A DNA stretch of 64,000 nucleotides, from assembly GCA_023701125.1 (NCBI GenBank), contig JAMPXO010000005.1, positions 1 through 64,000 of the forward strand, written 5' to 3'. Below the pieces are notes generated by a model. It was not told where the DNA came from. It worked only from the letters and a program-made list of their open reading frames with translations, and ran no database searches. This DNA is from Vicinamibacteria bacterium (lineage in GTDB: Bacteria; Acidobacteriota; Vicinamibacteria; Fen-336). Both the position numbers and the translations under genes were made by a program. Below are positions 1 through 64,000 of this stretch, piece by piece; the first letter of the stretch is position 1, and every line of letters starts with the position of its first letter.

Positions 1-63
1 CGCTGCCGCCAGCAGCAGGCAGACGGCGGCCGGCCGGAGGCCGGGGCGCGGGCGGGAACGCAT
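1..63 (-). CDS. Partial exported protein, N-terminus only
   Basis: The minus strand has an ATG at 63-61 followed by an open frame that runs off the left edge of the window. The 21 visible residues begin MRSRPRPGLRP, then a hydrophobic stretch (AAVCLLLAAA), which is the form of a Sec signal peptide: basic n-region, then h-region. Nothing of the mature protein is visible, so no function can be given. The gene is divergent from the SGNH hydrolase at 136. Moderate confidence that it is a real exported protein. Confidence 0.5.
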   Translation of the reverse strand, partial: MRSRPRPGLRPAAVCLLLAAA

Positions 64-119
64 GTCGAGCAGAGCCTAGCACGCGCTTCCCGCGCGGCCC
101 TGACCGCGGGACCGGCGTA

Positions 120-125
120 TATGAT
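120..125 (+). promoter_or_regulatory. Candidate -10 hexamer (TATGAT) close to start
   Basis: TATGAT lies 10 nt before the ATG at 136, and no Shine-Dalgarno sequence lies between them. If this is the -10 box, transcription would begin at or just before the start codon. This argues for the start at 136 over the ATG at 121, which lies inside the hexamer. No convincing -35 is visible. Confidence 0.4.
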
Positions 126-135
126 CGCGCCGGAC

Positions 136-1260
136 ATGACTGCTGCGCCGCGCCGCGCCGAGCTCGCGCTGGCCCTCGCGAGCCTGCTGCTGGCGGCGGG
201 CGTCGCCGAGGTCGCGGTGCGACTGGCGGTGCCCGCCGGACCGGCGGCCACCGGTTACGCACCGGTCAACACCGCCCGCCGTGAGCGGGCCATGGCCAAC
301 TCCCGCGGCTATCGCGACGCGGAGCGCGCCGTGCCGGCGCCCGCGGGCGTGCGCCGCGTGCTGTCGCTGGGCGACTCCTTCGCCTGGGGCCACGGGATCG
401 AGGCCGAGGACGCCTACCCCGCGCGGATCGAGCGCCGGCTGCGACGCGAGCGGGCGGGTGAGGCCTGGGAGGTGGTCAACCTCGCGCTGCCCGGCCTGCG
501 CAGCGTCGACCACGCCCAGCAGCTCCGCGACGAAGGTTTCGCCTACGGCCCGGAGCTGGTGCTGCTCGGCTACGTGCTGAACGACTCGGAGGACGCGGAC
601 GCGGCCGAGGCCCGCCGCGCCCTGGATTGGCAGGCGCAGGCGGGACCGAGCCCGTCGTTCTTCGATCGCTCCGCGCTGGTTCGCTTCGTGCGCTTTCGCC
701 TGTTCGCCACGGCCGAGAACCGGCGCCGGGTCGAGGGCTATCGCTCGATGTACGCGGAAGACGCCCCCGGCTGGCGGGCGGGTCGCCAGGCGCTGCTGGC
801 GATGGGCGAGCAGTGCCGCGCCCGGGGCGTCCCGTTCGTGGTCGCGATCTGGCCGCTGCTCGGCAACCCGCTCGACGAGCGGTACCCGTTCGCCGCGATC
901 CACGAGAGCGTGGCGCAGGCGGCGGCGGCCGGGGGAGCCACCGTCGTCGACCTGTTGCCGGTGTTCCGCGGCCTGCGCTCCGAGGTGCTGGTGGTCGACG
1001 GGGCGGACGACGAGCACCCCAACGAGGTGGCGCACCGCATCGCCGCCGGCGCGATCCACCGCTCGCTCGCGGCCATCGGGTTCCAGCGCCGGGGTGAACC
1101 CGTCGCCGGTCCCATGGGGGCTCCGTCGCCAACGGAGCTCCTCCGCCCCCAAACCCCCGCCGGGTTCCAGCGCCGGGGTGAACCCGTCGCCGGTCCCATG
1201 GGGGCTCCGTCGCCAACGGAGCTCCTCCGCCCCCAAGCCCCCAGGGCCCCGCGGCCTTGA
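136..1260 (+). CDS. Membrane-anchored SGNH/GDSL-type hydrolase with repeat-derived C-terminus
   Basis: 374 residues. An N-terminal hydrophobic helix (residues ~9-30) is followed by an SGNH hydrolase fold: block I GDSFAWG (catalytic Ser), the N/D block as LNDSED, and a terminal DDEHPN carrying the catalytic Asp/His. Such proteins are usually esterases or O-acyl transfer/deacetylation enzymes acting on envelope glycans outside the cytoplasm; the substrate is unknown. From residue ~315 the protein is encoded by two tandem 84-bp palindromic repeats, giving two 28-residue units starting GFQRRGEPV. SGNH domains normally end near the HPN helix, so this tail is probably an acquired extension. The stop overlaps the next start (TTGA), so the two genes are probably translationally coupled. 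Confidence 0.8.
   Translation: MTAAPRRAELALALASLLLAAGVAEVAVRLAVPAGPAATGYAPVNTARRERAMANSRGYRDAERAVPAPAGVRRVLSLGDSFAWGHGIEAEDAYPARIERRLRRERAGEAWEVVNLALPGLRSVDHAQQLRDEGFAYGPELVLLGYVLNDSEDADAAEARRALDWQAQAGPSPSFFDRSALVRFVRFRLFATAENRRRVEGYRSMYAEDAPGWRAGRQALLAMGEQCRARGVPFVVAIWPLLGNPLDERYPFAAIHESVAQAAAAGGATVVDLLPVFRGLRSEVLVVDGADDEHPNEVAHRIAAGAIHRSLAAIGFQRRGEPVAGPMGAPSPTELLRPQTPAGFQRRGEPVAGPMGAPSPTELLRPQAPRAPRP
1078..1161 (+). repeat. Two-hairpin palindromic element, type A, copy 1
   Basis: 84 bp, starting GGGTTCC. Hairpin 1 has an 11-bp stem with two mismatches around a GTGAA loop. Hairpin 2 is nested: outer clamp GGGGGC/GCCCCC and inner stem GCTCCGT/ACGGAGC. It is read in frame as residues ~315-342 of the SGNH hydrolase. 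The next copy follows directly with a period of exactly 84 bp (28 codons), so tandem duplication preserves the frame. Confidence 0.9.
1162..1245 (+). repeat. Two-hairpin palindromic element, type A, copy 2
   Basis: Near-identical tandem copy of the element at 1078-1161, differing near its 3' end (AAGCCCC where copy 1 has AAACCCC). It encodes the last full 28-residue unit of the SGNH hydrolase, which stops about 15 bp later. The near-identity suggests a recent duplication. Confidence 0.9.
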
Positions 1261-2423
1261 GCCACGCGCTGGCACCCGTGGTCGCGGCGCTGGTGCTGCG
1301 CGTGCTGCTGGTCCTGTTGTGCGACCGGGTGGTGGCCGACGTGCTGCGCTATCACAAGCTGGCCAGTCACCTGCTCGACGTCTCGTGGAATCCCTACCAG
1401 GCGCCGCGCCTCTACCCGTACCCGCCGGTGTGGATGTTCTGGGAGGCGGCCAGCCTCGGCCTCGAGCGCCTGCTCGGCCTGCCCTTCGCGGTCGTGGTCA
1501 AGCTGCCGGTGGTCGCCGCGGACGTCGCCGTCGTCGAACTGCTGCGGCGCGCGGCCGGGGCCCGCGCCGCCTGGATCTACGCGCTTCACCCGGTCGCGCT
1601 GCTGATCGCCGCGGTCCACGGCCAGTTCGACGTCCTCGCGCTGCTCGCAGTGATGGCGGCGGTGCTCGCGCTGGGCGCCGGTCGCGCCGACCGCAGCGCG
1701 CTGTGGCTGGCTCTCGCCATCGCGCTGAAATCGTTCCCGGTGCTGCTGCTGCCGTTCTTCACACTGCACGCGGCGCAGGCCTGCGGCGGCTGGCGCACCG
1801 CCGCGGGCCTCCGCGCCGCGGCGCGTTACGGGGCGCTGGCCACGTTGCCGGTCGCCGCTGCGCTCGTCCCCTTCCTGTTCCACGACGCCGGCGCGGTGCG
1901 CCGCGAGCTGTTCGGCTATGGCGGCATCGCCGACTTCGGCTGGATCGGCGCCTGGCGCGGCCTGCGCCAACTCGCGACGGGCGCCCTCGCCCGCTCGGAG
2001 GCGGCACTTTGGCCGGACGCCGTGACCGCGGGCAAGGCGGCCTTCCTGCTGGGGCTGGCGGCGCTCGCCGTCACCGCGTTGCGTCGGCCCGCGGCCTGGC
2101 CGCCGGCGCGCGCGGCGTTCGTGATACTGCTCGGCTTCCTCGGCCTCTACGGCGCGATCAGCGCCCAGTACCTGCTGTGGCCACTGCCGTTCGCGTTGCT
2201 GATCGGCGAACGCTCGCGCGCCTGGGATGTCGCCGCGGCGCTCGCGCTGTGCGGCTTCTACCTCTTCCTCGCCCCGGGCACGCTGGTGCCCTCGCGGCTG
2301 CCGGAGCCGTGGCATGCGCTGGCCGGCCGTGCGTGGGCGGTTGGCGCCGCGGCGACGTGGCTGGCGGGTGTCGGGTGGCTGGTGCGCGCGCTGCGTTCCG
2401 CGCCGGTCCAGGGGGCCTCGTGA
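1257..2423 (+). CDS. Polytopic GT-C fold glycosyltransferase, GT87/DUF2029-like
   Basis: 388 residues, almost entirely hydrophobic with about ten membrane segments. YPYPPVWM (53-60), HGQFD (121-125) and LKSFPVLLLPF (~158) match conserved loops of polyprenol-phosphate-sugar-dependent GT-C mannosyltransferases (GT87/PIG-M-like). The likely role is transfer of a sugar from a lipid-linked donor to an envelope glycan on the outer face of the inner membrane. The TTG start overlaps the upstream stop (TTGA) and the stop overlaps the next gene's GTG (GTGA), making a tightly coupled three-gene unit. Donor and acceptor cannot be read from sequence. Confidence 0.72.
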   Translation: MSHALAPVVAALVLRVLLVLLCDRVVADVLRYHKLASHLLDVSWNPYQAPRLYPYPPVWMFWEAASLGLERLLGLPFAVVVKLPVVAADVAVVELLRRAAGARAAWIYALHPVALLIAAVHGQFDVLALLAVMAAVLALGAGRADRSALWLALAIALKSFPVLLLPFFTLHAAQACGGWRTAAGLRAAARYGALATLPVAAALVPFLFHDAGAVRRELFGYGGIADFGWIGAWRGLRQLATGALARSEAALWPDAVTAGKAAFLLGLAALAVTALRRPAAWPPARAAFVILLGFLGLYGAISAQYLLWPLPFALLIGERSRAWDVAAALALCGFYLFLAPGTLVPSRLPEPWHALAGRAWAVGAAATWLAGVGWLVRALRSAPVQGAS

Positions 2424-4213
2424 GTCGTGGCGAGCGGGCAGGGCTGGCGCTGGCGCTGCTCGTGTTCCTGGCGCTGTGCGCCGACACCGCGCGGCGCACG
2501 TCGGCGACCTTCGACGAGATCGCCCACGTCGGCGCGGCCTACACCCACCTCGCCTTCGGCGACTACCGGCTGACGCCCGAGCACCCGCCGCTGGTCAAGA
2601 ACTGGATCGCCTTGCCGCTGGTCGGAGGCGGCGCGCAGTTCAAGGCGGACGACGACGCCTACCGCATGCGGCGACCGTGGGAGCTGGGCAAGCGCTTCCT
2701 GTATCGCTGGAACGACGCCGACACGCTGCTGTGGCGCGCGCGCATGATGAACGCGCTGCTGGGCGCCGCGCTGATCGCCGCGACCGCCCTGTTCGCACGG
2801 CGGCTGGGCGGCCCGGTCGCGTTCTGGTGCGCGCTGCCGCTGTGCGCGCTGCACCCCGACTTCCTCGCCCACGCTCCGCTGGTCACTACCGACATCGGCG
2901 CCGCGCTGTGGGTGCTGCTGGCCGTAATGGCCGCCGAGCGCCTGCGTGGGGGCTTGGGGGCGGAGGAGCTCCGTTTGCGACGGAGCCCCCATGGGACCGG
3001 TGGCGGGCTCTGCCCGGCACCGGAACCCGACGGCATTACGCCGGCGCGGGTCGCAGCGCTTGGCCTGGGCGCCGGCGCCGCGCTCGCCACCAAGATGTCG
3101 GCGCTGGTGCTGTTGCCCGTGCTGGCGCTGCTGGCGCTGGCGTTGTGGCGAGCGGGGGCGGCGCCGCGCCGGCTCGCCGCCGCCGCGCTCGCGACCACGC
3201 TGGTCGCGGGCCTCGCGCTGTGGACCGCGTACGGCTTCCGGACCACGATCGCCCGCGACGCGCAGGTCGAGGCGGCGATCGACTGGCAGAAGCACGTCCG
3301 GCAGGCGCCTGCGATCTCGGCGCCGGTGCTCGCTCTGCGCGCGACGGGCCTGCTGCCTGAAGCCTGGCTGTACGGCTTCCTGCGCTTCTACACGACCTCG
3401 GGTGACGTGCCGGCGTTCCTGCTCGGCCTTCGCCGCGACGGCGGCTTCCCCCACTATTTCCTGGTCACCTTCGGGCTCAAGACGCCGCTGCCGCTGCTGG
3501 CGCTACTGGCCGCCGCGGCAGCGCTCGCGGCCACGAAGAAGCTGGAGCTGGTGCGCGGCGCGGCGCCGTTCCTGCTCGTGCCCGTCGTGGTGTTCGGCAC
3601 GCTGACGCTGACCCGCGGCATCCACATCGGCCATCGCCATCTGCTGCCGATCTACCCGTTCCTGCTGGTGCTGGCGGCCCTGGCTGCCGCGGCGCTGTGG
3701 CGGCGCGGTGCACCCGCGCGGCTCGCCCTCGTCGCGCTGCTCGTGGCCCGTGCCGCGGACGAGGCCGCGCTGCACCCGCACCACCTGGCGTTCTTCAACG
3801 CGGTCGCGGGCGGCCCGGCCCGTGGCTGGGAGGCCCTGGTCGATTCCAACGTCGACTGGGGTCAGGACCTGAAGGCGCTGGTCGCCTGGCAGCGCGAGGC
3901 GCAGGTGCCGCGGCTCAAGCTGTCGTACTTCGGCACCGCCGACGCGGAGTACCACGGCCTCGCCGCGGACTTCCTGCCCGGCTACCAGCTTCCGCGCCCG
4001 CGCGAGACCACCTGGAGCGTGAGCCGCGGCGACGTGGTCGCCGTCAGCGCCACCAACCTGCAGAAGGTGTACGTGCCCGCGGCCGCCTGGCCGCTGATGG
4101 ACCGCCTGCGCGCGCTGACCCCGCGGGCGCGGGTCGGCTACTCGCTGTTCGTCTACGACGCCGACTTCGACTGGCAGGCCGAGCCGCCGGCCGCGGCTGA
4201 AACCGAGCCCTGA
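2420..4213 (+). CDS. GT39/PMT-like polytopic glycosyltransferase with in-frame repeat insertion
   Basis: 597 residues with multiple membrane helices. FDE at 31-33 corresponds to the acidic pair in the first periplasmic loop of PMT/ArnT-type GT-C enzymes. HPPLVK (55-60) and a C-terminal SNVDWGQDLK segment are typical of the bacterial dolichyl-phosphate-mannose-protein mannosyltransferase-like group. Residues ~176-203 ([10 protein letters not shown]...) come entirely from an 83-bp palindromic element inserted in reverse orientation without breaking the frame. The GTG start at 2420 overlaps the upstream stop. A much longer open frame extends upstream but is only the antiphase shadow of the preceding gene. 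Confidence 0.8.
   Translation: MSRGERAGLALALLVFLALCADTARRTSATFDEIAHVGAAYTHLAFGDYRLTPEHPPLVKNWIALPLVGGGAQFKADDDAYRMRRPWELGKRFLYRWNDADTLLWRARMMNALLGAALIAATALFARRLGGPVAFWCALPLCALHPDFLAHAPLVTTDIGAALWVLLAVMAAERLRGGLGAEELRLRRSPHGTGGGLCPAPEPDGITPARVAALGLGAGAALATKMSALVLLPVLALLALALWRAGAAPRRLAAAALATTLVAGLALWTAYGFRTTIARDAQVEAAIDWQKHVRQAPAISAPVLALRATGLLPEAWLYGFLRFYTTSGDVPAFLLGLRRDGGFPHYFLVTFGLKTPLPLLALLAAAAALAATKKLELVRGAAPFLLVPVVVFGTLTLTRGIHIGHRHLLPIYPFLLVLAALAAAALWRRGAPARLALVALLVARAADEAALHPHHLAFFNAVAGGPARGWEALVDSNVDWGQDLKALVAWQREAQVPRLKLSYFGTADAEYHGLAADFLPGYQLPRPRETTWSVSRGDVVAVSATNLQKVYVPAAAWPLMDRLRALTPRARVGYSLFVYDADFDWQAEPPAAAETEP
2946..3028 (-). repeat. Palindromic element inside a glycosyltransferase gene (type A, reverse)
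   Basis: 83-bp copy in reverse orientation within the GT39-like gene. On its own forward strand hairpin 1 reads CCGGTGCCGGGC-AGA-GCCCGCCACCGG, so the T:A pair replaces the C:G pair of the consensus (paired change). Hairpin 2 keeps the GGGGGC/GCCCCC clamp. I translated all six frames across this copy and none contains a stop. Confidence 0.9.
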
Positions 4214-4224
4214 CGGTGGGCGAG

Positions 4225-4230
4225 TAGCAT
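4225..4230 (+). promoter_or_regulatory. Candidate -10 hexamer (TAGCAT)
   Basis: TAGCAT ends 6 nt before the ATG at 4237, and no ribosome binding site fits in the gap. The spacing would put the transcription start on or next to the start codon, that is, a leaderless transcript. No clear -35. Confidence 0.3.
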
Positions 4231-4236
4231 CACGGG

Positions 4237-4797
4237 ATGCGCCCCGCGATCCCGTTCGCCCTGCTGTTCGCCGCGGCCCCGCTGGCCGCCGAGTCTCCGG
4301 CTCCGCAGGACGCCTTCTGGACCGCGCTGCGCGGCCTGTGTGGCCAGGCCTTCGCCGGCCAGATGGTCGAAGGCACGGCGCCGGGCGACGCGGCGATCGG
4401 CGCCGCACGACTGGTGATGCACGTGCGCGCCTGCACCGAGAGCGAGATCCGCATCCCGTTCCACGTCGGCGACGATCGCTCGCGGACCTGGGTGCTGACC
4501 CGCAGCGCGAGCGGGTTGCGCCTGAAGCACGATCACCGTCACGCGGACGGGACGCCCGACGCGGTCACCCAGTACGGCGGCGACACCGCCGCGCCCGGCA
4601 CCGCGCAGCTCCAGGAGTTCCCCGCCGACGCCTTCACCGGCCAGTTGTTGCCGGTCTCGGCCACCAACGTCTGGTCGTTCGAGTTGCTCCCGGGTGACAG
4701 CTTCAGCTACGGGCTGCGCCGCGAGGGTCGCCGCTTTCGCGTCCGCTTCGACCTGAAGCAGCCGGTGCCGGCCCCGCCCGCACCGTGGGGGGAGTGA
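4237..4797 (+). CDS. Secreted protein of unknown function
   Basis: 186 residues. The N-terminus (MRPAIPFALLFAAAPLAA) is a Sec signal peptide with a probable AxA-type cleavage site near residue 18. The mature part contains two cysteines (in RGLCGQAF and RACTES), an acidic and polar central segment with DHRHADGTPD, and a Pro-rich end. It looks like a conserved small periplasmic protein found in proteobacterial and acidobacterial genomes, but I assign no activity. It is preceded by a -10-like hexamer and stands alone between the glycosyltransferase and TPR genes. Confidence 0.7.
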   Translation: MRPAIPFALLFAAAPLAAESPAPQDAFWTALRGLCGQAFAGQMVEGTAPGDAAIGAARLVMHVRACTESEIRIPFHVGDDRSRTWVLTRSASGLRLKHDHRHADGTPDAVTQYGGDTAAPGTAQLQEFPADAFTGQLLPVSATNVWSFELLPGDSFSYGLRREGRRFRVRFDLKQPVPAPPAPWGE

Positions 4798-4878
4798 GCC
4801 GGCGCACGCTCGCTCCCCGCTGCGGGGAACCTCGCGCGCGTGCCGCCCGTCCCTGACTTCGGGGCAAGCGAGGTCGAG

Positions 4879-6270
4879 ATGGGTCGGGATCGGTTCGGGC
4901 TGGAGATGGCGGGGTCGGCGGCGGCGGTGTCCGCTTACGAGCGCGGCCTCGGGCACCTGCTGCGTTTCCAGCCGGAGGTCGTCACGGCCGCCGAAGAGGC
5001 GCTCGTCGCCGATCCCGGCTGCGTGATGGCGCGGGCGCTGCGCGCCTACGTGGGCACGATGTCCTCCGAGTGGCCGGACACGGCCGCGGCCCGCGACCTG
5101 TCGAAGGCGGCCACCCCCACCAACGAACGCGAGCGCGCCCACCTCGAGGCGCTCGGCGCCTGGACCGCGGGTGACTGGTACGGCGCTGCCCGCCGCCTCG
5201 ACGCCCTGCTCGCGCTGTGGCCGCGCGACCTGCTGGCACTGGCCGTCGGCCACCAGCTCGACTTCTTCACCGGCGATGCCCGCAACCTGCGCGCCCGCGT
5301 CGAGCGCGCCCGTGATCACCACGACCCGCAGGCGGCGGAGAGCGCCTTCGTCGACGGCATGTGGGCGTTCGGGCTCGAGGAGTGCGGCGAGTACGCGCGG
5401 GCGGAAGCCGCCGGCCGCTCCGCGGTCGCTCGCCACCCCGAGGACGTGTGGGCGCTGCACGCCTTCGTCCACGTCGAGGAGATGCAGGGTCGCGTGCGCG
5501 AGGGCATCGTCGACCTCGAGTCGCGGCGCGCCAGCTGGGGGCAGGGCAACTTCCTGAACGTGCACCTGGCCTGGCACCTGGCGCTGTTCCGGCTCGAGGC
5601 GGAGGAGCCCGCCGCGGCGCTCGCGCTCTACGACGGCCTGATCCACAACCCGAGCTCGGCCGGGGTGGCGCTCGAGATGGTCGACGCGGCGGCGCTGCTG
5701 TGGCGGCTGCACCTGGACGGCGTCGACAGCGGCGGGCGGTTCGCGGCGCTGGCGGAGGCGTGGGCCGCCAAGGACGACACGCCGTGGTACGTCTTCAACG
5801 ACCTGCACGCGATCCAGGCCCTGGTCGGCGCCGGCCGCCAGGCCGAAGCCGAGCACGTCGTCGACCGCCTGGCGCGCTTCGCTCGCGAGGCTGATCCCGC
5901 GCTCTCCAACCAGCGCATGGTCGTGGCCGCCGGGCTGCCGGCGGCGCACGCGCTGTGCGCGTTCGGCCGCGGGGAACACGCGGCCGTCGTGCGGCTGCTG
6001 GCGCCGCTGCGCCATCACCTGTCCGTGTTCGGCGGCTCCCACGCCCAGCGCGACGTGTTCCAGCGCACGCTGGTCGAGTCGGCGTTGCGGGCGGGCGAAG
6101 GCGCGCTGGCCGACCAGTTGCTGGCCGAGCGCCTGCAAGCGCGGCCCGCCAGCACGTTCGCCTGGGCTCGACTGGCCCGCCTGCGGCGCGCGGGCAACGA
6201 CGCGGCCGGGGCGCTCGATGCGGAGGCGCGGCGGGCCGGGGAGGTCGCGGCGCTGCGGGCGACGGCCTGA
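4879..6270 (+). CDS. TTC38-like tetratricopeptide repeat protein
   Basis: 463 residues, soluble, no signal peptide. The whole length matches the TTC38 family: an opening DRFGLEMAGS segment, TPR-type helical pairs rich in Ala/Leu, and the signature ALHAFVHVEEMQGR, then WHLALFRLE. TPR proteins act as protein-interaction scaffolds; the bacterial TTC38 role is unknown. An upstream in-frame GTG exists at 4840, but the ATG at 4879 has GAGGTCGAG just upstream and places the conserved N-terminus correctly. Its stop lies in a palindrome shared with the convergent GGDEF gene. Confidence 0.75.
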   Translation: MGRDRFGLEMAGSAAAVSAYERGLGHLLRFQPEVVTAAEEALVADPGCVMARALRAYVGTMSSEWPDTAAARDLSKAATPTNERERAHLEALGAWTAGDWYGAARRLDALLALWPRDLLALAVGHQLDFFTGDARNLRARVERARDHHDPQAAESAFVDGMWAFGLEECGEYARAEAAGRSAVARHPEDVWALHAFVHVEEMQGRVREGIVDLESRRASWGQGNFLNVHLAWHLALFRLEAEEPAAALALYDGLIHNPSSAGVALEMVDAAALLWRLHLDGVDSGGRFAALAEAWAAKDDTPWYVFNDLHAIQALVGAGRQAEAEHVVDRLARFAREADPALSNQRMVVAAGLPAAHALCAFGRGEHAAVVRLLAPLRHHLSVFGGSHAQRDVFQRTLVESALRAGEGALADQLLAERLQARPASTFAWARLARLRRAGNDAAGALDAEARRAGEVAALRATA

Positions 6271-6294
6271 GCTCGCGGAGTTCGGCAGCTCAGG
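6266..6294. terminator. Palindrome spanning two convergent stop codons
   Basis: CCTGAGCT (6266-6273) pairs perfectly with AGCTCAGG (6287-6294) around a 13-nt loop. The arms contain the TGA of the TTC38-like gene and the TCA of the convergent GGDEF gene. It could act as a bidirectional terminator, but there is no T-tract on either side. Confidence 0.35.
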
Positions 6295-7996
6295 CGGGAC
6301 CGGCCGCCGGATCGCCCGCCGCGCGCACGGCGTTGCGGCCGCCGCGCTTGGCCGCGTAGAGGGCGGCATCGGCCGCCCCGTACCAGTCTTCGGGACCATT
6401 CATGCCCGGCGTCGCCATCGCCACCCCGGCGCTGAACGTGCAGCGGAAACGGGATCCGTCGGGGGCCACGTGCTCGAGGTCGGCGAACTCCGCGCGCAGG
6501 CGCTCGACCAGCCGCACCGCGTCGGTGCGGTCGAGATCCTCGAGCACCAGCGCGAACTCCTCGCCGCCGTAGCGGCCGATCACGTCCGCGGGGCGCACTC
6601 GTCGCCGGAGCAGGCCCGCCAGCGCCGCCAGCACGCGGTCGCCGGTGGCGTGGCCGTGGCGGTCGTTGACGGCCTTGAAGTGGTCGAGGTCGAGCATCAC
6701 CCAGGCGAAGTGGCGTTCGGGATCACGGCGGGCCGAGGCCAACGCCTGGCGCGTGCGGTCGAGCAGTGCGCTGTGGGTCAGCAACTGGGTCAGCCCGTCG
6801 TGTTCGAGCAGCGACTGCAGCAGGCGGTAGCGCTCGATCCGGGTGGCCACCTTGGTCAGCAGCACGGCCGGGGCCACGGGCTTGGCGATCACGTCGTCGC
6901 CGCCGGCGCGCTCCGCCGCCAGCTCCTGTTCCGGGTGGTCCGCCGCGGTCACGAACAGCACGGGCAGCAGCCGGTAGCGCTCGTCCTGGCGCAGGTAGCG
7001 GACGAGGTCGAAGCCGTCGACGCCCGGCAACCGCACGTCCATCAGCACGACGTCCGGCGGCGCTTCGGCCAGTGTCGTCTCGAGCAGCCGGCCGTCGGCG
7101 CAGATCGTCACGTCGTAGCCCGCGGCCGAGAGCAGCGAGCGCAGGAAGCTGGCCTGGTGCGCGTCGTCTTCCACGATCAGCACGCGGCCGGGCGGCTGCA
7201 CCCGCAGCCGGGCCTCGAGCGCGACCCGACGGGCGACCGCCCGCGGGTCCACCGGCTTGGCGACGAACGCGTCGGCCCCGCAGTGCACGGCCTCGACCTT
7301 GTCGAGGAACTCGCTGCGGGCGGAGATCGCGTGGATGGCGACGCGCGCGCCGCCCGTGCGCGCGCGGACCTCGCGCACGAGGTCGAAACCGGAGCCGTCC
7401 GGCAGCAGGATGTCGATCACCACCGCGGCGGGCAGCGTGCCGCGCAGCGCCGCGCGGGCCTCGGCGAGCGTGCCGGCCACGGCGGGCGCCAGGCCCTCGT
7501 CGCGCAGCGCCGTCATCAGCACTGCGGCCAGGCCCGGGTCGTCGTCCACGATCAGCGCCGCCAGTCGCTGCGGGCCCGAGGCCGCGGCCGGGGTGCCCGG
7601 CGCGACGACCGCGGCCGCCGCCAGCTCGGCGCGCAGGGCGTCGACGGCCCGCCGCACCGTGGTCAGCAGCTCCGCGCTGACGGCCCCGCCCCGCGCCATC
7701 GCGTCGACGCACGCGTGCTCGGCCTCGAGCGCCAGCGTGCTCACCCGCGGCAGGCCGTAGGTGGCGCCCGATCCGGCGAAGCCGTGGAAGGCGATGCGCA
7801 AGATCTGGAGCGCGGCGTCGTCCGCCGGGGCGGCCTGCAGCAGCCGCAGGCCCTCGTCGAGCGAGTGCATCCGCTCCCACGACCCCTCCACGAAGTTCGT
7901 GCGCAGCGACGCGAGTGTCGCCGCCCAGTCGACCTCCGGGTTCGTGTCGTCGGAACGCTGACCCACGGCCGGACTCCTCTCCGCTGCCCCGATCAT
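6290..7996 (-). CDS. Hpt-REC-REC-GGDEF diguanylate cyclase
   Basis: 568 residues, cytoplasmic. An N-terminal Hpt domain (~20-125) carries the candidate phospho-acceptor His71 in AFHGFAGSG. REC1 (~143-258) has IVDDDP and DILLPDG. REC2 (~268-385) has IVEDDA and DVRLPG. The GGDEF domain (~400-560) has an intact GGEEF active site. An RxxD c-di-GMP inhibition site (RPAD) lies exactly five residues before it, so the enzyme is probably active and product-inhibited. It resembles PleD with an added Hpt, and so could accept phosphate from a hybrid kinase to control c-di-GMP. No partner kinase is adjacent. Confidence 0.88.
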   Translation of the reverse strand: MIGAAERSPAVGQRSDDTNPEVDWAATLASLRTNFVEGSWERMHSLDEGLRLLQAAPADDAALQILRIAFHGFAGSGATYGLPRVSTLALEAEHACVDAMARGGAVSAELLTTVRRAVDALRAELAAAAVVAPGTPAAASGPQRLAALIVDDDPGLAAVLMTALRDEGLAPAVAGTLAEARAALRGTLPAAVVIDILLPDGSGFDLVREVRARTGGARVAIHAISARSEFLDKVEAVHCGADAFVAKPVDPRAVARRVALEARLRVQPPGRVLIVEDDAHQASFLRSLLSAAGYDVTICADGRLLETTLAEAPPDVVLMDVRLPGVDGFDLVRYLRQDERYRLLPVLFVTAADHPEQELAAERAGGDDVIAKPVAPAVLLTKVATRIERYRLLQSLLEHDGLTQLLTHSALLDRTRQALASARRDPERHFAWVMLDLDHFKAVNDRHGHATGDRVLAALAGLLRRRVRPADVIGRYGGEEFALVLEDLDRTDAVRLVERLRAEFADLEHVAPDGSRFRCTFSAGVAMATPGMNGPEDWYGAADAALYAAKRGGRNAVRAAGDPAAGPA

Positions 7997-8009
7997 CCCA
8001 CCGCGCGGG

Positions 8010-9554
8010 CTAGAAGATCTCCCAGCGGGCGCGCAGCGTCAGCGTCCAGGTCGCCAGCAGGGCCGCCAGCAAGGTCGTGCGACCTGGGTTCCAGGCCTCC
8101 AGCCGCGCCGTGGCCGCCAGCAGCAGGGCCGGCATCAGCGGGATCAGGATCCGGCCCGCTTCGCCGCGCAGCGTGCCCGACAGCAGCAACAGGGCGAGGC
8201 CCGCCGCCGTGGCCTGCGTCCAGCGGCCGGCCGGCGAGGCCTCGCCCGCGCGGGCGTGCGCCGCGATCGCGACGGCGAACAGCACCACGATCGGCGGACC
8301 CAGGAACACGAACAGGTCGACCGGGTTGAACAGCAGCCACAGCGCATACGAGCGCGGCGCCGTGTAGGCCTCGCGATGGATCTCGAGTGCGGTCAACGCG
8401 GCCCGCAGCGGCGCGTGGCCGAGCAACGCGGTGGACGCGAACACCGCGACAGCCACCGACGCCGAGGTGGTGGCGACCAGCGCTGCGCGCCGCGGGTCGG
8501 GGCGTAGCGCCCACAGTGCGGCCGCGCACGAGATCGCCAGCGGCACCGCCATGCCGTAGGAGAAGAAGAGCGCGCCGCCGCCGCACACGCCGGCCAGCGC
8601 GGCGAAGGCCAGCGCGCGAGCGCCGCGCGTGCGTGCGGCGGCCGCCATCGCCAGTGCCGCCAGCGCAACCGGCAGCGCCAGCGCCTGGTCGAACTGCGGG
8701 GCCTGCAGCAGCGGCCCGGGCAGCAGCAACCAGAGCAGGCCCACGCGGGTGGCGGCGACTTCGTCGAGGCCGAGGGCGCGGGCCAGCGCCGCGACCGGCC
8801 ATGCCGTCAGCGCGGCGCACAACACGATCAGCAGCGGTCCCCACACGGCCGCGGCTCGCGCCGAGAGGCCGGACGCGACGGGGGTTTGGGGGCGGAGGAG
8901 CGCCGTTTGCGACGAAGCCCCCATGGCACCGGCGGAGGGCTCCGCCCGACGCCGGAACCCGATATCCGGCCTCGCGGGCTCCTCGCGCATCTGCGCTGCA
9001 CGCAGCGTCGCCCGGGCGACTCCGGGGCTGGCGTCGGCCACCGCGATCAGGCCACGGTAGGCCAGCACCGGCCCGGGCGGGTGGGTCGCCGCGTGTTTGG
9101 CCTCCTTGCGGTAGCGCGGCAGCGCGTCGGCGTGGAGGCGCAGGAAACCCGTCGGGTCGCGGGCGTCCTCGCCCGCGGCCACCGTCAGGTACGACGTGAT
9201 CGTGCGCGACAGCGCGCGCCGCGCGTACGTCTGCAGCGCGCCACCGGGCTCGACGGCGACGAGGGCGATGCCGAGGCCGAAGCCGGCCAGCGTGCCCACG
9301 GCCAGCACGCCGCGCGCCGCCGCCGCCGAGCGGGCGCGGCCGGCGCTGGCGACCAGTCCGACCAGCGCCGCCGCGCACGCCACGGCGGGCGTCCACGGCC
9401 CCGGCGCGGGCGCGGCCCGCAGCTCCCACTGCCACTCGGGCGGGTACGGTGCCGGTCCACGCAGCAGGGTGGGGAAGTCGAAGACCACCGCCGCCAGCGC
9501 CACCGCCGTGACGAGCGCGGCAGCGGCGAAAGCCCGTCGCGGGTCCGGGCTCAT
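8010..9554 (-). CDS. Polytopic membrane protein, GT-C glycosyltransferase-like, with repeat insertion
   Basis: 514 residues with about ten hydrophobic segments. The motif ATHPPGPVLAYRGL around residue 160 matches the HPPG-type loop of GT39-like mannosyltransferase relatives, and APQFDQALALPVAL fits a periplasmic-loop/helix pattern. The acidic pair expected in loop 1 is not obvious, so function is uncertain; a lipid-linked-sugar transferase is likeliest. Residues ~199-226 (GFRRRAEPSAG...) are encoded by a palindromic element read in the same frame as in the SGNH hydrolase at 136-1260. The stop lies 13 bp from the start of the GGDEF gene, so the two may be cotranscribed. Confidence 0.65.
   Translation of the reverse strand: MSPDPRRAFAAAALVTAVALAAVVFDFPTLLRGPAPYPPEWQWELRAAPAPGPWTPAVACAAALVGLVASAGRARSAAAARGVLAVGTLAGFGLGIALVAVEPGGALQTYARRALSRTITSYLTVAAGEDARDPTGFLRLHADALPRYRKEAKHAATHPPGPVLAYRGLIAVADASPGVARATLRAAQMREEPARPDIGFRRRAEPSAGAMGASSQTALLRPQTPVASGLSARAAAVWGPLLIVLCAALTAWPVAALARALGLDEVAATRVGLLWLLLPGPLLQAPQFDQALALPVALAALAMAAAARTRGARALAFAALAGVCGGGALFFSYGMAVPLAISCAAALWALRPDPRRAALVATTSASVAVAVFASTALLGHAPLRAALTALEIHREAYTAPRSYALWLLFNPVDLFVFLGPPIVVLFAVAIAAHARAGEASPAGRWTQATAAGLALLLLSGTLRGEAGRILIPLMPALLLAATARLEAWNPGRTTLLAALLATWTLTLRARWEIF
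8880..8960 (-). repeat. Palindromic element inside a membrane-protein gene (type A)
   Basis: 81-bp copy whose forward strand is the coding strand. Hairpin 1 has a GGA loop closed by GGGC/GCCC, with two mismatches. Hairpin 2 keeps a near-complete GGGGGC/GCCCCC clamp. The copy is more diverged than those at 1078-1245, suggesting an older insertion. It adds 27-28 residues and no stop. Confidence 0.88.
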
Positions 9555-9582
9555 CGCCGGCGACCGCGGGTCGGGCCTCGGC

Positions 9583-10464
9583 TCAGAAGCGGACTTCCTT
9601 GACCTTGCCGTTCTCGAAGATGACGACGATCTCGGGGTAGGTCCACTTCTGCTGGTTCTGGAACGTCAGCTCCTGCTTCGGCTTGCCCAGGATGTCGATC
9701 ACCTGCAGCGGCGTCATGCCGACGGCGATCTCGCGCTTGGCCGGTGCGCCCTGCTGGGGGCGGCTCTCCGGCTGCGGCGCCGCGCTGCGGCTGCTGCCGC
9801 GGCTCTCCTCGCTGCGAGGGGCGCTGCGGCTGTCCCCGCTGCGCGGTTCGTCCACGGGCGGGCGCTGGCGGGTCGACGGCGCACCGCCGTCGCCACCCGT
9901 GCGCCACCGCGCCGCGAAGTTGCGGGCGTCGTCCTCGGTGCGGAACGGGCGCACCCAGTTGCTGACGAAGGCGACCACGTCGGCGAGGTCGCGCGAGGCC
10001 AGCGTGTGGGTCTTGGGATAGGGCAGGAAGAACTTGAAGTTGGTGGCCACCGGCTCGCGCTTGGTGGTCTTGAACGGCCACTCGCCGCGGGTCACCTTCT
10101 TGGACTCGACCGAGACCCAGCGCAGGTCGATCCGGTTGTCCTTCCAGGCGATCGACTCCAGCTCCATCACCTCGCCCTGGTCGAGGAAGTCGACCGCGAC
10201 CTGGTCCACGTCGAGCAGCCCGCCCGAGTTCTTCCAGTCGCTCTCGCTCAGCACGTCGATCGAGTAGTGCTCGGCCGTCGCGTTGCCGTCGGTGCCGTAG
10301 ATCGAGGTGGTCGGCACCCCGCGCTGCATGACGACGCCCCACACCCGTCCGGGCGGGAACTTCGACTCGAACTGGGCGCGGAACTCCTTGGAGATCTTTT
10401 CGGCGGAGGCCGGCGCGGCCACGGCCAGCGCCACGGCCATCCCCAACGCGGACAGACGATTCAT
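9583..10464 (-). CDS. Secreted protein with C-terminal SmpA/BamE-like segment
   Basis: 293 residues. The signal peptide MNRLSALGMAVALAVAAPASA ends in ASA|E. The mature protein has a folded N-terminal part (to ~190) containing FFLPYPKTHTLASRDLADV. A long Ser/Arg/Pro-rich low-complexity linker (~200-245) follows. The last ~45 residues (GMTPLQVIDILGKP..., QQKWTYPEIVVIFENGKV) resemble SmpA/OmlA-like domains, where GMT...V...LGKP and W.Y are typical. The ATG at 10464 is preferred to one four codons upstream because GGAG lies 6 nt before it. It is divergent from the M16 peptidase gene. Function unknown; an envelope role is inferred. Confidence 0.72.
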   Translation of the reverse strand: MNRLSALGMAVALAVAAPASAEKISKEFRAQFESKFPPGRVWGVVMQRGVPTTSIYGTDGNATAEHYSIDVLSESDWKNSGGLLDVDQVAVDFLDQGEVMELESIAWKDNRIDLRWVSVESKKVTRGEWPFKTTKREPVATNFKFFLPYPKTHTLASRDLADVVAFVSNWVRPFRTEDDARNFAARWRTGGDGGAPSTRQRPPVDEPRSGDSRSAPRSEESRGSSRSAAPQPESRPQQGAPAKREIAVGMTPLQVIDILGKPKQELTFQNQQKWTYPEIVVIFENGKVKEVRF

Positions 10465-10582
10465 CGCTCGCTCCATTCCTTCGATCCCCGGAGTTTAGGC
10501 CCGCGCCGCGGGCGGGCGCCAACGACCGTCGTGCTAACGTGATCGAGGCCACACCACGACCCGGAAGGAGCCGACCCCGCGC

Positions 10583-11839
10583 TTGATCGTCAAGGAGAAG
10601 CTGAAGAACGGACTGACCCTGATCACCGAGCAGATGCCCCACGTGCGCAGCGTCGCCGTCGGCGTCTGGCTGCGCCGCGGCAGCCGCCACGAGACACCCG
10701 AGCAGGCCGGCCTCAGCCACTTCATCGAGCACATGGTCTTCAAGGGCACGAAGACCCGGAGCGCCGAGGACATCGCCTCCGAGGTCGACTCGATCGGCGG
10801 CCACATGGACGCCTTCACCGCCAAGGAGTACGCGGCGTTCCACCTGAAGGTGCTCGACCAGCACCTGCCGCTGGCGATCGACATCCTGGGCGACATCGTG
10901 CGCCACCCGCGCTTCGATCCGCTCGAGATGGCCAAGGAGAAGAAGGTCATCGCCGAAGAGATGGGCATGGTCGAGGACACGCCCGACGACATCGTGATGG
11001 AGCGCTTCACGGAGTCGTTCTGGCCCGACCACCCGCTGGGCCGGCCGATCCTCGGCACCCGCCGCTCGCTGCAGGCCTTCCGCCGCGAGCAGCTCGCCGG
11101 CTTCTTCAAGAAGGTCTACCGGCCGCGCAACCTGGTGGTGGCGGCCGCCGGCCAGCTCGACCACGGGCTGCTGGCGCGGATGGTGGGCAATGCGCTCGGC
11201 GACCTGCCCGCGGGCGGCGAGCGCAGCGCCGGGCCGCCGCCGGTGGCGAAGCAGGCCCTCGTCTGGCGCTCGAAGAAGGAGCTGGAGCAGGTCCACCTCT
11301 GCCTCGGCACGCCGGCCTACCGCCAGGGCCACCCGCGGCGCTTCGCCGCCCACATCCTGAACACCGTGCTCGGCGGCTCGATGTCGTCGCGGCTGTTCCA
11401 GAACGTGCGCGAGCGGCGCGGACTCGTCTACTCGATCTCGTCCGGCATCGCCTCCTACTCGGACGCCGGCAACCTGACGATCTACGCGGCCGCCAACCTC
11501 GGCGTGCTGGAGGCGGTGATCGGGCTGTCGCTCGACGAGATGCGGCGGATGCGCGAGGAGCCGGTGCCGGAGAACGAGCTGCGCCGCGCCAAGGACCACC
11601 TGAAGGGCAGCCTGATGCTGTCGCTCGAGGGCACGGGCAGCCGCATGAACCAGCTCGCTCGCCAGGAGATCTACTTCGGCCGCCACTTCGGCCTCGACGA
11701 GATCCTGGGCGGGATCGAGGCCGTCTCGGCCGATGACGTGCTGACGGTCGCGCAGGAGCTGTTCGCGGGACCGGTGGCGCTGTCGCTGATCGGCAACCTC
11801 AAGGGCTACCGCCCGCGGCGGGCGCTGCTGCGGTTGTGA
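10583..11839 (+). CDS. M16-family zinc peptidase
   Basis: 418 residues. The inverted zinc motif HFIEH (46-50) and the distal glutamate in KKVIAEEM (125/126) identify an active M16B (processing-peptidase-like) metalloprotease. The C-terminal half carries the inactive M16_C domain with LGGSMSSRLFQNVRERRGLVYSI, which is highly typical of this group. There is no signal peptide, so a cytoplasmic role is likely. The start is TTG with GGAAGGAG 12 nt upstream; no other start fits. The stop overlaps the GTG of the MBL gene (GTGA). Confidence 0.92.
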   Translation: MIVKEKLKNGLTLITEQMPHVRSVAVGVWLRRGSRHETPEQAGLSHFIEHMVFKGTKTRSAEDIASEVDSIGGHMDAFTAKEYAAFHLKVLDQHLPLAIDILGDIVRHPRFDPLEMAKEKKVIAEEMGMVEDTPDDIVMERFTESFWPDHPLGRPILGTRRSLQAFRREQLAGFFKKVYRPRNLVVAAAGQLDHGLLARMVGNALGDLPAGGERSAGPPPVAKQALVWRSKKELEQVHLCLGTPAYRQGHPRRFAAHILNTVLGGSMSSRLFQNVRERRGLVYSISSGIASYSDAGNLTIYAAANLGVLEAVIGLSLDEMRRMREEPVPENELRRAKDHLKGSLMLSLEGTGSRMNQLARQEIYFGRHFGLDEILGGIEAVSADDVLTVAQELFAGPVALSLIGNLKGYRPRRALLRL

Positions 11840-12672
11840 GCCGTCGCTTTCGCTTCCGCGTCCTCGGGTCGGGCAGCACGGGCAACGCCACCCTCGTCGA
11901 AGCCGGGCGCACGCGGGTGCTGATCGACGCCGGGCTGGGGCCGCGCATCCTCGCCGAGCGGCTGCAGGACGCGGGCGTCGACCCCGCCTCGGTCGACGTC
12001 GTGCTGCTCTCCCACGAGCACAACGATCACGCCAAGGGTGCCGTTGCCTTCACGAAGAAGTGGGGCCCGCGGATCGCGTGCAGTCTCGGCACCGGCCGCG
12101 TGCTCGGCCTCGCGGCCGAGAAGATCCCGGGCTGGGACGCGCTGGAGCCGGGCGCGGCACTCGCGGTCGGCGAGGTCGTGATCGAGGCGGTGCCGTTGCC
12201 GCACGACGCGGCCCAGCCGCTGGCGTTCGTCGTCCGCCACGCGGGCCGCGCGTTCGGCCACGCGACCGACTTCGGCAAGTGGACGAAGCCGCTGGTCGAC
12301 GCCTTCCGGCCCTGCGACGCGCTGCTGGTCGAGTCCAACTACGACCCAGGCATGCTGAAGGCGGGTCCCTACCCGTGGTCGCTGAAGGAGCGCATCCTCT
12401 CGCCCCACGGCCACATCTCGAACGCCGACGTGGGACGCTTCCTGGCCGACGGGCTGGGCGAAGCCTGCCGGCGGGTCGTGCTGGCCCACCTCTCGCAGCA
12501 GAACAACCACCCCGAGCTGGCGCAGCAGGTGGCGGAGCAGGCGCTCTCGCGCCGCGGCCGCACGGAGGTCGCGTTGCACGTGCTGGCCGCCAACGGTGGC
12601 GATGCCTGGCACGAGCTGGAGGCGCCGGCCCCCGAGCCCGCCCGCCCGCGGGAGCAGCTCCGCCTGTTTTGA
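11836..12672 (+). CDS. MBL-fold metallohydrolase, YycJ/WalJ-like
   Basis: 278 residues. The opening GSGSTGNATLVE and the metal motif SHEHNDH (59-65) place it in the metallo-beta-lactamase fold. Later ligand segments are HATDFGKW and the SPHGHISN/LAHLSQQNNHPE pair. These are characteristic of the YycJ (WalJ) group, reported as a nuclease-like MBL protein in Firmicutes. It is translationally coupled to the M16 peptidase by a GTGA overlap and ends 41 bp before purB. Confidence 0.85.
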   Translation: MSRRFRFRVLGSGSTGNATLVEAGRTRVLIDAGLGPRILAERLQDAGVDPASVDVVLLSHEHNDHAKGAVAFTKKWGPRIACSLGTGRVLGLAAEKIPGWDALEPGAALAVGEVVIEAVPLPHDAAQPLAFVVRHAGRAFGHATDFGKWTKPLVDAFRPCDALLVESNYDPGMLKAGPYPWSLKERILSPHGHISNADVGRFLADGLGEACRRVVLAHLSQQNNHPELAQQVAEQALSRRGRTEVALHVLAANGGDAWHELEAPAPEPARPREQLRLF

Positions 12673-12695
12673 GAAGTGTGTGTGAGTCGGTTTGC

Positions 12696-12701
12696 TAGAC
12701 T
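12696..12701 (+). promoter_or_regulatory. Candidate extended -10 (TGC-TAGACT) for purB
   Basis: TTTGCTAGACT carries a TGn extension before TAGACT and lies 12 nt upstream of the purB ATG, with no Shine-Dalgarno in between. The -35 region is weak, as expected for extended -10 promoters. The motif resembles TTTTGCTATTCT at 51000. Confidence 0.4.
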
Positions 12702-12713
12702 CGGCGCGCTGCC

Positions 12714-14009
12714 ATGATTCCGCGCTACACCCGGCCCGAGATGGGGCGCCTGTGGTCCGACGAGAGCCGCTTCCAGGCCTGGCTCGACGTGGAGATCGCC
12801 GCCACCGAGGCGCTGTGCGCCCGCGGCGTCGTGCCGCCGGAGGCGCTGCAGGCGATCCGCGACAAGGCCCGCTTCGACGTCGCCCGTATCGACGCGATCG
12901 AGGCCGAGGTCCAGCACGACGTGATCGCGTTCGTCTCCTGCGTGGCGGAGAACGTCGGCCCCGAGGGGCGCTGGCTGCACTACGGCCTGACCTCGTCCGA
13001 CGTGGTCGACACCGCGCTGGCGATGCGGATGCGCGATGCGCTCGACCTGATCGTCGGCGACGTCGACGCCCTGCGCGAGGCCGTGAAGACGCGCGCCTTC
13101 GAGCACCAGCACACGCCGATGATCGGCCGCACCCACGGCGTGCACGCCGAGCCGATGACGTTCGGCCTCAAGCTCGCCCTGTGGTACGCCGAGCTCGGCC
13201 GCGACCGCGAGCGCCTGCTGCGGGCGCGCGAGAACATCGCGGTCGGCAAGCTGTCGGGCGCCGTGGGCACCTTCTCCCACCTCGGCCCCGACGTCGAGGC
13301 GGAGGTGTGCGCCAGGCTCGGCCTGCAGCCGGCGCCGATCGCGTCGCAGGTGCTGCAGCGTGATCGCCACGCCGAGGTGATGACCACGCTGGCGATCCTG
13401 GCGGCCAGCCTGGAGAAGTTCGCGACCGAGATCCGCGCGCTGCAGAAGACCGAGGTGCGCGAGGTCGAGGAGCCGTTCCGCGCGAAGCAGAAGGGCTCGT
13501 CGGCGATGCCGCACAAGCGCAACCCGATCGGCTGCGAGCAGGTCACGGGCCTGGCCCGGCTGATCCGCGGCAACGCGCTGGCGGCGCTCGAGAACGTGGC
13601 GCTGTGGCACGAGCGCGACATCAGCCACTCGTCGGTCGAGCGGGTGATCGTGCCCGACAGCTTCATCGCCCTGGACCACGTGCTGCGCCGCTTCACGGGC
13701 ATCGTCTCCGGCCTGCGCGTCAACGTGGAGCGGATGCGCCGCAACCTCGACTCCGGCCGCGGCCTGGTGTTCTCGGGCCAGTTGCTGCTGGAGCTGACCG
13801 CGAAGGGAATGCGGCGCGAGGACGCGTACCGCATCGTGCAGGGCCATGCGATGGCAGCGTGGGAGCAGGAGGGCGACTTCCGCGCCCGCGTCGAGCAGGA
13901 CCCGGAGGTGAAGGCGGCGATCACGCCGGCTGCCCTCGACGAGGTGTTCCGGCTCGAGCGCTACCTCGTCCACGTCGACGCACTGTTCGCCCGCGTGTTC
14001 GCGACATGA
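12714..14009 (+). CDS. purB: Adenylosuccinate lyase
   Basis: 431 residues. It catalyses two eliminations of fumarate in purine synthesis (SAICAR to AICAR, and adenylosuccinate to AMP). The fumarase/aspartase superfamily signature SSAMPHKRNP (~262-271) is intact, as are the TSSDVVDTA and GRTHGVHAEP segments that carry the catalytic acid and substrate contacts. Length and N-terminus (MIPRYTRPEMGRLWSDE) match the short bacterial PurB type. The stop overlaps the start of the mscS-like gene (ATGA), followed by purS and purQ, so a mixed purine operon is likely. Confidence 0.97.
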   Translation: MIPRYTRPEMGRLWSDESRFQAWLDVEIAATEALCARGVVPPEALQAIRDKARFDVARIDAIEAEVQHDVIAFVSCVAENVGPEGRWLHYGLTSSDVVDTALAMRMRDALDLIVGDVDALREAVKTRAFEHQHTPMIGRTHGVHAEPMTFGLKLALWYAELGRDRERLLRARENIAVGKLSGAVGTFSHLGPDVEAEVCARLGLQPAPIASQVLQRDRHAEVMTTLAILAASLEKFATEIRALQKTEVREVEEPFRAKQKGSSAMPHKRNPIGCEQVTGLARLIRGNALAALENVALWHERDISHSSVERVIVPDSFIALDHVLRRFTGIVSGLRVNVERMRRNLDSGRGLVFSGQLLLELTAKGMRREDAYRIVQGHAMAAWEQEGDFRARVEQDPEVKAAITPAALDEVFRLERYLVHVDALFARVFAT

Positions 14010-15076
14010 CACCTGCCTGGTTGTGGCCCGCGGCGATCGAGACGTCCATCACCGTCTCGATCCTGGCCGGCTCCTACCTGGTCGCGCGGGTGATCTCGTG
14101 GAGCGTCGGCCGGCTGTTCGAGCGCACGGCGTCGCGCACGAGCTCGAACCTCGACGACCGGCTGCTCTCCGCCCTCAAGCGCCCGCTGACCTACGCCCTG
14201 TTCCTGCTCGGCGCCAACGCCGCGATCGAGCGGCTGCAGGTAGAGGGCCGCTGGATGCAGCGGCTCGACGCGTTGCTGTTCGTGTTCGGGGTCCTGATCC
14301 TGACCCTGGCGCTGATGCGCGCGTACGGCATCGTGATGGCGTGGTACGCGACCGAGTCGGTCGCGGCCCGCGACGGCGAACTGGCCGCCGAGTTCGGGCC
14401 ATTCCTCAACAAGCTCGGCAAGGTGTTCCTGGTGCTGATCGCCGTGATCACCGTGCTCGAGCGCTTCCAGGTCGACGTGCGCTCGCTGGTCGTCTCGCTC
14501 GGCGTCGGCTCGCTTGCGGTCGGTCTCGCGGCCCAGGACACGCTGGCCAACATGTTCGCCGGCTTCACGCTGATGCTCGACCGGCCGTTCAAGGTCGGCG
14601 AACGGATCTCGCTCAGCACCGGCGAGGTCGGCGACGTGGTGGCGATCGGCATGCGTGCCACCCGGATCCGGACCCTGGACGACACCATCCTGATCGTGCC
14701 CAACTCGATCCTGGTCAAGGACCGGGTCACCAACCTGACCCAGCCCAGCCGCAACCTGACCCTGCGCATCAACGTCGGCGTCGCCTACGCCACGGACCTC
14801 GAGCGCGCCAAGGGGCTGCTGGCGACGGCCGCCCGCGAGTGCCCGTTGGTCGAGCCCGCGCGCGAGCCGGTGGTGCTGGCGACCCAGTTTGCGGACTTCT
14901 CGATCAACCTGATGCTGATCTGCTGGGCGAAGGACTACGAGCAGGCCGGCCTCGCCGGCAGCGCGGTGCGCGAGGCGATCCACAAGAGCTTCGCCCGCGA
15001 GGGCGTCGAGATTCCGTTCCCGATCCGCAAGGTGCTGCACGACGGGCCCGCCGGCCCCGCGGCCGGCGCCGCCTGA
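14006..15076 (+). CDS. Small-conductance mechanosensitive channel (MscS family)
   Basis: 356 residues. Four hydrophobic helices precede the conserved pore-lining region and beta domain. The TM3 stretch (SLGVGSLAVGLAAQDTLANMFAG) and the following LDRPFKVGERI and VPNSILVKDRVTN segments are diagnostic of MscS-type channels that release solutes under hypo-osmotic shock. It sits in the inner membrane. It overlaps purB by 4 bp and is 25 bp upstream of purS. Its presence inside a purine unit is probably a matter of operon packing. Confidence 0.93.
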   Translation: MTPAWLWPAAIETSITVSILAGSYLVARVISWSVGRLFERTASRTSSNLDDRLLSALKRPLTYALFLLGANAAIERLQVEGRWMQRLDALLFVFGVLILTLALMRAYGIVMAWYATESVAARDGELAAEFGPFLNKLGKVFLVLIAVITVLERFQVDVRSLVVSLGVGSLAVGLAAQDTLANMFAGFTLMLDRPFKVGERISLSTGEVGDVVAIGMRATRIRTLDDTILIVPNSILVKDRVTNLTQPSRNLTLRINVGVAYATDLERAKGLLATAARECPLVEPAREPVVLATQFADFSINLMLICWAKDYEQAGLAGSAVREAIHKSFAREGVEIPFPIRKVLHDGPAGPAAGAA

Positions 15077-15101
15077 GCAAGCCGCCAGTGAGGAGCCCGC
15101 G

Positions 15102-15344
15102 ATGATCCGCGTCCGCGTCCACGTCAGCCTGAAGAAGTCGGTGTTCGACCCCCAGGGCCGCACCATCCACGAGGCACTCGGCGGCCTCGGCTACGCCGCC
15201 GTCTCCGACGTGCGGGCAGGCAAGTTCTTCGACCTGGCGATGGAAGGCGACGACGCGGCCGCGGCGAAGGCCCAGGCCGAGGAGATGGCGCGGCGCGTGC
15301 TGTCGAACCCCGTGATCGAGGGCTTCACGGTGGAGGTCCTCTAG
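15102..15344 (+). CDS. purS: Phosphoribosylformylglycinamidine synthase subunit PurS
   Basis: 80 residues. PurS is the small structural subunit of the three-part FGAM synthase (PurS-PurQ-PurL) that converts FGAR to FGAM with glutamine and ATP. The sequence shows the typical VRVHVSLKKSVFDPQG start, the GYAAVSDVRAGKFFDL core and the NPVIEGFTVEVL end. GAGGAG lies just upstream of the ATG. The stop codon is directly followed by the purQ ATG. Confidence 0.96.
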   Translation: MIRVRVHVSLKKSVFDPQGRTIHEALGGLGYAAVSDVRAGKFFDLAMEGDDAAAAKAQAEEMARRVLSNPVIEGFTVEVL

Positions 15345-16046
<702 letters not shown>

Positions 16047-16066
16047 CCCGCGTGGGGCGGGGTCGC

Positions 16067-16744
16067 CTACTCCAGGGCGGTGAAGAAGCGCTTCCAGCGC
16101 GGCACCCAGTAGTTGTGGATGTCCACCGAGAGCGCCACGGCGGTCGCCTCGCCCACGATCGACTCGCGGTCGGCGAACCCCCAGAACCGGGAGTCGAAGC
16201 TGTTGTCGCGGTTGTCGCCGACCAGGAAGTACTTGCCAGCCGGGATGTCGACCGCCTCGAACGACGAGAAGTTGGGTCGGCCCGGCGTCAGCATGATCAG
16301 GTGGGCGCGGCCGTTCACCGTCTCGCGCAGGAACTCGGCGCCTTCGATCGGCGTCGCGGCGCCGTCGGCGGGCTGGTACTCGGCCGGGTGGCCGTTGACG
16401 TAGAGGCGCCGGTCGTTCATCTCCAGCCGGTCGCCGGGGATGCCGATGATGCGCTTGACCAGCCGCTTGCCGTCGTGGGGCGAGAACAGCACCACGATGT
16501 CGCCGCGCTCGGGGTCGGCCCAGCGCGCCAGCCGCCACAGCGTGAACGGCACCTTGAGGTCGTAGGCGAGCTTGTTGACGAACACCCGGTCGCCCTCGAG
16601 GATGGTCGGCTTCATCGAGCCCGTCGGCACGTCGTTCCAGTCGGCGAAGGCCGAGCGGAACGAGCCCAGCACCAGCGCGACGATCAGCAGCGGGCGCACC
16701 CACTCGTCCCAGAACTTGCGGCCGCGGGCCTTGACCTTGTCCAT
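16067..16744 (-). CDS. lepB: Signal peptidase I
   Basis: 225 residues. One N-terminal membrane helix (~18-33) is followed by the catalytic domain: Ser43 in PTGSMKPT and the general-base Lys97 in RLVKRIIGIPGD form the Ser/Lys dyad. VGDNRDNSFDSR near the C-terminus is the family's box E. The enzyme removes signal peptides from exported proteins on the outer face of the inner membrane. The start is the ATG 11 bp after the desaturase stop, so the two are probably cotranscribed. A longer in-frame extension upstream only shadows the desaturase gene. Confidence 0.96.
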   Translation of the reverse strand: MDKVKARGRKFWDEWVRPLLIVALVLGSFRSAFADWNDVPTGSMKPTILEGDRVFVNKLAYDLKVPFTLWRLARWADPERGDIVVLFSPHDGKRLVKRIIGIPGDRLEMNDRRLYVNGHPAEYQPADGAATPIEGAEFLRETVNGRAHLIMLTPGRPNFSSFEAVDIPAGKYFLVGDNRDNSFDSRFWGFADRESIVGEATAVALSVDIHNYWVPRWKRFFTALE

Positions 16745-16755
16745 CACGATTCCGT

Positions 16756-17964
16756 TCACGCCTCCTGCGGGACCTGCGCCGACGCGCGCAGTGCCAGGCT
16801 GAGCCCGGCGATCGACAACACGGCGAAGGCGCCAGCCGCGGACGTCCACGCGGCGGCGCTCCAGGCCACGAACAGCGCCAGCGCGGCGAGCCGCGCGGCC
16901 TCCAGCCACGGCGCCCACGGCTGGCGCTCGAGCAACCCGGCCGCGGCCACGATCGCGGCCACGATCAGCGCGGCGCCGGCGGCCAGCGCCGGGAACGGCA
17001 GCGCCTGCTGGCGGTTGAAGTACACGCCGGCGGCGAGCAGCAGCAGCGTGAACTGGACGAAGACGTAGGTCGCCACCGGGCGCGCGACCTCGGGGTCGAA
17101 CTTGCGCTCGGAGGGGTCGATCTCCGGCGGCGGCTGGAAGCCGCCCAGCTCCGCGGGCTGCCAGCCGGGTCGGGCGACGAACAGCCGCAGTCGGTCGCTC
17201 CAGCGCGAGGCGCGCGACGCCTTGCCGAACAGGTCGACCCAGGTCGCGAGGTTGGCCGTGACCGGGTTCCAGCTCCGCAGCGGGGTCGTGATCCCGTACA
17301 CGGGTTCGTCCGCCTCGGCGACGAACGTGCCGAACAGCCGGTCCCAGACGATCAGCGTGCCGCCGTGGTTGCGGTCGATGTACTTCGGGTTGCGGGCGTG
17401 GTGCACGCGGTGGTGCGACGGGGTGTTGAACACCCACTCGAACGGCCCCATCCGCCCGATCAGCCGGGTGTGGATCCAGAACTGGTAGAGGGTGTTGAAC
17501 GACGACAGGGTCAGGAACATCGCGGGCGGGAAGCCGACGAGCGCCAGCGGCAGGTAGAAGATCCACGAGAACGAGCCCTGCAGCGCGCCCTGGCGCAGGG
17601 CGACGGTCAGGTTGTACTCCTCGCTCTGGTGGTGGACCACGTGGGCCGCCCAGAAGGCGTTGACCTCGTGGCTCATGCGGTGGAACCAGTAGTAGAGGAA
17701 GTCGATGCCGACGAAGCAGGTGAGCCACGCCCACGCCGCGTCGGCGGACACGTCGAACAGGCGGTAGTTCGCGTGAAGCCAGAGGTAGCCGGCGAACAGC
17801 ACGGTCTTCGTGAACACGTCGAGGACCTGGTCGAGCACGCCGCACGACAGGTCGGCCACCGAGTCGTTGAGGCGGTAGACCTCGCGCCGCTCCAGGCGCG
17901 CCGCGGTCCATTCGATCCCGATCAGCACGAAGAAGACCGGGATGGCGAGGGCGATGTAGTTCAC
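16756..17964 (-). CDS. Sterol desaturase / fatty acid hydroxylase family protein
   Basis: 402 residues, integral membrane. The di-iron histidine motifs are complete: HRMSH (95-99), HVVHH (108-112) and HHRVHH (184-189). The middle third (FNTLYQFWIHT, IWDRLFGTF-like WDRLFGTFVAE) is like alkylglycerol monooxygenase and related enzymes. A C-terminal region of four more hydrophobic helices (~290-395) is added. The substrate is a lipid, but which one cannot be told. It is transcribed with lepB and follows a LysR gene on the same strand, 12 bp downstream of that gene's stop. Confidence 0.88.
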   Translation of the reverse strand: MNYIALAIPVFFVLIGIEWTAARLERREVYRLNDSVADLSCGVLDQVLDVFTKTVLFAGYLWLHANYRLFDVSADAAWAWLTCFVGIDFLYYWFHRMSHEVNAFWAAHVVHHQSEEYNLTVALRQGALQGSFSWIFYLPLALVGFPPAMFLTLSSFNTLYQFWIHTRLIGRMGPFEWVFNTPSHHRVHHARNPKYIDRNHGGTLIVWDRLFGTFVAEADEPVYGITTPLRSWNPVTANLATWVDLFGKASRASRWSDRLRLFVARPGWQPAELGGFQPPPEIDPSERKFDPEVARPVATYVFVQFTLLLLAAGVYFNRQQALPFPALAAGAALIVAAIVAAAGLLERQPWAPWLEAARLAALALFVAWSAAAWTSAAGAFAVLSIAGLSLALRASAQVPQEA

Positions 17965-17976
17965 GGAACCGCCAGT

Positions 17977-18855
17977 TTAACCGCCGGCCCCCAGCGCGTC
18001 GCACAGGCGGCGGGCGGCGCGGCCGAGCGGGGTCGACGCCCGGTGGTAGAGCCGCGGCTCGAAGACGTGCTCGCGGCGGCCGTCGACGGCCAGCGCCACC
18101 AGCCGGCCGGCCTTCAGATCGGCGGCGGCGAGGTGGTCGGGCAACCAGCCGAAGCCGAGGCCGGCGAGGATCGCGGCGCGCTTGGCGGCGAAGTCGGAGA
18201 GGCGCACGGTCGAGCGCTGCTCGAGCGGCTCGGTGACCAGCTGCAGCCGCGGGTCGGAACCGCGCACGGTGACCAGCACGTGGCGGGCGAGGTCCGAGCC
18301 GTGCAGCGGCCCCTTCAGCCGCGCCAGCGGGTGGCCGCGGCGGACGACGAGCCGCGCTCGCACGGGCGGCAGCGCCAGCGCGCGCAGGCCCGGCAGCGAG
18401 GGCGGCAAGAGCGACACCATCAGGTCGGCGCGCTCGCGCTCGAAGGCGGCCTCGACCCCGGTCAGGAACTCGACCAGCGCGTCGAAGCGGGTCGGGCAGC
18501 CCTCGTCGGCGAGGCCGCCGATCGCCCGCAGCAGCGGCTCGGCGGGGAAGATTCCGTCCAGCACCACCCGCACGGCCGGCTCCCAGCCCGTGCGCACCTC
18601 GGCGCAGGCGGCGGCCAGGTCCGCCTCCGCCTGCAGCAGGCGCCGGCAGTGCTCCAGCACGCGCTCGCCGGCGGGCGTGATCTGGGTGCGCCAGCCCGAG
18701 CGGTCGAGCAGCGCGAGCCCGGTCTGCTGCTCGAGCCCGCGCAGCGCGTAGAGCACCGCCGTGTGCGCCTTGCCCAGCGCCGCGGCCGCCTTCGCGAACG
18801 TGCCCTCGCGGGCCAGCGCGTCGAGGGCGCGGGCCTGGTCGAGCGTGACCTGCAT
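17977..18855 (-). CDS. LysR-family transcriptional regulator, ArgP-like
   Basis: 292 residues. The N-terminal winged helix-turn-helix (MQVTLDQARALDALAREGTF..., residues 1-60) is followed by a LysR substrate-binding domain (~90-285) with a typical VVRRGHPLA segment. The start ATG at 18855 is chosen over one eight codons upstream, because a TACAAT hexamer lies 6 nt before it and overlaps the upstream candidate region. The gene is divergent from hpd with a 111-bp shared intergenic region, the usual arrangement for a LysR regulator and its target. Regulation of hpd is inferred. Confidence 0.88.
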   Translation of the reverse strand: MQVTLDQARALDALAREGTFAKAAAALGKAHTAVLYALRGLEQQTGLALLDRSGWRTQITPAGERVLEHCRRLLQAEADLAAACAEVRTGWEPAVRVVLDGIFPAEPLLRAIGGLADEGCPTRFDALVEFLTGVEAAFERERADLMVSLLPPSLPGLRALALPPVRARLVVRRGHPLARLKGPLHGSDLARHVLVTVRGSDPRLQLVTEPLEQRSTVRLSDFAAKRAAILAGLGFGWLPDHLAAADLKAGRLVALAVDGRREHVFEPRLYHRASTPLGRAARRLCDALGAGG

Positions 18856-18861
18856 CCCGTC

Positions 18862-18867
18862 ATTGTA
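18862..18867 (-). promoter_or_regulatory. Candidate -10 (TACAAT) of the LysR gene
   Basis: Read on the minus strand, TACAAT is separated from the LysR ATG by only GACGGG. A start of transcription at the ATG is implied, that is, a leaderless message. No Shine-Dalgarno sequence can fit. Confidence 0.4.
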
Positions 18868-18872
18868 AGCAG

Positions 18873-18904
18873 AGCGCACAGAGATGGGCCAAACATTGTG
18901 CTAT
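18873..18904. promoter_or_regulatory. Candidate LysR operator, inverted half-sites
   Basis: AGCGCACA (18873-18880) and TGTGCTAT (18897-18904) form an interrupted inverted repeat sharing the GCACA/TGTGC core with 16 nt between cores. It lies between the divergent LysR and hpd starts, in locally less GC-rich DNA. It could be the binding site for the LysR product. Confidence 0.35.
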
Positions 18905-18924
18905 CCGTCGCAGTGGCGCTCCGC

Positions 18925-18930
18925 TATAAA
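18925..18930 (+). promoter_or_regulatory. Candidate -10 (TATAAA) of hpd
   Basis: TATAAA lies 36 nt upstream of the hpd ATG, leaving room for a leader with the GAGGAGAG ribosome binding site. The -35 is unclear, which fits an activator-dependent promoter. Confidence 0.35.
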
Positions 18931-18966
18931 CATCGGATTCCCGTCCGCACGACAGAGGAGAGAGCC

Positions 18967-20052
18967 ATGTCCGCATCCGCCCCCGCCGCCGCCCTGAACC
19001 CGACCGGCCTCCGCGGCATCGCGTTCGTCGAGTTCGCCTCGCCGGAGCCCGACAAGCTCGACGCGCTGTTCCGCGCGTTCGGCTTCTCGCTGACGATGCG
19101 CCACGCGGAGCGGGCGATCGACCTCTACCAGCAGAACGACATCGCCTTCCTGCTCAACCGCGACCCGGGCGGTTTCGCGGCGTCGTTCACGAAGGCGCAC
19201 GGCCCGTCGGCCTGCTCGATGGGCTGGATGTTCGACGACGCGGCGCGTGGGCGCGACGCCGCGGTCGCGCGTGGCGCGCGACTGCCGGAGCGGGTCGACC
19301 TGCAGCGCGGCGGCGCGCCGCTGCCGGCGATCTACGGCATCGGCGACAGCCTCGTCTACTTCCTCGAAGGCTACGGCCAGCCCGGCTTCTGGGCGTCGCT
19401 CGGCTTCGTCGCCCACCCCGAGCCGTTCACCCAGCCCGCGCGCGGCTTCCTGCGCATCGACCACCTGACCAACAACGTCGAGAAGGGCACGATGGCGCGC
19501 TGGTCGTCCTTCTACAAGGACGTGTTCGGCTTCTCGGAGGTCCGCTACTTCGACATCCGCGGCGTCAAGACCGGCCTCACCTCGTACGCGCTGCGCTCGC
19601 CCGACGGCAGCTTCTGCATCCCGATCAACGAGGCCGACGAGAAGAAGAGCCAGATCAACGAGTACCTCGACGAGTACAAGGGCCCGGGCATCCAGCACAT
19701 CGCCTTCCTGACCGAGGACATCCTGGCCTCGCTCGCCAAGATGGAGGGCTCGGGCATCGAGATGCTCGACATGGACGACGACTACTACGCCGAGGCCTTC
19801 GCGCGCGTCCCGGGTGTCACCGAGGACCGCGACGAGATCCGCCGCCGCCAGGTGCTGGTCGACGGCGACGACGAGGGCTACCTGCTCCAGATCTTCACGA
19901 AGAACCTGGTCGGCCCGATCTTCGTCGAGCTGATCCAGCGCAAGAACCACGCGAGCTTCGGCGAGGGCAACTTCGGCGCCCTGTTCCGCTCGATCGAGCG
20001 CGACCAGGCCAGGCGCGGCATCTTCGCGGACGAGCCGACCCCGGCGCAGTAG
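18967..20052 (+). CDS. hpd: 4-hydroxyphenylpyruvate dioxygenase
   Basis: 361 residues. Two vicinal-oxygen-chelate domains; the C-terminal one carries the iron ligands His166 (RIDHLTNNVE), His244 (IQHIAF) and Glu321 (FVELIQRK). It converts 4-hydroxyphenylpyruvate to homogentisate in tyrosine catabolism. GAGGAGAG precedes the ATG. A LysR gene is divergent, and a CPBP membrane protease starts 1 bp after the stop. No other homogentisate-pathway gene is in the window. Confidence 0.96.
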   Translation: MSASAPAAALNPTGLRGIAFVEFASPEPDKLDALFRAFGFSLTMRHAERAIDLYQQNDIAFLLNRDPGGFAASFTKAHGPSACSMGWMFDDAARGRDAAVARGARLPERVDLQRGGAPLPAIYGIGDSLVYFLEGYGQPGFWASLGFVAHPEPFTQPARGFLRIDHLTNNVEKGTMARWSSFYKDVFGFSEVRYFDIRGVKTGLTSYALRSPDGSFCIPINEADEKKSQINEYLDEYKGPGIQHIAFLTEDILASLAKMEGSGIEMLDMDDDYYAEAFARVPGVTEDRDEIRRRQVLVDGDDEGYLLQIFTKNLVGPIFVELIQRKNHASFGEGNFGALFRSIERDQARRGIFADEPTPAQ

Positions 20053-20053
20053 C

Positions 20054-20857
20054 GTGGCGGGCTCCACGCGCCGCGACGCCCGGCGAGAAGTCGGAGCGTT
20101 CTTCGCCCTGGCGCTGCTGCTCTCGTGGGGCTTGTGGGTCCCGACCATCGCGTCGCAGCGCGGCCTGATCGCGGCGCAGGTGCCGGTCATGCCCTGGGGC
20201 TCGTTCGGGCCGGCGCTGGCGGCACTGATCGTGGCCACCCGGCTCGGCGAGGCGGGCGCCCTGCTGCGCGGGTTGAAGCGCTGGCGCGCGCGCATCGCCG
20301 ACTACGCGATCGCCCTGCTGGGCCCGCTGGCCCTCGTCGTCGTGGCCGCCGCCGCCGACCTCGCGTGGAAGGCGGAGCCGTTGCGGCTCGAGAACCTCGG
20401 CAACCTGTGGCTCGCGCCGCTGTTCTTCGCGCTGATCCTGGTCGTGGGCGGCCCGCTCGGCGAAGAGATCGGCTGGCGTGGTTTCGCACTGCCGCGACTG
20501 CTGGGCCCGCTCGGTCCACTGGGCGCGAGCCTGGCGCTCGCGGCGATGTGGGTGGTGTGGCACCTGCCGCTGTTCTGGCTCCGGGGCGCCGCCCAGGAAG
20601 GCGGCTCGGTCGCCTGGTTCGCCGCTCTGGTGCTCGCCAGCGCGATCCTGTTCACCTGGTTCTGGCAGCGCACGCAGGGCAACCTGTGGCTGGCGGTCGT
20701 GCTCCACACGGGCATCAACGCCACGACGTTCGGCGCCCCGCTGCTGCTGCCCTCGCTGGAGCACGAGGCGATCTTCACCCCGGTCTTCGCGGCGCTCGCG
20801 GCGCTGCTGGCCCTGGCCGCCGCCGCTTCATGGCGGCGCACACCCGACCGCACTTGA
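20054..20857 (+). CDS. CPBP-family intramembrane metalloprotease
   Basis: 267 residues, about seven to eight membrane helices. Motif 1 (EEIGWRG: Glu137-Glu138 and Arg142) and motif 2 (His170 in VVWHLPLFW), plus LHTGIN near 215, define an active CPBP (Rce1/CAAX-like) glutamic-type intramembrane protease. In bacteria these are linked to bacteriocin self-immunity and protein maturation; the role here is unknown. The GTG start is separated from the hpd stop by one base, so it may be cotranslated with hpd. Confidence 0.85.
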   Translation: MAGSTRRDARREVGAFFALALLLSWGLWVPTIASQRGLIAAQVPVMPWGSFGPALAALIVATRLGEAGALLRGLKRWRARIADYAIALLGPLALVVVAAAADLAWKAEPLRLENLGNLWLAPLFFALILVVGGPLGEEIGWRGFALPRLLGPLGPLGASLALAAMWVVWHLPLFWLRGAAQEGGSVAWFAALVLASAILFTWFWQRTQGNLWLAVVLHTGINATTFGAPLLLPSLEHEAIFTPVFAALAALLALAAAASWRRTPDRT

Positions 20858-20913
20858 TCTGTGAGACTCGGAACCATAACTGAAGGCGCACCGTACCCGG
20901 ACCCAATCCAGGG

Positions 20914-21517
20914 GTGTCCAGGCGGATGCCAGGAAGCTCGGACCAGGCCCTTTCGACTGAGGCGGATATCGAGCGCATCGACAGGGCGCTCGCGGTGACA
21001 GCGGACAAGTCCCAGCAGCGCCTTGCCGTCTTGGAGCGAATGCTCCCGCTCGCTCGGGACCCTCGACACTCGATCCTGTACTTTGGCCCGAGCGTTCGGG
21101 ATGCCGAGTGCATGGCTTTCCTCCTCCGGGAGCGCGGTGTGCCCGCTGCCGTTGTCAGCGGAAACACGCGGGAGGGCACGCGCAGACGCCTGATCGACCG
21201 CTTCCGTAGGGGCGAGTTGCGGGTGCTCTGCAACTGCGAGGTGCTGGCGACCGGGTTCGACGCCCCACGGGTCACCCACGTGGTGATGGCCCGCCCCACT
21301 GTGAGTCAGGTGATGTACGAGCCGATGGGTCAGACGCGGCCTTCGGCGGAAGAAATTCGGCGGTACCGAGGTCTGCCAGATCCTCGATTGCGACGACCGT
21401 GTGAACGGTCCCTCACGACCTGAGCTGGGCTGCAAGCGGTTCAGGGCAGTCTGGGAGCGTGAGGTTCGGCAGGCTGCGGGCAGTGCTGGACGGGGCCTTT
21501 TCCCTCCAGAGGTCTAG
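20914..21517 (+). pseudogene. Decayed C-terminal half of a DEAD/DEAH-box helicase (frameshift)
   Basis: The frame from 20914 encodes the second RecA-like domain of a superfamily-2 helicase: ILYFGPSVRDAECMA, then VLCNCEVLATGFDAP (motif V region) and ARPTVSQVMYEPM. At about 21328 the frame shifts. Reading one base later restores the expected motif VI and downstream residues (VRRGLRRKKFGGTEVC, then QILDCDDRV and PELGCKRF), ending at TAG 21515-21517. The whole first half of the helicase, including Walker A, is missing. The codon use is less GC-biased than in neighbours, suggesting a horizontally acquired gene in decay. Such helicases are often from mobile or defence loci. Confidence 0.75.
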
Positions 21518-21699
21518 CGCGACCGCTCTGCGAGATTCAACGCGATGCTCGCCGCCGCCCGCCGCAACTGATCCCCGAGCCCGCTCCCGTGCGGAGCCGG
21601 TTTCGCCACCAACCGGTGGAACTCGACCGCCAACCGGTAGCAGTCGAGCCTGTGGACCGTGCCGTGGTTGCTGTTCGGGACCGTGTGAGCCTGTGCCAT
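21514..21699 (-). pseudogene. Truncated four-helix-bundle protein (23S rRNA intervening-sequence family)
   Basis: 61 residues. LDCYRLAVEFHRLVAK and QLRRAAASIALNLAE are the first helices of the S23/IVP four-helix-bundle family, whose members are about 110-130 residues. The frame ends right after the second helix (NLAERSR, stop), losing helices 3 and 4. Its stop shares a CTAG with the stop of the decayed helicase. A good ribosome site (GGAGG, 7 nt spacing) precedes the ATG. Probably a remnant; expression is possible. Confidence 0.65.
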
Positions 21700-21782
21700 C
21701 GCGCTTCCTCCTCGGCGGGGCCCATTGCCCCGCCTTCGAAGAAGGAGGCGGGCAATGGGCCCTCAGTCGAGGAGGAAGCGCG
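21700..21782. repeat. Long imperfect inverted repeat (hairpin)
   Basis: A 15-bp perfect outer arm (21700-21714 with 21768-21782, starting CGCGCTTCCTCC) continues inward through GGGCCCATTGCCC / GGGCAATGGGCCC to a centre near TTCGAAGAA. The right-hand arm duplicates, inverted, the leader and Shine-Dalgarno of the truncated four-helix-bundle gene. It could be a scar of an inverted duplication or the end of a small mobile element. Confidence 0.75.
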
Positions 21783-22076
21783 CAACCACCGGCGTTCCCG
21801 AACCAGCCAGGCACGGCCCGTGACGGCGGTACCGCAAACCGACCGCCGGCGCGGGACGTGCACCACAACCGGGAACGGCACCACCGCAGCGGTTCGTAGG
21901 CGTGTCCGTTTCGAACCGTCGCTCCGTCGGCTCGCGCGCGGAGCGCCGATCGAACAGCCGCTCCGCCGCGCCGCCAACGGAGCGTTGAGTCGACCGCGCA
22001 GCGGCGGTGACCGTCGCTGCGCCCGCTGTCGAGCCACGACTCGCCGAGCCGGAGCGTAGGTCGATCCGCGCCCAGG
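21783..22076. other. Apparently non-coding stretch in a decay zone
   Basis: Together with the preceding hairpin this is about 375 bp without a credible gene. Short open frames on both strands have no recognisable motif and overlap each other. It contains scattered short inverted segments rich in CCGCC/GGCGG. Nothing else is supported. Confidence 0.5.
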
Positions 22077-23582
22077 CTAGGGCCGGCGCTTCATCTCGTG
22101 CGGACGCAGCGCCAGGTTCAGCGGCGGGTCCCATTCCACCCGCGGGCCGAGCAGGACCGCCTCGGTCTGGATCACCAGCGGCAGCGCCACGCGCAGTGAG
22201 GCCGCGTGGCGCAGCGCCGCCCGCAGGGCTGCGGCGCGGGCATCGTCGGTGCGCGCCGTGTCGGCCGCGTCGATCAGGCGGTCGAGCTCGGGGTCGCTCA
22301 GCCCTGCCGAGTTGAGGCTGCCGAGCGGTCCGCCCTGGGCCGAGTGCAGGACCGAGCCGAGCACGTCGCCGGCATCGCCTGACTCGCACGAGTAGCCCAT
22401 CAGGTGGGCGACCGAGCCACCGCTCTCGATCAGCGGGAAGAACTGCCGCTTGTCGATCGTGTCGAGCTCCACCTGCAGGCCCGCCGCGGTGAACTGGCGC
22501 GCCAGCTCGGCGAGGATCTCGCGATCGTTGACGTAGCGGTTGTTCGGGCCGTCGAGCCGGAAGGCCAGCCGCTCGGCGCCCGCCGCCCGCAGCAGCCGCA
22601 GCGCCTCGTCCCGGTCGGGCGTCGTCACCGGCGCCGCGGGGTCGTAGCCGACGATTGCCGGCGGCACCAGTTGGGTGGCGGGCTCCGCCAGGCCGCCCAG
22701 CGCCCGCCGGGTCAGCTCGCGGCGGTCGATCAGCCGGTCGAGCGCCTCGCGCAGCCGCGGGTCCGAGAACGGCGGCCGGTCGACGCGCAGGGTCAGGAAC
22801 AGCACGCGCAGGCCGGCGCGGCGGATCACGCGCAGCCCGGGTGCGCGCTCGAGCCGCGCGACTTCCTCGAGCGGGACCTGGTCGGCGACGTCCGCTTCGC
22901 CGCGTTCGACCTGGCGCACCCGCTCCTGCGCGCCGGGCACGATTCTGTAGACCGCCTCGGAGAACTCGGGCGCCGCGCCGCGCCAGTGCGGGTTGGCAGA
23001 GAGTCGGATCTCGCGCCCGCGGTCCCAGCCGGCGAGCCGGTACGGGCCGCTGCCGACCGCGGGCCGGCTGCCCGGGGCGGCCGCATCCGCCGGCACGACG
23101 AAGCCCCACGGCAGCCGGGTCAGCAGCGCGAGGTACGGCACCCGGGTGCGCACCTCGAGGTGCAGGTCGTCGATCGCGCGCACCGAGTCGACCGCCTGCA
23201 GGTAGTCGCGCGTCACCCAGCCCCGGCGGTTGGCCTCGAGCGAGGCCGCCACGTCGTGAGCGGTCAGTGGCCTTCCGTCCGAGAAGCGCATGCCGGGCCG
23301 CAGCTCGAAGCGGTAGGTGTGGTCGTCGGGGTTCTCCCAGCGTGCCGCCAGCGCGGGTTGCAGATGCAGGCGGCGGTCGAAGCGGACCAGGGTGTCGAAC
23401 AGCGCGTCGTTGACCTGGACGGTGAACGCCTCGTTGACGCCGGCGTCGGGGAAGAAGCCCGCCACGTCGGCGCGCACGGCGAGCCGCAGCGGCGTCGCCG
23501 GCTTCGCCTCGCGCGGCGCGGCGCAGCCCAGCAGCCCGGCCATCACCAGGCCCACGATCGCGCGCGGAGCCACTCGTCCCAT
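22077..23582 (-). CDS. Peptide/solute-binding lipoprotein of an ABC transporter (SBP family 5)
   Basis: 501 residues. The lipoprotein signal has lipobox LLGC near residue 17-20. The mature protein is an extracellular family-5 (OppA/DppA-like) binding protein: NDALFDTLVRFD, then FELRPGMRFSDGRPLTAHDV, which is the family signature, and GSGPYRLAGWDRG. It would deliver peptides or similar ligands to an inner-membrane permease. No permease or ATPase gene is adjacent, so it is an orphan receptor here. The gene is divergent from the S66 peptidase gene 47 bp away. Both may act on cell-wall peptides, which is inference. Confidence 0.9.
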   Translation of the reverse strand: MGRVAPRAIVGLVMAGLLGCAAPREAKPATPLRLAVRADVAGFFPDAGVNEAFTVQVNDALFDTLVRFDRRLHLQPALAARWENPDDHTYRFELRPGMRFSDGRPLTAHDVAASLEANRRGWVTRDYLQAVDSVRAIDDLHLEVRTRVPYLALLTRLPWGFVVPADAAAPGSRPAVGSGPYRLAGWDRGREIRLSANPHWRGAAPEFSEAVYRIVPGAQERVRQVERGEADVADQVPLEEVARLERAPGLRVIRRAGLRVLFLTLRVDRPPFSDPRLREALDRLIDRRELTRRALGGLAEPATQLVPPAIVGYDPAAPVTTPDRDEALRLLRAAGAERLAFRLDGPNNRYVNDREILAELARQFTAAGLQVELDTIDKRQFFPLIESGGSVAHLMGYSCESGDAGDVLGSVLHSAQGGPLGSLNSAGLSDPELDRLIDAADTARTDDARAAALRAALRHAASLRVALPLVIQTEAVLLGPRVEWDPPLNLALRPHEMKRRP

Positions 23583-23599
23583 CGTTTCGGCAAGCTTAA

Positions 23600-23605
23600 C
23601 TACAA
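23600..23605 (+). promoter_or_regulatory. Candidate -10 (TACAAT) for the S66 peptidase gene
   Basis: TACAAT lies 24 nt before the ATG at 23630, leaving a short leader that contains the GGAGG ribosome site. It sits in the 47-bp divergent gap with the binding-protein gene. No good -35. Confidence 0.35.
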
Positions 23606-23629
23606 TCGCCGCAGATCGAAGGAGGCGGC

Positions 23630-24697
23630 ATGCACTCGCGGCGCGGTTTTCTCTCCGGCCTGACGGCCTCGGCCCTGCTGGCGGCTTCGGCGCCCGTGGC
23701 GCGCGCGCAGGCCCCACGAACGGCGCCGGCGGACGCCCCCGCCCCGAAGCTGCTGAAGCCGAAGCGGCTGGTGGCGGGCGACGTGGTCGGCCTCGCCCAG
23801 CCGGCGACGCTGACCCTCGACGAGGGCGAGCTGGAGCTCGTGGAGGACGTCGTGCGCGCGCTCGGCTTCGTGCCGCGCCGCGGCCAGCACGCGCTCGCCC
23901 GCCACGGCTACCTCGCCGGCCCGGACGAGGCGCGCGCCGCGGATCTGAACGCGATGTTCGCGGACCCGGAGGTGAAGGCGATTCTGGCGGTGCGCGGCGG
24001 CTGGGGCTCGGCCCGCGTCCTGCCCCACCTCGACTACGGCCTGATCGCGAAGAACCCCAAGGCCCTGCTCGGCTACTCGGACATCACGGCCCTCCACCTC
24101 GCGATCCCCGCCCGCACCGGCCTCGTCACGTTCCACGGCCCGGTCGGCGTCTCGCGCTGGTCGGAGTACCAGCGCAGCCAGGCGTTCCGGGTACTGGTCG
24201 ACGGCGAGGCTGCGTTGCTCGCGCCGCCTTCGAAGGACGACAAGGACCTCGTCCGGCGCGACCACCGCGTGCGCACGCTGACGCCGGGCCGGGCCCGGGG
24301 TCGGCTGCTGGGCGGCAACCTGACGGTGCTGACCGCGCTCGTCGGCACCCCGTACCTGCCGAGCTTCGAGGGCGCCGTGCTGTTCCTCGAGGACGTGCGC
24401 GAGGAGCCCTACCGCGTCGACCGCATGCTGACCCAGTTGGCGCTCGCGGGCGTGCTGAAGCAGCTCGCCGGCTTCGTGTTCGGCACCTGCAGTCGCTGCG
24501 AGCCGGGCGAGGGCAGCTACGCCTCGCTGACGCTGCGCGAGATCCTGCGCGACCACGTGGGGAAGCTCGGCATCCCGGCCTGGCACAACGCGGTGATCGG
24601 CCACCAGGAGGAGCAGTGGACGCTGCCCTGCGGCCTGCCCGTGGAGATCGACGCCGAGGCTGGCACGATCCAGCTGCTCGAGCCCGCGGTGCTCTGA
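23630..24697 (+). CDS. Tat-exported LD-carboxypeptidase (peptidase S66)
   Basis: 355 residues. The N-terminus HSRRGFLSGLTASALLAAS is a twin-arginine signal (SRRGFL), cleaved near ARA|Q. The catalytic domain matches LdcA/MccF-type S66 serine peptidases: VRGGWGSARVLPHLDY, the nucleophile Ser150 in GYSDIT, and later EDVREEPYRVDRMLTQL with the Glu/His partners in the C-terminal half (HNAVIGHQ). The family cleaves the terminal D-Ala from L,D-linked muropeptides. Export by Tat suggests a periplasmic role, unlike cytoplasmic E. coli LdcA. Confidence 0.9.
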   Translation: MHSRRGFLSGLTASALLAASAPVARAQAPRTAPADAPAPKLLKPKRLVAGDVVGLAQPATLTLDEGELELVEDVVRALGFVPRRGQHALARHGYLAGPDEARAADLNAMFADPEVKAILAVRGGWGSARVLPHLDYGLIAKNPKALLGYSDITALHLAIPARTGLVTFHGPVGVSRWSEYQRSQAFRVLVDGEAALLAPPSKDDKDLVRRDHRVRTLTPGRARGRLLGGNLTVLTALVGTPYLPSFEGAVLFLEDVREEPYRVDRMLTQLALAGVLKQLAGFVFGTCSRCEPGEGSYASLTLREILRDHVGKLGIPAWHNAVIGHQEEQWTLPCGLPVEIDAEAGTIQLLEPAVL

Positions 24698-24718
24698 CCG
24701 GAGCAGCCGGGGCGAGGC

Positions 24719-24724
24719 CATAAT
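24719..24724 (+). promoter_or_regulatory. Candidate -10 (CATAAT) of purL
   Basis: CATAAT ends 9 nt before the purL ATG, and no Shine-Dalgarno is present. It fits the same short-leader or leaderless pattern seen at other genes here. Confidence 0.35.
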
Positions 24725-24733
24725 GCCGGCGCC

Positions 24734-26938
24734 ATGGCGATTCCTCCCCCCGAAGTCCTCGACCAGCACCGCCTGACGGCCGAAGAGTACGAGCGCATCG
24801 AGCGCTTCCTCGGCCGCGAGCCCAACCGCACCGAGCTCGGCCTGTTCTCGGTGATGTGGTCCGAGCACTGCTCGTACAAGAGCTCGAAGAAGCACCTGCG
24901 CGGGCTGCCGACGACGGGGCCGCGCGTGCTGCAGGGCCCGGGCGAGAACGCCGGCGCGGTGGACATCGGCGACGGCCTGGCCGCCGTGTTCAAGATCGAG
25001 TCCCACAACCACCCGTCGTTCATCGAGCCCTACCAGGGCGCGGCGACCGGGGTCGGCGGCATCCTGCGCGACATCTTCACGATGAACGCGCGGCCGGTGG
25101 CGGTGCTCAACTCGCTGCGCTTCGGCTCGCCCGAGGATGCAGCCAACCGGCGCCTGCTCTCCGGCGTGGTGGCGGGCATCGGCGGCTACGGGAACGCCTT
25201 CGGCTGTCCGACGGTGGGCGGGGAAGTGGTGTTCGAGCCCTGTTACCAGGGCAACCCGCTGGTGAACGCCTTCTGCCTCGGCCTGGTCAAGGCCGACCAG
25301 ATCTTCAAGGGCCGCGCCGACGGCATCGGCAACCCCGTCTTCTACGTCGGCGCCAAGACCGGCCGCGACGGCATCCACGGCGCGACGATGGCCTCGGCCG
25401 AGTTCGGCGAAGGGTCCGAGGAGAAGCGGCCGACGGTCCAGGTCGGCGACCCGTTCATGGAGAAGGTGCTGCTCGAGGCGTGCCTGGAGGCGATGAAGAC
25501 GGGCGCGGTGCTGGGCATCCAGGACATGGGCGCGGCCGGCCTCTCCTGCTCCAGCTCGGAGATGGGCGCACGCTCGGGCACCGGCGTCGAGATCGACATC
25601 CGCAAGGTGCCGCAGCGCGAGACCGGCATGACCGCGTACGAGGTGATGCTGTCCGAGTCGCAGGAGCGGATGCTGCTGGTCGCCGCCAAGGGCCGCGAGG
25701 ACGAGGTGATCCGCGTCTTCGAGAAGTGGGACCTGCACGCGGAGGCGATCGGCCACGTGATCGCGGACAAGCGGCTCCGGGTCTGGAACGGCACTACTCT
25801 CGAGGCCGACGTGCCGAACGAGGCGCTGACCGACGAGGCGCCCGTCTACGACCGGCCGTGGGTCGAGCCGAAGAACCCCGCGGTGGACCACGACCTGTCG
25901 AACCTGCCGATTCCCGGCGACCTCGGCGCTGCGCTGCTGCAGGTGCTGGCGGCGCCGACGATCGCCAGCAAGCGCTGGATCTACCGCCAGTACGACTGTT
26001 CCGTGCGCGGCAACACCGTGCTCGGGCCGGGCTCCGACGCGGCGGTGATCCACGTCAAGGGCACGCGCAAGGCGCTGGCGATGTCGGTCGACTGCAACGC
26101 ACGCCTCGTCTGGCTCGATCCGTACGAGGGCGCGCGGCTGGCGGTGGCCGAGGCCTGCCGCAACGTGGTGGCCTCCGGGGCGGAGCCGATCGGCGCCACC
26201 AACTGCCTCAACTTCGGCAACCCCGAGCGGCCCGAGATCATGGGCCAGCTGGTGATGGCGATCCGCGGCCTGGGCGATGCCTGCCGCACCCTCGCCGTCC
26301 CCATCACCGGCGGCAACGTCTCCCTCTACAACGAGACCGACGGGGTGGCGATCTACCCGACGCCGACGATCGGCGTGGTCGGCCTGATCGAGGACGTGTC
26401 GAAGGTGCTGGCGCGCTCGTTCCGGGAGGCGGGCGACGAGGTCGTGCTGCTCGGCGCGTGCACGGACGAGCTGGGCGGCAGCGAGTACCTGAAGACGGTC
26501 CACGGTCGCGTCGCGGGCCGCCCGCCGCGGCTCGACATCGAGGCCGAGGCGAGGCTCTACCGCTGCGTGCTCGAGGCCAACGGCGCGGGCCTGCTGCGCT
26601 CGGCTCACGATGGCTCGGACGGTGGCCTCGCGATAGCACTCGCGGAGTCCTGCTTCGCGGGCGAGGAGCCGGGCCTCGGCGCGGATCTCGCGTTGCCGGC
26701 CTCGACCCTGCGCGCGGACGCCCTGCTGTTCGGCGAGGCGCCTTCGCGGATGGTCGTGACGACTCGCGATGCCGCCGGGCTGGCGGCCGTGGCCGCCCGC
26801 CACGGCGTGCCGTGCACGACGCTCGGCCGCGTCGGCGGCGACCGCCTGCGGCTGACCTGCGGCGGCACCAGCCTCGTCGACCTGCCCGTGGCGCGCCTGC
26901 ACGAAGCCTGGACGAGCCTCGAACGGCGGCTGGGATGA
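24734..26938 (+). CDS. purL: Phosphoribosylformylglycinamidine synthase, large subunit PurL (small type)
   Basis: 734 residues, the size of PurL that works with separate PurS and PurQ. It is the ATP-dependent synthetase that converts FGAR to FGAM. Family segments include [37 protein letters not shown] and [12 protein letters not shown]; the second half repeats the AIRS/PurM-like fold ([20 protein letters not shown]). PurS and PurQ are encoded 9 kb upstream in the purB unit. The downstream nucleotidyltransferase and purF suggest a second purine transcription unit. Confidence 0.97.
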
Positions 26939-26954
26939 CGCGCAGCTTTGGCGC

Positions 26955-26960
26955 GATACT
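26955..26960 (+). promoter_or_regulatory. Candidate -10 (GATACT) upstream of the nucleotidyltransferase gene
   Basis: GATACT ends 6 nt before the ATG at 26967. If functional, the transcript would start at the ATG. It lies between the purL stop and the nucleotidyltransferase gene, so it may give separate expression of that gene and purF. Confidence 0.3.
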
Positions 26961-26966
26961 CGACGG

Positions 26967-27532
26967 ATGCTGGCTCGCCCGCACCTGTCGATCGCGCCGC
27001 CCCGGAGAGGGGGCTTGACGAAACCCGACCCGGGACTGCTCGAGGGCGTGGTCGCCGACCAGGTCCTCGAGGCCATGCGACGGGCTTCGGCTGCGTTGCG
27101 CCAGGTGGGTGTCCGCCACGTCGTCGTCGGCGGGCTGGCCGTGGGAGCGAACGGGTTTCCGCGGGCCACGAGGGACGTCGATTTCCTGGTGGGTGGAGAG
27201 GCGTTCGAGCACCATGAGGGGGGGCTCGTCACGCTGCGCCCCGGCGTGCCGTTTCAGGTGAACCAGGTGGCGATCGACTTCCTCGAGCCGCAGAGCGGCG
27301 AAGCCTTCCTGGTCGCCGCGCTGGCCGCCGAGCCGGGTTCGATGCTGGAAGCGGCTCCGCTCGTCTACATGAAGCTGAAGGCGCACCGGCACAAGGACCG
27401 CACCGACGTCATCGAACTGATCAAAGCGGGCCTCGACGTCGACGCTTGCCGGGCCTACCTCACCGCGCATGCTCCGGACTACGTTGCTGCCCTCGATGCC
27501 GCCGTGGCCCTGGCCCGCAAGGAAGAAGAGGA

Positions 27533-27536
<4 letters not shown>
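26967..27536 (+). CDS. Nucleotidyltransferase-fold protein
   Basis: 189 residues. HVVVGGLAVGANGFPRATRDVDFLVGG is a classic nucleotidyltransferase core: GG, the helix N-cap, then the catalytic D-x-D of the DVD type. A later VYMKLKAHRHKDRTDVIEL matches the helical region of MNT/AbiEii-like and UbpA-type domains, where K and D are conserved. These are often toxin-antitoxin or nucleotidylation enzymes; no HEPN or AbiEi partner is adjacent. The start is either the leaderless ATG at 26967 or TTG 27015, which has GGAGAGGGGG upstream. The stop overlaps purF (ATGA). It sits between purL and purF. Confidence 0.7.
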
Positions 27537-28972
<1,436 letters not shown>

Positions 28973-28988
28973 GGCCAGGGGTCGCAGC

Positions 28989-29846
28989 CTGCCGCTGCTG
29001 CTCGCCGCCGGCCACGTGACGTGGGACGAGGTCGCCGGCCGCGACGTGCTCGGCGGTGCCGTCTCGTACGCCGCGCTGGCGGCTCGCAAGCTGGGCTGGG
29101 AGGTGGCGGTGCTGACCTCCGCGGGCCCCGATTTCGACCCCGCGCGGGAACTGCCTGGGGTCGACGTGCGGCTGCAGCCGGCGCCGCGCACCACCCGCTT
29201 CGTGAACACCTACCCGGGCGGCGAGCGTCACCAGCGGATGCCCGCGCGGGCCGCGGACCTCGACCCCGGGCGGGTGCCGGACGCGTGGCGGCGGCCGGAC
29301 GCGCTGCTGCTGGCGCCGGTCGCGGGCGAGCTCGGCCCCGGCTTCGCGCACGCCTTCGAGGCCGCGGCGGTGGGCGCGATCGCCCAGGGCTACCTGCGCG
29401 CGACCGACGACGACGGCCAGGTCCACCCGGTACGCTGGCGCGACCCCGCCGCCGACCTCGCCGGCGTCCACCTGTTGAGCCTGTCGGAGCAAGATCTGGG
29501 TGCGGGCGGCGGGGCCCCGTCCGACCTGTTGCGCTACGTGCCGCTGGTGGCGCTGACCCGCGGCTGGCAGGGGGCCGTGCTGCTGTCCCGCGGCGGCGAG
29601 CAGCCCGTGGCCAGCCTGCCCCGGCCCGAGGTCGACCCGACCGGCGCCGGAGATGTTTTCGCCGCGACCCTGCTGCTCCGCTACCATGAGACGGGGGACC
29701 CGCTGGCGGCGGTCGCGTTCGCCTGCTGCGCGGCGTCGTGCGCGGTCGAGGGCGTCGGGACTTCGACCCTGGGGGACCGGGCCGAGGTCGAGCGTCGCCT
29801 CGCGGCCCGCGAGCGCTGGCTCGAAGAGGGGGAGTGGGATGAGTGA
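28989..29846 (+). CDS. PfkB-family carbohydrate/nucleoside kinase, apparent CTG start
   Basis: 285 residues from CTG 28989. PfkB features: LLLAAGHVTWDE (first beta strand), GGAVSYAALAARKLG, and the catalytic base Asp222 in DPTGAGDVFAA. The first ATG/GTG/TTG in frame is GTG 29016, which would delete the entire first strand (LPLLLAAGH). A TGA lies in frame at 28932-28934 and no conventional start lies between. CTG 28989 has AGGGG 7 nt upstream and gives a complete domain. The substrate is unknown. The gene lies between purF and the REC-PilZ gene, which it overlaps by 8 bp. Confidence 0.75.
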   Translation: MPLLLAAGHVTWDEVAGRDVLGGAVSYAALAARKLGWEVAVLTSAGPDFDPARELPGVDVRLQPAPRTTRFVNTYPGGERHQRMPARAADLDPGRVPDAWRRPDALLLAPVAGELGPGFAHAFEAAAVGAIAQGYLRATDDDGQVHPVRWRDPAADLAGVHLLSLSEQDLGAGGGAPSDLLRYVPLVALTRGWQGAVLLSRGGEQPVASLPRPEVDPTGAGDVFAATLLLRYHETGDPLAAVAFACCAASCAVEGVGTSTLGDRAEVERRLAARERWLEEGEWDE

Positions 29847-30555
29847 CACGCGGGGCAAGCGCGTGCTCGTGGTCGACGACGAGGAGGACGTCCGCGTGCT
29901 GCTCGTCGCCGTGATGCGCGGCGCCGGCTACGAGGTCGCCGAGGCGGAGAACGGGACCGCCGCCCTCGAGCGGCTGCAGACGAAACCGTTCGACCTGATC
30001 CTGCTCGACGTGATGATGCCGGGCCTCGACGGCTGGGGTGTGCTGGACCGGCTCAAGGAGCTGCCCGACGCGCCGCCGGTCGTGCTCGCCACCGCCCGCA
30101 ACGACGAGGAGACCTTCCAGCGCGGCGTCAAGGCCGGCGTCGCGGCGCTGGTCGGCAAGCCGTTCGCCTTCCAGGATCTGCTGGCCGCCTGCGAGCGCGC
30201 GCTGCAGGCCCCGCACCCGCCCCGCGAGGAGCCGGAGCGCCGCCGGCTGCCCCGCCGCGAGCTGATGGTCAAGGTGCGTGTGCTGTCGCAGGACAGCGCC
30301 CCGCTGGCGCTCGGCGAACTGGTCAACCTCAGCAAGGGCGGCGCCCAGGTCAACCTGCTGGTGCCGCTCGAGCTCGGCACCCGGATCCGGGTCGGCCTCC
30401 ACGTCTCCGCCTCGACCCACAACTTCCTCAAGTTCGAAGGCACCGTGCAGTGGCGCGAGTCGGAGCCGCTCGGCTACGCCCACGGCCTCGCCTTCACGGA
30501 CCTCGAGCCCGAGGTGGCGAACGAGCTGCGGGCGCTGTTCGAGGGCGCGGCGTGA
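29839..30555 (+). CDS. Response regulator with PilZ (c-di-GMP-binding) output domain
   Basis: 238 residues. The N-terminal receiver (1-125) has VVDDEED, phospho-acceptor Asp57 in LLDVMMPG and the conserved Lys in VGKPF. A C-terminal PilZ domain (~130-235) has the RxxxR-type motif (RRRLPRRELMVKVRV) and NLSKGG (D/NxSxxG). The protein could couple phosphorylation to c-di-GMP sensing. The ATG overlaps the PfkB stop by 8 bp and its stop overlaps the PPIase start (GTGA). No cognate kinase is nearby. The only GGDEF protein in the window (6290-7996) is a plausible c-di-GMP source. Confidence 0.9.
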   Translation: MSDTRGKRVLVVDDEEDVRVLLVAVMRGAGYEVAEAENGTAALERLQTKPFDLILLDVMMPGLDGWGVLDRLKELPDAPPVVLATARNDEETFQRGVKAGVAALVGKPFAFQDLLAACERALQAPHPPREEPERRRLPRRELMVKVRVLSQDSAPLALGELVNLSKGGAQVNLLVPLELGTRIRVGLHVSASTHNFLKFEGTVQWRESEPLGYAHGLAFTDLEPEVANELRALFEGAA

Positions 30556-31157
30556 AGCGACTGGCGCTGGCGCTCGGACTGCTGCTGGCCGCGGGCGTCG
30601 CGGCCCAGGACCCGGCGGCGTCGCCGACGGCCCCGGTTGCGCCGACCGCCGACCCGCAGGCGGCCTTCCCGCTGGCACGCATCGAGACCACGAAGGGCAC
30701 GATCGTGATCCGGTTGCGGCCCGACCTCGCGCCGCGCCACGTCAAGGCGTTCCTCGCCACGGCCAAGGCCAGGGGCTACGACCGCACCACGTTCCACCGC
30801 GTGATCAAGAACGCGATCGTCCAGGGCGGCGACCCGCTGTCCGCGAAGAAGGGCTTCGAGTCGCGCTACGGCACGACCGGCCTCGGCACGATGAAGCCGG
30901 AGATCACGCCCACCCCGTTCGCACGTGGCGTCGTCGCCGCCGTGCTCAAGCCCGGCGCGCCGGCCTCGGCCGGCCAGCAGTTCTTCATCTGCCTCTACCC
31001 GCAGCCGACGCTGCAGGGCCAGTTCACGATCTTCGGCGAAGTCGTGGCGGGGCTGGAGATCGCCGATGCGATCAGCCTGGTCGCGGCGGACGGCGACCGG
31101 GCGACGGAGCGCATCGAGATGAAGGTCACGATCGAGGAACCCGCCGCGGCCTCCTGA
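30552..31157 (+). CDS. Exported cyclophilin-type peptidyl-prolyl isomerase
   Basis: 201 residues. The GTG start at 30552 gives a signal peptide (VKRLALALGLLLAAGVAAQ). A short Pro/Ala/Thr-rich stretch follows, then a cyclophilin domain (~43-195): FHRVIKNAIVQGGDP (the catalytic Arg and the QGGDP motif), SAGQQFFICL and FGEVVAGLEI. It would isomerise Xaa-Pro bonds in the periplasm. The GTG overlaps the REC-PilZ stop, so four genes from purF onward are tightly packed. Its own stop lies in a palindrome shared with the convergent gene. Confidence 0.93.
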   Translation: MKRLALALGLLLAAGVAAQDPAASPTAPVAPTADPQAAFPLARIETTKGTIVIRLRPDLAPRHVKAFLATAKARGYDRTTFHRVIKNAIVQGGDPLSAKKGFESRYGTTGLGTMKPEITPTPFARGVVAAVLKPGAPASAGQQFFICLYPQPTLQGQFTIFGEVVAGLEIADAISLVAADGDRATERIEMKVTIEEPAAAS

Positions 31158-31170
31158 GCCCCGGGCTCAG
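31154..31170. terminator. Palindrome over two convergent stop codons
   Basis: CTGAGCC(C)/GGGCTCAG forms a near-perfect short palindrome holding the TGA of the PPIase gene and the TCA of the convergent membrane-protein gene. It is the same arrangement as at 6266-6294. No T-tract. Confidence 0.3.
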
Positions 31171-31532
31171 CCGATCCAGGCCAGCGCCGCGATCGCCAGG
31201 AACGCGATCCAGGCCAGGTGGCGACCGCGCGACACGACCAGCGTGATCAGCGCGTGGATGGCGAACGTGACCGCGACGATCGCGCGCAGCGTGGCTGGTG
31301 TCGGCGGGCCCGCAGCCAGGGCCAGCAACAGCGCGCCGAAGCCGAGCCAGGCGACGCTGGTCAGATGCCACGCGAAGCGCAGCACCAGCTTCGTGAACTC
31401 GGTGCCGCCCAGCAGCTTCGGCAGGCTGTCGCGCCGGAACAGCCGGGTCAACACGTAGCGCTCGCCCAGGTACGAGTGGGCCGCCGCCACCAGCACCGTC
31501 AGGCCCGCCGCCACGGCCAGCGCGGGGTTCAC
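31167..31532 (-). CDS. Small integral membrane protein, function unknown
   Basis: 121 residues, four hydrophobic helices: ~1-18, ~45-72, ~78-100 and the C-terminal 18 residues. Between the first two lies a conserved-looking basic segment (SYLGERYVLTRLFRRD). The GTG start overlaps the stop of the DUF4442 gene (GTGA), so it is the last member of a minus-strand unit. I recognise no function. Confidence 0.65.
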   Translation of the reverse strand: MNPALAVAAGLTVLVAAAHSYLGERYVLTRLFRRDSLPKLLGGTEFTKLVLRFAWHLTSVAWLGFGALLLALAAGPPTPATLRAIVAVTFAIHALITLVVSRGRHLAWIAFLAIAALAWIG

Positions 31533-32002
31533 GCGGCGACCGTGCGCCGCTCGCGGCCGCGGATCGTCAGCAGCTTGTCGCAGCTCGCGTGGACAAGGCC
31601 GGCCGCGTCGACCAGGTCGACCGTGAACGTGCGCTCGACGCGACCGTCGCGGGCCACCGCGTCCCGGACCTCTGCCAGCAGCGCGTCGTCGACGCGGAAG
31701 GTCGCGTGCAGGGTCGTGCGGCCCGGGCGCCGGAAGCGGATGCTGGCCGCCTTGTCCCACACCTCGAAGTCGGGACCCAGGCGCTTGATCAGCATCACCA
31801 TGTAGATCGGGTCGAGCGCCCCGTACATCGAGCCGCCGAAGATCGAGCCGACGTAGTTGCGGGTGCGCCAGTTGAGCGGCAGCGCGACCCGCACCTCGCT
31901 CCAGTCGGCCGCGATGTGGCGGATGCGGCCGCCGGTCCCGCGATAGGCGGGGAAGAAATTGAAACCGAACCGCTCGAGCCGCGTGCGCAGCGACTCCGCC
32001 AT
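31529..32002 (-). CDS. DUF4442 hotdog-fold thioesterase-like protein
   Basis: 157 residues. FNFFPAYRGTGGRI, VALPLNWRTRNYVGSIFGGSMYGALDP and YMVMLIKRLG are typical of the DUF4442 family, a branch of the PaaI/YiiD hotdog thioesterases. The likely activity is acyl-CoA thioester hydrolysis; the substrate is unknown. Cytoplasmic. It lies 25 bp downstream of the ABC permease and overlaps the small membrane-protein gene. Confidence 0.85.
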   Translation of the reverse strand: MAESLRTRLERFGFNFFPAYRGTGGRIRHIAADWSEVRVALPLNWRTRNYVGSIFGGSMYGALDPIYMVMLIKRLGPDFEVWDKAASIRFRRPGRTTLHATFRVDDALLAEVRDAVARDGRVERTFTVDLVDAAGLVHASCDKLLTIRGRERRTVAA

Positions 32003-32027
32003 GGCGCGCCTCCGTTGGCCGTCGATC

Positions 32028-34703
32028 CTACTCCGCGCGCAGCAGCTCGAGCGGGGTGCGACGGAACGCCTCGGCGGCGGTCAGCACGCCCGCCAGCCCG
32101 GAACCGGCGGCGAGGCCGGCGGACAGCGTCACCAGCGCCGCCCACGGCACCGCGGGCTCGAGCTCGAACCAGGTCTCGAGCAGCGGCAGGCCGAGGCCCA
32201 GCGCCAGCGCCGAGGCGCTGATCGCGGCCAGCAGGCCGAGCGCCATGCCCTCCACCACGGCCACCGCGCGGACCTGGGCGCGGGTGGCGCCCAGCGTCTT
32301 CAGCAGCGCGGCCTCGCGCAGCCGCTCGCGGCGCAGCGCCAGCAGCGCGGCGGCCAGCACCACCGCGCCGACGACGAGCGAGAAGCCGGCCATGAAGCGC
32401 ACCGCCAGCGCCACCTGGCGCAGCAGGCCCTCGACCGAGGCGCGCACCGCGGTCACGTCGAGCACGGCCAGGTTGGGGAAGCGCTCGAGCAGCTCGCGCT
32501 GGGCGCGGCCGCGGTCCGCCGCGCTCTCCAGCCGGGCCAGCGTGACGAACGTGCGCGGCGCCACTTCCAGGGGTGCCGTCGGGTTCCGACGCCGGGCGAA
32601 GCCCGTCGCCGGTCCCTTGGGGGCTCCGTCGCCAACGGAGCTCCTCTGCCCCCAAACCCCCGCCGGGAACACCGCGAAGAAGTTGGGCTCGATCCGCGTC
32701 CAGTCGGTGCGCCGCAGGTGGGTGACCCGCGACGGCAGCGGCACCCCGGACACGTCCCACACGAGCTCATCGCCGACGCCCACGCCGAGTTCCGCCGCGA
32801 GGCCCGCGTCGAGCGAAACCGGAACGGGCTCGTCAGGCCGCAGCGCGCGGCCTGCGCCTTCCGCCCATCGTTCGCCCGCGACCGTGGTCTCGGCGGCGGT
32901 TGCGTGGTCGCGGTACGAGCTGCGGTACTCGCGGCGCAGCAGGCCGCGCGGGCGGCGGTCTTCGCCCTCCGCGTCGGTTTCGCCCAACTGGTCGCTGACG
33001 CTCGCGCCCTTCACGCTCGACAGCCGCATGGCGACGATCGGCACCGCGGGATCCGGTGCCGCGCCGCGCGCGCGCAGGTCGGCGGTGATCGCCTCCACCT
33101 GGTCGGGCTGGATCTCGAACACGACGACGTTGGCGCGGCCCGCGGCGTCGCCGAGGTCGAGGCCGCGCACCAGGTTGGCCTCGACCAGGCCCATCAGCGC
33201 GAGCAGGAAGCCGCCGAAGCCGAGGGCGACGACGACCGGCGTCGTCTGGTGGCCGGGCCGCTGCAGGTTGGCGAGGCCCTGGCGCACGGCGTAGGGCAGC
33301 GCCGCGGGCAGCGGCCGCGCGAGCGCGCGCACCAGCAGGCGGGCGACCAGCGCCAGCACCAGTGCGACCAGCGCCGCACCGCCGGCGAAGGCCAGCCCGG
33401 GGCCGACGCGCCTGGCCTGGACGACGGCCAGCGCCGCCAGCGTCGCCGCCGAGGCGACGACGACTGTCGCCCGCGCCGGATCGCGCCACGGCCGCGGCGC
33501 CGCGGCCTGCAACCCCTCGCGCAACACCGCCAGCGCCGGCACGTCGCGGATCGCCAGCAGCGGCAGCGCGGAGAACGCGAACATCGCCAGCACGCCGGTG
33601 GCCAGGCCGGAGGCGATCGCGAGCGGCGCCGCCGCCGGCTCGACCACGACCGGCAGCCAGTCGCCCAGCAGCCGCGGCAGCGCCCGCGCCACCACGAGCC
33701 CGAGCCCGGAGCCGACCAGGCCCGCGAGCAGGCCGGCGAGCCCGACCTGGAAACCGAGCGCAGCGGCCAGGTCGCGCCAAGAGGCACCGATCGCGCGCAA
33801 GACCGCGAGGCTCGGCAGCGCGCGGCGTACGAAGGCGTGGACCCCGGCCGCGGTGCCGAGCCCGCCCAGCAGCAGCGCGGCGAAGCCGACCAGGCCGAGG
33901 AAGCGCGACATCCGCGCCAGCGCTTCGCCCGCTCGTTGCTCGTCGTCGCGCGGCGAACGCAGCGTGACCCGTTCGCGCGCCAGCCGCGGGCGGTACGCGG
34001 CGACCAGCGGCACCGGGTCGCGGCCCTCGGCCAGCGCGAGGTAGACCTCGTGCCGCACCCGCGCCCCGAACCCGATCAATCCGGTGGCGGCGACGTGGCG
34101 GGCGTCGATCACGACCCGCGGGCCGAACGCGGTGCGGAACGCGAGGTCGCCGGGCCAGCCCTCGAAGGTGCCGGCGATCTCGAAAGACAGCGCGCCCAGC
34201 TCCAGCCGTTCGCCGACCGCCACGTCGAGCGAGGCGAGCAGCGACGGGTCGACCAGGAGGGCCGGTGCCGGGTCCGCCGCGAGCCGCTCGCGGGCGGCGG
34301 CGGGCGTGACCCGGAAGTTGCCGTGGAAGGGGAATCCACCTTCGATCGCGGAGACCTGCACGAGCCGTGCGCCGTCGCGGCCGGCGACTCGCGCCATCGC
34401 GCCGAAGCTGGTCGCCCGCGACAGCCGCACCCCGGGGCCGGCCTCGGCCTGGAGTGCGGCCAGTTGCTGCTCCGCACCCGCGGTGAAGGGCCGGTTGGCG
34501 CCGAGCGCGAGGTCCGCGCCGAGCAGGCCGCGCGCCTCGCGTTGCAGCGCGGCGCGGGCCCCGGCCTCGAACGCGGAGACCGAGACGAGAGCGGCGACCC
34601 CGATCGCCACCGGCAGCGCGAGCAGCAGCAACCGCGACGGCTGGTGACGCAGCTCGCGCCGCGCCGTCTGCCACGCGAAGCGGAGGCGCACGCGTTCAGC
34701 CAC
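32028..34703 (-). CDS. YbbP/FtsX-type ABC transporter permease with in-frame repeat insertion
   Basis: 891 residues, with the two FtsX-type halves of the YbbP family: about ten membrane helices and a large periplasmic domain after the first helix (~45-265). [19 protein letters not shown] and [19 protein letters not shown] are the paired FtsX-domain signatures. It forms an exporter or lipase-linked complex with the YbbA-like ATPase. At residues ~681-708 the conserved [10 protein letters not shown] is separated from [12 protein letters not shown] by a repeat-encoded insertion of about 28 residues. The GTG start overlaps the ATPase stop. In other bacteria a TesA-like esterase gene neighbours this system, as here. 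Confidence 0.9.
32581..32664 (+). repeat. Palindromic element inside the ABC permease gene (type A)
   Basis: 84 bp, oriented opposite to the gene. It is read in a different frame from the other intragenic copies, giving a peptide starting [12 protein letters not shown]. Hairpin 1 has a GAA loop closed by GGGC/GCCC; hairpin 2 is intact. It lies in the loop preceding the last FtsX half, a periplasmic region where an insertion could be tolerated. Confidence 0.9.
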
Positions 34704-35373
34704 GCGCTTCGTCCGCGACCAGGCGGCCGTCGTGCAGGCGCAGCACGCGGTCGGCGCGGGCGGCGAGGTCCAGGTCGTGGGTGACCAGCACCAGCGTGGT
34801 GCCGCGCTCGCGGTGGATCTCCTCGATCAGCTCGATCACCGCGGCGCCGGTGCGGGCATCGAGGTTGCCCGTGGGCTCGTCGGCGAACACGACCCGCGGG
34901 TCGGCCGCGAATGCCCGGGCCACGGCCACCCGCTGCTGCTCGCCGCCCGAGAGCTGGCTCGGGTAGTGATGGCTGCGCTCGCCGAGGCCGACCCGCGAGA
35001 GCAACTCGCGGGCGCGCTCGCGCGCGGGGCGGCCCAGCAGCTCCAGCGGCACGCTCACGTTCTCGAGTGCCGTCAGTGTCGGCACCAGGTGGAACGACTG
35101 GAACACGAAGCCGACCTTCTCGGCGCGCAGCCGCGCGCGCGCGTCTTCGTCCAGCGGCCCGAGGTCGGTGCCGTCGAGCACGACGCGGCCCGCACGCGGC
35201 CGGTCGAGGCCCGCCAACAGGCCCAGCAGCGTGCTCTTGCCGCTGCCCGAGGGGCCGACGATCGCGGTCGTCGACGAGGCCTCCAGGGCGAACGTGATAG
35301 CGTCGAGCACGGTCAGCTCGCGGCCACCGGAGGCATAGGACTGCGTGAGCGAAACGCACTCGATCATGGGCAT
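34696..35373 (-). CDS. ABC transporter ATP-binding protein, YbbA/LolD type
   Basis: 225 residues. Walker [10 protein letters not shown] (~40-48), the Q-loop [17 protein letters not shown], signature [15 protein letters not shown], Walker [13 protein letters not shown] and the H-loop THD are all present. It is the ATPase for the YbbP-like permease that follows with an 8-bp overlap. The start is taken at ATG 35373, with AAGG 6 nt upstream; an ATG two codons later is also possible. It is divergent from the esterase gene, with starts only about 25 bp apart. Confidence 0.93.
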
Positions 35374-35398
35374 GGGCAACCTTGGGGAAGGGCGGCCG

Positions 35399-36082
35399 GT
35401 GGCGGGGGGCCGTCGTTCGATCTTAATCGGGATGGCCGGGATGCTCGCCGCCGGCTGCGAGCGCGAGGCCGAGCCCGCTGCGGCCGCCGCCCCGCGCGCG
35501 ACCTCGCCCGCGGACCCGCGGCCGATCGTGCTGTGCGTCGGCACCAGCCTGACCGCCGGCTATGGTCTCGACCCCGGCCAGGCGTGGCCCGGGCTGCTGC
35601 AGGTACGGCTCGACGCCGCGCAGATCCCGCTGCGGGTGGTCAACGCGGGCGTCAGCGGCGAGACCTCGGCGGGGGCGCTCGGCCGCATCGACTGGCTGCT
35701 GCGGCAGAAGCCGCGGGTGTTGTTGCTGGAGACGGGCGCCAACGACGCCCTGCGCGGGCTCGACCTCGGCCCGCTGCGCGCGAACCTGGCCGCGATCCTG
35801 GCCCGGGCGAAGGCGCTGTCGCCGGCGCCGGAGCTGGTGCTGTTCGAGATGGACGTACCGCCCAACTACGGCGCCACGTATCGCGCCGAGCTGCGCGCGC
35901 TGTACCCGGCCGTGGCGCAGGCCACCGGCGCGACGCTGATGCCGTTCTTCCTCGACGGCGTCGCCGGCCACCCGGAGCTCCACCTGCCCGATGGCATCCA
36001 CCCCAACGCCGCGGGCCATCGCCGGATCGCCGACAACGTCTGGCGCGCGCTCGGCCCGCTGCTGCGCGAGGCGGCCCGCTAG
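35399..36082 (+). CDS. TesA-like SGNH esterase, lipoprotein
   Basis: 227 residues from GTG 35399. The N-terminus (RRSILIGMAGMLAAGC) is a lipoprotein signal with lipobox LAAGC. The enzyme is an arylesterase/lysophospholipase L1-type SGNH hydrolase: GTSLTAGYG (Ser50), NAGVSGETSAG (Gly block), ETGANDALRG (Asn block) and DGIHPNAAGH (Asp/His). In E. coli tesA lies divergent from ybbAP; the same arrangement here supports the assignment. Longer starts would overlap the ATPase gene, and GTG 35399 alone gives a tidy 20-residue lipoprotein signal. Confidence 0.9.
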   Translation: MAGGRRSILIGMAGMLAAGCEREAEPAAAAAPRATSPADPRPIVLCVGTSLTAGYGLDPGQAWPGLLQVRLDAAQIPLRVVNAGVSGETSAGALGRIDWLLRQKPRVLLLETGANDALRGLDLGPLRANLAAILARAKALSPAPELVLFEMDVPPNYGATYRAELRALYPAVAQATGATLMPFFLDGVAGHPELHLPDGIHPNAAGHRRIADNVWRALGPLLREAAR

Positions 36083-37062
36083 GCCAGCAGCGGCGCGAAG
36101 AACTCCGTCACCCGCCGCGCGGGCCAGAAGCGGCCCGGGGTGTCGGCGCGGCCGACGAAGCCGACGTGGCCGCCGGTCGGCGCGATCTCGCGCTGGACGA
36201 GACCGCTCGCCGGCAGCGCGTGCCCGGTCACGCTCGCGGCCGGGATCAGCGGATCGTCGGCCGCGGTCAGCACCAGCGTCGGCAGCCCGATCCGGGCCAG
36301 CCACGGTCCCGCCGACGAGCGCTCGTAGTAGTCGCGGGCGCTCTGGTAGCCGCCGTAGGGTGCGGTGATCTGCTCGTCGTACTCGCGCACCGTGCGTAGC
36401 CCGCGCTCGCGGCCGGCCTCGTACAGGTCAGGCCGCAGCGACTGCCGCCAGCGGTAGGCCTCGCGCAGCTTGACGATGAAGTACTGCTGGTAGGCGCGGT
36501 TGCCCGGGCGCCCCAGCGCCTCGATGCAGGCCAGCAGGTCGACGGGCGGGGAGACCGCCGCCACGGCGCGCAGGGCCGCGGGCAGTTGGTCGGCGCGGCG
36601 GCCGGCCATCAGCAGCGCCAGGTTGCCGCCGAGCGAGAAGCCGCAGGCGGCGATCCGCGGCACCTCGCGCGCGAAGTGGTGCAGCACCGCCAGCGGGTCG
36701 CCGTCGAGGCCCGCGTTGTAGAGCCGCGCGCAAACGAGCGCGGCGTCGCCCGCGCTGCGCATGTTCATCCGCGCCACGTGCCAGCCGCGGGCCCAGGCGA
36801 CCTGGCCGGTGGCCAGGCCGTAGGTCGCCTGGTCCCAGCCGCCGAGGCCGTGCACGGTGACGAGCAGCGGTCGCGCCTCGCGCGGGCCGTGCTGCCACGA
36901 CGCCCGCACCAGCAGCTTCACGTCGTCGCCGGCGTCGACGACCACGTCCTCGGTCGGATGGGGCCAGCCGAGGTTGCGCCGGAACCAGAATCCCGCGAGC
37001 GTCTGGCGGTGCCCGCCACGCAGGCCCGGCGGTGGCTTGAAATCCTGGATCGACGCCGGCAT
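36079..37062 (-). CDS. YheT-like alpha/beta hydrolase
   Basis: 327 residues. Nucleophile Ser143 sits in GFSLGGN. HGLGG (71-75) is the oxyanion loop, DDPLIP carries the acidic residue, and GGHVGF the His. The N-terminal PPPGLRGGHRQTL is typical of the YheT/ABHD family of short-chain ester hydrolases. No signal peptide. The stop shares a CTAG with the convergent esterase gene. The ATG at 37062 is chosen; longer frames upstream run antisense through ftsE. Confidence 0.88.
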   Translation of the reverse strand: MPASIQDFKPPPGLRGGHRQTLAGFWFRRNLGWPHPTEDVVVDAGDDVKLLVRASWQHGPREARPLLVTVHGLGGWDQATYGLATGQVAWARGWHVARMNMRSAGDAALVCARLYNAGLDGDPLAVLHHFAREVPRIAACGFSLGGNLALLMAGRRADQLPAALRAVAAVSPPVDLLACIEALGRPGNRAYQQYFIVKLREAYRWRQSLRPDLYEAGRERGLRTVREYDEQITAPYGGYQSARDYYERSSAGPWLARIGLPTLVLTAADDPLIPAASVTGHALPASGLVQREIAPTGGHVGFVGRADTPGRFWPARRVTEFFAPLLA

Positions 37063-37087
37063 CGTTCCATGATCCCATGCGGGTTCG

Positions 37088-37744
<657 letters not shown>

Positions 37745-37756
37745 GCGGTGATCATC

Positions 37757-37844
37757 GGGTTCCGGCGCCGGGGTGAACCCGTCGCCGGTCCCGCAGGGGC
37801 TCACGCCGCGAAACGGACGCGGCTCCGCCCCCGCACCCCGGGGC
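37757..37844 (+). repeat. Two-hairpin palindromic element, type B, copy 1
   Basis: 88-bp unit starting GGGTTCC, 13 bp after the ftsE stop. Hairpin 1 keeps the GTGAA loop. Hairpin 2 has a new inner stem, GCCGCG/CGCGGC, inside the GGGGC/GCCCC clamp, so base pairing is kept although the sequence differs from type A. Confidence 0.9.
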
Positions 37845-37942
37845 GGGTTCCGACGCCGGGGTGAACCCGTCGCCGGTCCCGCAGGGGCTCACGCCGCGAA
37901 ACGGACGCGGCTCCGCCCCCGCACCCCGGGGCGGGTTCCGAC
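37845..37942 (+). repeat. Two-hairpin palindromic element, type B, copy 2 plus partial third
   Basis: A direct tandem copy with a period of 88 bp (to 37932), followed by the first ten bases of a third copy, which ends 7 bp from the udk stop. The period is not a multiple of three, consistent with a non-coding position. Confidence 0.88.
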
Positions 37943-37949
37943 AGGCTGG

Positions 37950-38564
37950 CTAGTCGCCGAGCTGGATGCGGATGCGGGCGACGATCGCCTCGAGCGCCAC
38001 CCGGTTCTCGGCCCCGTGGGGCACGATGATGTCCGCGTAGCGCTTGGAGGGTTCGACGAACTCGAGGTGCATCAGGCGCACGGAGTCGAGGTACTGGCGC
38101 TCGACCGACTCGAAGCTGCGGCCGCGCTCCTTCAGGTCGCGCCGCAGCCGACGCAGAATGCGCACGTCGGCGTCGGCGTCGATGAACAGCTTGATGTCCA
38201 TCAGCCGCCGCAGGTCGGGCTCGGCCAGCACCAGGATGCCCTCGAGCAGGATCACGGGCCGCGGCAGCAGCGCATCGGGCAGCACCCGCCGCGAGTAGCT
38301 GGCGTGGTCGTAGGCGAGGCACGGCACCGGCCGGCCTGCCTTCAGGTCCATCAGGTCCTGGACCAGCAGCGGTGTGTCGAAGGCGTCGGGGTGGTCGTAG
38401 TTGATCGCGGCGCGGGCGGCGTCGCTGAGCTCGCGGCCGTCCTTGTAGTAGGAGTCCTGGGCGATCGTCGCGCAGCGGTCCGCGCCGATGCGCTCCGCCA
38501 GCCCCGAGGTGAACGAGGTCTTGCCCGAGCCCGTGCCCCCCGCGACGCCGACCACGATCGCCAT
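37950..38564 (-). CDS. udk: Uridine kinase
   Basis: 204 residues. P-loop GGTGSGKTS (9-17), DSYYKD and NYDHPDAFDTPLL are characteristic of uridine/cytidine kinases, which phosphorylate uridine for pyrimidine salvage. VEPSKRYADIIVPHG is the family's C-terminal motif. It is encoded opposite to the flanking ftsE and ftsX genes, directly between them. It is preceded by a -10-like TATAAT 9 nt before the ATG and has no ribosome binding site. Confidence 0.94.
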   Translation of the reverse strand: MAIVVGVAGGTGSGKTSFTSGLAERIGADRCATIAQDSYYKDGRELSDAARAAINYDHPDAFDTPLLVQDLMDLKAGRPVPCLAYDHASYSRRVLPDALLPRPVILLEGILVLAEPDLRRLMDIKLFIDADADVRILRRLRRDLKERGRSFESVERQYLDSVRLMHLEFVEPSKRYADIIVPHGAENRVALEAIVARIRIQLGD

Positions 38565-38573
38565 GGCGCGCGC

Positions 38574-38581
38574 ATTATAAT
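38574..38581. promoter_or_regulatory. Self-complementary -10 (ATTATAAT) shared by udk and ftsX
   Basis: ATTATAAT is its own reverse complement, so both strands read TATAAT. It lies 9 nt before the udk ATG and 17 nt before the ftsX ATG, within a 34-bp gap. RNA polymerase could initiate either way but not both at once. The surrounding DNA is otherwise GC rich. Confidence 0.5.
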
Positions 38582-38598
38582 CGTCCGGTCTGCAACCC

Positions 38599-39492
38599 AT
38601 GGCCTGGCTCCGGGCGCTCGTGTATTTCGTCGAAGAGGCGCTCCTCAGCCTGTGGCGGAGCCGGCTCGTCCACGCCCTCTCGGTCGCCACCATCGCCGTC
38701 AGCCTGTTCGTGCTCGGCGCCTTCCTGACTCTCGCCGGCAACCTCGATGGTGTCGTCGAGCGCTGGACGCGCCAGATCCAGGTCGTCTTCTACGTCGAGG
38801 ACGCGGCGCCGGAGGAGGTCCTGCGCTCGCTGGAAGCGCGGCTGAAGGCCGAGCCGGGCGTGGCCGAAGTGGACCGCGTCACCCGCGCGCAGGCGCTCGA
38901 GCGCTTCCGCGCCCTGTTCCGCGAGCTGGCCACGCTGCCCGAGGACCTGCGCGAGAACCCGTTCCCGGGCTCGCTGGAGGTGACCCTGCAGCCGGGCGCG
39001 GCGGCCCGCGAGGACGCGCTGCGGCTGGTCGAGCGCTATCGCGAAGCCCCCGGCGTCGAAGACGTGCTGTTCGACCTGTTGTGGATCGAGCGGCTGTCGA
39101 CCGCGGTGCGGCTGGTGCGCGGCGTCGGCGCCCTGCTCGGCGGCGTGCTGGTGCTGGCCGGCGTGTTCACCATCTCCAACGTGATCCGGCTGACCGTCTA
39201 CGCCCGCCAGGACGAACTCGACATCATGCGGCTGGTCGGCGCCACCCGCGCCTACATCCGCGGCCCGTTCCTGGTCGAGGGCATGCTGCAGGGCCTGCTC
39301 GGCGGCCTCGTCTCGCTGGCCCTGCTCGGCCTCGCCTTTCGCTTCGTGACCCGCGAGTCCGAGGCGATCGCGGGCCTGCTCGGTCGCCCGCTCGCGTTCC
39401 TGTCGGCGGAGGCGGCGCTGGTGCTGGTGCTCGGCGGGGCGATGCTCGGCCTCGTCGGCAGCCTGGTCAGCCTCGGGCGCTCGCGGCTCTGA
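38599..39492 (+). CDS. ftsX: Cell division protein FtsX
   Basis: 297 residues. An N-terminal helix (~25-48) precedes a periplasmic domain (~50-165: QIQVVFYVEDAAPEEV..., NPFPGSLEVTL), followed by three C-terminal helices and the FtsX signature DELDIMRLVGATRAYIRGPFLVEG. It is the permease-like partner of FtsE. It is separated from ftsE by 0.85 kb with udk inverted between them. It has no visible Shine-Dalgarno; a TATAAT lies 17 nt upstream of the start. Confidence 0.94.
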   Translation: MAWLRALVYFVEEALLSLWRSRLVHALSVATIAVSLFVLGAFLTLAGNLDGVVERWTRQIQVVFYVEDAAPEEVLRSLEARLKAEPGVAEVDRVTRAQALERFRALFRELATLPEDLRENPFPGSLEVTLQPGAAAREDALRLVERYREAPGVEDVLFDLLWIERLSTAVRLVRGVGALLGGVLVLAGVFTISNVIRLTVYARQDELDIMRLVGATRAYIRGPFLVEGMLQGLLGGLVSLALLGLAFRFVTRESEAIAGLLGRPLAFLSAEAALVLVLGGAMLGLVGSLVSLGRSRL

Positions 39493-39541
39493 CCACGGCG
39501 CCGGGCGCGCCGACGCAAGCAAATCGCGGGCCGGAAAGGGC

Positions 39542-39570
39542 TTGACCCGCCGTGCGGGTGTGACCACACT
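39542..39570 (+). promoter_or_regulatory. Candidate promoter of the TonB-dependent receptor gene
   Basis: TTGACC (39542-39547), 17 nt, then CACACT (39565-39570). The leader that follows has GGGGGAGG before the ATG at 39616. Confidence 0.4.
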
Positions 39571-39615
39571 CCCCCCAATCCGGTTTCCCGTCCGTCCTCT
39601 GGGGGAGGACAACCC

Positions 39616-42600
39616 ATGAAAAACAGGATCTTCGCGAGCCTCCTCGGGCTCGGACTTCTGCTGCCCGCCTGTCCGGCTGCGGCGCAGGAAATCAACGGCA
39701 CCATCGTCGGCACCGTCAGCGACCAGACCGGCGCGGTGCTGCCGGGCGCCATCGTCGTCGTCAAGAACGTCAAGACGGGCTTCACCCGCGAGGTGGTCAC
39801 CAACGAGAGCGGCCGCTTCCTGGCCGCCTTCCTCCCGATCGGCACCTACGACCTCACCGTGACGATGAGCGGCTTCCAGCGGTGGACGGCGAAGGCGATC
39901 GAGGTGCACGTCTCCGACCGCCTCGAGTTCGCCCCGCTGCTGAAGGTCGAAGGCCTCGCCACCGAGGTGATGGTGACGGCCGCGGCCTCCTCGGTGCAGC
40001 CGACGGGCCAGGTCCAGAACCTGATGGGTTCGACCCAGGTCACGGAGCTGCCGATCAACAACCGCAACTTCATGCAGCTGGCGACGCTGGTCCCCGGCGT
40101 GACCTCGGCGCTCGACGACGAAGCCCAGGTCGGCCTGACCAGCCGCGCGGACATCTCGATCAACGGCAAGCGCCGCAACTCGGTCAACTGGCTGGTGGAC
40201 GGCGCCTCCAACGTCGACGTCGGCTCCAACATCACGCTGCTGTCGACACCGACCCTCGAGTCGATCGAGGAGTTCAAGGTGATCACCAGCAACTTCTCCG
40301 CGGAGTGGCCGCGCAGCGGCGGCGGCGTCGTCAACGTCGTCACCAAGTCCGGCACCAACAAGTACCGGGCCTCGGCCTACGAGTTCTTCCGCAGCGACTC
40401 GATGAACGCGAACTCGTTCTTCCGCAACCTGTCGACCAACCCGGACATCGCCAGCAAGCCCGCCAAGCTCGACTACAACAACTTCGGCTACACCCTCGGC
40501 GGCCCGATCATGAAGGACAAGTTCTTCTTCTTCTGGTCCCAGGAGTGGCGGAAGATCGAGCGCGCGCCGGCCAACCTGACCGCCAACGTGGTCGACCCGG
40601 CCTGGCTCAACGACCCGGCCAACCTCAACTACGTGGCGCCGGCGCTGCGCGACCCCAACGCCGTGCGACTGCTGGCGGCGTGGCCGCAGCCGAACGTCGG
40701 TACCAACCGCTACGTGACCACGGCGCCGAACAAGAACGACACCCGCCAGGAGGTGCTGCGCCTCGACTACACGCTGTCGCCGAAGTGGCGGGCGATGGCC
40801 CGCTACACCCACGACCAGAGCGTGACCGAGGAGGTGGGCGGCCTGTTCTACGGCCTGGCGGTGCCCGGCATCGCGACCACCGAGACGACGGTCCCCGGCA
40901 ACATCTTCGTCCTGCAACTGAACGGCACGATCAACGACAGCACGCTCAACGAGATCAGCTACCAGTTCTCGAGCAACAAGATCGGGACGATCAACCCCGA
41001 CGGCACCCGCGGCACCCGCGAGGACTACGGCTACACGGGCTCCGAGCTGTTCGCCCAGAACAACTCGGGCCGGATGCCGACCGTGTCGGTCAGCGGGCTG
41101 TCGTTGATCGGCTCCAACCAGCTCATCAACATCGAGTACAAGAACCACACCTTCACCGACAACCTGACCCTGGTCCGCGGCAACCACACGATCAAGCTCG
41201 GCGGCCTGGTCAGCTTCGAGTCGAAGGACGAGAACGCGGCCAACGAGACGCAGGGTCGCTACACCTTCGTCACGGCCGGCGGCTTCACCGCGTTCCAGAA
41301 CTTCCTGCGCGGCAACGCCGGCGGCCTGTGCGGCACCGGCTGCACGTACTCCGAGGCCGAGCGCGACGTGACCAACCACTTGCGCTTCAACCGCTACGAA
41401 ATGTTCGTGCAGGACACCTGGAAGCCCAGCTCGAACCTGACCCTCGACTTCGGCATCCGCTACGCGATCTACCCGGGCGTCGAGGACACGGAAGACGTGC
41501 TGACCAACTTCGACCCGGCGCTGTACGACCCGGCCGCCGCGCCGCGCTTCGCCAACGCCGCCGGCACGCTGCTGGTGGCCGGCACCGGCAACCCGCTCAA
41601 CGGCATCGTCGTGGCGGGCAGCAACTCGCCCTACGGGAGCCGCATCCACGCGACCGACAAGAACAACATCGCGCCGCGCTTCGGCTTCTCGTGGGATCCG
41701 GGCCACGAGTCGAAGACGATCGTGCGCGGCGGCGTCGGCGTCTACTACGACCAGCCGCTGGTCGGCATCTTCGAGCAGAACGCGTTCGTCAACCCGCCCT
41801 ACGTCAACACGGTCAGCGTCCAGAATCCCGTGCTCGGCAGCCCCGGCGCCGGCGTGCCCCCGGGCACCACGGCGGTGCGCAACCTGATCGCCTCCTCCGA
41901 CCCGTTCGACAACCCGCGCACGATCGAGTGGAACATCGGCGTCGTCCGCCAGCTCTACTCGCGCGGCGTCGCCGAGCTCACCTACGTCGGCACCCGCGGC
42001 GACGGCCTGATCCGGCCGATCGAGATCAACCAGGCGCAGCCGGCGGACGTGGTCGCGCTCGGCTCGCTCAACATCGCCCGTCCCTACGACGGCTTCGGCA
42101 CGATCCAGATGCGCCAGACCTCGGCCAAGGCGCGCTACCACGGCCTGCTGTTCAACTTCCGCCACGACGCCGGCCGCGCCGGCCTGTTCAACGTCGCCTA
42201 CACCTTGTCGAAGAACATGGTCGACGCGACCAACGACCGCGACGCCGTCGACCTGCCGCAGAACCCGCTGGACCTCGACGCCGAGTACGCGCTGGCCCGC
42301 ACCGATCGCACCCACGTGCTGTCGCTCAACTGGGTCTACGAGCTGCCGTTCTTCAAGGACGGCAAGGGCCTGGCCAAGCAGGTCCTCGGTGGCTGGCAGA
42401 TCTCGGGTATCGGCACCTTCCAGTCCGGGCCGCCGATCCCGCGCATCGCTCTCAGCAACACCAACAGCGGCCGCCGCGGCAACCGCGCCAACGAGGTCGC
42501 CGACCCGTTCGCCAACGTCCCGGCGGGCCTGTACTGGTTCAACCCGGCGGCCTACTCGGCCGCGCCCGACGGCAGCTACGGCAACAGCGGGCGTGCGCTG

Positions 42601-42861
42601 TTCCGCCTGCCCGGCCGCAACCAGTGGGACGTGACCGTGTCGAAGAACTGGTACCCGTCGGAGGGCACCCGCCTGCAGTTCCGCGCGGACTTCATCAACG
42701 CGCTGAACCACACCCAGTACACGACCGTGGACGCCTCGTGCACGGCCGGCACCAACCAGGCCAACCTCACCTGCGCCGTCCCCGGCTCCACGTTCGGCCA
42801 GGTCACCGGCACCCGCCTGCCGCGCGAGATCCAGCTCGGCCTGAAGTTCTACTGGAACTGA
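39616..42861 (+). CDS. Oar-like TonB-dependent receptor with carboxypeptidase-regulatory domain
   Basis: 1081 residues. The signal peptide MKNRIFASLLGLGLLLPACP ends near AAA|Q. A CarboxypepD_reg-like domain (~25-110: GTVSDQTGAVLPGA, TNESGRF, YDLTVTMSGF) precedes a plug (NRNFMQLATLVPGV) and a 22-strand-type barrel. The sequence ends LPREIQLGLKFYWN, the usual terminal beta strand. Acidobacteriota carry many of these. They take up large ligands, or in Myxococcus (Oar) act in outer-membrane signalling and protease secretion. The substrate is unknown. A strong GGGGGAGG ribosome site precedes the start. No SusD partner is present, as is usual in this phylum. Confidence 0.93.
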   Translation: MKNRIFASLLGLGLLLPACPAAAQEINGTIVGTVSDQTGAVLPGAIVVVKNVKTGFTREVVTNESGRFLAAFLPIGTYDLTVTMSGFQRWTAKAIEVHVSDRLEFAPLLKVEGLATEVMVTAAASSVQPTGQVQNLMGSTQVTELPINNRNFMQLATLVPGVTSALDDEAQVGLTSRADISINGKRRNSVNWLVDGASNVDVGSNITLLSTPTLESIEEFKVITSNFSAEWPRSGGGVVNVVTKSGTNKYRASAYEFFRSDSMNANSFFRNLSTNPDIASKPAKLDYNNFGYTLGGPIMKDKFFFFWSQEWRKIERAPANLTANVVDPAWLNDPANLNYVAPALRDPNAVRLLAAWPQPNVGTNRYVTTAPNKNDTRQEVLRLDYTLSPKWRAMARYTHDQSVTEEVGGLFYGLAVPGIATTETTVPGNIFVLQLNGTINDSTLNEISYQFSSNKIGTINPDGTRGTREDYGYTGSELFAQNNSGRMPTVSVSGLSLIGSNQLINIEYKNHTFTDNLTLVRGNHTIKLGGLVSFESKDENAANETQGRYTFVTAGGFTAFQNFLRGNAGGLCGTGCTYSEAERDVTNHLRFNRYEMFVQDTWKPSSNLTLDFGIRYAIYPGVEDTEDVLTNFDPALYDPAAAPRFANAAGTLLVAGTGNPLNGIVVAGSNSPYGSRIHATDKNNIAPRFGFSWDPGHESKTIVRGGVGVYYDQPLVGIFEQNAFVNPPYVNTVSVQNPVLGSPGAGVPPGTTAVRNLIASSDPFDNPRTIEWNIGVVRQLYSRGVAELTYVGTRGDGLIRPIEINQAQPADVVALGSLNIARPYDGFGTIQMRQTSAKARYHGLLFNFRHDAGRAGLFNVAYTLSKNMVDATNDRDAVDLPQNPLDLDAEYALARTDRTHVLSLNWVYELPFFKDGKGLAKQVLGGWQISGIGTFQSGPPIPRIALSNTNSGRRGNRANEVADPFANVPAGLYWFNPAAYSAAPDGSYGNSGRALFRLPGRNQWDVTVSKNWYPSEGTRLQFRADFINALNHTQYTTVDASCTAGTNQANLTCAVPGSTFGQVTGTRLPREIQLGLKFYWN

Positions 42862-42882
42862 CGCCGCAGGCCTGAACCTGCC

Positions 42883-42917
42883 AGGGCCCCGTCGCGCAGA
42901 CCGCGCGGCGGGGCCCT
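42883..42917. terminator. Hairpin between convergent genes
   Basis: AGGGCCCCG (42883-42891) pairs perfectly with CGGGGCCCT (42909-42917), with additional partial pairing inside. It lies 22 bp after the TonB-receptor stop and 23 bp from the end of the convergent lipoprotein gene, so it probably terminates both. There is no T-run. Confidence 0.55.
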
Positions 42918-42939
42918 CGTCGATTCAGGCCGTTCGCGA

Positions 42940-43575
42940 CTACTCGCCGTCGAGCTTGCAGATGCCGGCGGGGCTGTTGTGGATCACGCCCCAGTCGCCC
43001 TCCTCGATCACGCACACGCCGCAACTGCCGCTCGCCGAGCAGGCGCGAAACTTGCCCCAGGACGTGATGTCCACCATGTACTGCGTGATGTCCTTCAGGA
43101 CACAGGCGGCGCCGACGTTCGGCAGGCCCTCGCCGCTGCAGGCGACGTTCTGGGCGTTGACGACCTGGTACCAGTTGGGGCCGGGTCGCCCGGTGGCCGA
43201 GATGCCCGACAGGTAGTGGTCGCAGGCCTCGCGCTGGGGATCGGTCTCGAGACGGGTGTTGCAGAACTCGCCGCCGAGGCCCACCGCCGCGCAGTACTGG
43301 GCGTTCTTCACCTGCGGGCTGGCGTTGATGATCTTGCGGTTGCGCGAGGGTTCGAGCTGGACCTTGATCCGATAGCCGTACATGTCGGCGGGGTTCGGTA
43401 GCGGCGTGCCGCAGGCGGCCGCGAACGGGTTCGGGGTCGGCGTCGGGGTGGGGGTCGGCGTGGTCGCGCCCGTGGGCGGGGAGGGGACCGAGCCGCCGCC
43501 GCTGTCTCCGCCGCCGCAGGCGGCAAGCGGCAGCAGGGCCAGGCCCAGCCCGGCGAGCAGACGAAGACGACGCAT
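42940..43575 (-). CDS. Cysteine-rich lipoprotein with TP-repeat linker, function unknown
   Basis: 211 residues. The signal MRRLRLLAGLGLALLPLAAC has lipobox LAAC. After the acylated Cys comes a Gly/Ser tract, then a (TP)n linker, then a domain with ten cysteines (for example QYCAAVG, FCNTRLE, GSCGVC). Five disulphides are possible in an extracellular setting. AAGGAGGT (complementary to 16S) lies 7 nt before the ATG, the best ribosome site in the window. It is convergent with the TonB-receptor gene. No family is recognised. Confidence 0.8.
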   Translation of the reverse strand: MRRLRLLAGLGLALLPLAACGGGDSGGGSVPSPPTGATTPTPTPTPTPNPFAAACGTPLPNPADMYGYRIKVQLEPSRNRKIINASPQVKNAQYCAAVGLGGEFCNTRLETDPQREACDHYLSGISATGRPGPNWYQVVNAQNVACSGEGLPNVGAACVLKDITQYMVDITSWGKFRACSASGSCGVCVIEEGDWGVIHNSPAGICKLDGE

Positions 43576-43670
43576 CGACGACCTCCTTCTCAGTGAGCGC
43601 ATGAAGTCTTGATCATGCCCCGCCTCGTGTCCGGCGCGGGTGGACGCGGCGTGCAGCCCCGGCGAGCGGG

Positions 43671-44228
43671 TCAGGCGACGGCGACCACCAGGACCCTCGC
43701 GCGAACAGCGGAGCTGTTGCTCCACAGTCGGAGCTCGCCGCGCAGGATGGTGGCCGAATCGCCGGCCTTCAGCGTGAAGGCGTCCGGCCCCAGCCGCAGC
43801 TCCACCTCGCCCTCGACGACGAAGGCGAACTCCTCGCGTGGTTGTGCCGTCGGGTGCTTGCCGCTGCGACCGCCGGGCTCGAGCGTGATCAGCAGCGGCT
43901 CGAGCAGGCGGCTGCGGGTCATCGGTCCGAGCGCTTCGATCGTCGCCTGCGACCACTGGCTGAGCAGCTCCGTGCGCTCCGACGCTCGCACCACGACGCC
44001 GCCCTCGGCCTTGCCCAGCGACGCGAAGAATTCGCCCAGGGTGACGCCCAGCGCGCACGCGATCCGCTCCATCGAGTCGATCGAGGGCGAGACCTGGCCG
44101 GTCTCGAGCTGCGAGATGAAACTGGGCGAGAAGCGGGTCACGCCGGCGAAGGCCCGCAGGCTCTGGCCCCGCTGCTCGCGAAGCCGACGGACCAGGTCGC
44201 CGATCGCCTGTTGCTTCAGCCGTACCAC
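43671..44228 (-). CDS. XRE-family regulator with C-terminal cupin domain
   Basis: 185 residues. An N-terminal XRE helix-turn-helix (~5-62: LVRRLREQRGQSLRAFAGVTRFSPSF in part, ETGQVSPSIDSMERI) is joined to a cupin (~110-180: PREEFAFVVEGEVELRLG, LKAGDSATI). Such regulators usually sense small metabolites. The start is taken as GTG 44228, 7 nt after a TAGGAT hexamer; an upstream GTG at 44249 is an alternative. No clear target is adjacent, because the neighbour upstream is a decayed gene. Confidence 0.88.
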   Translation of the reverse strand: MVRLKQQAIGDLVRRLREQRGQSLRAFAGVTRFSPSFISQLETGQVSPSIDSMERIACALGVTLGEFFASLGKAEGGVVVRASERTELLSQWSQATIEALGPMTRSRLLEPLLITLEPGGRSGKHPTAQPREEFAFVVEGEVELRLGPDAFTLKAGDSATILRGELRLWSNSSAVRARVLVVAVA

Positions 44229-44235
44229 AGGAAAG

Positions 44236-44241
44236 ATCCTA
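44236..44241 (-). promoter_or_regulatory. Candidate -10 (TAGGAT) of the XRE-cupin gene
   Basis: Read on the minus strand, TAGGAT ends 7 nt before GTG 44228. It is consistent with leaderless initiation, though AGGA inside it could also serve as a weak ribosome site. Confidence 0.35.
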
Positions 44242-44290
44242 ACAGGCACCGCGGTCCCCCCTTGTTCAGTCAGGAAGAACGGTCGACACG

Positions 44291-44562
44291 TACCCGCTCG
44301 TGCATGCGATCTACCCGCCGCTGTTCCCCGCCCTCGTCCATGCGGGCCTGGAGGCCGTCGGAGTGCCCAACTTGTGACTGCCGCGGGTGCTCTCACAACT
44401 GGCCACGGCCTGTGTCGTGCTGCTGTTCGCCGCGCTGCTCTGCACCGCTCCGGGCTGCGCACGGGCAGCCGCCGGCCGCTGTTCGCGCTCGCCTTCTTCA
44501 CGCGCCACACCGCCGGGTGGGCACCGGCCGCCGTGCTGCTCGGCGGCGTTCTCGACCCCGTG
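44291..44562 (+). pseudogene. Remnant of a polytopic glycosyltransferase gene
   Basis: The frame from 44291 encodes YPLVHAIYPPLFPALVHAG, the loop typical of GT39/ArnT-like membrane glycosyltransferases. It then meets a stop (TGA 44375-44377), continues in the same frame as VLSQLATACVVLLFAALL, and shifts frame to LFALAFFTRHTAGWAPAAV, again a typical helix-loop of this family. No start or N-terminal DE motif is visible. Stop, frameshift and small size indicate a decayed fragment. Confidence 0.65.
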
Positions 44563-44582
44563 CGGCGCCGGCGGATGCCGGC

Positions 44583-45344
44583 CTACAGCTCGTAGGTGCG
44601 GCCCTGCTCCAGGATCTGCAGGCGCGGATCGGCGATCGCCAGCACCTGCTCCGTGAGCGTCGCGACGTGCCGCGGCTTGAAGCCGTAGAGGTAGATCGGC
44701 ACGTCGCGCTTGATCTTCTTGACCTCCTCCGCCAGCGTCTGCGGCGAGAGGTGGCCCGAGATGTCGGCGATCCGCTGCAGCTCGTTGGGAAACGAGCACT
44801 CGGTGATGATCGCCTTCAGGTTCTGCGTGTCGTTGACGATCTCCCAGAAACGGTGGGTGGGGCCGGTGTCGGCGGAGAAGGCCAGCGCCGAGTGGGCATC
44901 CTCGACGATGAAGCCGGCGGTGGGCACCAGGTGCGAGACGCGGATCGCGCGCGCGGTCAGCCCGGCCACGTAGAACGGCTGCTCGTCGTGGACCTGGAGC
45001 AGCCGCAGCACCGGGTTCTTGTCGTTGGGCAGGCAGGTGAAGTCGGGCCAGGTCGAGTTGTTGAACAGGTGGTTTTGCAGCGCGTCGACGACCTCGGGCA
45101 GGGCGTGGATGCGCAGGCTGAAACCCGGCACGCTGAAGTTGTTGTCGATGATGAACGGCAGGCTGCAGGTGTGGTCGAGGTGGGCGTGCGAGATCAGGAT
45201 GTCCCGCACGTCTTCCTGCTCGGACAGGCTGAGCGCGCCCGTCACCCATCCACCGTCGAGGCTGAGCACGTCGTTGACCAGGAAGGCCGTCATCCCGATC
45301 GACTGGACGTTCCCGCCGTAGCAGCCGAGGACCTTGAACTTCAT
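44583..45344 (-). CDS. Class II cyclic-nucleotide phosphodiesterase-like MBL protein
   Basis: 253 residues. The motif SHAHLDH is the metal-binding signature of the metallo-beta-lactamase fold as found in class II cAMP phosphodiesterases (PF02112-like). VLGCYGGN at the start and SADTGPTHRFW further on carry other ligands. No signal peptide. The natural substrate could be cAMP or another cyclic phosphate; this is inferred from the family. A good promoter (45413-45441) precedes it and its stop overlaps the end of the decayed glycosyltransferase. Confidence 0.82.
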   Translation of the reverse strand: MKFKVLGCYGGNVQSIGMTAFLVNDVLSLDGGWVTGALSLSEQEDVRDILISHAHLDHTCSLPFIIDNNFSVPGFSLRIHALPEVVDALQNHLFNNSTWPDFTCLPNDKNPVLRLLQVHDEQPFYVAGLTARAIRVSHLVPTAGFIVEDAHSALAFSADTGPTHRFWEIVNDTQNLKAIITECSFPNELQRIADISGHLSPQTLAEEVKKIKRDVPIYLYGFKPRHVATLTEQVLAIADPRLQILEQGRTYEL

Positions 45345-45412
45345 CGTGGAAGCGTCGCCTTCGGCTCCAAGTGATTCAGGTGCAGCGCTTTGGAGGGAAG
45401 TTCGCGTCCAGA

Positions 45413-45441
45413 ACGTAACACGCCCGTCTCGGAAGTGTCAA
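45413..45441 (-). promoter_or_regulatory. Sigma-70-type promoter of the phosphodiesterase-like gene
   Basis: On the minus strand, TTGACA (45441-45436) is a consensus -35, followed after 17 nt by TTACGT (45418-45413). The start codon lies about 68 nt downstream. Confidence 0.6.
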
Positions 45442-45475
45442 GACGGGCGGGGAAGTCCCGGGCTCCCCGCCCGTC
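45442..45475 (-). terminator. Strong hairpin terminator of the OPT transporter gene
   Basis: GACGGGCGGGGA (45442-45453) pairs perfectly over 12 bp with TCCCCGCCCGTC (45464-45475) around a 10-nt loop. It lies 20 bp beyond the OPT stop and directly abuts the -35 of the next gene. TTGACACTT follows on the minus strand rather than a T-run. Confidence 0.65.
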
Positions 45476-45495
45476 CCATCGTCCAAGCCCCGTGA

Positions 45496-47613
45496 TTAGA
45501 GAGGCTTGCGCGTGAAGTGGTAGAGCGAAAAGGCGAGCGCGCCGAAGCCCAGCATGCCGACGAAGTCGTTGCCGTCGAGGCCCAGCGCAGGGCCGAACTT
45601 GATCGCGTCCGGCGGCAGGAAGCCCTGCCCCTCGGCCAGCTTGATGCCGATCGCCAGCAGGCCGACGATGCCGCCGGCGGCGATCAGGCCCGAGGCGTAC
45701 AGCGCACCGGGGCTGGCCTCGCCTTCCTCGGTCTGCTTCATCCCGCGCTCCGCCAGCGACTTGACCAGGCCGCCGCAGAAGATGGCAGCGGTGGTGCCGA
45801 TCGACAGGTAGGAGCCGACCGCGAACGACAGCGAGCGGATGCCGAGCAGCTCGATCGCGATCACCAGGAACACGCCGAGCAGCACCAGGCCCCACGGCAG
45901 CTTCTGGTTGAGGATGCCGTTGATGACGACCGACATCAGCCGCGCCTGCGGCGCCGGCGCGTCCTGGCTGCCGATGCCCTGGGTCCACTGGTAGGCGACT
46001 TCGCCGGTCGTCTTGTCGGCCAGGTACTTGCCCTCGGGGATGGTCTTGGAGCCGATCACGTTGACGAGCGTCCAGGTCTTGCCCTCGTGCTCCTTCTCGC
46101 CCTCGACCACGGCGCCCTCGGACAACGCGTTGGCGTTGAGCGCGAGGCTGACCTTGTCGAACTTCTGCAGGCCGGTGTTCATCGCGATCAGCGTCAGGCC
46201 GATGATCACCGCCGAGGCCGACACGCCCGCGAACAGGCCCATCTGCTGGTAGGCCGGGGTGGCGCCGACCAGGAAGCCGGTCTTCAGGTCCTGCGAGGTG
46301 GCGCCCGCGTTGGCCGCCGCGATGCAGACGACGCCGCCGATCGACAGCGCCAGCACGCCGTAGGCGGGCGCGGTCCAGCCGGCGGCCAGGAACAGCGCAC
46401 AGGTCGCCATCAGGGTCGCGATCGTCATCCCCGAGACCGGGTTGGCCGAGGTGCCGATCAGGCCGCAGATGCGGGCGGACACGGTCACGAACAGGAAGCC
46501 GAAGACCACCACCAGCACCGCGGCCGCGGCGTTGTGCAGCCACGAGGTCGGCGCGCCGGGCACCGGCAGGAAGGTGAGCACCGACCACATCATCAGCACG
46601 ATCGCCGCCGAGCCGCCGAGCACGACGATCGACGGCAGGTCGCGGTCGATGCGAGCGCCGACCGTGGCGCCGCCGCCGGCGTCCTTCTTCGCGAAGCCGG
46701 CCGTCAGCGCCGAGACGATCGTGGGGATCGTCTTGACCAGCGTGATCAGGCCCGCCGCCGCGACGGAGCCGGCGCCGATGTAGCGGATGTAGTAGTTCCA
46801 GAGCTGGTCGGAGGTCATCTGCGCGATCGGGATCGGGCTCGGGTAGATGGGGTCCGGCACCAGCGAGCCGAAGAACTTGATCGCCGGCATCATCACCATC
46901 CACGAGAACACGCCGCCGGCGAAGATCACGCCCGCGACCTTGGGGCCGATGATGAAGCCGACGCCGAGGTACTCGGAGGTGATCGCGGCGCGCAGCGAGG
47001 CGCCGGGCAGGAAGCCCGGGTTGTAGGTCGGCACCTCCTTCAGCACGCCGAAAGCGTTGCCGTTCTGCAGCAGCGTGTAGACGCCGCCGAGGCCGAGGCC
47101 GTAGAAGACCCGGCTGGCGAACGAGCCGCCCTTCTCGCCGGCGATCAGCACGTCGGCGCAGGCGGTGCCCTCGGGGTAGAGCAGGTTGCCGTGCTCCTGG
47201 ACGATCAACTGGCGGCGCAGCGGGATCATGAACAGCACGCCCAGCCAGCCGCCGATCAGCGCCAGCAGGAAGATCCGCGAGTACTCGAGCGAGAAGCCGA
47301 GGAAGATCAGGGCGGGCAACGTGAAGATCACGCCGGCGGCCACCGACTCGCCGGCCGAACCCGTGGTCTGGACGATGTTGTTCTCGAGGATGGTCGCCTT
47401 GCCCAGTGCGCGCAGCAGGCTGATCGAGAGCACCGCGATCGGGATCGAGGCCGACACGGTGAGGCCGGCGCGCAGGCCGACGTAGACGGTGACGGCGCCG
47501 AAGATGACGCCGAACACCATGCCGACGAGCACCGCCCGGACCGTGAACTCCGGCACCGGCGACGCGTCGGGGATGTAGGGCTTGAACTCGCTGGCCGCTC
47601 GCTCCTGGGACAT
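45496..47613 (-). CDS. OPT-family oligopeptide transporter
   Basis: 705 residues, about 16 membrane helices. [38 protein letters not shown] in part, [17 protein letters not shown] and [13 protein letters not shown]-type segments identify the bacterial OPT group (TIGR00733-like), secondary transporters of peptides or metal chelates. The ATG has GGAGGAG upstream. It is a single-gene unit with its own terminator. Confidence 0.94.
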
Positions 47614-47765
47614 CGGTTTCTGGCTCCTCCGGCGGGATCTCTACGGGCTGCGCGCGGCGCGGGCGGGGCCGCCGCAAAAGGACCGAATCGGCGGATCGTA
47701 GCCGTGCCACCCGGGGGGCGCAACGCGGCGCCCGGTCTACCCCCGGCGCCGGAACGCGATTTGCC

Positions 47766-47771
47766 TATACT
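47766..47771 (+). promoter_or_regulatory. Candidate -10 (TATACT)
   Basis: TTTGCCTATACT lies 9 nt before the ATG at 47781; it resembles the motifs before purB (12691) and the methyltransferase gene (50999). No room for a standard ribosome site, though CAGG is adjacent to the ATG. Confidence 0.4.
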
Positions 47772-47780
47772 GGCTTCAGG

Positions 47781-48971
47781 ATGTCCACGCCCGTCCACCG
47801 GCTCGCCCTGTCGTTGTGCGCCGCCCTGACGCTGTCCGTGGCCGCGCCGGCCGTCGCCCAGATGGACGACTACGAGGCCCGCTTCGGCCCGCCCGTCGAC
47901 GTGGCGCTCGACGACCTGGTCGGCAGCGGCGCCTCGTACCAGGACCGGGCGGTGCGGACCAAGGGCCGGCTGGAGATGGTCGACCTCGGCAGCTACGCCT
48001 TCCGCACCCTGATGTACGGGCAACTGATCCGGCTGATACCCGTGCAGGAGGTGTCCTTCGAGTGGGAGCAGGCCGCGCGCTCCTGGATCGGCCGCGACGT
48101 CGAGATCGTCGGCGTGTTCCAGGCCAACCAGGCGTCGGCCGCCAACTCCGGCTCGCAGTCGATGTTCTTCATCCAGTTCTGGCGCTTCACCGGCCCGGCC
48201 GAGGAGATCAAGGGCGAGATCAAGGCCACGGACCTGACGCTCGAGCAACTGGTCGACGGCAACGGCCGCTGGGACGGAAAGATGGTCCGCGTCAGGGGCC
48301 AGTTCCGCGGGCGCAACCTGTACGGTGACCTGCCGTCGCGCTCGATGCGCGACCGCCGCGACTGGCTCGTCAAGGACGACATGTGGTCGGTCTGGGTCGG
48401 CAACCGCAAGCCGAAGGGCGACGGCTTCGACCTCGACGTCGACTCGAAGCGCGACACCGCCAAGTGGGTCGAGGTCTACGGCAAGCCGTTCACCCGCGCC
48501 GGCATCGTGTACATCGAAGCCGTGCGCGTGCTGCTGTCGAAGCCGCCCTCCGCCGACAAGTCGCGGGCCCAGGCGGCGCCCACGCCGCCACCCCCGCCGC
48601 GGCCCGTGCTGCCGCCGGTCGTCGTCTTCACGCTGCCGGTCGAAGGCGAGCCGATCGCGCCCGACGGACGGTTGACGGTCCAGTTCAGCAAGGACATGGA
48701 CGAGCGCACCTTCGCCGGCCGGGTGCAGTTGCGCTACGCCGGCCCGCGGCTGCCGGGCGACCGCGACTTCGTCGGCCTGCGCCTGATCTACGAGGGCGGC
48801 CTGAAGGCGCTGATCGTCGACCCGGGCGATGCGCTGCGGCCCGGGCGCACGCTGGAGCTGCTGCTGCTGCCGGGCATCACCGACCTGACGGGGCGGGAGC
48901 TGGTGTCCCGCCCGGGCGGCACGACCTCGCTGGAAGCCGCAGAGATCGTCCGCTTCCGCGTCGGGAGCTGA
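47781..48971 (+). CDS. Secreted protein with OB-like repeats and a C-terminal Ig-like domain
   Basis: 396 residues. Signal peptide ending AVAQ (residue ~27). Two similar segments (~45-135 and ~150-245; DRAVRTKGRL and GKMVRVRGQF, then EIVGVFQA and VEVYGKPF) look like repeated OB-fold-type beta domains. A Pro-rich linker (~262-275) leads to a Big_5/SbsA-type Ig-like domain (~285-390) with the hallmark LTVQFSKDMDERTF. Probably periplasmic or surface exposed. No enzyme motif is seen. Confidence 0.72.
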   Translation: MSTPVHRLALSLCAALTLSVAAPAVAQMDDYEARFGPPVDVALDDLVGSGASYQDRAVRTKGRLEMVDLGSYAFRTLMYGQLIRLIPVQEVSFEWEQAARSWIGRDVEIVGVFQANQASAANSGSQSMFFIQFWRFTGPAEEIKGEIKATDLTLEQLVDGNGRWDGKMVRVRGQFRGRNLYGDLPSRSMRDRRDWLVKDDMWSVWVGNRKPKGDGFDLDVDSKRDTAKWVEVYGKPFTRAGIVYIEAVRVLLSKPPSADKSRAQAAPTPPPPPRPVLPPVVVFTLPVEGEPIAPDGRLTVQFSKDMDERTFAGRVQLRYAGPRLPGDRDFVGLRLIYEGGLKALIVDPGDALRPGRTLELLLLPGITDLTGRELVSRPGGTTSLEAAEIVRFRVGS

Positions 48972-48976
48972 GGGAG

Positions 48977-49064
48977 GCCGCCCCCGGGGTGCGGGGGCGG
49001 AGCCGCGTCCGTTCGCGGCGTGAGCCCCCGCGGCCCGAGCGCCGGGGTTCCCCCGGCGCGAGCC
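48977..49064 (-). repeat. Two-hairpin palindromic element, type B, after purE
   Basis: On the minus strand the copy begins immediately after the purE stop. Hairpin 1 is a perfect GCGCCGGGG-GAA-CCCCGGCGC; hairpin 2 has the type-B inner stem GCCGCG/CGCGGC within GGGGGC/GCCCCC. It is also 5 bp from the end of the convergent secreted-protein gene. Confidence 0.88.
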
Positions 49065-49066
49065 GC

Positions 49067-49600
49067 CTATGAATCCAGCAGGGTCTTCAGGCGGCCGGGC
49101 AGGTCGGCGGCCTTGTCGGCGATCTCCTCCGCCATCTGCTTGCGGCGGTCGCCCAGCAGCCGCCGCAGGCGGCCGTCCTGCAGGGCGAGGATCGCGACGG
49201 CCAGGTGGCCGGCGTTCTTGGCGCCCATCGCGCCCACGCCCACCGTCGCCACCGGGATGCCGGGCGGCATCTGCACGGTCGAGAGCAGGGCGTCGAAGCC
49301 CAGGAGCGGCGACGACGCCAGCGGCACGCCGATCACCGGCAGCGTCGAGTGCGCCGCCATCGCGCCTGCCAGGTGCGCGGCCCCGCCGGCGCCGGCGACG
49401 ATCACCTTCAGGCCGCGGCGCTCGGCGTTGCGGGCGAACGCCGCCGCCTCCTCCGGGCTGCGGTGGGCGGAGAGCACGCGCATGTCGTACTCCACGCCGT
49501 AGACCTCGAGCACCCGCGCCACGTCGGCCATCACGGGCAGGTCCGAGTCGCTGCCCATCACGATCCCGACCCGCGGCTCCGCCTTCGACTTGTTCGGCAC
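49067..49600 (-). CDS. purE: N5-carboxyaminoimidazole ribonucleotide mutase
   Basis: 177 residues. [13 protein letters not shown] and the active-site SAHRSPE (His) are diagnostic, as is [25 protein letters not shown]. The class I enzyme moves the carboxylate from N5-CAIR to CAIR. purK is not in the window. The GTG start at 49600 has AGGAG 8 nt upstream and lies 11 bp after the purD stop, so purD-purE form one unit. Confidence 0.96.
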
Positions 49601-49611
49601 GGCCTTCGCTC

Positions 49612-50910
49612 CTACTTGGCTGCGGCGGCGCCCAGCCTCGCGATCGCGCGGCCGCCGATGTCCTTGCGGTACGTCATGCCGTCGAAGGCGACCTTCGCGG
49701 TCGCCTCGTACGCGCGCTGCACGGCCGCGGGCAGGCTGGCACCCAGCGCCGTCACGCCCAGCACCCGGCCGCCGACGGTGACCAGCTTGCCGTCGCGGAG
49801 CGCTGTCGCAGCGTGGAAGACGGCCACGTCCGCCTGGCCCGCGAGGTCCTCGAGGCCGCGGATCTCCTGGCCGGTCTGGACGGCCTCCGGGTAGCCGGCG
49901 GCGGTCACGACCACGCACGCGCAGGCCTCCTTGGCCCACTCCAGCTTGACGTCCTTGAGCTGGCCCGCGGCTACGCCCTGCAGCACCGGCACCACGTCGC
50001 TCTTCAGCCGGGCCAGGATCACCTGCGCCTCGGGGTCGCCGAAGCGGGCGTTGAACTCCAGCACCTTCGGCCCCTTGTCCGTGATCATCAGCCCGGCGTA
50101 GAGCACGCCCTGGAAGCGGCGGCCCTCCTTCTCGAGCCCGGCGATCGTCGGCAGGATCACCTCGGCCATCACCTGCTTGTGGGCGTCGAGCGTGAGGTGG
50201 GTCGCCGGCGAGACGGCACCCATGCCGCCGGTGTTGGGCCCGGTGTCGCCGTCGCCGACGCGCTTGTGGTCCTGCACCGAGACCATCGGTAGCACGGTCT
50301 TGCCGTCCGAGAAGACGAGGAACGAGACCTCCTCGCCGGGCAGGAACTCCTCGATCACGATCTTCGCGGTGGCCGAGCCGAAGCGCTTGTCGGTCATCAG
50401 CGCGCGGGCGGTGGCCTCCGCCTCCGCCTGGTCCTTCGCCACCACGGCGCCCTTGCCGCCGGCCAGGCCGTCGGCCTTGAGCACGACCGGGAAGCCGAAC
50501 GGTGCCCGCGCGCAGCAGGCGAGCGCCTCGTCGAGCGAGTTGCAGACCTCGTAGCGGGGCGACGGCACCTTGTGGCGCGACATGAACTCGCGGGAGAAGG
50601 CCTTGGAGCCTTCGATCTCGGCGGCGCCGCGGGTCGGCGAGAAGATCGGCAGGCCGCGTCGCGAGAACTCGTCGGCGATGCCCAGCACCATCGGCAGCTC
50701 GGGCCCGACCACGGTCAGACCGACGCGGGCGTCCTGGGCGAAGTCGGCCAACTCGACGATGTCGGAGGTCTCGATCGGCAGGCAGGTGGCCAGTTGCGCG
50801 ATGCCCGCGTTGCCGGGCGCGCAGTAGACCTCCTTGACCAGCGGGCTCTGACGGATCTTCCAGACGAGCGCGTGCTCGCGTCCCCCGTTGCCGACGACGA
50901 GAACCTTCAA
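49612..50910 (-). CDS. purD: Phosphoribosylamine-glycine ligase (GAR synthetase)
   Basis: 432 residues, ATP-grasp enzyme joining phosphoribosylamine and glycine. VLVVGNGGREHALVWK at the start, LKADGLAGGKGAVV (ATP-binding) and LEFNARFGDPE (metal ligand region) are intact. The start is TTG 50910 (LKVLVVG), with AAGGGG 7 nt upstream; a longer frame upstream overlaps the divergent methyltransferase region and is not needed. First gene of the purD-purE unit. Confidence 0.96.
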   Translation of the reverse strand: MKVLVVGNGGREHALVWKIRQSPLVKEVYCAPGNAGIAQLATCLPIETSDIVELADFAQDARVGLTVVGPELPMVLGIADEFSRRGLPIFSPTRGAAEIEGSKAFSREFMSRHKVPSPRYEVCNSLDEALACCARAPFGFPVVLKADGLAGGKGAVVAKDQAEAEATARALMTDKRFGSATAKIVIEEFLPGEEVSFLVFSDGKTVLPMVSVQDHKRVGDGDTGPNTGGMGAVSPATHLTLDAHKQVMAEVILPTIAGLEKEGRRFQGVLYAGLMITDKGPKVLEFNARFGDPEAQVILARLKSDVVPVLQGVAAGQLKDVKLEWAKEACACVVVTAAGYPEAVQTGQEIRGLEDLAGQADVAVFHAATALRDGKLVTVGGRVLGVTALGASLPAAVQRAYEATAKVAFDGMTYRKDIGGRAIARLGAAAAK

Positions 50911-51003
50911 ACGGACACCCCTTGCCACGCACGACCGCAGAAACGCTGCGCGAAACCTCTCACGCCGGGGCGTCAGTGTCAACGGTCTGAACGCGCCTTT
51001 TGC

Positions 51004-51009
51004 TATTCT
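51004..51009 (+). promoter_or_regulatory. Candidate extended -10 (TGC-TATTCT) of the methyltransferase gene
   Basis: TTTTGCTATTCT has the TGn extension and ends 10 nt before the ATG at 51020. No ribosome binding site. Closely similar to the purB motif at 12691-12701. Confidence 0.4.
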
Positions 51010-51019
51010 CGGCGCCAGC

Positions 51020-52153
51020 ATGCGCCGCATCCAGCCCGTCCAGCGCAGCGTCGACCTCGCCGCGCGGCGGGCGGTGATCGACTTGCGCACGCGGGTCCGG
51101 GACGCCGCGCGCCACGTCTTCACCCTCGACCTCTACTCCCACCTCGACGAGCGCCACCCCGAGACCCACGCCGGCTGGTGGGCGCTGCGGCTGCCGGAGG
51201 GCGACGCCCAGGTCCGGGTCGGGCTCGACCTGACCACGATCGGCCCGCATTCCGTGTGGCTGGAGCGGGACGGCCAGCGCGAGGGCGCGATCGACTCGTG
51301 GACCAACCCGGACTACCGCTTCGCCCCGCTGATCGGCATCCAGTGCGTGCTGCGCTCGCCCGAGGGTCGGGTGCTCGAGAACCGCTTCGTGACCGGCAAG
51401 GTCAACGATCCGACGGTGATGGCCGGCTACTACAAGAAGCTCCACGCCGAGGGCGGCTACACGCCGGTCGAGCCGTTCCTGTTCGAGTTGCACGCCGAGA
51501 TGCTGCGGCGGCTCGAGCCGCTGTTCCTGCGCCACGTGCCGAAAGGCGGGGTGGTGCTCGACGCCGGCTGCGGGCGCAGCTTGTTCACCGAGATCCGCCC
51601 CGACTGGCCGTTCCGGGTCGTGGCCTCGGACGTCGACCTCGACCTGCTGAAGAGCCGTCGCGACGCCTTCCCGCAGGTCGAGTGGGCGGTCGGCTCGGCC
51701 CACCCGCTGCCGTTCAAGGACGCGGCCTTCGACGCACTGTTCGCGGGCGAGTTGATCGAGCACCTGGGTGACCCCGCGCCGGCCGTGGCCGACTTCCACC
51801 GCGTGCTGAAGCCGGGCGGGACCTTGATCCTGACGACGCCCAACCGGCTGCGGCTCGCCAACCTGGTCGACCGCTCCGACCGGCCGTACAGTCCCGATCA
51901 CCTGTCGGAGATGTCGTACGACGAGGTCGCGGTGCTGCTGCGCGCGGGTGGCTTCGAGATCGTGCGCACGACCGGCTTGCACCTGGAGCTGTTCCTCAAC
52001 TGGTTCTCGCCGCTGCCCAAGCTCGACTGGCTGCAGCGCTACTGGAACCGGCCGTGGGCGGTGCCGCTGATGCGGCTGATGCTGAAGGCCGGCGGGCTGT
52101 TGCCGCGCTACGCGGTGGACCTCGTCTTCGTCTGTCGGCGGCTCGCGCCGTGA
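51020..52153 (+). CDS. Class I SAM-dependent methyltransferase
   Basis: 377 residues. An N-terminal domain (1-~150) of unknown type precedes a Rossmann methyltransferase: motif I VVLDAGCGRS (178-187), the acidic loop ASDVDL, LIEHLGDP (motif II region) and LKPGGTLILTTPN (motif III). The C-terminal part has a hydrophobic patch (LELFLNWFSPLP) typical of methyltransferases in glycan or lipid loci. Its last codons and stop are part of a palindromic element (52141-52225). The next gene is a GT-like membrane protein. Confidence 0.85.
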   Translation: MRRIQPVQRSVDLAARRAVIDLRTRVRDAARHVFTLDLYSHLDERHPETHAGWWALRLPEGDAQVRVGLDLTTIGPHSVWLERDGQREGAIDSWTNPDYRFAPLIGIQCVLRSPEGRVLENRFVTGKVNDPTVMAGYYKKLHAEGGYTPVEPFLFELHAEMLRRLEPLFLRHVPKGGVVLDAGCGRSLFTEIRPDWPFRVVASDVDLDLLKSRRDAFPQVEWAVGSAHPLPFKDAAFDALFAGELIEHLGDPAPAVADFHRVLKPGGTLILTTPNRLRLANLVDRSDRPYSPDHLSEMSYDEVAVLLRAGGFEIVRTTGLHLELFLNWFSPLPKLDWLQRYWNRPWAVPLMRLMLKAGGLLPRYAVDLVFVCRRLAP

Positions 52154-52225
52154 GTGAATCACGGCGCTCGGGCCACTGGGCTCCGTCGCACAGCTCCTCC
52201 GCCCAGACCCGGGCACGCCGGCTCG
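52141..52225 (+). repeat. Diverged palindromic element overlapping the methyltransferase stop
   Basis: Hairpin 1 is a perfect GCGCCGTGA-GTGAA-TCACGGCGC (52145-52167), whose left arm contains the TGA stop of the methyltransferase gene. Hairpin 2 is shortened but retains a paired clamp CTGGGC/GCCCAG in place of GGGGGC/GCCCCC. The loop GTGAA is identical to that of type A. Both stems differ from other copies by paired changes. Confidence 0.75.
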
Positions 52226-52229
52226 GGCC

Positions 52230-53936
52230 GTGAACGTGCGCGGCCTGGGCGCCTTGGCCGCGCTGACGTGCTGGGCTGCCGCGCTGCGCTGGTTCCCCGA
52301 AGGACTGCCCTACCGGCCCGCCTGGCTCGAGGCCATGCCCGCGCTCCCGCTGGTCCTGGCCGCGATCGCGCTCGCCGGGTTGTGGGCGTGGCGCAGCGGC
52401 GTCTTCGTGCCCGAGCATCCGCTCTCGCGCGAGGAGCGTCACGCGCTCTGGCTGTGCATCGGCCTCGCACTGCTCTTGCGGTTGCCGATGGCGATCCAGG
52501 CCGGCGCGGGCTTCCTGACCCCCGACGGCGCGCTGTCGGGCACGGTCGCCCTGCATGCCCGCGACGGCGTGCGCCACCACGTGTTCGTGCCCCACGTCCC
52601 CTACAGCGGCTCGCTCAAGTCGCACCTCGCGGCGGCGCTGATGTCGTTCGTCGACCCGGTGCGGGCGTTCGCGCTGGCCTCGATCGCGTTCGTGCCGCTG
52701 TTCGTCGCCGGCGTCTTCCTGCTCGCCCGCGCGGCGGCGCCTGGCCGCGAACGCATTTCGGCGCTGGGAGCCGGGTTGTGGGCCGCGTTCACGCCCGCCT
52801 TCGTCACCCGCTACACGCTCTCCAACGACGGCAACTACGTCGAGGTGCTGGGTCTCGGCGCGCTGGCGCTGTGGCTGTGCGCGCAGTCGCTGGGCGAGCG
52901 CGCGTCGGTGCCGCGCTGGGGCGCCATCGGGGCGCTGCTGGGCCTCGCCTTCTGGTGCCACATCCTGGGCGTGATCCCGCTCGCGGCCTGCGGGCTCGCG
53001 CTGTTGCCGTGGTCGCCGCCGCGCCGCGCGCTCGCCGCCGTGCCCAGCCTGGCGGCGGGGTGGCTGACCGGCTACGCGCCAGGCGTCCTGTGGAATCTCG
53101 CCAACGCCGGGCAATCGTTCGGCTACCTGCTGCCCGGCGGCGAGAAGGTCGCGGGCGCCGAGGCGGCCCCGGGGTGGGGCGAGCGGTTGTGGACCCTGGT
53201 CAGCGACCAGTGGCCCGTGCTGCTCGGCTACGACCCCGGCTGGAGCCCGGTCGCGGACGTGGTCCTGCGCGTGGGCGCCTTCGCCGCGGTCGCGCTCGCG
53301 CTGGTCGCGCTCGCGCGACTGGCAACGGCCGCGCCGGACGCGGGCCGTGCGGCGCGGCGGGTGGTGCTGCTCTTCGCCCTGGTCAACACCGTCGTCGCGC
53401 TGGTCGCGCTGCCGCAGATCGCGGGCAACCCGCGCTACATCCTGTTCCTGGCGGCACCGGTCGCGGTCGCGATGGGGGTGATGGGGACGGGGCCGCGGGG
53501 CCGCGTCGCGCTGGCGGCGGTGCTGGCACTCGGCGCCGTCGGCTCGATCGTCCAGCTCCCCGGGGCGGCGGAGGCCGACGGCAGGTGGCGGGCATTCGCG
53601 GCCGATCTGCGCGCCGCCGGGGTGCGCCACTGCCACACGGACTTCTTCATCGCGGCCAAGCTCAATTTCGTCTCCGGCGGCGACGTCACCTGCTCGGCGA
53701 AGCTGGGGCCGACCACGACCGAGTACTTCTTCGAGCACCGCCGCGCGGCCGACGCCGCCCCGGACGCGGCACTGATCGCGGTCAACGCGACCCACGCCGA
53801 CAAGCTGGAGCGCCGCCTGCAGCGGCTGGGCGTCGGCTACCGCCGGCTGGACTCGATGAAGCCGGTGCTCCACGCCTTCTCGCGCCCCGTCGACCCGGCC
53901 GAGCTGTTCCCCGGCGGCGAGTTCCCGCTGCGCTGA
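52230..53936 (+). CDS. Polytopic glycosyltransferase-like membrane protein
   Basis: 568 residues, about twelve hydrophobic segments in the first 440 residues, then a soluble C-terminal domain (~445-568) with FAADLRAAGVRHCHTDFFIAAKLNF. FLTPDGALSG and TLSNDGNYVEVLGLG are loop motifs resembling GT-C enzymes (DG in loop 1 in place of DE). Substrate unknown. It starts at GTG 52230, just after a palindromic element. Confidence 0.65.
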   Translation: MNVRGLGALAALTCWAAALRWFPEGLPYRPAWLEAMPALPLVLAAIALAGLWAWRSGVFVPEHPLSREERHALWLCIGLALLLRLPMAIQAGAGFLTPDGALSGTVALHARDGVRHHVFVPHVPYSGSLKSHLAAALMSFVDPVRAFALASIAFVPLFVAGVFLLARAAAPGRERISALGAGLWAAFTPAFVTRYTLSNDGNYVEVLGLGALALWLCAQSLGERASVPRWGAIGALLGLAFWCHILGVIPLAACGLALLPWSPPRRALAAVPSLAAGWLTGYAPGVLWNLANAGQSFGYLLPGGEKVAGAEAAPGWGERLWTLVSDQWPVLLGYDPGWSPVADVVLRVGAFAAVALALVALARLATAAPDAGRAARRVVLLFALVNTVVALVALPQIAGNPRYILFLAAPVAVAMGVMGTGPRGRVALAAVLALGAVGSIVQLPGAAEADGRWRAFAADLRAAGVRHCHTDFFIAAKLNFVSGGDVTCSAKLGPTTTEYFFEHRRAADAAPDAALIAVNATHADKLERRLQRLGVGYRRLDSMKPVLHAFSRPVDPAELFPGGEFPLR

Positions 53937-53940
53937 GCCG

Positions 53941-55107
53941 CTACTGGCCGATGATGCGGACCGTGCCCGCGGCCGGCAGGTCGCGCGAAGACTGCTGGAG
54001 CGAGAGCAGTTGCGCCGCCAGCGCCAGCGACTGCAGGGACCGGCCCGGGTGGCAGTCCCCCTTGCCGCCCGGCACCACGTAACGCTTGCCGTCGTACGTC
54101 GCGGCCACCGGTCCGGCGGGGCACTTGCCGCCCTCGCGCACGACGAACAGCCGCCGCTCGGTCTCCGCCTGGCCGGGGGTGCGCGGGCTGAGCACGACCT
54201 CGCGCCCGGGCCGCGCCATCTCGCCGAGGTAGAAGATCACCGACTGCGGCGAGCGTGCCACCAGCCGGGCGCGGCGCACCGAACCCTCGACCGTCGCCGT
54301 CTCGAACGAGCGCTTGGTGTCGTAGAAGATCGCTCGTGACTCGGGCACCGGCGCGCCGTACGGTCCCGCGCAGGGGTCGAAGCCCTGCATCGCCAGTCGC
54401 AGCCGTTCCGCCGGCCGCACGAGCTGGAAGCGGCCATCCTTGCGTGCGCTCACCCGCAGTCGGCCGCTCGCGGCCTGGATCAGGGTGCCGAGGCGCGCGG
54501 CCTCGGCGGCCTCGACCGGCGGGCCGATCTCCTCGTTCAGGTGGTCGTCGGCCTCCCACGCGCCGCTCGCGGCCGCGGCGTTCACGACCTGGCGGAAGAC
54601 GGGGAAGGTGGGGTCCTGCGGGTCGTTCTGCAGTTCGCGCAGTTCTCCTGCCTGGCAGGCGATTTCGATCCGCTCGATCGTCATCAGCAGCAGGATCTCG
54701 CGCACGAAGCCCTGGTCCCAGAAGTACTCGAGCAGCTCGAATGACAGCGGGGTCATGATCCCGCGCGTGAACTCCTGCGAGTCGAGCACCGCCATGTCGA
54801 AGGTGGGCGAGTCGGACACGGAGTAGGACGGGCCGATCGAAGCCCGCTCCAGCGCGTCGGCGTTGCCGGTGACGCCGACCCGGGCCTCGCTGCGCACGCT
54901 GCCGGTGATCCGGGTCAGGCCCGTGAACACCATCATTCGCCGGTCGCGCGAGCGCAGCACGTTGAGCAGCAGCATCTCGCCGCGCGCCTGCTCTACCGCC
55001 GTGTTGTAGCTGACGGTGCGCCGCGAGATCGCGCGCGGGCCGACGCAGCCGAGCAGTGTCGTCGCCAGTGCCGCGGCCAGCGCGACGGTCGTCCCCCGGT
55101 GCTTCAT
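53941..55107 (-). CDS. Lipoprotein of unknown function, paired with the transporter fusion
   Basis: 388 residues. Signal MKHRGTTVALAAALATTLLGC with lipobox LLGC. The mature part (NTAVEQARGEMLLLNVLRSRDRRMM... and VIFYLGEMAR) resembles uncharacterised conserved lipoproteins; no enzyme motif is seen. GAGGAAGGGG precedes the ATG. It starts 11 bp after the stop of the transporter-HEAT-cNMP gene and is surely cotranscribed with it, suggesting a shared envelope function. Confidence 0.78.
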   Translation of the reverse strand: MKHRGTTVALAAALATTLLGCVGPRAISRRTVSYNTAVEQARGEMLLLNVLRSRDRRMMVFTGLTRITGSVRSEARVGVTGNADALERASIGPSYSVSDSPTFDMAVLDSQEFTRGIMTPLSFELLEYFWDQGFVREILLLMTIERIEIACQAGELRELQNDPQDPTFPVFRQVVNAAAASGAWEADDHLNEEIGPPVEAAEAARLGTLIQAASGRLRVSARKDGRFQLVRPAERLRLAMQGFDPCAGPYGAPVPESRAIFYDTKRSFETATVEGSVRRARLVARSPQSVIFYLGEMARPGREVVLSPRTPGQAETERRLFVVREGGKCPAGPVAATYDGKRYVVPGGKGDCHPGRSLQSLALAAQLLSLQQSSRDLPAAGTVRIIGQ

Positions 55108-55118
55108 GCCCCTTCCTC

Positions 55119-58100
55119 TCACGCCGCCCGATCCGGCCCCGCCACCGCGGTCGCCTTGTCGCGCCGCAGGTGAGCGACCAGGATGCGAATCACCCCCAGC
55201 GAGACCTCGGGGTGCTCGCGCATCAGCTCCCAGAACGGATCGCGACGGATGCGCAAGGCGACCACGTCCGTCTCCGCGACGCAAGTGGCGGCCCGTGGTT
55301 CGCCGGTCAGGATCGACAGCTCGCCGATCACGTCGCGAGGCCCGATCCGGCCGGGACGGCGCACGCCGTCGACGTCGATCGTGACCTGGCCCTCGACCAC
55401 GATGTAGAGCGCGTCGCCGGCGTCGCCCTGGCGCAGGATCGTTTCGCCGGGCGCGAACGCCGCCTGCTCGACGATCTCGAGCAGGCCCGCGACCTCCTCG
55501 CCTGGGATGTCGCGGAAGAGCGGGACCTGCTTGAGGAAAAGGATCTGTTCGAGCGGCACGAGCGGCATCGGCGGGACCTCCGGGACGGCGCCGGCGGCAA
55601 GCCAGGCGAGAGCGGCGCGGGCGGCGCCGCGGACCAGCGGATCGGGATCGTCGGCGGCGTCCTCGGCCAGCGTGGCGAGTGGTGTGGCGCCGCTGCGGGC
55701 GACCGCGTCGAGCGCGATCGCCCGCCACCACGACGACGGGCTCGCGCACAGCCGGGCGACGAGCGCGTCGAAGCCGACGTGCTTGAGCAGCAGTCGCTTC
55801 TCTGCCGCCTCCAGGCGCTGCGCGGCGTTGCCGCCGAGGCAGGGCGCGGCGAGGCCGCGGACAGAGGCGGCGACCGAGTCGACGAGCTCCAGCGCCTCCG
55901 CCACCTTGCGCCCCTCGCCGCGGGTCAGCGCCTCGCGCAGCGACGGCAGCGGCAGGCTCGAGTGGAGCAGACCGAGCAGGTCGAGCACCCGCGCGCGGTC
56001 GGCCGCGAACGCGCCCGCCAGTGCTTCCTCGAGCAGGGTGCCTGCGGCCCCGGCCTGGCGCACGTCCTCGAGCGCCAGGAAGCGCTCGAACGCCAGCCGC
56101 AGCTCGGCGTCGAGGCGGGCGTGCACGACGACCAGGTCTGGCGGCGGCGCGCCGCCCTGTTCGCGCAGGGCCAGCAGCCCGGCCACGGCCGCGCCACGCA
56201 CGCCGTCGTCGGTGTCCTGCAGCGCCGCGGCGAGCAGCGGTGCGGCCAGCACGCCGAGTCGGGGCAGCGCGCGCGCCACCTGCTGACGCAGGTCGGCGGG
56301 CCGCGCTGGGTCGCGCAGCAGCGCGGCCAGCGCGTCCGGCTGGCCCGCCCCGCACTGGACGAGGGCCTGCAGCGCCGCCTGGCGCACCCCCGGGTCGGCG
56401 GCGGCGTCGGCCAGCGCCCGCTGCAGCTCCGGGGCGCCGACGTGGCCCGCAGCCTGGATCGCGGCCAGCCGCACGCGGCGGTCGGGGTCGGCGATCAGCT
56501 CCAGCAGCGGGTGGTAGAAGCTCGGCACGCCGAGCTGGCCCAGCACCCGCGCGCCCTCGCGCCGCTCGCCGGGGTCGGCGCTGCCGAGCATCGCGTGCAG
56601 CGGAGCGCCCGCGTGGAGGAAGCCGGCCAGGCCGCCGTGGCGAACCAGCGCCACCACCGCGGCGCCGCGTGGACCGGGGTCGGGGTCGCCGAGCCGCGCG
56701 GTCAGCTCCGGCACGGCCGCGGCACCGTGGGTGCTGGCGAAGGCGCGGCAGGCCGCCTCGCGCACGGCCGGCACGGGGTCGTCGAGGCGGGCCCGCAGCG
56801 CGTCGTCCAGGCTCGCCACCGGCCGCTCCGCGAGCAGCTCCAGGACGGCGAGCCGCACCTCCTCGCTTTCGTGTGCGAGCAGCGGGCGCAGCAGCGGGCT
56901 CCAGTCCGCCTCGGGGGCCTGGCGCAGCAGGGTGAGGGCGTGGATCACCTTCGCCGGGTTCGGTTCGGCCAGCGCCGCCGCCAGCACCCGGCGCGAGGTC
57001 TCGTCGGCGAAGGCGATCTCGCCACGGGTGGCGTCGAGCCGGCGCAGCGCGATCGACTGGGCGAGGGCCGCGACGTACGCGCGTTCGGCCCGCAACAGCA
57101 GGAAGCCCCACAGGCCGAGCAGCGCCAGCACCGGCAGCACCCACTGCGTCACCGTCAGGCCGAAGAAGCGGTCCTGGAACAGGAACACGAGCCCGAGCGC
57201 CGCCACCATCGGCGGCTTCAGCACACCGTCGACCAGCGCCTTCGCCCGCGAGCGCGCCGCCGGGGCCAGCGGCAGGTAGAGCAGGTTGAAGGCGGAGTCG
57301 TTGACCGAGTACTTGAGCGCGACGTCGGCCGCCCGTGGTACCGCGACCGCCCACAACGCGCCGCCGGTGAGCAGCACGCCCGCGCTGCCGAGGCCGACCA
57401 TCGCGGGCAGCAGCAGCAGCGCCGCCAGCACCCCGAAGCGCTCCATGAAGCGGCCGGCGAGCAACACCTGCACGGCCAGCGCGAAGCCGCCCGCGACCAG
57501 CCGCAGTCGGGCCAGGAACGAAACCATGGCCGAGCCGTCGCCGCCGTAGGCGTGCTTGAGGGCGAGGTCGAGCTGGTAATCGGTGACGTTGGCGACCAGC
57601 GCCACCACGATCGCGATCGCGCCCAGCGTGGCGACCAGCGGCGAGGCCAGGGAGTGGCGCAGGTCCGCGAGCAGGCCGGGGGTCGTTGCGGCCGGCGCGG
57701 TCGCGGCGTGGACGGAGGGCGGTGGCTCGCGGGCTACCGCTTCGCGGCCGCGCAACAGGCGCCGGGCCAGTGCCCCGGCGGCCAGCAGGCTGACGAACAC
57801 CAGCGCCATCAGGTCTTCGGGTGCGAACTGGCGGGCGAGCTCGCCGAGGAACAGGCCGAAGGCGACGTTGGCGATCGCGCTGCCCGAGGACACGAGGCCG
57901 AACAGGCGGCGCGCCTCGCGCGGGTCGAACACGATCCCGGCCAGGGTCCAGAACAGGATCATCGACAGGTTGCCGGCGAGCTCGAGCAGGGAGAACAGCA
58001 CCAGCAGGAACAGCCGCTCGTCGCGCAGCGGCGTGGCGCACAGCGCCCGCACGACGACGACCCCCAGCGCCAGCAGCAGGAACGTCCGCTCCATCACCCG

Positions 58101-58355
58101 GCCGTGCCCCGCCGCGATCCGCCGCGTGTAGCCGGCCGTGGCCGCGACCAGCAGCAGCGGCGGCACGATGAAGCGCAGCGGGATCGCCGAGGGCGGCAGT
58201 GCCGAGAGGAACATCGCGCGACCGACGAGCTGGCCGGTGATCACGATGCCGCCGACGCTGAACAGCGACAGCAGCAGCAGCAGCGCGACGCGCTCGGACT
58301 CTTCCGGCTGGATGCGGAAGAAGGCGAGCAGGTTGTCGCGGCGGCTCTGGGCCAT
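55119..58355 (-). CDS. Npt/MFS-like transporter fused to HEAT repeats and a cNMP-binding domain
   Basis: 1078 residues. The N-terminal ~420 residues form about twelve membrane helices with the pattern of the nucleotide (ATP/ADP) transporter-like family: VFDPREARRLFGLVSSGSAIANV and KYSVNDSAFNLLYLPL. Then come about ten HEAT/armadillo repeats (~450-930; for example DDPVPAVREAACRAFAS, DPDRRVRLAAIQAAGHV). A C-terminal cyclic-nucleotide-binding domain (~955-1065) has DIPGEEVAGLLEIVEQAAF, LYIVVEGQV, GPRDVIGELSILTGEPRAATC, where GELSxLxxxPRAAT is the phosphate-binding cassette. The protein may be a ligand-gated carrier; substrate and cyclic nucleotide are not known. Confidence 0.85.
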   Translation of the reverse strand: MAQSRRDNLLAFFRIQPEESERVALLLLLSLFSVGGIVITGQLVGRAMFLSALPPSAIPLRFIVPPLLLVAATAGYTRRIAAGHGRVMERTFLLLALGVVVVRALCATPLRDERLFLLVLFSLLELAGNLSMILFWTLAGIVFDPREARRLFGLVSSGSAIANVAFGLFLGELARQFAPEDLMALVFVSLLAAGALARRLLRGREAVAREPPPSVHAATAPAATTPGLLADLRHSLASPLVATLGAIAIVVALVANVTDYQLDLALKHAYGGDGSAMVSFLARLRLVAGGFALAVQVLLAGRFMERFGVLAALLLLPAMVGLGSAGVLLTGGALWAVAVPRAADVALKYSVNDSAFNLLYLPLAPAARSRAKALVDGVLKPPMVAALGLVFLFQDRFFGLTVTQWVLPVLALLGLWGFLLLRAERAYVAALAQSIALRRLDATRGEIAFADETSRRVLAAALAEPNPAKVIHALTLLRQAPEADWSPLLRPLLAHESEEVRLAVLELLAERPVASLDDALRARLDDPVPAVREAACRAFASTHGAAAVPELTARLGDPDPGPRGAAVVALVRHGGLAGFLHAGAPLHAMLGSADPGERREGARVLGQLGVPSFYHPLLELIADPDRRVRLAAIQAAGHVGAPELQRALADAAADPGVRQAALQALVQCGAGQPDALAALLRDPARPADLRQQVARALPRLGVLAAPLLAAALQDTDDGVRGAAVAGLLALREQGGAPPPDLVVVHARLDAELRLAFERFLALEDVRQAGAAGTLLEEALAGAFAADRARVLDLLGLLHSSLPLPSLREALTRGEGRKVAEALELVDSVAASVRGLAAPCLGGNAAQRLEAAEKRLLLKHVGFDALVARLCASPSSWWRAIALDAVARSGATPLATLAEDAADDPDPLVRGAARAALAWLAAGAVPEVPPMPLVPLEQILFLKQVPLFRDIPGEEVAGLLEIVEQAAFAPGETILRQGDAGDALYIVVEGQVTIDVDGVRRPGRIGPRDVIGELSILTGEPRAATCVAETDVVALRIRRDPFWELMREHPEVSLGVIRILVAHLRRDKATAVAGPDRAA

Positions 58356-58455
58356 CGATCGCGTGCGGCTCCTGGCGGCCGCGCGTCGCGGCCGGGACAT
58401 GCATCGGGTCGGAGAGGACGCGCGAGTGTGACACAGGCGTGCAAACATCGCGGCC

Positions 58456-59328
58456 ATGGCCGGTACGCTCTACGTCGTCGCCACGCCGCTCGGCAACCTC
58501 GAGGACATCAGCGCCCGCGCGCTGCGCATCCTGCGCGAGGCGGCACTGGTGGCCTGCGAGGACACCCGGCGCACCGGGCGGCTGCTGGCCGCCCACGCGA
58601 TCGCCACGCCGCTGACCTCGTGCTTCGAGCACAACGAGCGGGCCAAGGTCGAGCGGCTGCTGGGGCTGCTGCGCGAGGGCAAGGACGTGGCGCTGTGCTC
58701 CGACGCGGGCACGCCGGGCATCTCCGACCCGGGCTACCGCGTGGTCCACGCCGCGCGCGAGGCGGGGTTGCCGGTGGTGCCGGTGCCGGGGCCGTCGGCG
58801 GTGATCGCGGCGCTCTCGGTGTCGGGCCTGCCGACCGACCGCTTCCTGTTCGTCGGCTTCCTGCCGGCGCGCGCCAAGCCGCGGCGCGAGGCGCTCGTGG
58901 AACTGCGCGGGCGCCGCGAGACGCTCGTCTTCTACGAGTCGCCGCTGCGCACGCTGGAGACGCTCGCCGACCTGCGCGAGGCGTTCGGCGAGCGGCCCGC
59001 GTTCCTGTGCCGCGAGGCGACCAAGATGCACGAGGAGTACCGGCTGGCCACGCTTTCCACCCTGCATGCCGAGGTCGCCGCTCGCGGCGAGCTGAAGGGC
59101 GAGGTGGTGCTGGTGGTCGGCGGCTCCGGCGAGGCGGTGGCGGAGGAGGCCGCGGCCGAGGTTTCGGTCGAGGATCTCTACGCGCGCCTGGTGGCGGAGG
59201 GCAAGACCCGGCGCGAGGCGGTCAAGGAGGTCGCCCGCCGGCTCGGCCTCAACGCCCGCGACGTCTACGACCGGGTCCTTTTGGCGGAAACCCCACCCCC
59301 GTTGCCTCCCGGGGACGATCAGCCCTAG
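58456..59328 (+). CDS. rsmI: 16S rRNA (cytidine-2'-O) methyltransferase RsmI
   Basis: 290 residues. LYVVATPLGNLEDISARAL at the start, ACEDTRRTGRLL, CSDAGTPGISDPG and VPVPGPSAVIAALSVSGLP are all RsmI signatures of the tetrapyrrole-methylase fold. It methylates the 2'-O of C1402 of 16S rRNA. It is divergent from the transporter fusion and 129 bp upstream of rpsU, so both neighbours concern the small ribosomal subunit. Confidence 0.96.
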   Translation: MAGTLYVVATPLGNLEDISARALRILREAALVACEDTRRTGRLLAAHAIATPLTSCFEHNERAKVERLLGLLREGKDVALCSDAGTPGISDPGYRVVHAAREAGLPVVPVPGPSAVIAALSVSGLPTDRFLFVGFLPARAKPRREALVELRGRRETLVFYESPLRTLETLADLREAFGERPAFLCREATKMHEEYRLATLSTLHAEVAARGELKGEVVLVVGGSGEAVAEEAAAEVSVEDLYARLVAEGKTRREAVKEVARRLGLNARDVYDRVLLAETPPPLPPGDDQP

Positions 59329-59397
59329 AATTCCCTGTTTGCGCCGCGCCCTTCGTCCCGGGCGCACGGAAGGCGCGAATGCCGGCGTCGCGCCGCC

Positions 59398-59418
59398 CCC
59401 CGGAAATGGCTTCCGGGG
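59398..59418 (+). promoter_or_regulatory. Leader hairpin upstream of rpsU
   Basis: CCCCGGAA (59398-59405) pairs perfectly with TTCCGGGG (59411-59418) around ATGGC. It lies 39 nt before the rpsU start and could be a leader regulatory hairpin or an rsmI terminator. There is no T-tract. Confidence 0.4.
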
Positions 59419-59457
59419 CGAGTTGCGCCATCCGAGGCCGAAGGGGGGTCGAATTTT

Positions 59458-59655
59458 CTGGCTGAGATCAAGCTGCAAGAGGGCGAGTCGATCGAGAACG
59501 CCCTGCGTCGCTTCAAGCGCAAGGTTCAGCAGGAAGATGTCATCAAGGACATCAAGAAGCACAGCTTCTACCTGAAGCCCGGGGACAAGCGTCGCGCCAA
59601 GGAGGCGCTCGCCCGCAAGCGCAACCGCAAGAAGGCCCGCCGCGAGGCGGAGTAA
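59458..59655 (+). CDS. rpsU: Ribosomal protein bS21, apparent CTG start
   Basis: 65 residues: (L/M)AEIKLQEGESIEN..., ALRRFKRKVQQEDVI, then KKHSFYLKPGDKRRAKEA and a lysine/arginine-rich tail, the typical bS21 pattern. The family start (M-x-E-I) aligns with CTG 59458, preceded by AAGGGGGG 9 nt upstream. I read the frame back to about 59398 and found no ATG, GTG or TTG. Initiation at CTG is therefore the simplest reading. bS21 binds the small subunit platform and helps initiation. A palindromic element and a terminator follow. Confidence 0.9.
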   Translation: MAEIKLQEGESIENALRRFKRKVQQEDVIKDIKKHSFYLKPGDKRRAKEALARKRNRKKARREAE

Positions 59656-59668
59656 GACCGAGAACGCC

Positions 59669-59753
59669 CCTGGGGGGGCGGGGGCGGAGGAGGCTTCGCC
59701 TCCGACGGAGCCCCCGCGGGACTGCCGCCGGATTCACTCCGGCGGCAGAACCC
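59669..59753 (-). repeat. Two-hairpin palindromic element, type C, near rpsU/pta
   Basis: Forward on the minus strand. Hairpin 1 is the best in the family: CTGCCGCCGGA-GTGAA-TCCGGCGGCAG, perfect 11 bp with the same GTGAA loop. Hairpin 2 has a third inner stem, GGAGGC/GCCTCC with loop GAA, inside the clamp. It lies between rpsU and pta, downstream of both. Confidence 0.9.
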
Positions 59754-59758
59754 AATAG

Positions 59759-59803
59759 AGCCGCACCGGAGCCGCCACCGGCCCGGCGCGGCTTTTGCTT
59801 TTT
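59759..59803 (+). terminator. Rho-independent terminator after rpsU
   Basis: AGCCGC (59759-59764) pairs with GCGGCT (59788-59793), with further CCGG pairing within. TTTTGCTTTTT follows at once. This is the one classic T-tract terminator in the window. It serves rpsU and may be read through from the other side as part of the pta 3' end. Confidence 0.7.
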
Positions 59804-59809
59804 CCGGGG

Positions 59810-60805
59810 CTACTCCGCCTGCAGGACCGTGATCGCGATGGCGTCGACGATGTCGTCGACCGAGCAGCCGCGGGACAGGTCGTTGGCCGGCTTGGCCAGG
59901 CCCTGCAGGATCGGGCCGATCGCGCGGGCGCCCGCGATGCGTTCGACCAGCTTGTAGCCGATGTTGCCGGCGCCGAGGTCGGGGAACACCAGCACGTTGG
60001 CGCGGCCCGCGACCTCGCTGCCCGGGGCCTTGCTCTGGCCCACCGCCGCCACCAGCGCCGCGTCGGCCTGCAGCTCGCCGTCGACCAGCAGCCCCTTCGC
60101 GCGGGCGCGCACCAGCCGCGCGGCCTCGGCGACCTTGCGGCTGCGCGGGTGGTCCGCCGAGCCCATCGTCGAGAACGACAGCATCGCCACCCGCGGCTCG
60201 ATCTCGAGGAAGCGTCGCGTGTTCTCGGCAGCCAGGATCGCGATCTCGGCCAGCTCCTCCGCCGTCGGGTCGGGGTTGACGCCGCAGTCGGCGAAGACCA
60301 GCGCGCCGCCGTGACCGAGCTCGGCGCGGCTCGTCTGCATCAGCATGAACGACGACACCCGGCGCACGCCCGGGCGCGGCCCGATCCCGCGCAGCACGGC
60401 GCGCAGCGTGTCCGCGGTGGTCGCCCGCGCACCGGCCACCAGGCCGTCGAAGGCGCCGAGGCCCACCTGCACGGCGCCCCACAGCAGTGGCTGCTTCAGC
60501 GCGTCGCGGGCCTCTGTCGGGGACAGGCCGCGTGGGCCGAGGCGCTCGAGCAGATAGCGGACCGCGGTGTCCACCGTGCGCTCGTTCCCGCCGGGCGCCG
60601 CCAGTTCGACCCCGTCGAGGGCGAGGCCGCGGTCGCGGGCCAGCGCCCGCAGCGCCTCGGGGGCGCCGAGCAGGGTGGGCCGGGCCAGCCCCGCCGCGGC
60701 CGCTCGGGCCGCGGCTTCCAGCGTGCGCGGCTCGTCGCCCTCCGGCAGCACGATCCGCAGCGGTCGCCGGGCGGCGCGCGCTCGCAGGCGCTCGAGGAGG
60801 TCCAC
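59810..60805 (-). CDS. pta: Phosphate acetyltransferase
   Basis: 331 residues, short (single-domain) form. RIVLPEGDE at the start, [41 protein letters not shown] and [14 protein letters not shown] are all family segments. It interconverts acetyl-CoA and acetyl phosphate. No ackA is adjacent. The start is GTG 60805, which gives the usual N-terminus ([11 protein letters not shown]); an upstream GTG at 60823 is possible. Confidence 0.93.
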
Positions 60806-60861
60806 GGCCGGGGACGCTAGCACGCGGCACCGGATGCCGGAAGGCCTTGCCCGCCAATGCG

Positions 60862-60891
60862 TTGACACTCCCGAAATGCGTGTGGTAGCGT
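60862..60891 (+). promoter_or_regulatory. Sigma-70-like promoter of the STAS gene
   Basis: Consensus TTGACA (60862-60867), then 17-18 nt, then GTAGCG/TAGCGT (60885-60891). The leader continues to a GGAGGAA ribosome site before the ATG at 60938. Confidence 0.6.
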
Positions 60892-60937
60892 CGCCTCCGA
60901 CTCACTTTCGAACTCCATCGCGGAGGAACAGGACGCC

Positions 60938-61273
60938 ATGAAGATCGTCGAGCGCACGGTCGGAGAGATCATCATCCTCGACCTCCACGGGAAGATCCTG
61001 ATCGGCGAGGGCGACGACGCGCTGCGCGATGCCGTCACCAAGCTGGTCGATTCGGGCGCGCAGAAGATCCTGCTGAACCTCGCCGACGTCCCGTACGTGG
61101 ACTCGGCCGGCCTCGGCGAGATCGTTCGCTGCTACACCACCGTCAGCCGCAAGGGCGGGCGCCTGAAGCTGATCAACCTGACCAAGAAGATCCAGGACCT
61201 GCTGGCCATCACCAAGCTGCTCACCGTCTTCGAGACCTACGACTCCGAGGACGAAGCCGTCAAGAGCTTCTAA
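60938..61273 (+). CDS. STAS-domain anti-sigma factor antagonist
   Basis: 111 residues, a stand-alone STAS domain. Phosphorylatable Ser56 lies in [12 protein letters not shown], and [12 protein letters not shown] is the usual C-terminal helix. SpoIIAA/RsbV-like antagonists bind and inhibit an anti-sigma kinase when unphosphorylated. The kinase and sigma factor are not in the window. It precedes the glycan locus, with only 56 bp to the UbiA-type gene. Confidence 0.92.
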
Positions 61274-61329
61274 GGTCGGCCTCGAGCGGGGCGCTGCCGG
61301 GGCGCCCCGCGCTTCATCTTCCGAGGATC

Positions 61330-62226
61330 GTGCCGCCTCTCCTCGCCGCTCTCCGGCCCCACCAGTGGACCAAGAACCTGGTGGTGTTCGCCGCGCTCGG
61401 CCTCTCGAAGCACCTGTTCGAACTCGGGCCGCTGCTGCAGGCCGGGCTGGCTTTCTTGTGCTTCTGCGCGTTGTCGGGGACCGTCTACCTGGTCAACGAC
61501 CTGGTCGACGTCGAGCGCGACCGGCTGCACCCCGAGAAGCAGCAGCGCCCGATCGCCAGCGGTGCCGTCTCGGTCCCGCTGGCCCGCTCCGCGGCGCTGG
61601 TGCTGGGCGCCGGCAGCCTGACCGTCGCGGCCCTGCTCTCGCTCGAGTTCCTGGCCTGCGCGATCGCCTACCTGGCCCTCAACCTGCTCTACTCGTTCCG
61701 GCTCAAGAACGTGGTGATCCTCGACGTGCTGTCGATCAGCCTCGGCTTCGTGCTGCGGGCGGTCGCCGGCGGGGTCGCGATCGTGGTGCCGATCAGCGAC
61801 TGGCTGCTGGTGTGCACGATCCTGCTGGCGCTGTTCCTGGCCCTCGCCAAGCGCCGGGCCGAGATCACCGGGCTCGAGGCCGCGGCCAGCGGCCACCGCG
61901 CGATCCTTGCCGAGTACAGCCCGTACCTGCTCGACCAGATGATCTCGGTGGTCACCGCCTCGTGCCTGACGGCCTACGCGTTCTACACGCTGGCGCCGGA
62001 GACGGTGGCCAAGTTCCAGACCGACCGGCTGTCGTGGACGATCCCCTTCGTGATCTACGGCATCTTTCGTTATCTTTACCTCGTCCACCGCAAGGACCAG
62101 GGCGGCAGCCCGAGCGACGTGCTGCTCACCGACCGGCCGCTGCTGCTGACCGTGTTCCTGTGGGCGGTCGCCGTGGTGGCGATCGTCTACACCGCCGCGG
62201 GCGCCCCGGCGCCGATCGGGTACTGA
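61330..62226 (+). CDS. UbiA-type prenyl-phosphate phosphoribosyltransferase
   Basis: 298 residues, nine predicted membrane helices. The first acidic motif is NDLVDVERDRLHP (N56), followed by KQQRPIASG; LRPHQWTKNLVVF at the start is diagnostic of decaprenyl-phosphate 5-phosphoribosyltransferase (Rv3806c-like). It attaches phosphoribose to polyprenyl phosphate to make precursors of arabinose or other pentose-containing glycans. The GTG start has GAGGA upstream. The following coiled-coil and GT4 genes indicate a polysaccharide locus. Confidence 0.92.
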   Translation: MPPLLAALRPHQWTKNLVVFAALGLSKHLFELGPLLQAGLAFLCFCALSGTVYLVNDLVDVERDRLHPEKQQRPIASGAVSVPLARSAALVLGAGSLTVAALLSLEFLACAIAYLALNLLYSFRLKNVVILDVLSISLGFVLRAVAGGVAIVVPISDWLLVCTILLALFLALAKRRAEITGLEAAASGHRAILAEYSPYLLDQMISVVTASCLTAYAFYTLAPETVAKFQTDRLSWTIPFVIYGIFRYLYLVHRKDQGGSPSDVLLTDRPLLLTVFLWAVAVVAIVYTAAGAPAPIGY

Positions 62227-62244
62227 AGGGCGAAGGGACCGAGG

Positions 62245-62799
62245 ATGAGCATCGAGATCCGCGCCGAGGACGTGAACGTCGAGGAGATCATGCGGCAGAT
62301 CCGCCGCCGGATCGACGAGAAGCGGCGCGGGCTGTACACGGACGACGAGCTGCGCGAGATCGCGGAGCACCGTCTCGACGCGGTGCTCGACGCGGGCGAG
62401 TTCAACCCCGATTTCGTGGCCGACTTCCGCGGCGGCACCGCGCGCTGGAACTACCGCTTCCACACCGAGACGATCTACCGCAGCAGCCGGGGCGCCGTCG
62501 GCCGCGCGCTGGAGACGATCCGCAAGCTCCTGAAACCGATCCAGAAGCTGTTCTGGAACCCGAACCCGATGATCTCGGCGCTGTCCCGCCAGTCCGACCT
62601 GAACCTCTACTTCGTGGAGCTGTTCCACAACCTCTCGCGCGAGTTGACCAAGCTCAACCTGGAGAACCAGGAACTGAAGAACCGCGTGCTCACGCTGCAG
62701 GGCCGGCTCGATCTTCTGGCCCGCCGCGAGAAGACCCTCGAGGACATGGTCGTCTACCGCGACGACCCTGGCGCGGAGGGCCCGGAAGGCCCGCGGTGA
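62245..62799 (+). CDS. Coiled-coil protein of a glycan locus, function unknown
   Basis: 184 residues, soluble. IEIRAEDVNVEEIMRQIRRRIDEKRRG is a helical, charged start. A C-terminal coiled coil (~130-170; LTKLNLENQELKNRVLTLQGRL) follows. Similar small proteins sit beside glycosyltransferases in polysaccharide loci of many bacteria, but no function is established here. The stop overlaps the GTG of the GT4 gene (GTGA), implying close coupling. Confidence 0.72.
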   Translation: MSIEIRAEDVNVEEIMRQIRRRIDEKRRGLYTDDELREIAEHRLDAVLDAGEFNPDFVADFRGGTARWNYRFHTETIYRSSRGAVGRALETIRKLLKPIQKLFWNPNPMISALSRQSDLNLYFVELFHNLSRELTKLNLENQELKNRVLTLQGRLDLLARREKTLEDMVVYRDDPGAEGPEGPR

Positions 62800-63977
62800 A
62801 GCTCGCCTTCGTGGTCCAGCGCTACGGCCTGGACATCGCGGGCGGCGCCGAGTACCACTGCCGGCTGATCGCCGAGCACCTCGCGCGCCACGCCCAGGTG
62901 GAGGTGCTGACCACCTGCGCCACCGACTACGTGACGTGGGCCGATCACTACCCCGAGGGCCCCGAGACGCTGAACGGCGTCCTCGTGCGCCGCTTCCGTG
63001 TCAAGCGCCCCCGCGACGTGTACCGCTTCCGCGACTGGTCGGAGAGGGTACTGGGCGGACCCCACGACGCGGCCGACGAGAAGGCGTGGCTGGAGGAAGA
63101 AGGCCCGTACAGCCCGCGGTTGCTGAGCCATCTCGCGAAGCACCGCGCAGAGTTCGATTTCGTGATCGGCTTCTCGTACCGCTACTGGACCACGCGCGAG
63201 GCGTTGCTGGCGGCCGCGGACCGCGCGATCCTGGTGCCGACGGCCGAGGACGACGGCGTGTACCGGCTCGGCCTGTTCGACGAGCTGTTCCGCAAGGTGC
63301 GGGGCGTCGTCTGGAACAGTCCCGAGGAGCGGGAGATGATCCTCGCCGCCACGCCCGGGCTCGACGTGGCGGGCGACGTCGTCGGCGTCGGCTCCGCGTT
63401 GCCCGAGCGGCTCGACCCCGAGGGCTTCCGGCGCGCGCGCGGGATCGAAGACCCGTACCTGATCTACGTCGGCCGCATCGACCAGAACAAGGGCTGCCGT
63501 CAGCTCTTCGACTACTTCCTTCGCTACCGCAAGGAGCGCGGCTCGAAGCTGCGGCTGCTGCTGGTCGGCAAGCCGGTGCTGCCGCTGCCGCAGGACGAGG
63601 GCATCGTCCACACGGGTTTCCTCTCCGACCAGGAGAAGTGGGACGCGATCGCGGGCGCCGAGGCGCTGGTGATGCCGTCGCGCTACGAGAGCCTGTCGAT
63701 GGTCACGCTGGAGGCGTGGTGGGCGCGGCGGCCGGTGCTCGCCAACGCCCGCTGCGCGGTGTTGCGTGGCCAGTGCGTGCGCTCCAACGCGGGACTCTTC
63801 TACTCGGAGTACGAGGACTTCGCCGAGGCGCTGGCGCTGCTCGAGCGCGACCCGGCACTGCGCCAGGCGATGGGCGAGAACGGCCGTCGCTACTTCGACA
63901 CCCACTACGCGTGGGACGTGGTGGTCGGCAAGTACCTGGCGCTGTTCGAGCGGCTGCGGACGCGGGCGATCGCTTGA
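62796..63977 (+). CDS. GT4-type glycosyltransferase
   Basis: 393 residues. FVVQRYGLDIAGGAEYHCRLIAEHLARH is the nucleotide-sugar-acceptor N-terminal lobe with the glycine-rich loop (GGAE). YVGRIDQNKGC begins the donor-binding lobe, and the E-x7-E motif is in PSRYESLSMVTLEAWW. A retaining GT-B enzyme, likely adding a sugar to an envelope glycan at the cytoplasmic face. GTG start, overlapping the coiled-coil gene by four bases; the stop overlaps the next start (TTGA). Confidence 0.9.
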   Translation: MKLAFVVQRYGLDIAGGAEYHCRLIAEHLARHAQVEVLTTCATDYVTWADHYPEGPETLNGVLVRRFRVKRPRDVYRFRDWSERVLGGPHDAADEKAWLEEEGPYSPRLLSHLAKHRAEFDFVIGFSYRYWTTREALLAAADRAILVPTAEDDGVYRLGLFDELFRKVRGVVWNSPEEREMILAATPGLDVAGDVVGVGSALPERLDPEGFRRARGIEDPYLIYVGRIDQNKGCRQLFDYFLRYRKERGSKLRLLLVGKPVLPLPQDEGIVHTGFLSDQEKWDAIAGAEALVMPSRYESLSMVTLEAWWARRPVLANARCAVLRGQCVRSNAGLFYSEYEDFAEALALLERDPALRQAMGENGRRYFDTHYAWDVVVGKYLALFERLRTRAIA

Positions 63978-64000
63978 GCGCGCCCGACTTCGCCGAGTTG
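63974..64000 (+). CDS. Partial gene, N-terminus of the next glycan-locus protein
   Basis: TTG at 63974 overlaps the GT4 stop (TTGA) and opens nine codons (SAPDFAEL after the start) before the window ends. The spacing and overlap match the rest of the unit, so it is likely a further gene, but nothing can be said of its product. Confidence 0.45.

Follow-up and report, generated by a model that had tools for sequence, protein, structure and literature searches.

Positions 59669 to 59758 (+ strand; 88.2 bits) of the window, the 64,000-nucleotide stretch of DNA analysed here, contain one of ten copies of an element of about 84 nt made up of two hairpins. In this copy, hairpin 2 (59678 to 59717, + strand), as judged from sequence and fold, consists of a clamp, in which GCGGGGGC (59678 to 59685) pairs with GCCCCCGC (59710 to 59717), and an inner stem formed by GGAGGC (59689 to 59694) and GCCTCC (59698 to 59703). 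Hairpin 1 (59722 to 59748, + strand) is a perfect 11-bp stem, CTGCCGCCGGA/TCCGGCGGCAG, whose arms at 59722 to 59732 and 59738 to 59748 enclose the loop TTCAC; it is compensated relative to CCGGCGACGGG/CCCGGCGCCGG. GGG (59718 to 59720) and CCC (59751 to 59753) form its foot. The copy lies 3' of an rpsU-like (S21) ORF, in the stretch that separates this ORF from a convergent pta-like gene, both names being read from the sequence. Just 3' of it, at approximately 59759 to 59805, follows another hairpin, distinct from the element, that resembles a terminator and carries a T-run, GCCGC..GCGGC followed by TTTTGCTTTTT. Since that hairpin and TTTTGCTTTTT stand directly downstream, the 59669 copy is not simply the terminator of rpsU. 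In the congener Vicinamibacteria bacterium ACD1 the orthologous place, the 3' region of rpsU, carries no such copy.

The general layout of the element is (C/T)GGGGG-TTT-GGGGGCGGAG...GAGCCCCC-AT-GGGA-[hairpin 1, 11+5+11]-AACCC-GAYGG, with a consensus of approximately 75% GC and a flank profile of C/T GGGGG at the 5' edge and CCCGAYGG at the 3' edge. Four of the window copies form tandems: 1157 to 1245 and 1073 to 1161 (both - strand; 99.7 and 103.9 bits) are the first and second members of a pair spaced by 84 nt, and 37752 to 37843, with an inner stem of the GGAGCCGCG type, neighbours 37840 to 37931 (both - strand; 84.7 and 74.1 bits, respectively). Three are in frame within ORFs, namely 2947 to 3027 (+ strand; 81 nt, or 27 codons, within a model match at 2945 to 3033) in ORF 581-4210 (+), 8877 to 8965 (+ strand, thus antisense) in ORF 8013-9665 (-), and 32576 to 32664 (- strand) in ORF 32031-34826 (-). 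The last of these ORFs encodes an FtsX/MacB-type ABC transporter permease; neither ORF 581-4210, which looks like the gene of a membrane protein, nor ORF 8013-9665 gave a Pfam or NCBIfam match. The copy at 48982 to 49073 (+ strand, 66.5 bits), between convergent genes, and the diverged copy at 52132 to 52215 (- strand, 50.5 bits), with the clamp CTGGGC/GCCCAG, belong to a GAGC..GAGCCGCC hairpin-1 subfamily. The hairpin-1 foot of this subfamily, CCCGAGC..GCGAGCCGCC, also seen at loci L110, L053 and L057, is altered on both sides together. No Rfam family gave a covariance-model match above its gathering score in the window.

A covariance model built from the ten window copies was searched against the genome of origin, a 5.41-Mb draft in 254 contigs, and at least 155 copies at 56 to 106 bits were found among the matches listed. 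Many are in tandem, spaced by 84 to 88 nt, and others are dispersed. Arrays of the element often stand at contig ends (L031 at the start of C152, L100, L109, L110, L060, L064 and L087), where the draft assembly seems to break, so the copy number is probably underestimated. Degenerate copies that overlap or face each other head to head, and that may be dimer forms, were noticed at L065:2833-3039, L137:1489-1695 and L101:15091-15250. The sequence right after L058:5586-5679, L093:12039-12123 and L081:18617-18706 (GGGATTCGAACCCC, GGACTCGAACCCC) resembles the 3' part of a tRNA gene on the opposite strand, and these three copies seem to adjoin tRNA 3' ends. Among 60 genomes searched, the element was present in its own genome and two congeners (36 and 50 matches) and absent from every genome of other genera, including 11 of the same family. 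A pattern scan identified one congener as ACD1 (JAMQGV) and the other probably as Acidobacteria bacterium ACD2 (WYBL). Carriage by phages was rejected, the same kind of scan having given no match in IMG/VR.

The stems quoted by the sequence-only reading, CCGGCG/CGCCGG, CCGGTG/CACCGG, GCGCCGTGA/TCACGGCGC, GCGCCGGGG/CCCCGGCGC and those at 59669, as well as the clamp CTGGGC/GCCCAG, are all present in the DNA. Its claim that hairpin-1 stems vary and yet stay paired was borne out by 15 compensated pair types among 95 distinct, strictly anchored 27-mers, with examples such as CTGCCGCCGGA/TCCGGCGGCAG, CCAGCCCCGGG/CCCGGGGCTGG, CCTGTG/CACAGG and CCGATG/CATCGG. In these 95 hairpins 97.2% of the stem cells were paired, compared with 90.8% (standard deviation, 0.35; maximum, 92.4%) when whole 3' arms were redealt. 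In 149 distinct genome copies, 97.9% of the cells were paired, and changes on both sides were found in 11 of 19 pairs (85 cells). No both-side-change measure was reached by any of 500 shuffles, and sliding the 3' partner by 1 to 3 columns lowered the both-side changes to 1 to 5 pairs and 5 to 17 cells.

As the copies are related, changes were also counted on a tree, against a null that kept the number of changes per column (300 replicates). In the own genome there were 23 distinct types of double pair-preserving change, compared with 1.5 under the null (maximum of 4 in the 300), and 41 such changes on single branches, compared with 1.6 (maximum, 5). The two sister species alone gave 12 distinct types (null, 0.9; maximum, 4) and 15 double changes (null, 0.9). 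The counts of distinct types hold even if copies recombine with one another. The sequence-only reading had named an R-scape test as its check and a lack of significant covariation as grounds for giving it up; covariation is evident in the tree-aware counts. In an R-scape-like per-pair G-test with a simulated null, which approximates that check but had too little power, no single pair was significant in the own genome and 1 of 19 was significant in the sister species. The check thus came out weak per pair and strong in aggregate, and it is on the aggregate that the claim of covariation rests. The clamp stem hardly varies, and therefore the signal lies in hairpin 1.

Stem position 7 was persistently unpaired, as A-G or G-G, in about 40 of the 95 hairpins. 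On the tree, changes from GC to GT outnumbered those from GC to AC by 34 to 11 in the own genome and by 6.3 to 0.35 in the sisters. Two stem positions account for most of this excess, and some of it may be inherited within subfamilies; for comparison, the ratios of C>T to G>A in unpaired columns were 103:82 and 31:19. The excess of G-T over A-C suggests that the pairing is read on one single strand. Single copies folded moderately better than shuffles matched in composition (z from -0.8 to -5.2, on both strands), and the shuffles themselves averaged -31 to -53 kcal/mol, high GC content alone giving strong folds.

Filled and empty sites were compared by split alignment and protein alignments, MAFFT global alignments being messy. 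At 33 collinear loci, where a copy of the own genome had both flanks aligned to a congener, none of the congener sites carried the element, nor did any give a match to its model. In the cleanest cases the insert was mostly 81 to 87 nt. At 2945 of the window, CGCCTGCG|CGACGGC is the sequence of the empty allele, and 81 nt separate its two parts in the filled allele. At L051, where the copy lies at 15143, the word GTCGGGG of the target, single in the empty allele, flanks the insert on both sides. Among 102 nontandem copies, the left and right flanks matched best at an offset of 11 (26 excess matches), a weak, statistical sign of a short duplication that is clean at some loci only. The copies are species-specific, genus-restricted insertions with a high turnover.

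A considerable part of them reside in protein genes. Contexts were classified by coding potential, with a hexamer model that had been trained on long ORFs, for 128 arrays with clean flanks; the proportions are drawn from about 1.5 Mb around the matches, that is, from the contigs that bear them. Thirty-four of the 128 arrays, half of them sense and half antisense (17 each), were spanned by a single reading frame without a break, although 33 is the safer count, one of them (L059) being unsupported on ORF tracing. All six frames of the element occur among the copies within ORFs, and in-frame copies add about 27 amino acids, with recurrent peptides such as a sense one of 29 residues and the antisense VGFQRRAEPVAGPMGAPSQTELLRPQTPDG. 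In protein alignments with congeners, a gap of 20 to 29 amino acids was observed at the element in 10 of the 11 cases that spanned it, and one of 19 amino acids in the eleventh. The window copies at 2945, 8877 and 32576 are among those supported by gaps: ACD1 reads ..IAADRLR-DGVTP.. across the insertion site of ORF 581-4210, and its orthologs lack 29 and 28 amino acids at the second and third sites, respectively. One copy is inserted in HisF, after residue ~137 in the numbering of solved HisF chains, and the HisF profile still matches over its full length (352 bits; cutoff, 294.6). Other hosts are an acyl-CoA ligase, a family-2 glycosyltransferase and a PstC-type protein. To judge by their intact ORFs and profiles, the host proteins are probably functional. 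Selection for coding capacity was rejected: the frames of the element were open in 0.57 to 0.92 of the copies, about as often as in dinucleotide shuffles (0.73 to 0.83), and the tolerance is thus due to the GC-rich composition of the element and to its length, which is close to a multiple of three. Around the copies, convergent gene pairs outnumbered divergent ones by 22 to 5. Where coding sequence was found on one side of a copy, it lay on the 3' side of the element in 31 of 41 cases, which could mean that such targets are preferred or that tandem neighbours went undetected.

A mobilising enzyme was sought in the genus. The Y1_Tnp profile (PF01797) had no match in the three genus genomes (85 to 95% complete), in which control profiles matched, and a RAYT/REPtron reading was accordingly rejected. 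An autonomous partner among the ten genes that lie between nearby copies was likewise discarded, since none is a transposase; these genes are ordinary or weakly classified (beta-lactamase-like, MetK, DnaX, UvrC, pseudouridine synthase and others).

Among known repeats, the element is of the same kind as the Rickettsia palindromic elements (RPEs) and intragenic REPs, which together are the nearest known elements. RPEs were described by Ogata et al. (2000 and 2002; cited in PMC10969869) and are treated in PMC3767692. Like RPEs and the Wolbachia palindromic elements, it is a short multicopy palindrome found both between genes and in frame within unrelated housekeeping proteins (PMC10969869, PMC3767692, PMC3733652); the 34 of 128 arrays, the ortholog gaps and HisF place it in protein genes that are presumably functional. 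In contrast to RPEs, it has about 75% GC, an unrelated consensus without the ATGAC core, two hairpins side by side and frequent tandem arrays. It is restricted to one Acidobacteriota genus, its host has a 5.4-Mb genome, and its sites are not common to congeners, whereas the insertions in RPE-bearing genes of R. japonica occupy sites that are conserved in their rickettsial orthologs (PMC3767692). Judged by consensus and distribution, it is therefore not an RPE by sequence or host. With CGTC-tagged REPs it shares palindromic structure, high copy number, some intragenic copies and the lack of an identified dedicated transposase, none having been reported for them (PMC3733652), and its 3' edge CGAYGG reads CCRTCG on the opposite strand. 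Those REPs are defined by an unpaired CGTC at one end, a stem of 8 to 9 bp starting with A-T pairs and a CCA tail (PMC3733652); the element differs in its stem, of 11+3 bp without terminal A-T pairs, in having no CCA tail and in its edge, which is partly target DNA, since the empty site at window 2945 contains it too. REPs of the GTAG-tagged type, which have RAYT transposases, are alike in having stem variants with alternative complementary bases, G-T pairs and a preference for convergent or unidirectional spacers, all already known for REP subfamilies (PMC3733652), but no terminal unpaired GTAG appears in the flank profile of the element and no Y1 (IS200-like) transposase was found in the genus. 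The element thus fits neither REP class by tag or transposase. It partly recalls MITEs (including ERIC, RUP and BOX), which are likewise small nonautonomous insertions with stable transcript folds; its ends are a short GGGTT..AACCC, and the duplication-like signal at offset 11 is clean at some loci only. Terminal inverted repeats of any length are not evident beyond these short ends, and no parent insertion sequence was identified. A search of the open-access literature gave no report of an element of this type from Acidobacteriota.

The sequence-only reading had concluded that pairing conserved without sequence implies a functional structure. The covariation counts uphold this statement in so far as selection, or a process equivalent to it, keeps the stems paired. 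A function in the host for each copy does not follow, given that none of 33 sites is shared, that sense and antisense insertions are equally frequent and that pairing is as intact in genes (99.1% sense and 97.5% antisense) as elsewhere (98.1%). Covariation alone is no proof of a regulatory RNA of the host, because a mobile element gives the same signal. A rival explanation is that the copies are RNA structures of 3' regions acting in the host (terminators, mRNA stabilisers or sRNA-like RNAs), with pairing kept for the transcripts. The excess of convergent gene pairs, the strong folds and the tolerance of G-T pairs would agree with it, but 34 copies lie in ORFs, half of them antisense and with pairing just as intact, sister species have no copies at the same sites, and the 59669 copy stands upstream of a separate T-tailed terminator-like hairpin, in a region where ACD1 lacks the copy. 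We regard this explanation as quite improbable.

The matched changes might also arise by mutation, through template switching, repair of the palindrome from arm to arm or recombination of whole hairpins between copies. Copies coexist, which makes recombination possible, and in the own genome single-branch double changes are as numerous as single pair-breaking ones (41 each). Recombination, however, is unable to create 23 and 12 distinct compensated types, and under copying between arms one would expect neither that G-T exceeds A-C nor that position 7 stays unpaired, so that we hold a mutational origin to be unlikely. Somewhat fainter still than a host RNA is the prospect of a function as double-stranded DNA independent of orientation, either a cruciform or a binding site for gyrase or a nucleoid protein; it would suit a palindromic, dispersed element without orientation preference relative to genes (17:17), although the G-T to A-C asymmetry points to one strand, the stem sequence is not conserved, and differences in presence between congeners are unexpected for a system of chromosomal binding sites. 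As for chance complementarity in a GC-rich genome, high GC alone does give strong folds, but all the covariation controls oppose it and the tree-aware counts already refute it; its probability is negligible.

Copies that are species-specific, lie in genes in both orientations and are equally well paired there are better explained if the structure is a requirement of the element itself. We thus favour, with a probability of about 0.75, a nonautonomous mobile palindromic repeat of approximately 84 nt, restricted to one Acidobacteriota genus, whose structure is needed for its own propagation. Structure-dependent propagation, with selection acting during it, is what we infer from these data. An enzyme supplied in trans is predicted to recognise the folded element as a single strand, either ssDNA or RNA of '+' polarity. 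If recognition took place during copying or insertion, only copies with intact hairpins would propagate, and subfamilies would then gather matched stem changes, partly via G-T intermediates. Given a length near a multiple of 3 (81, 84 or 87 nt) and a GC-rich, mostly stop-free sequence, insertions at tolerant places of proteins would survive as inserts of about 27 amino acids, and the remaining ones would settle between genes, away from promoters. More tentatively, the element may be a protein-invading repeat outside the Rickettsiales that spreads via a structure-dependent single-stranded intermediate (ssDNA or RNA) and a yet-unrecognised enzyme, its turnover being fast enough to give each species its own set of in-frame copies in proteins.

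The discussion of palindromes within coding sequences has centred mostly on Rickettsia and Wolbachia, reduced intracellular bacteria in which the insertions are old. Here, an Acidobacteriota genus with large genomes contains a family of hundreds of copies, near perfect in structure; at the loci compared between species, no site is shared. With insertions that are recent, congeners whose alleles are empty and a structural signature that is clear, it becomes possible to test how the element moves and what it does to host proteins, for instance with the insert of about 27 amino acids in HisF.
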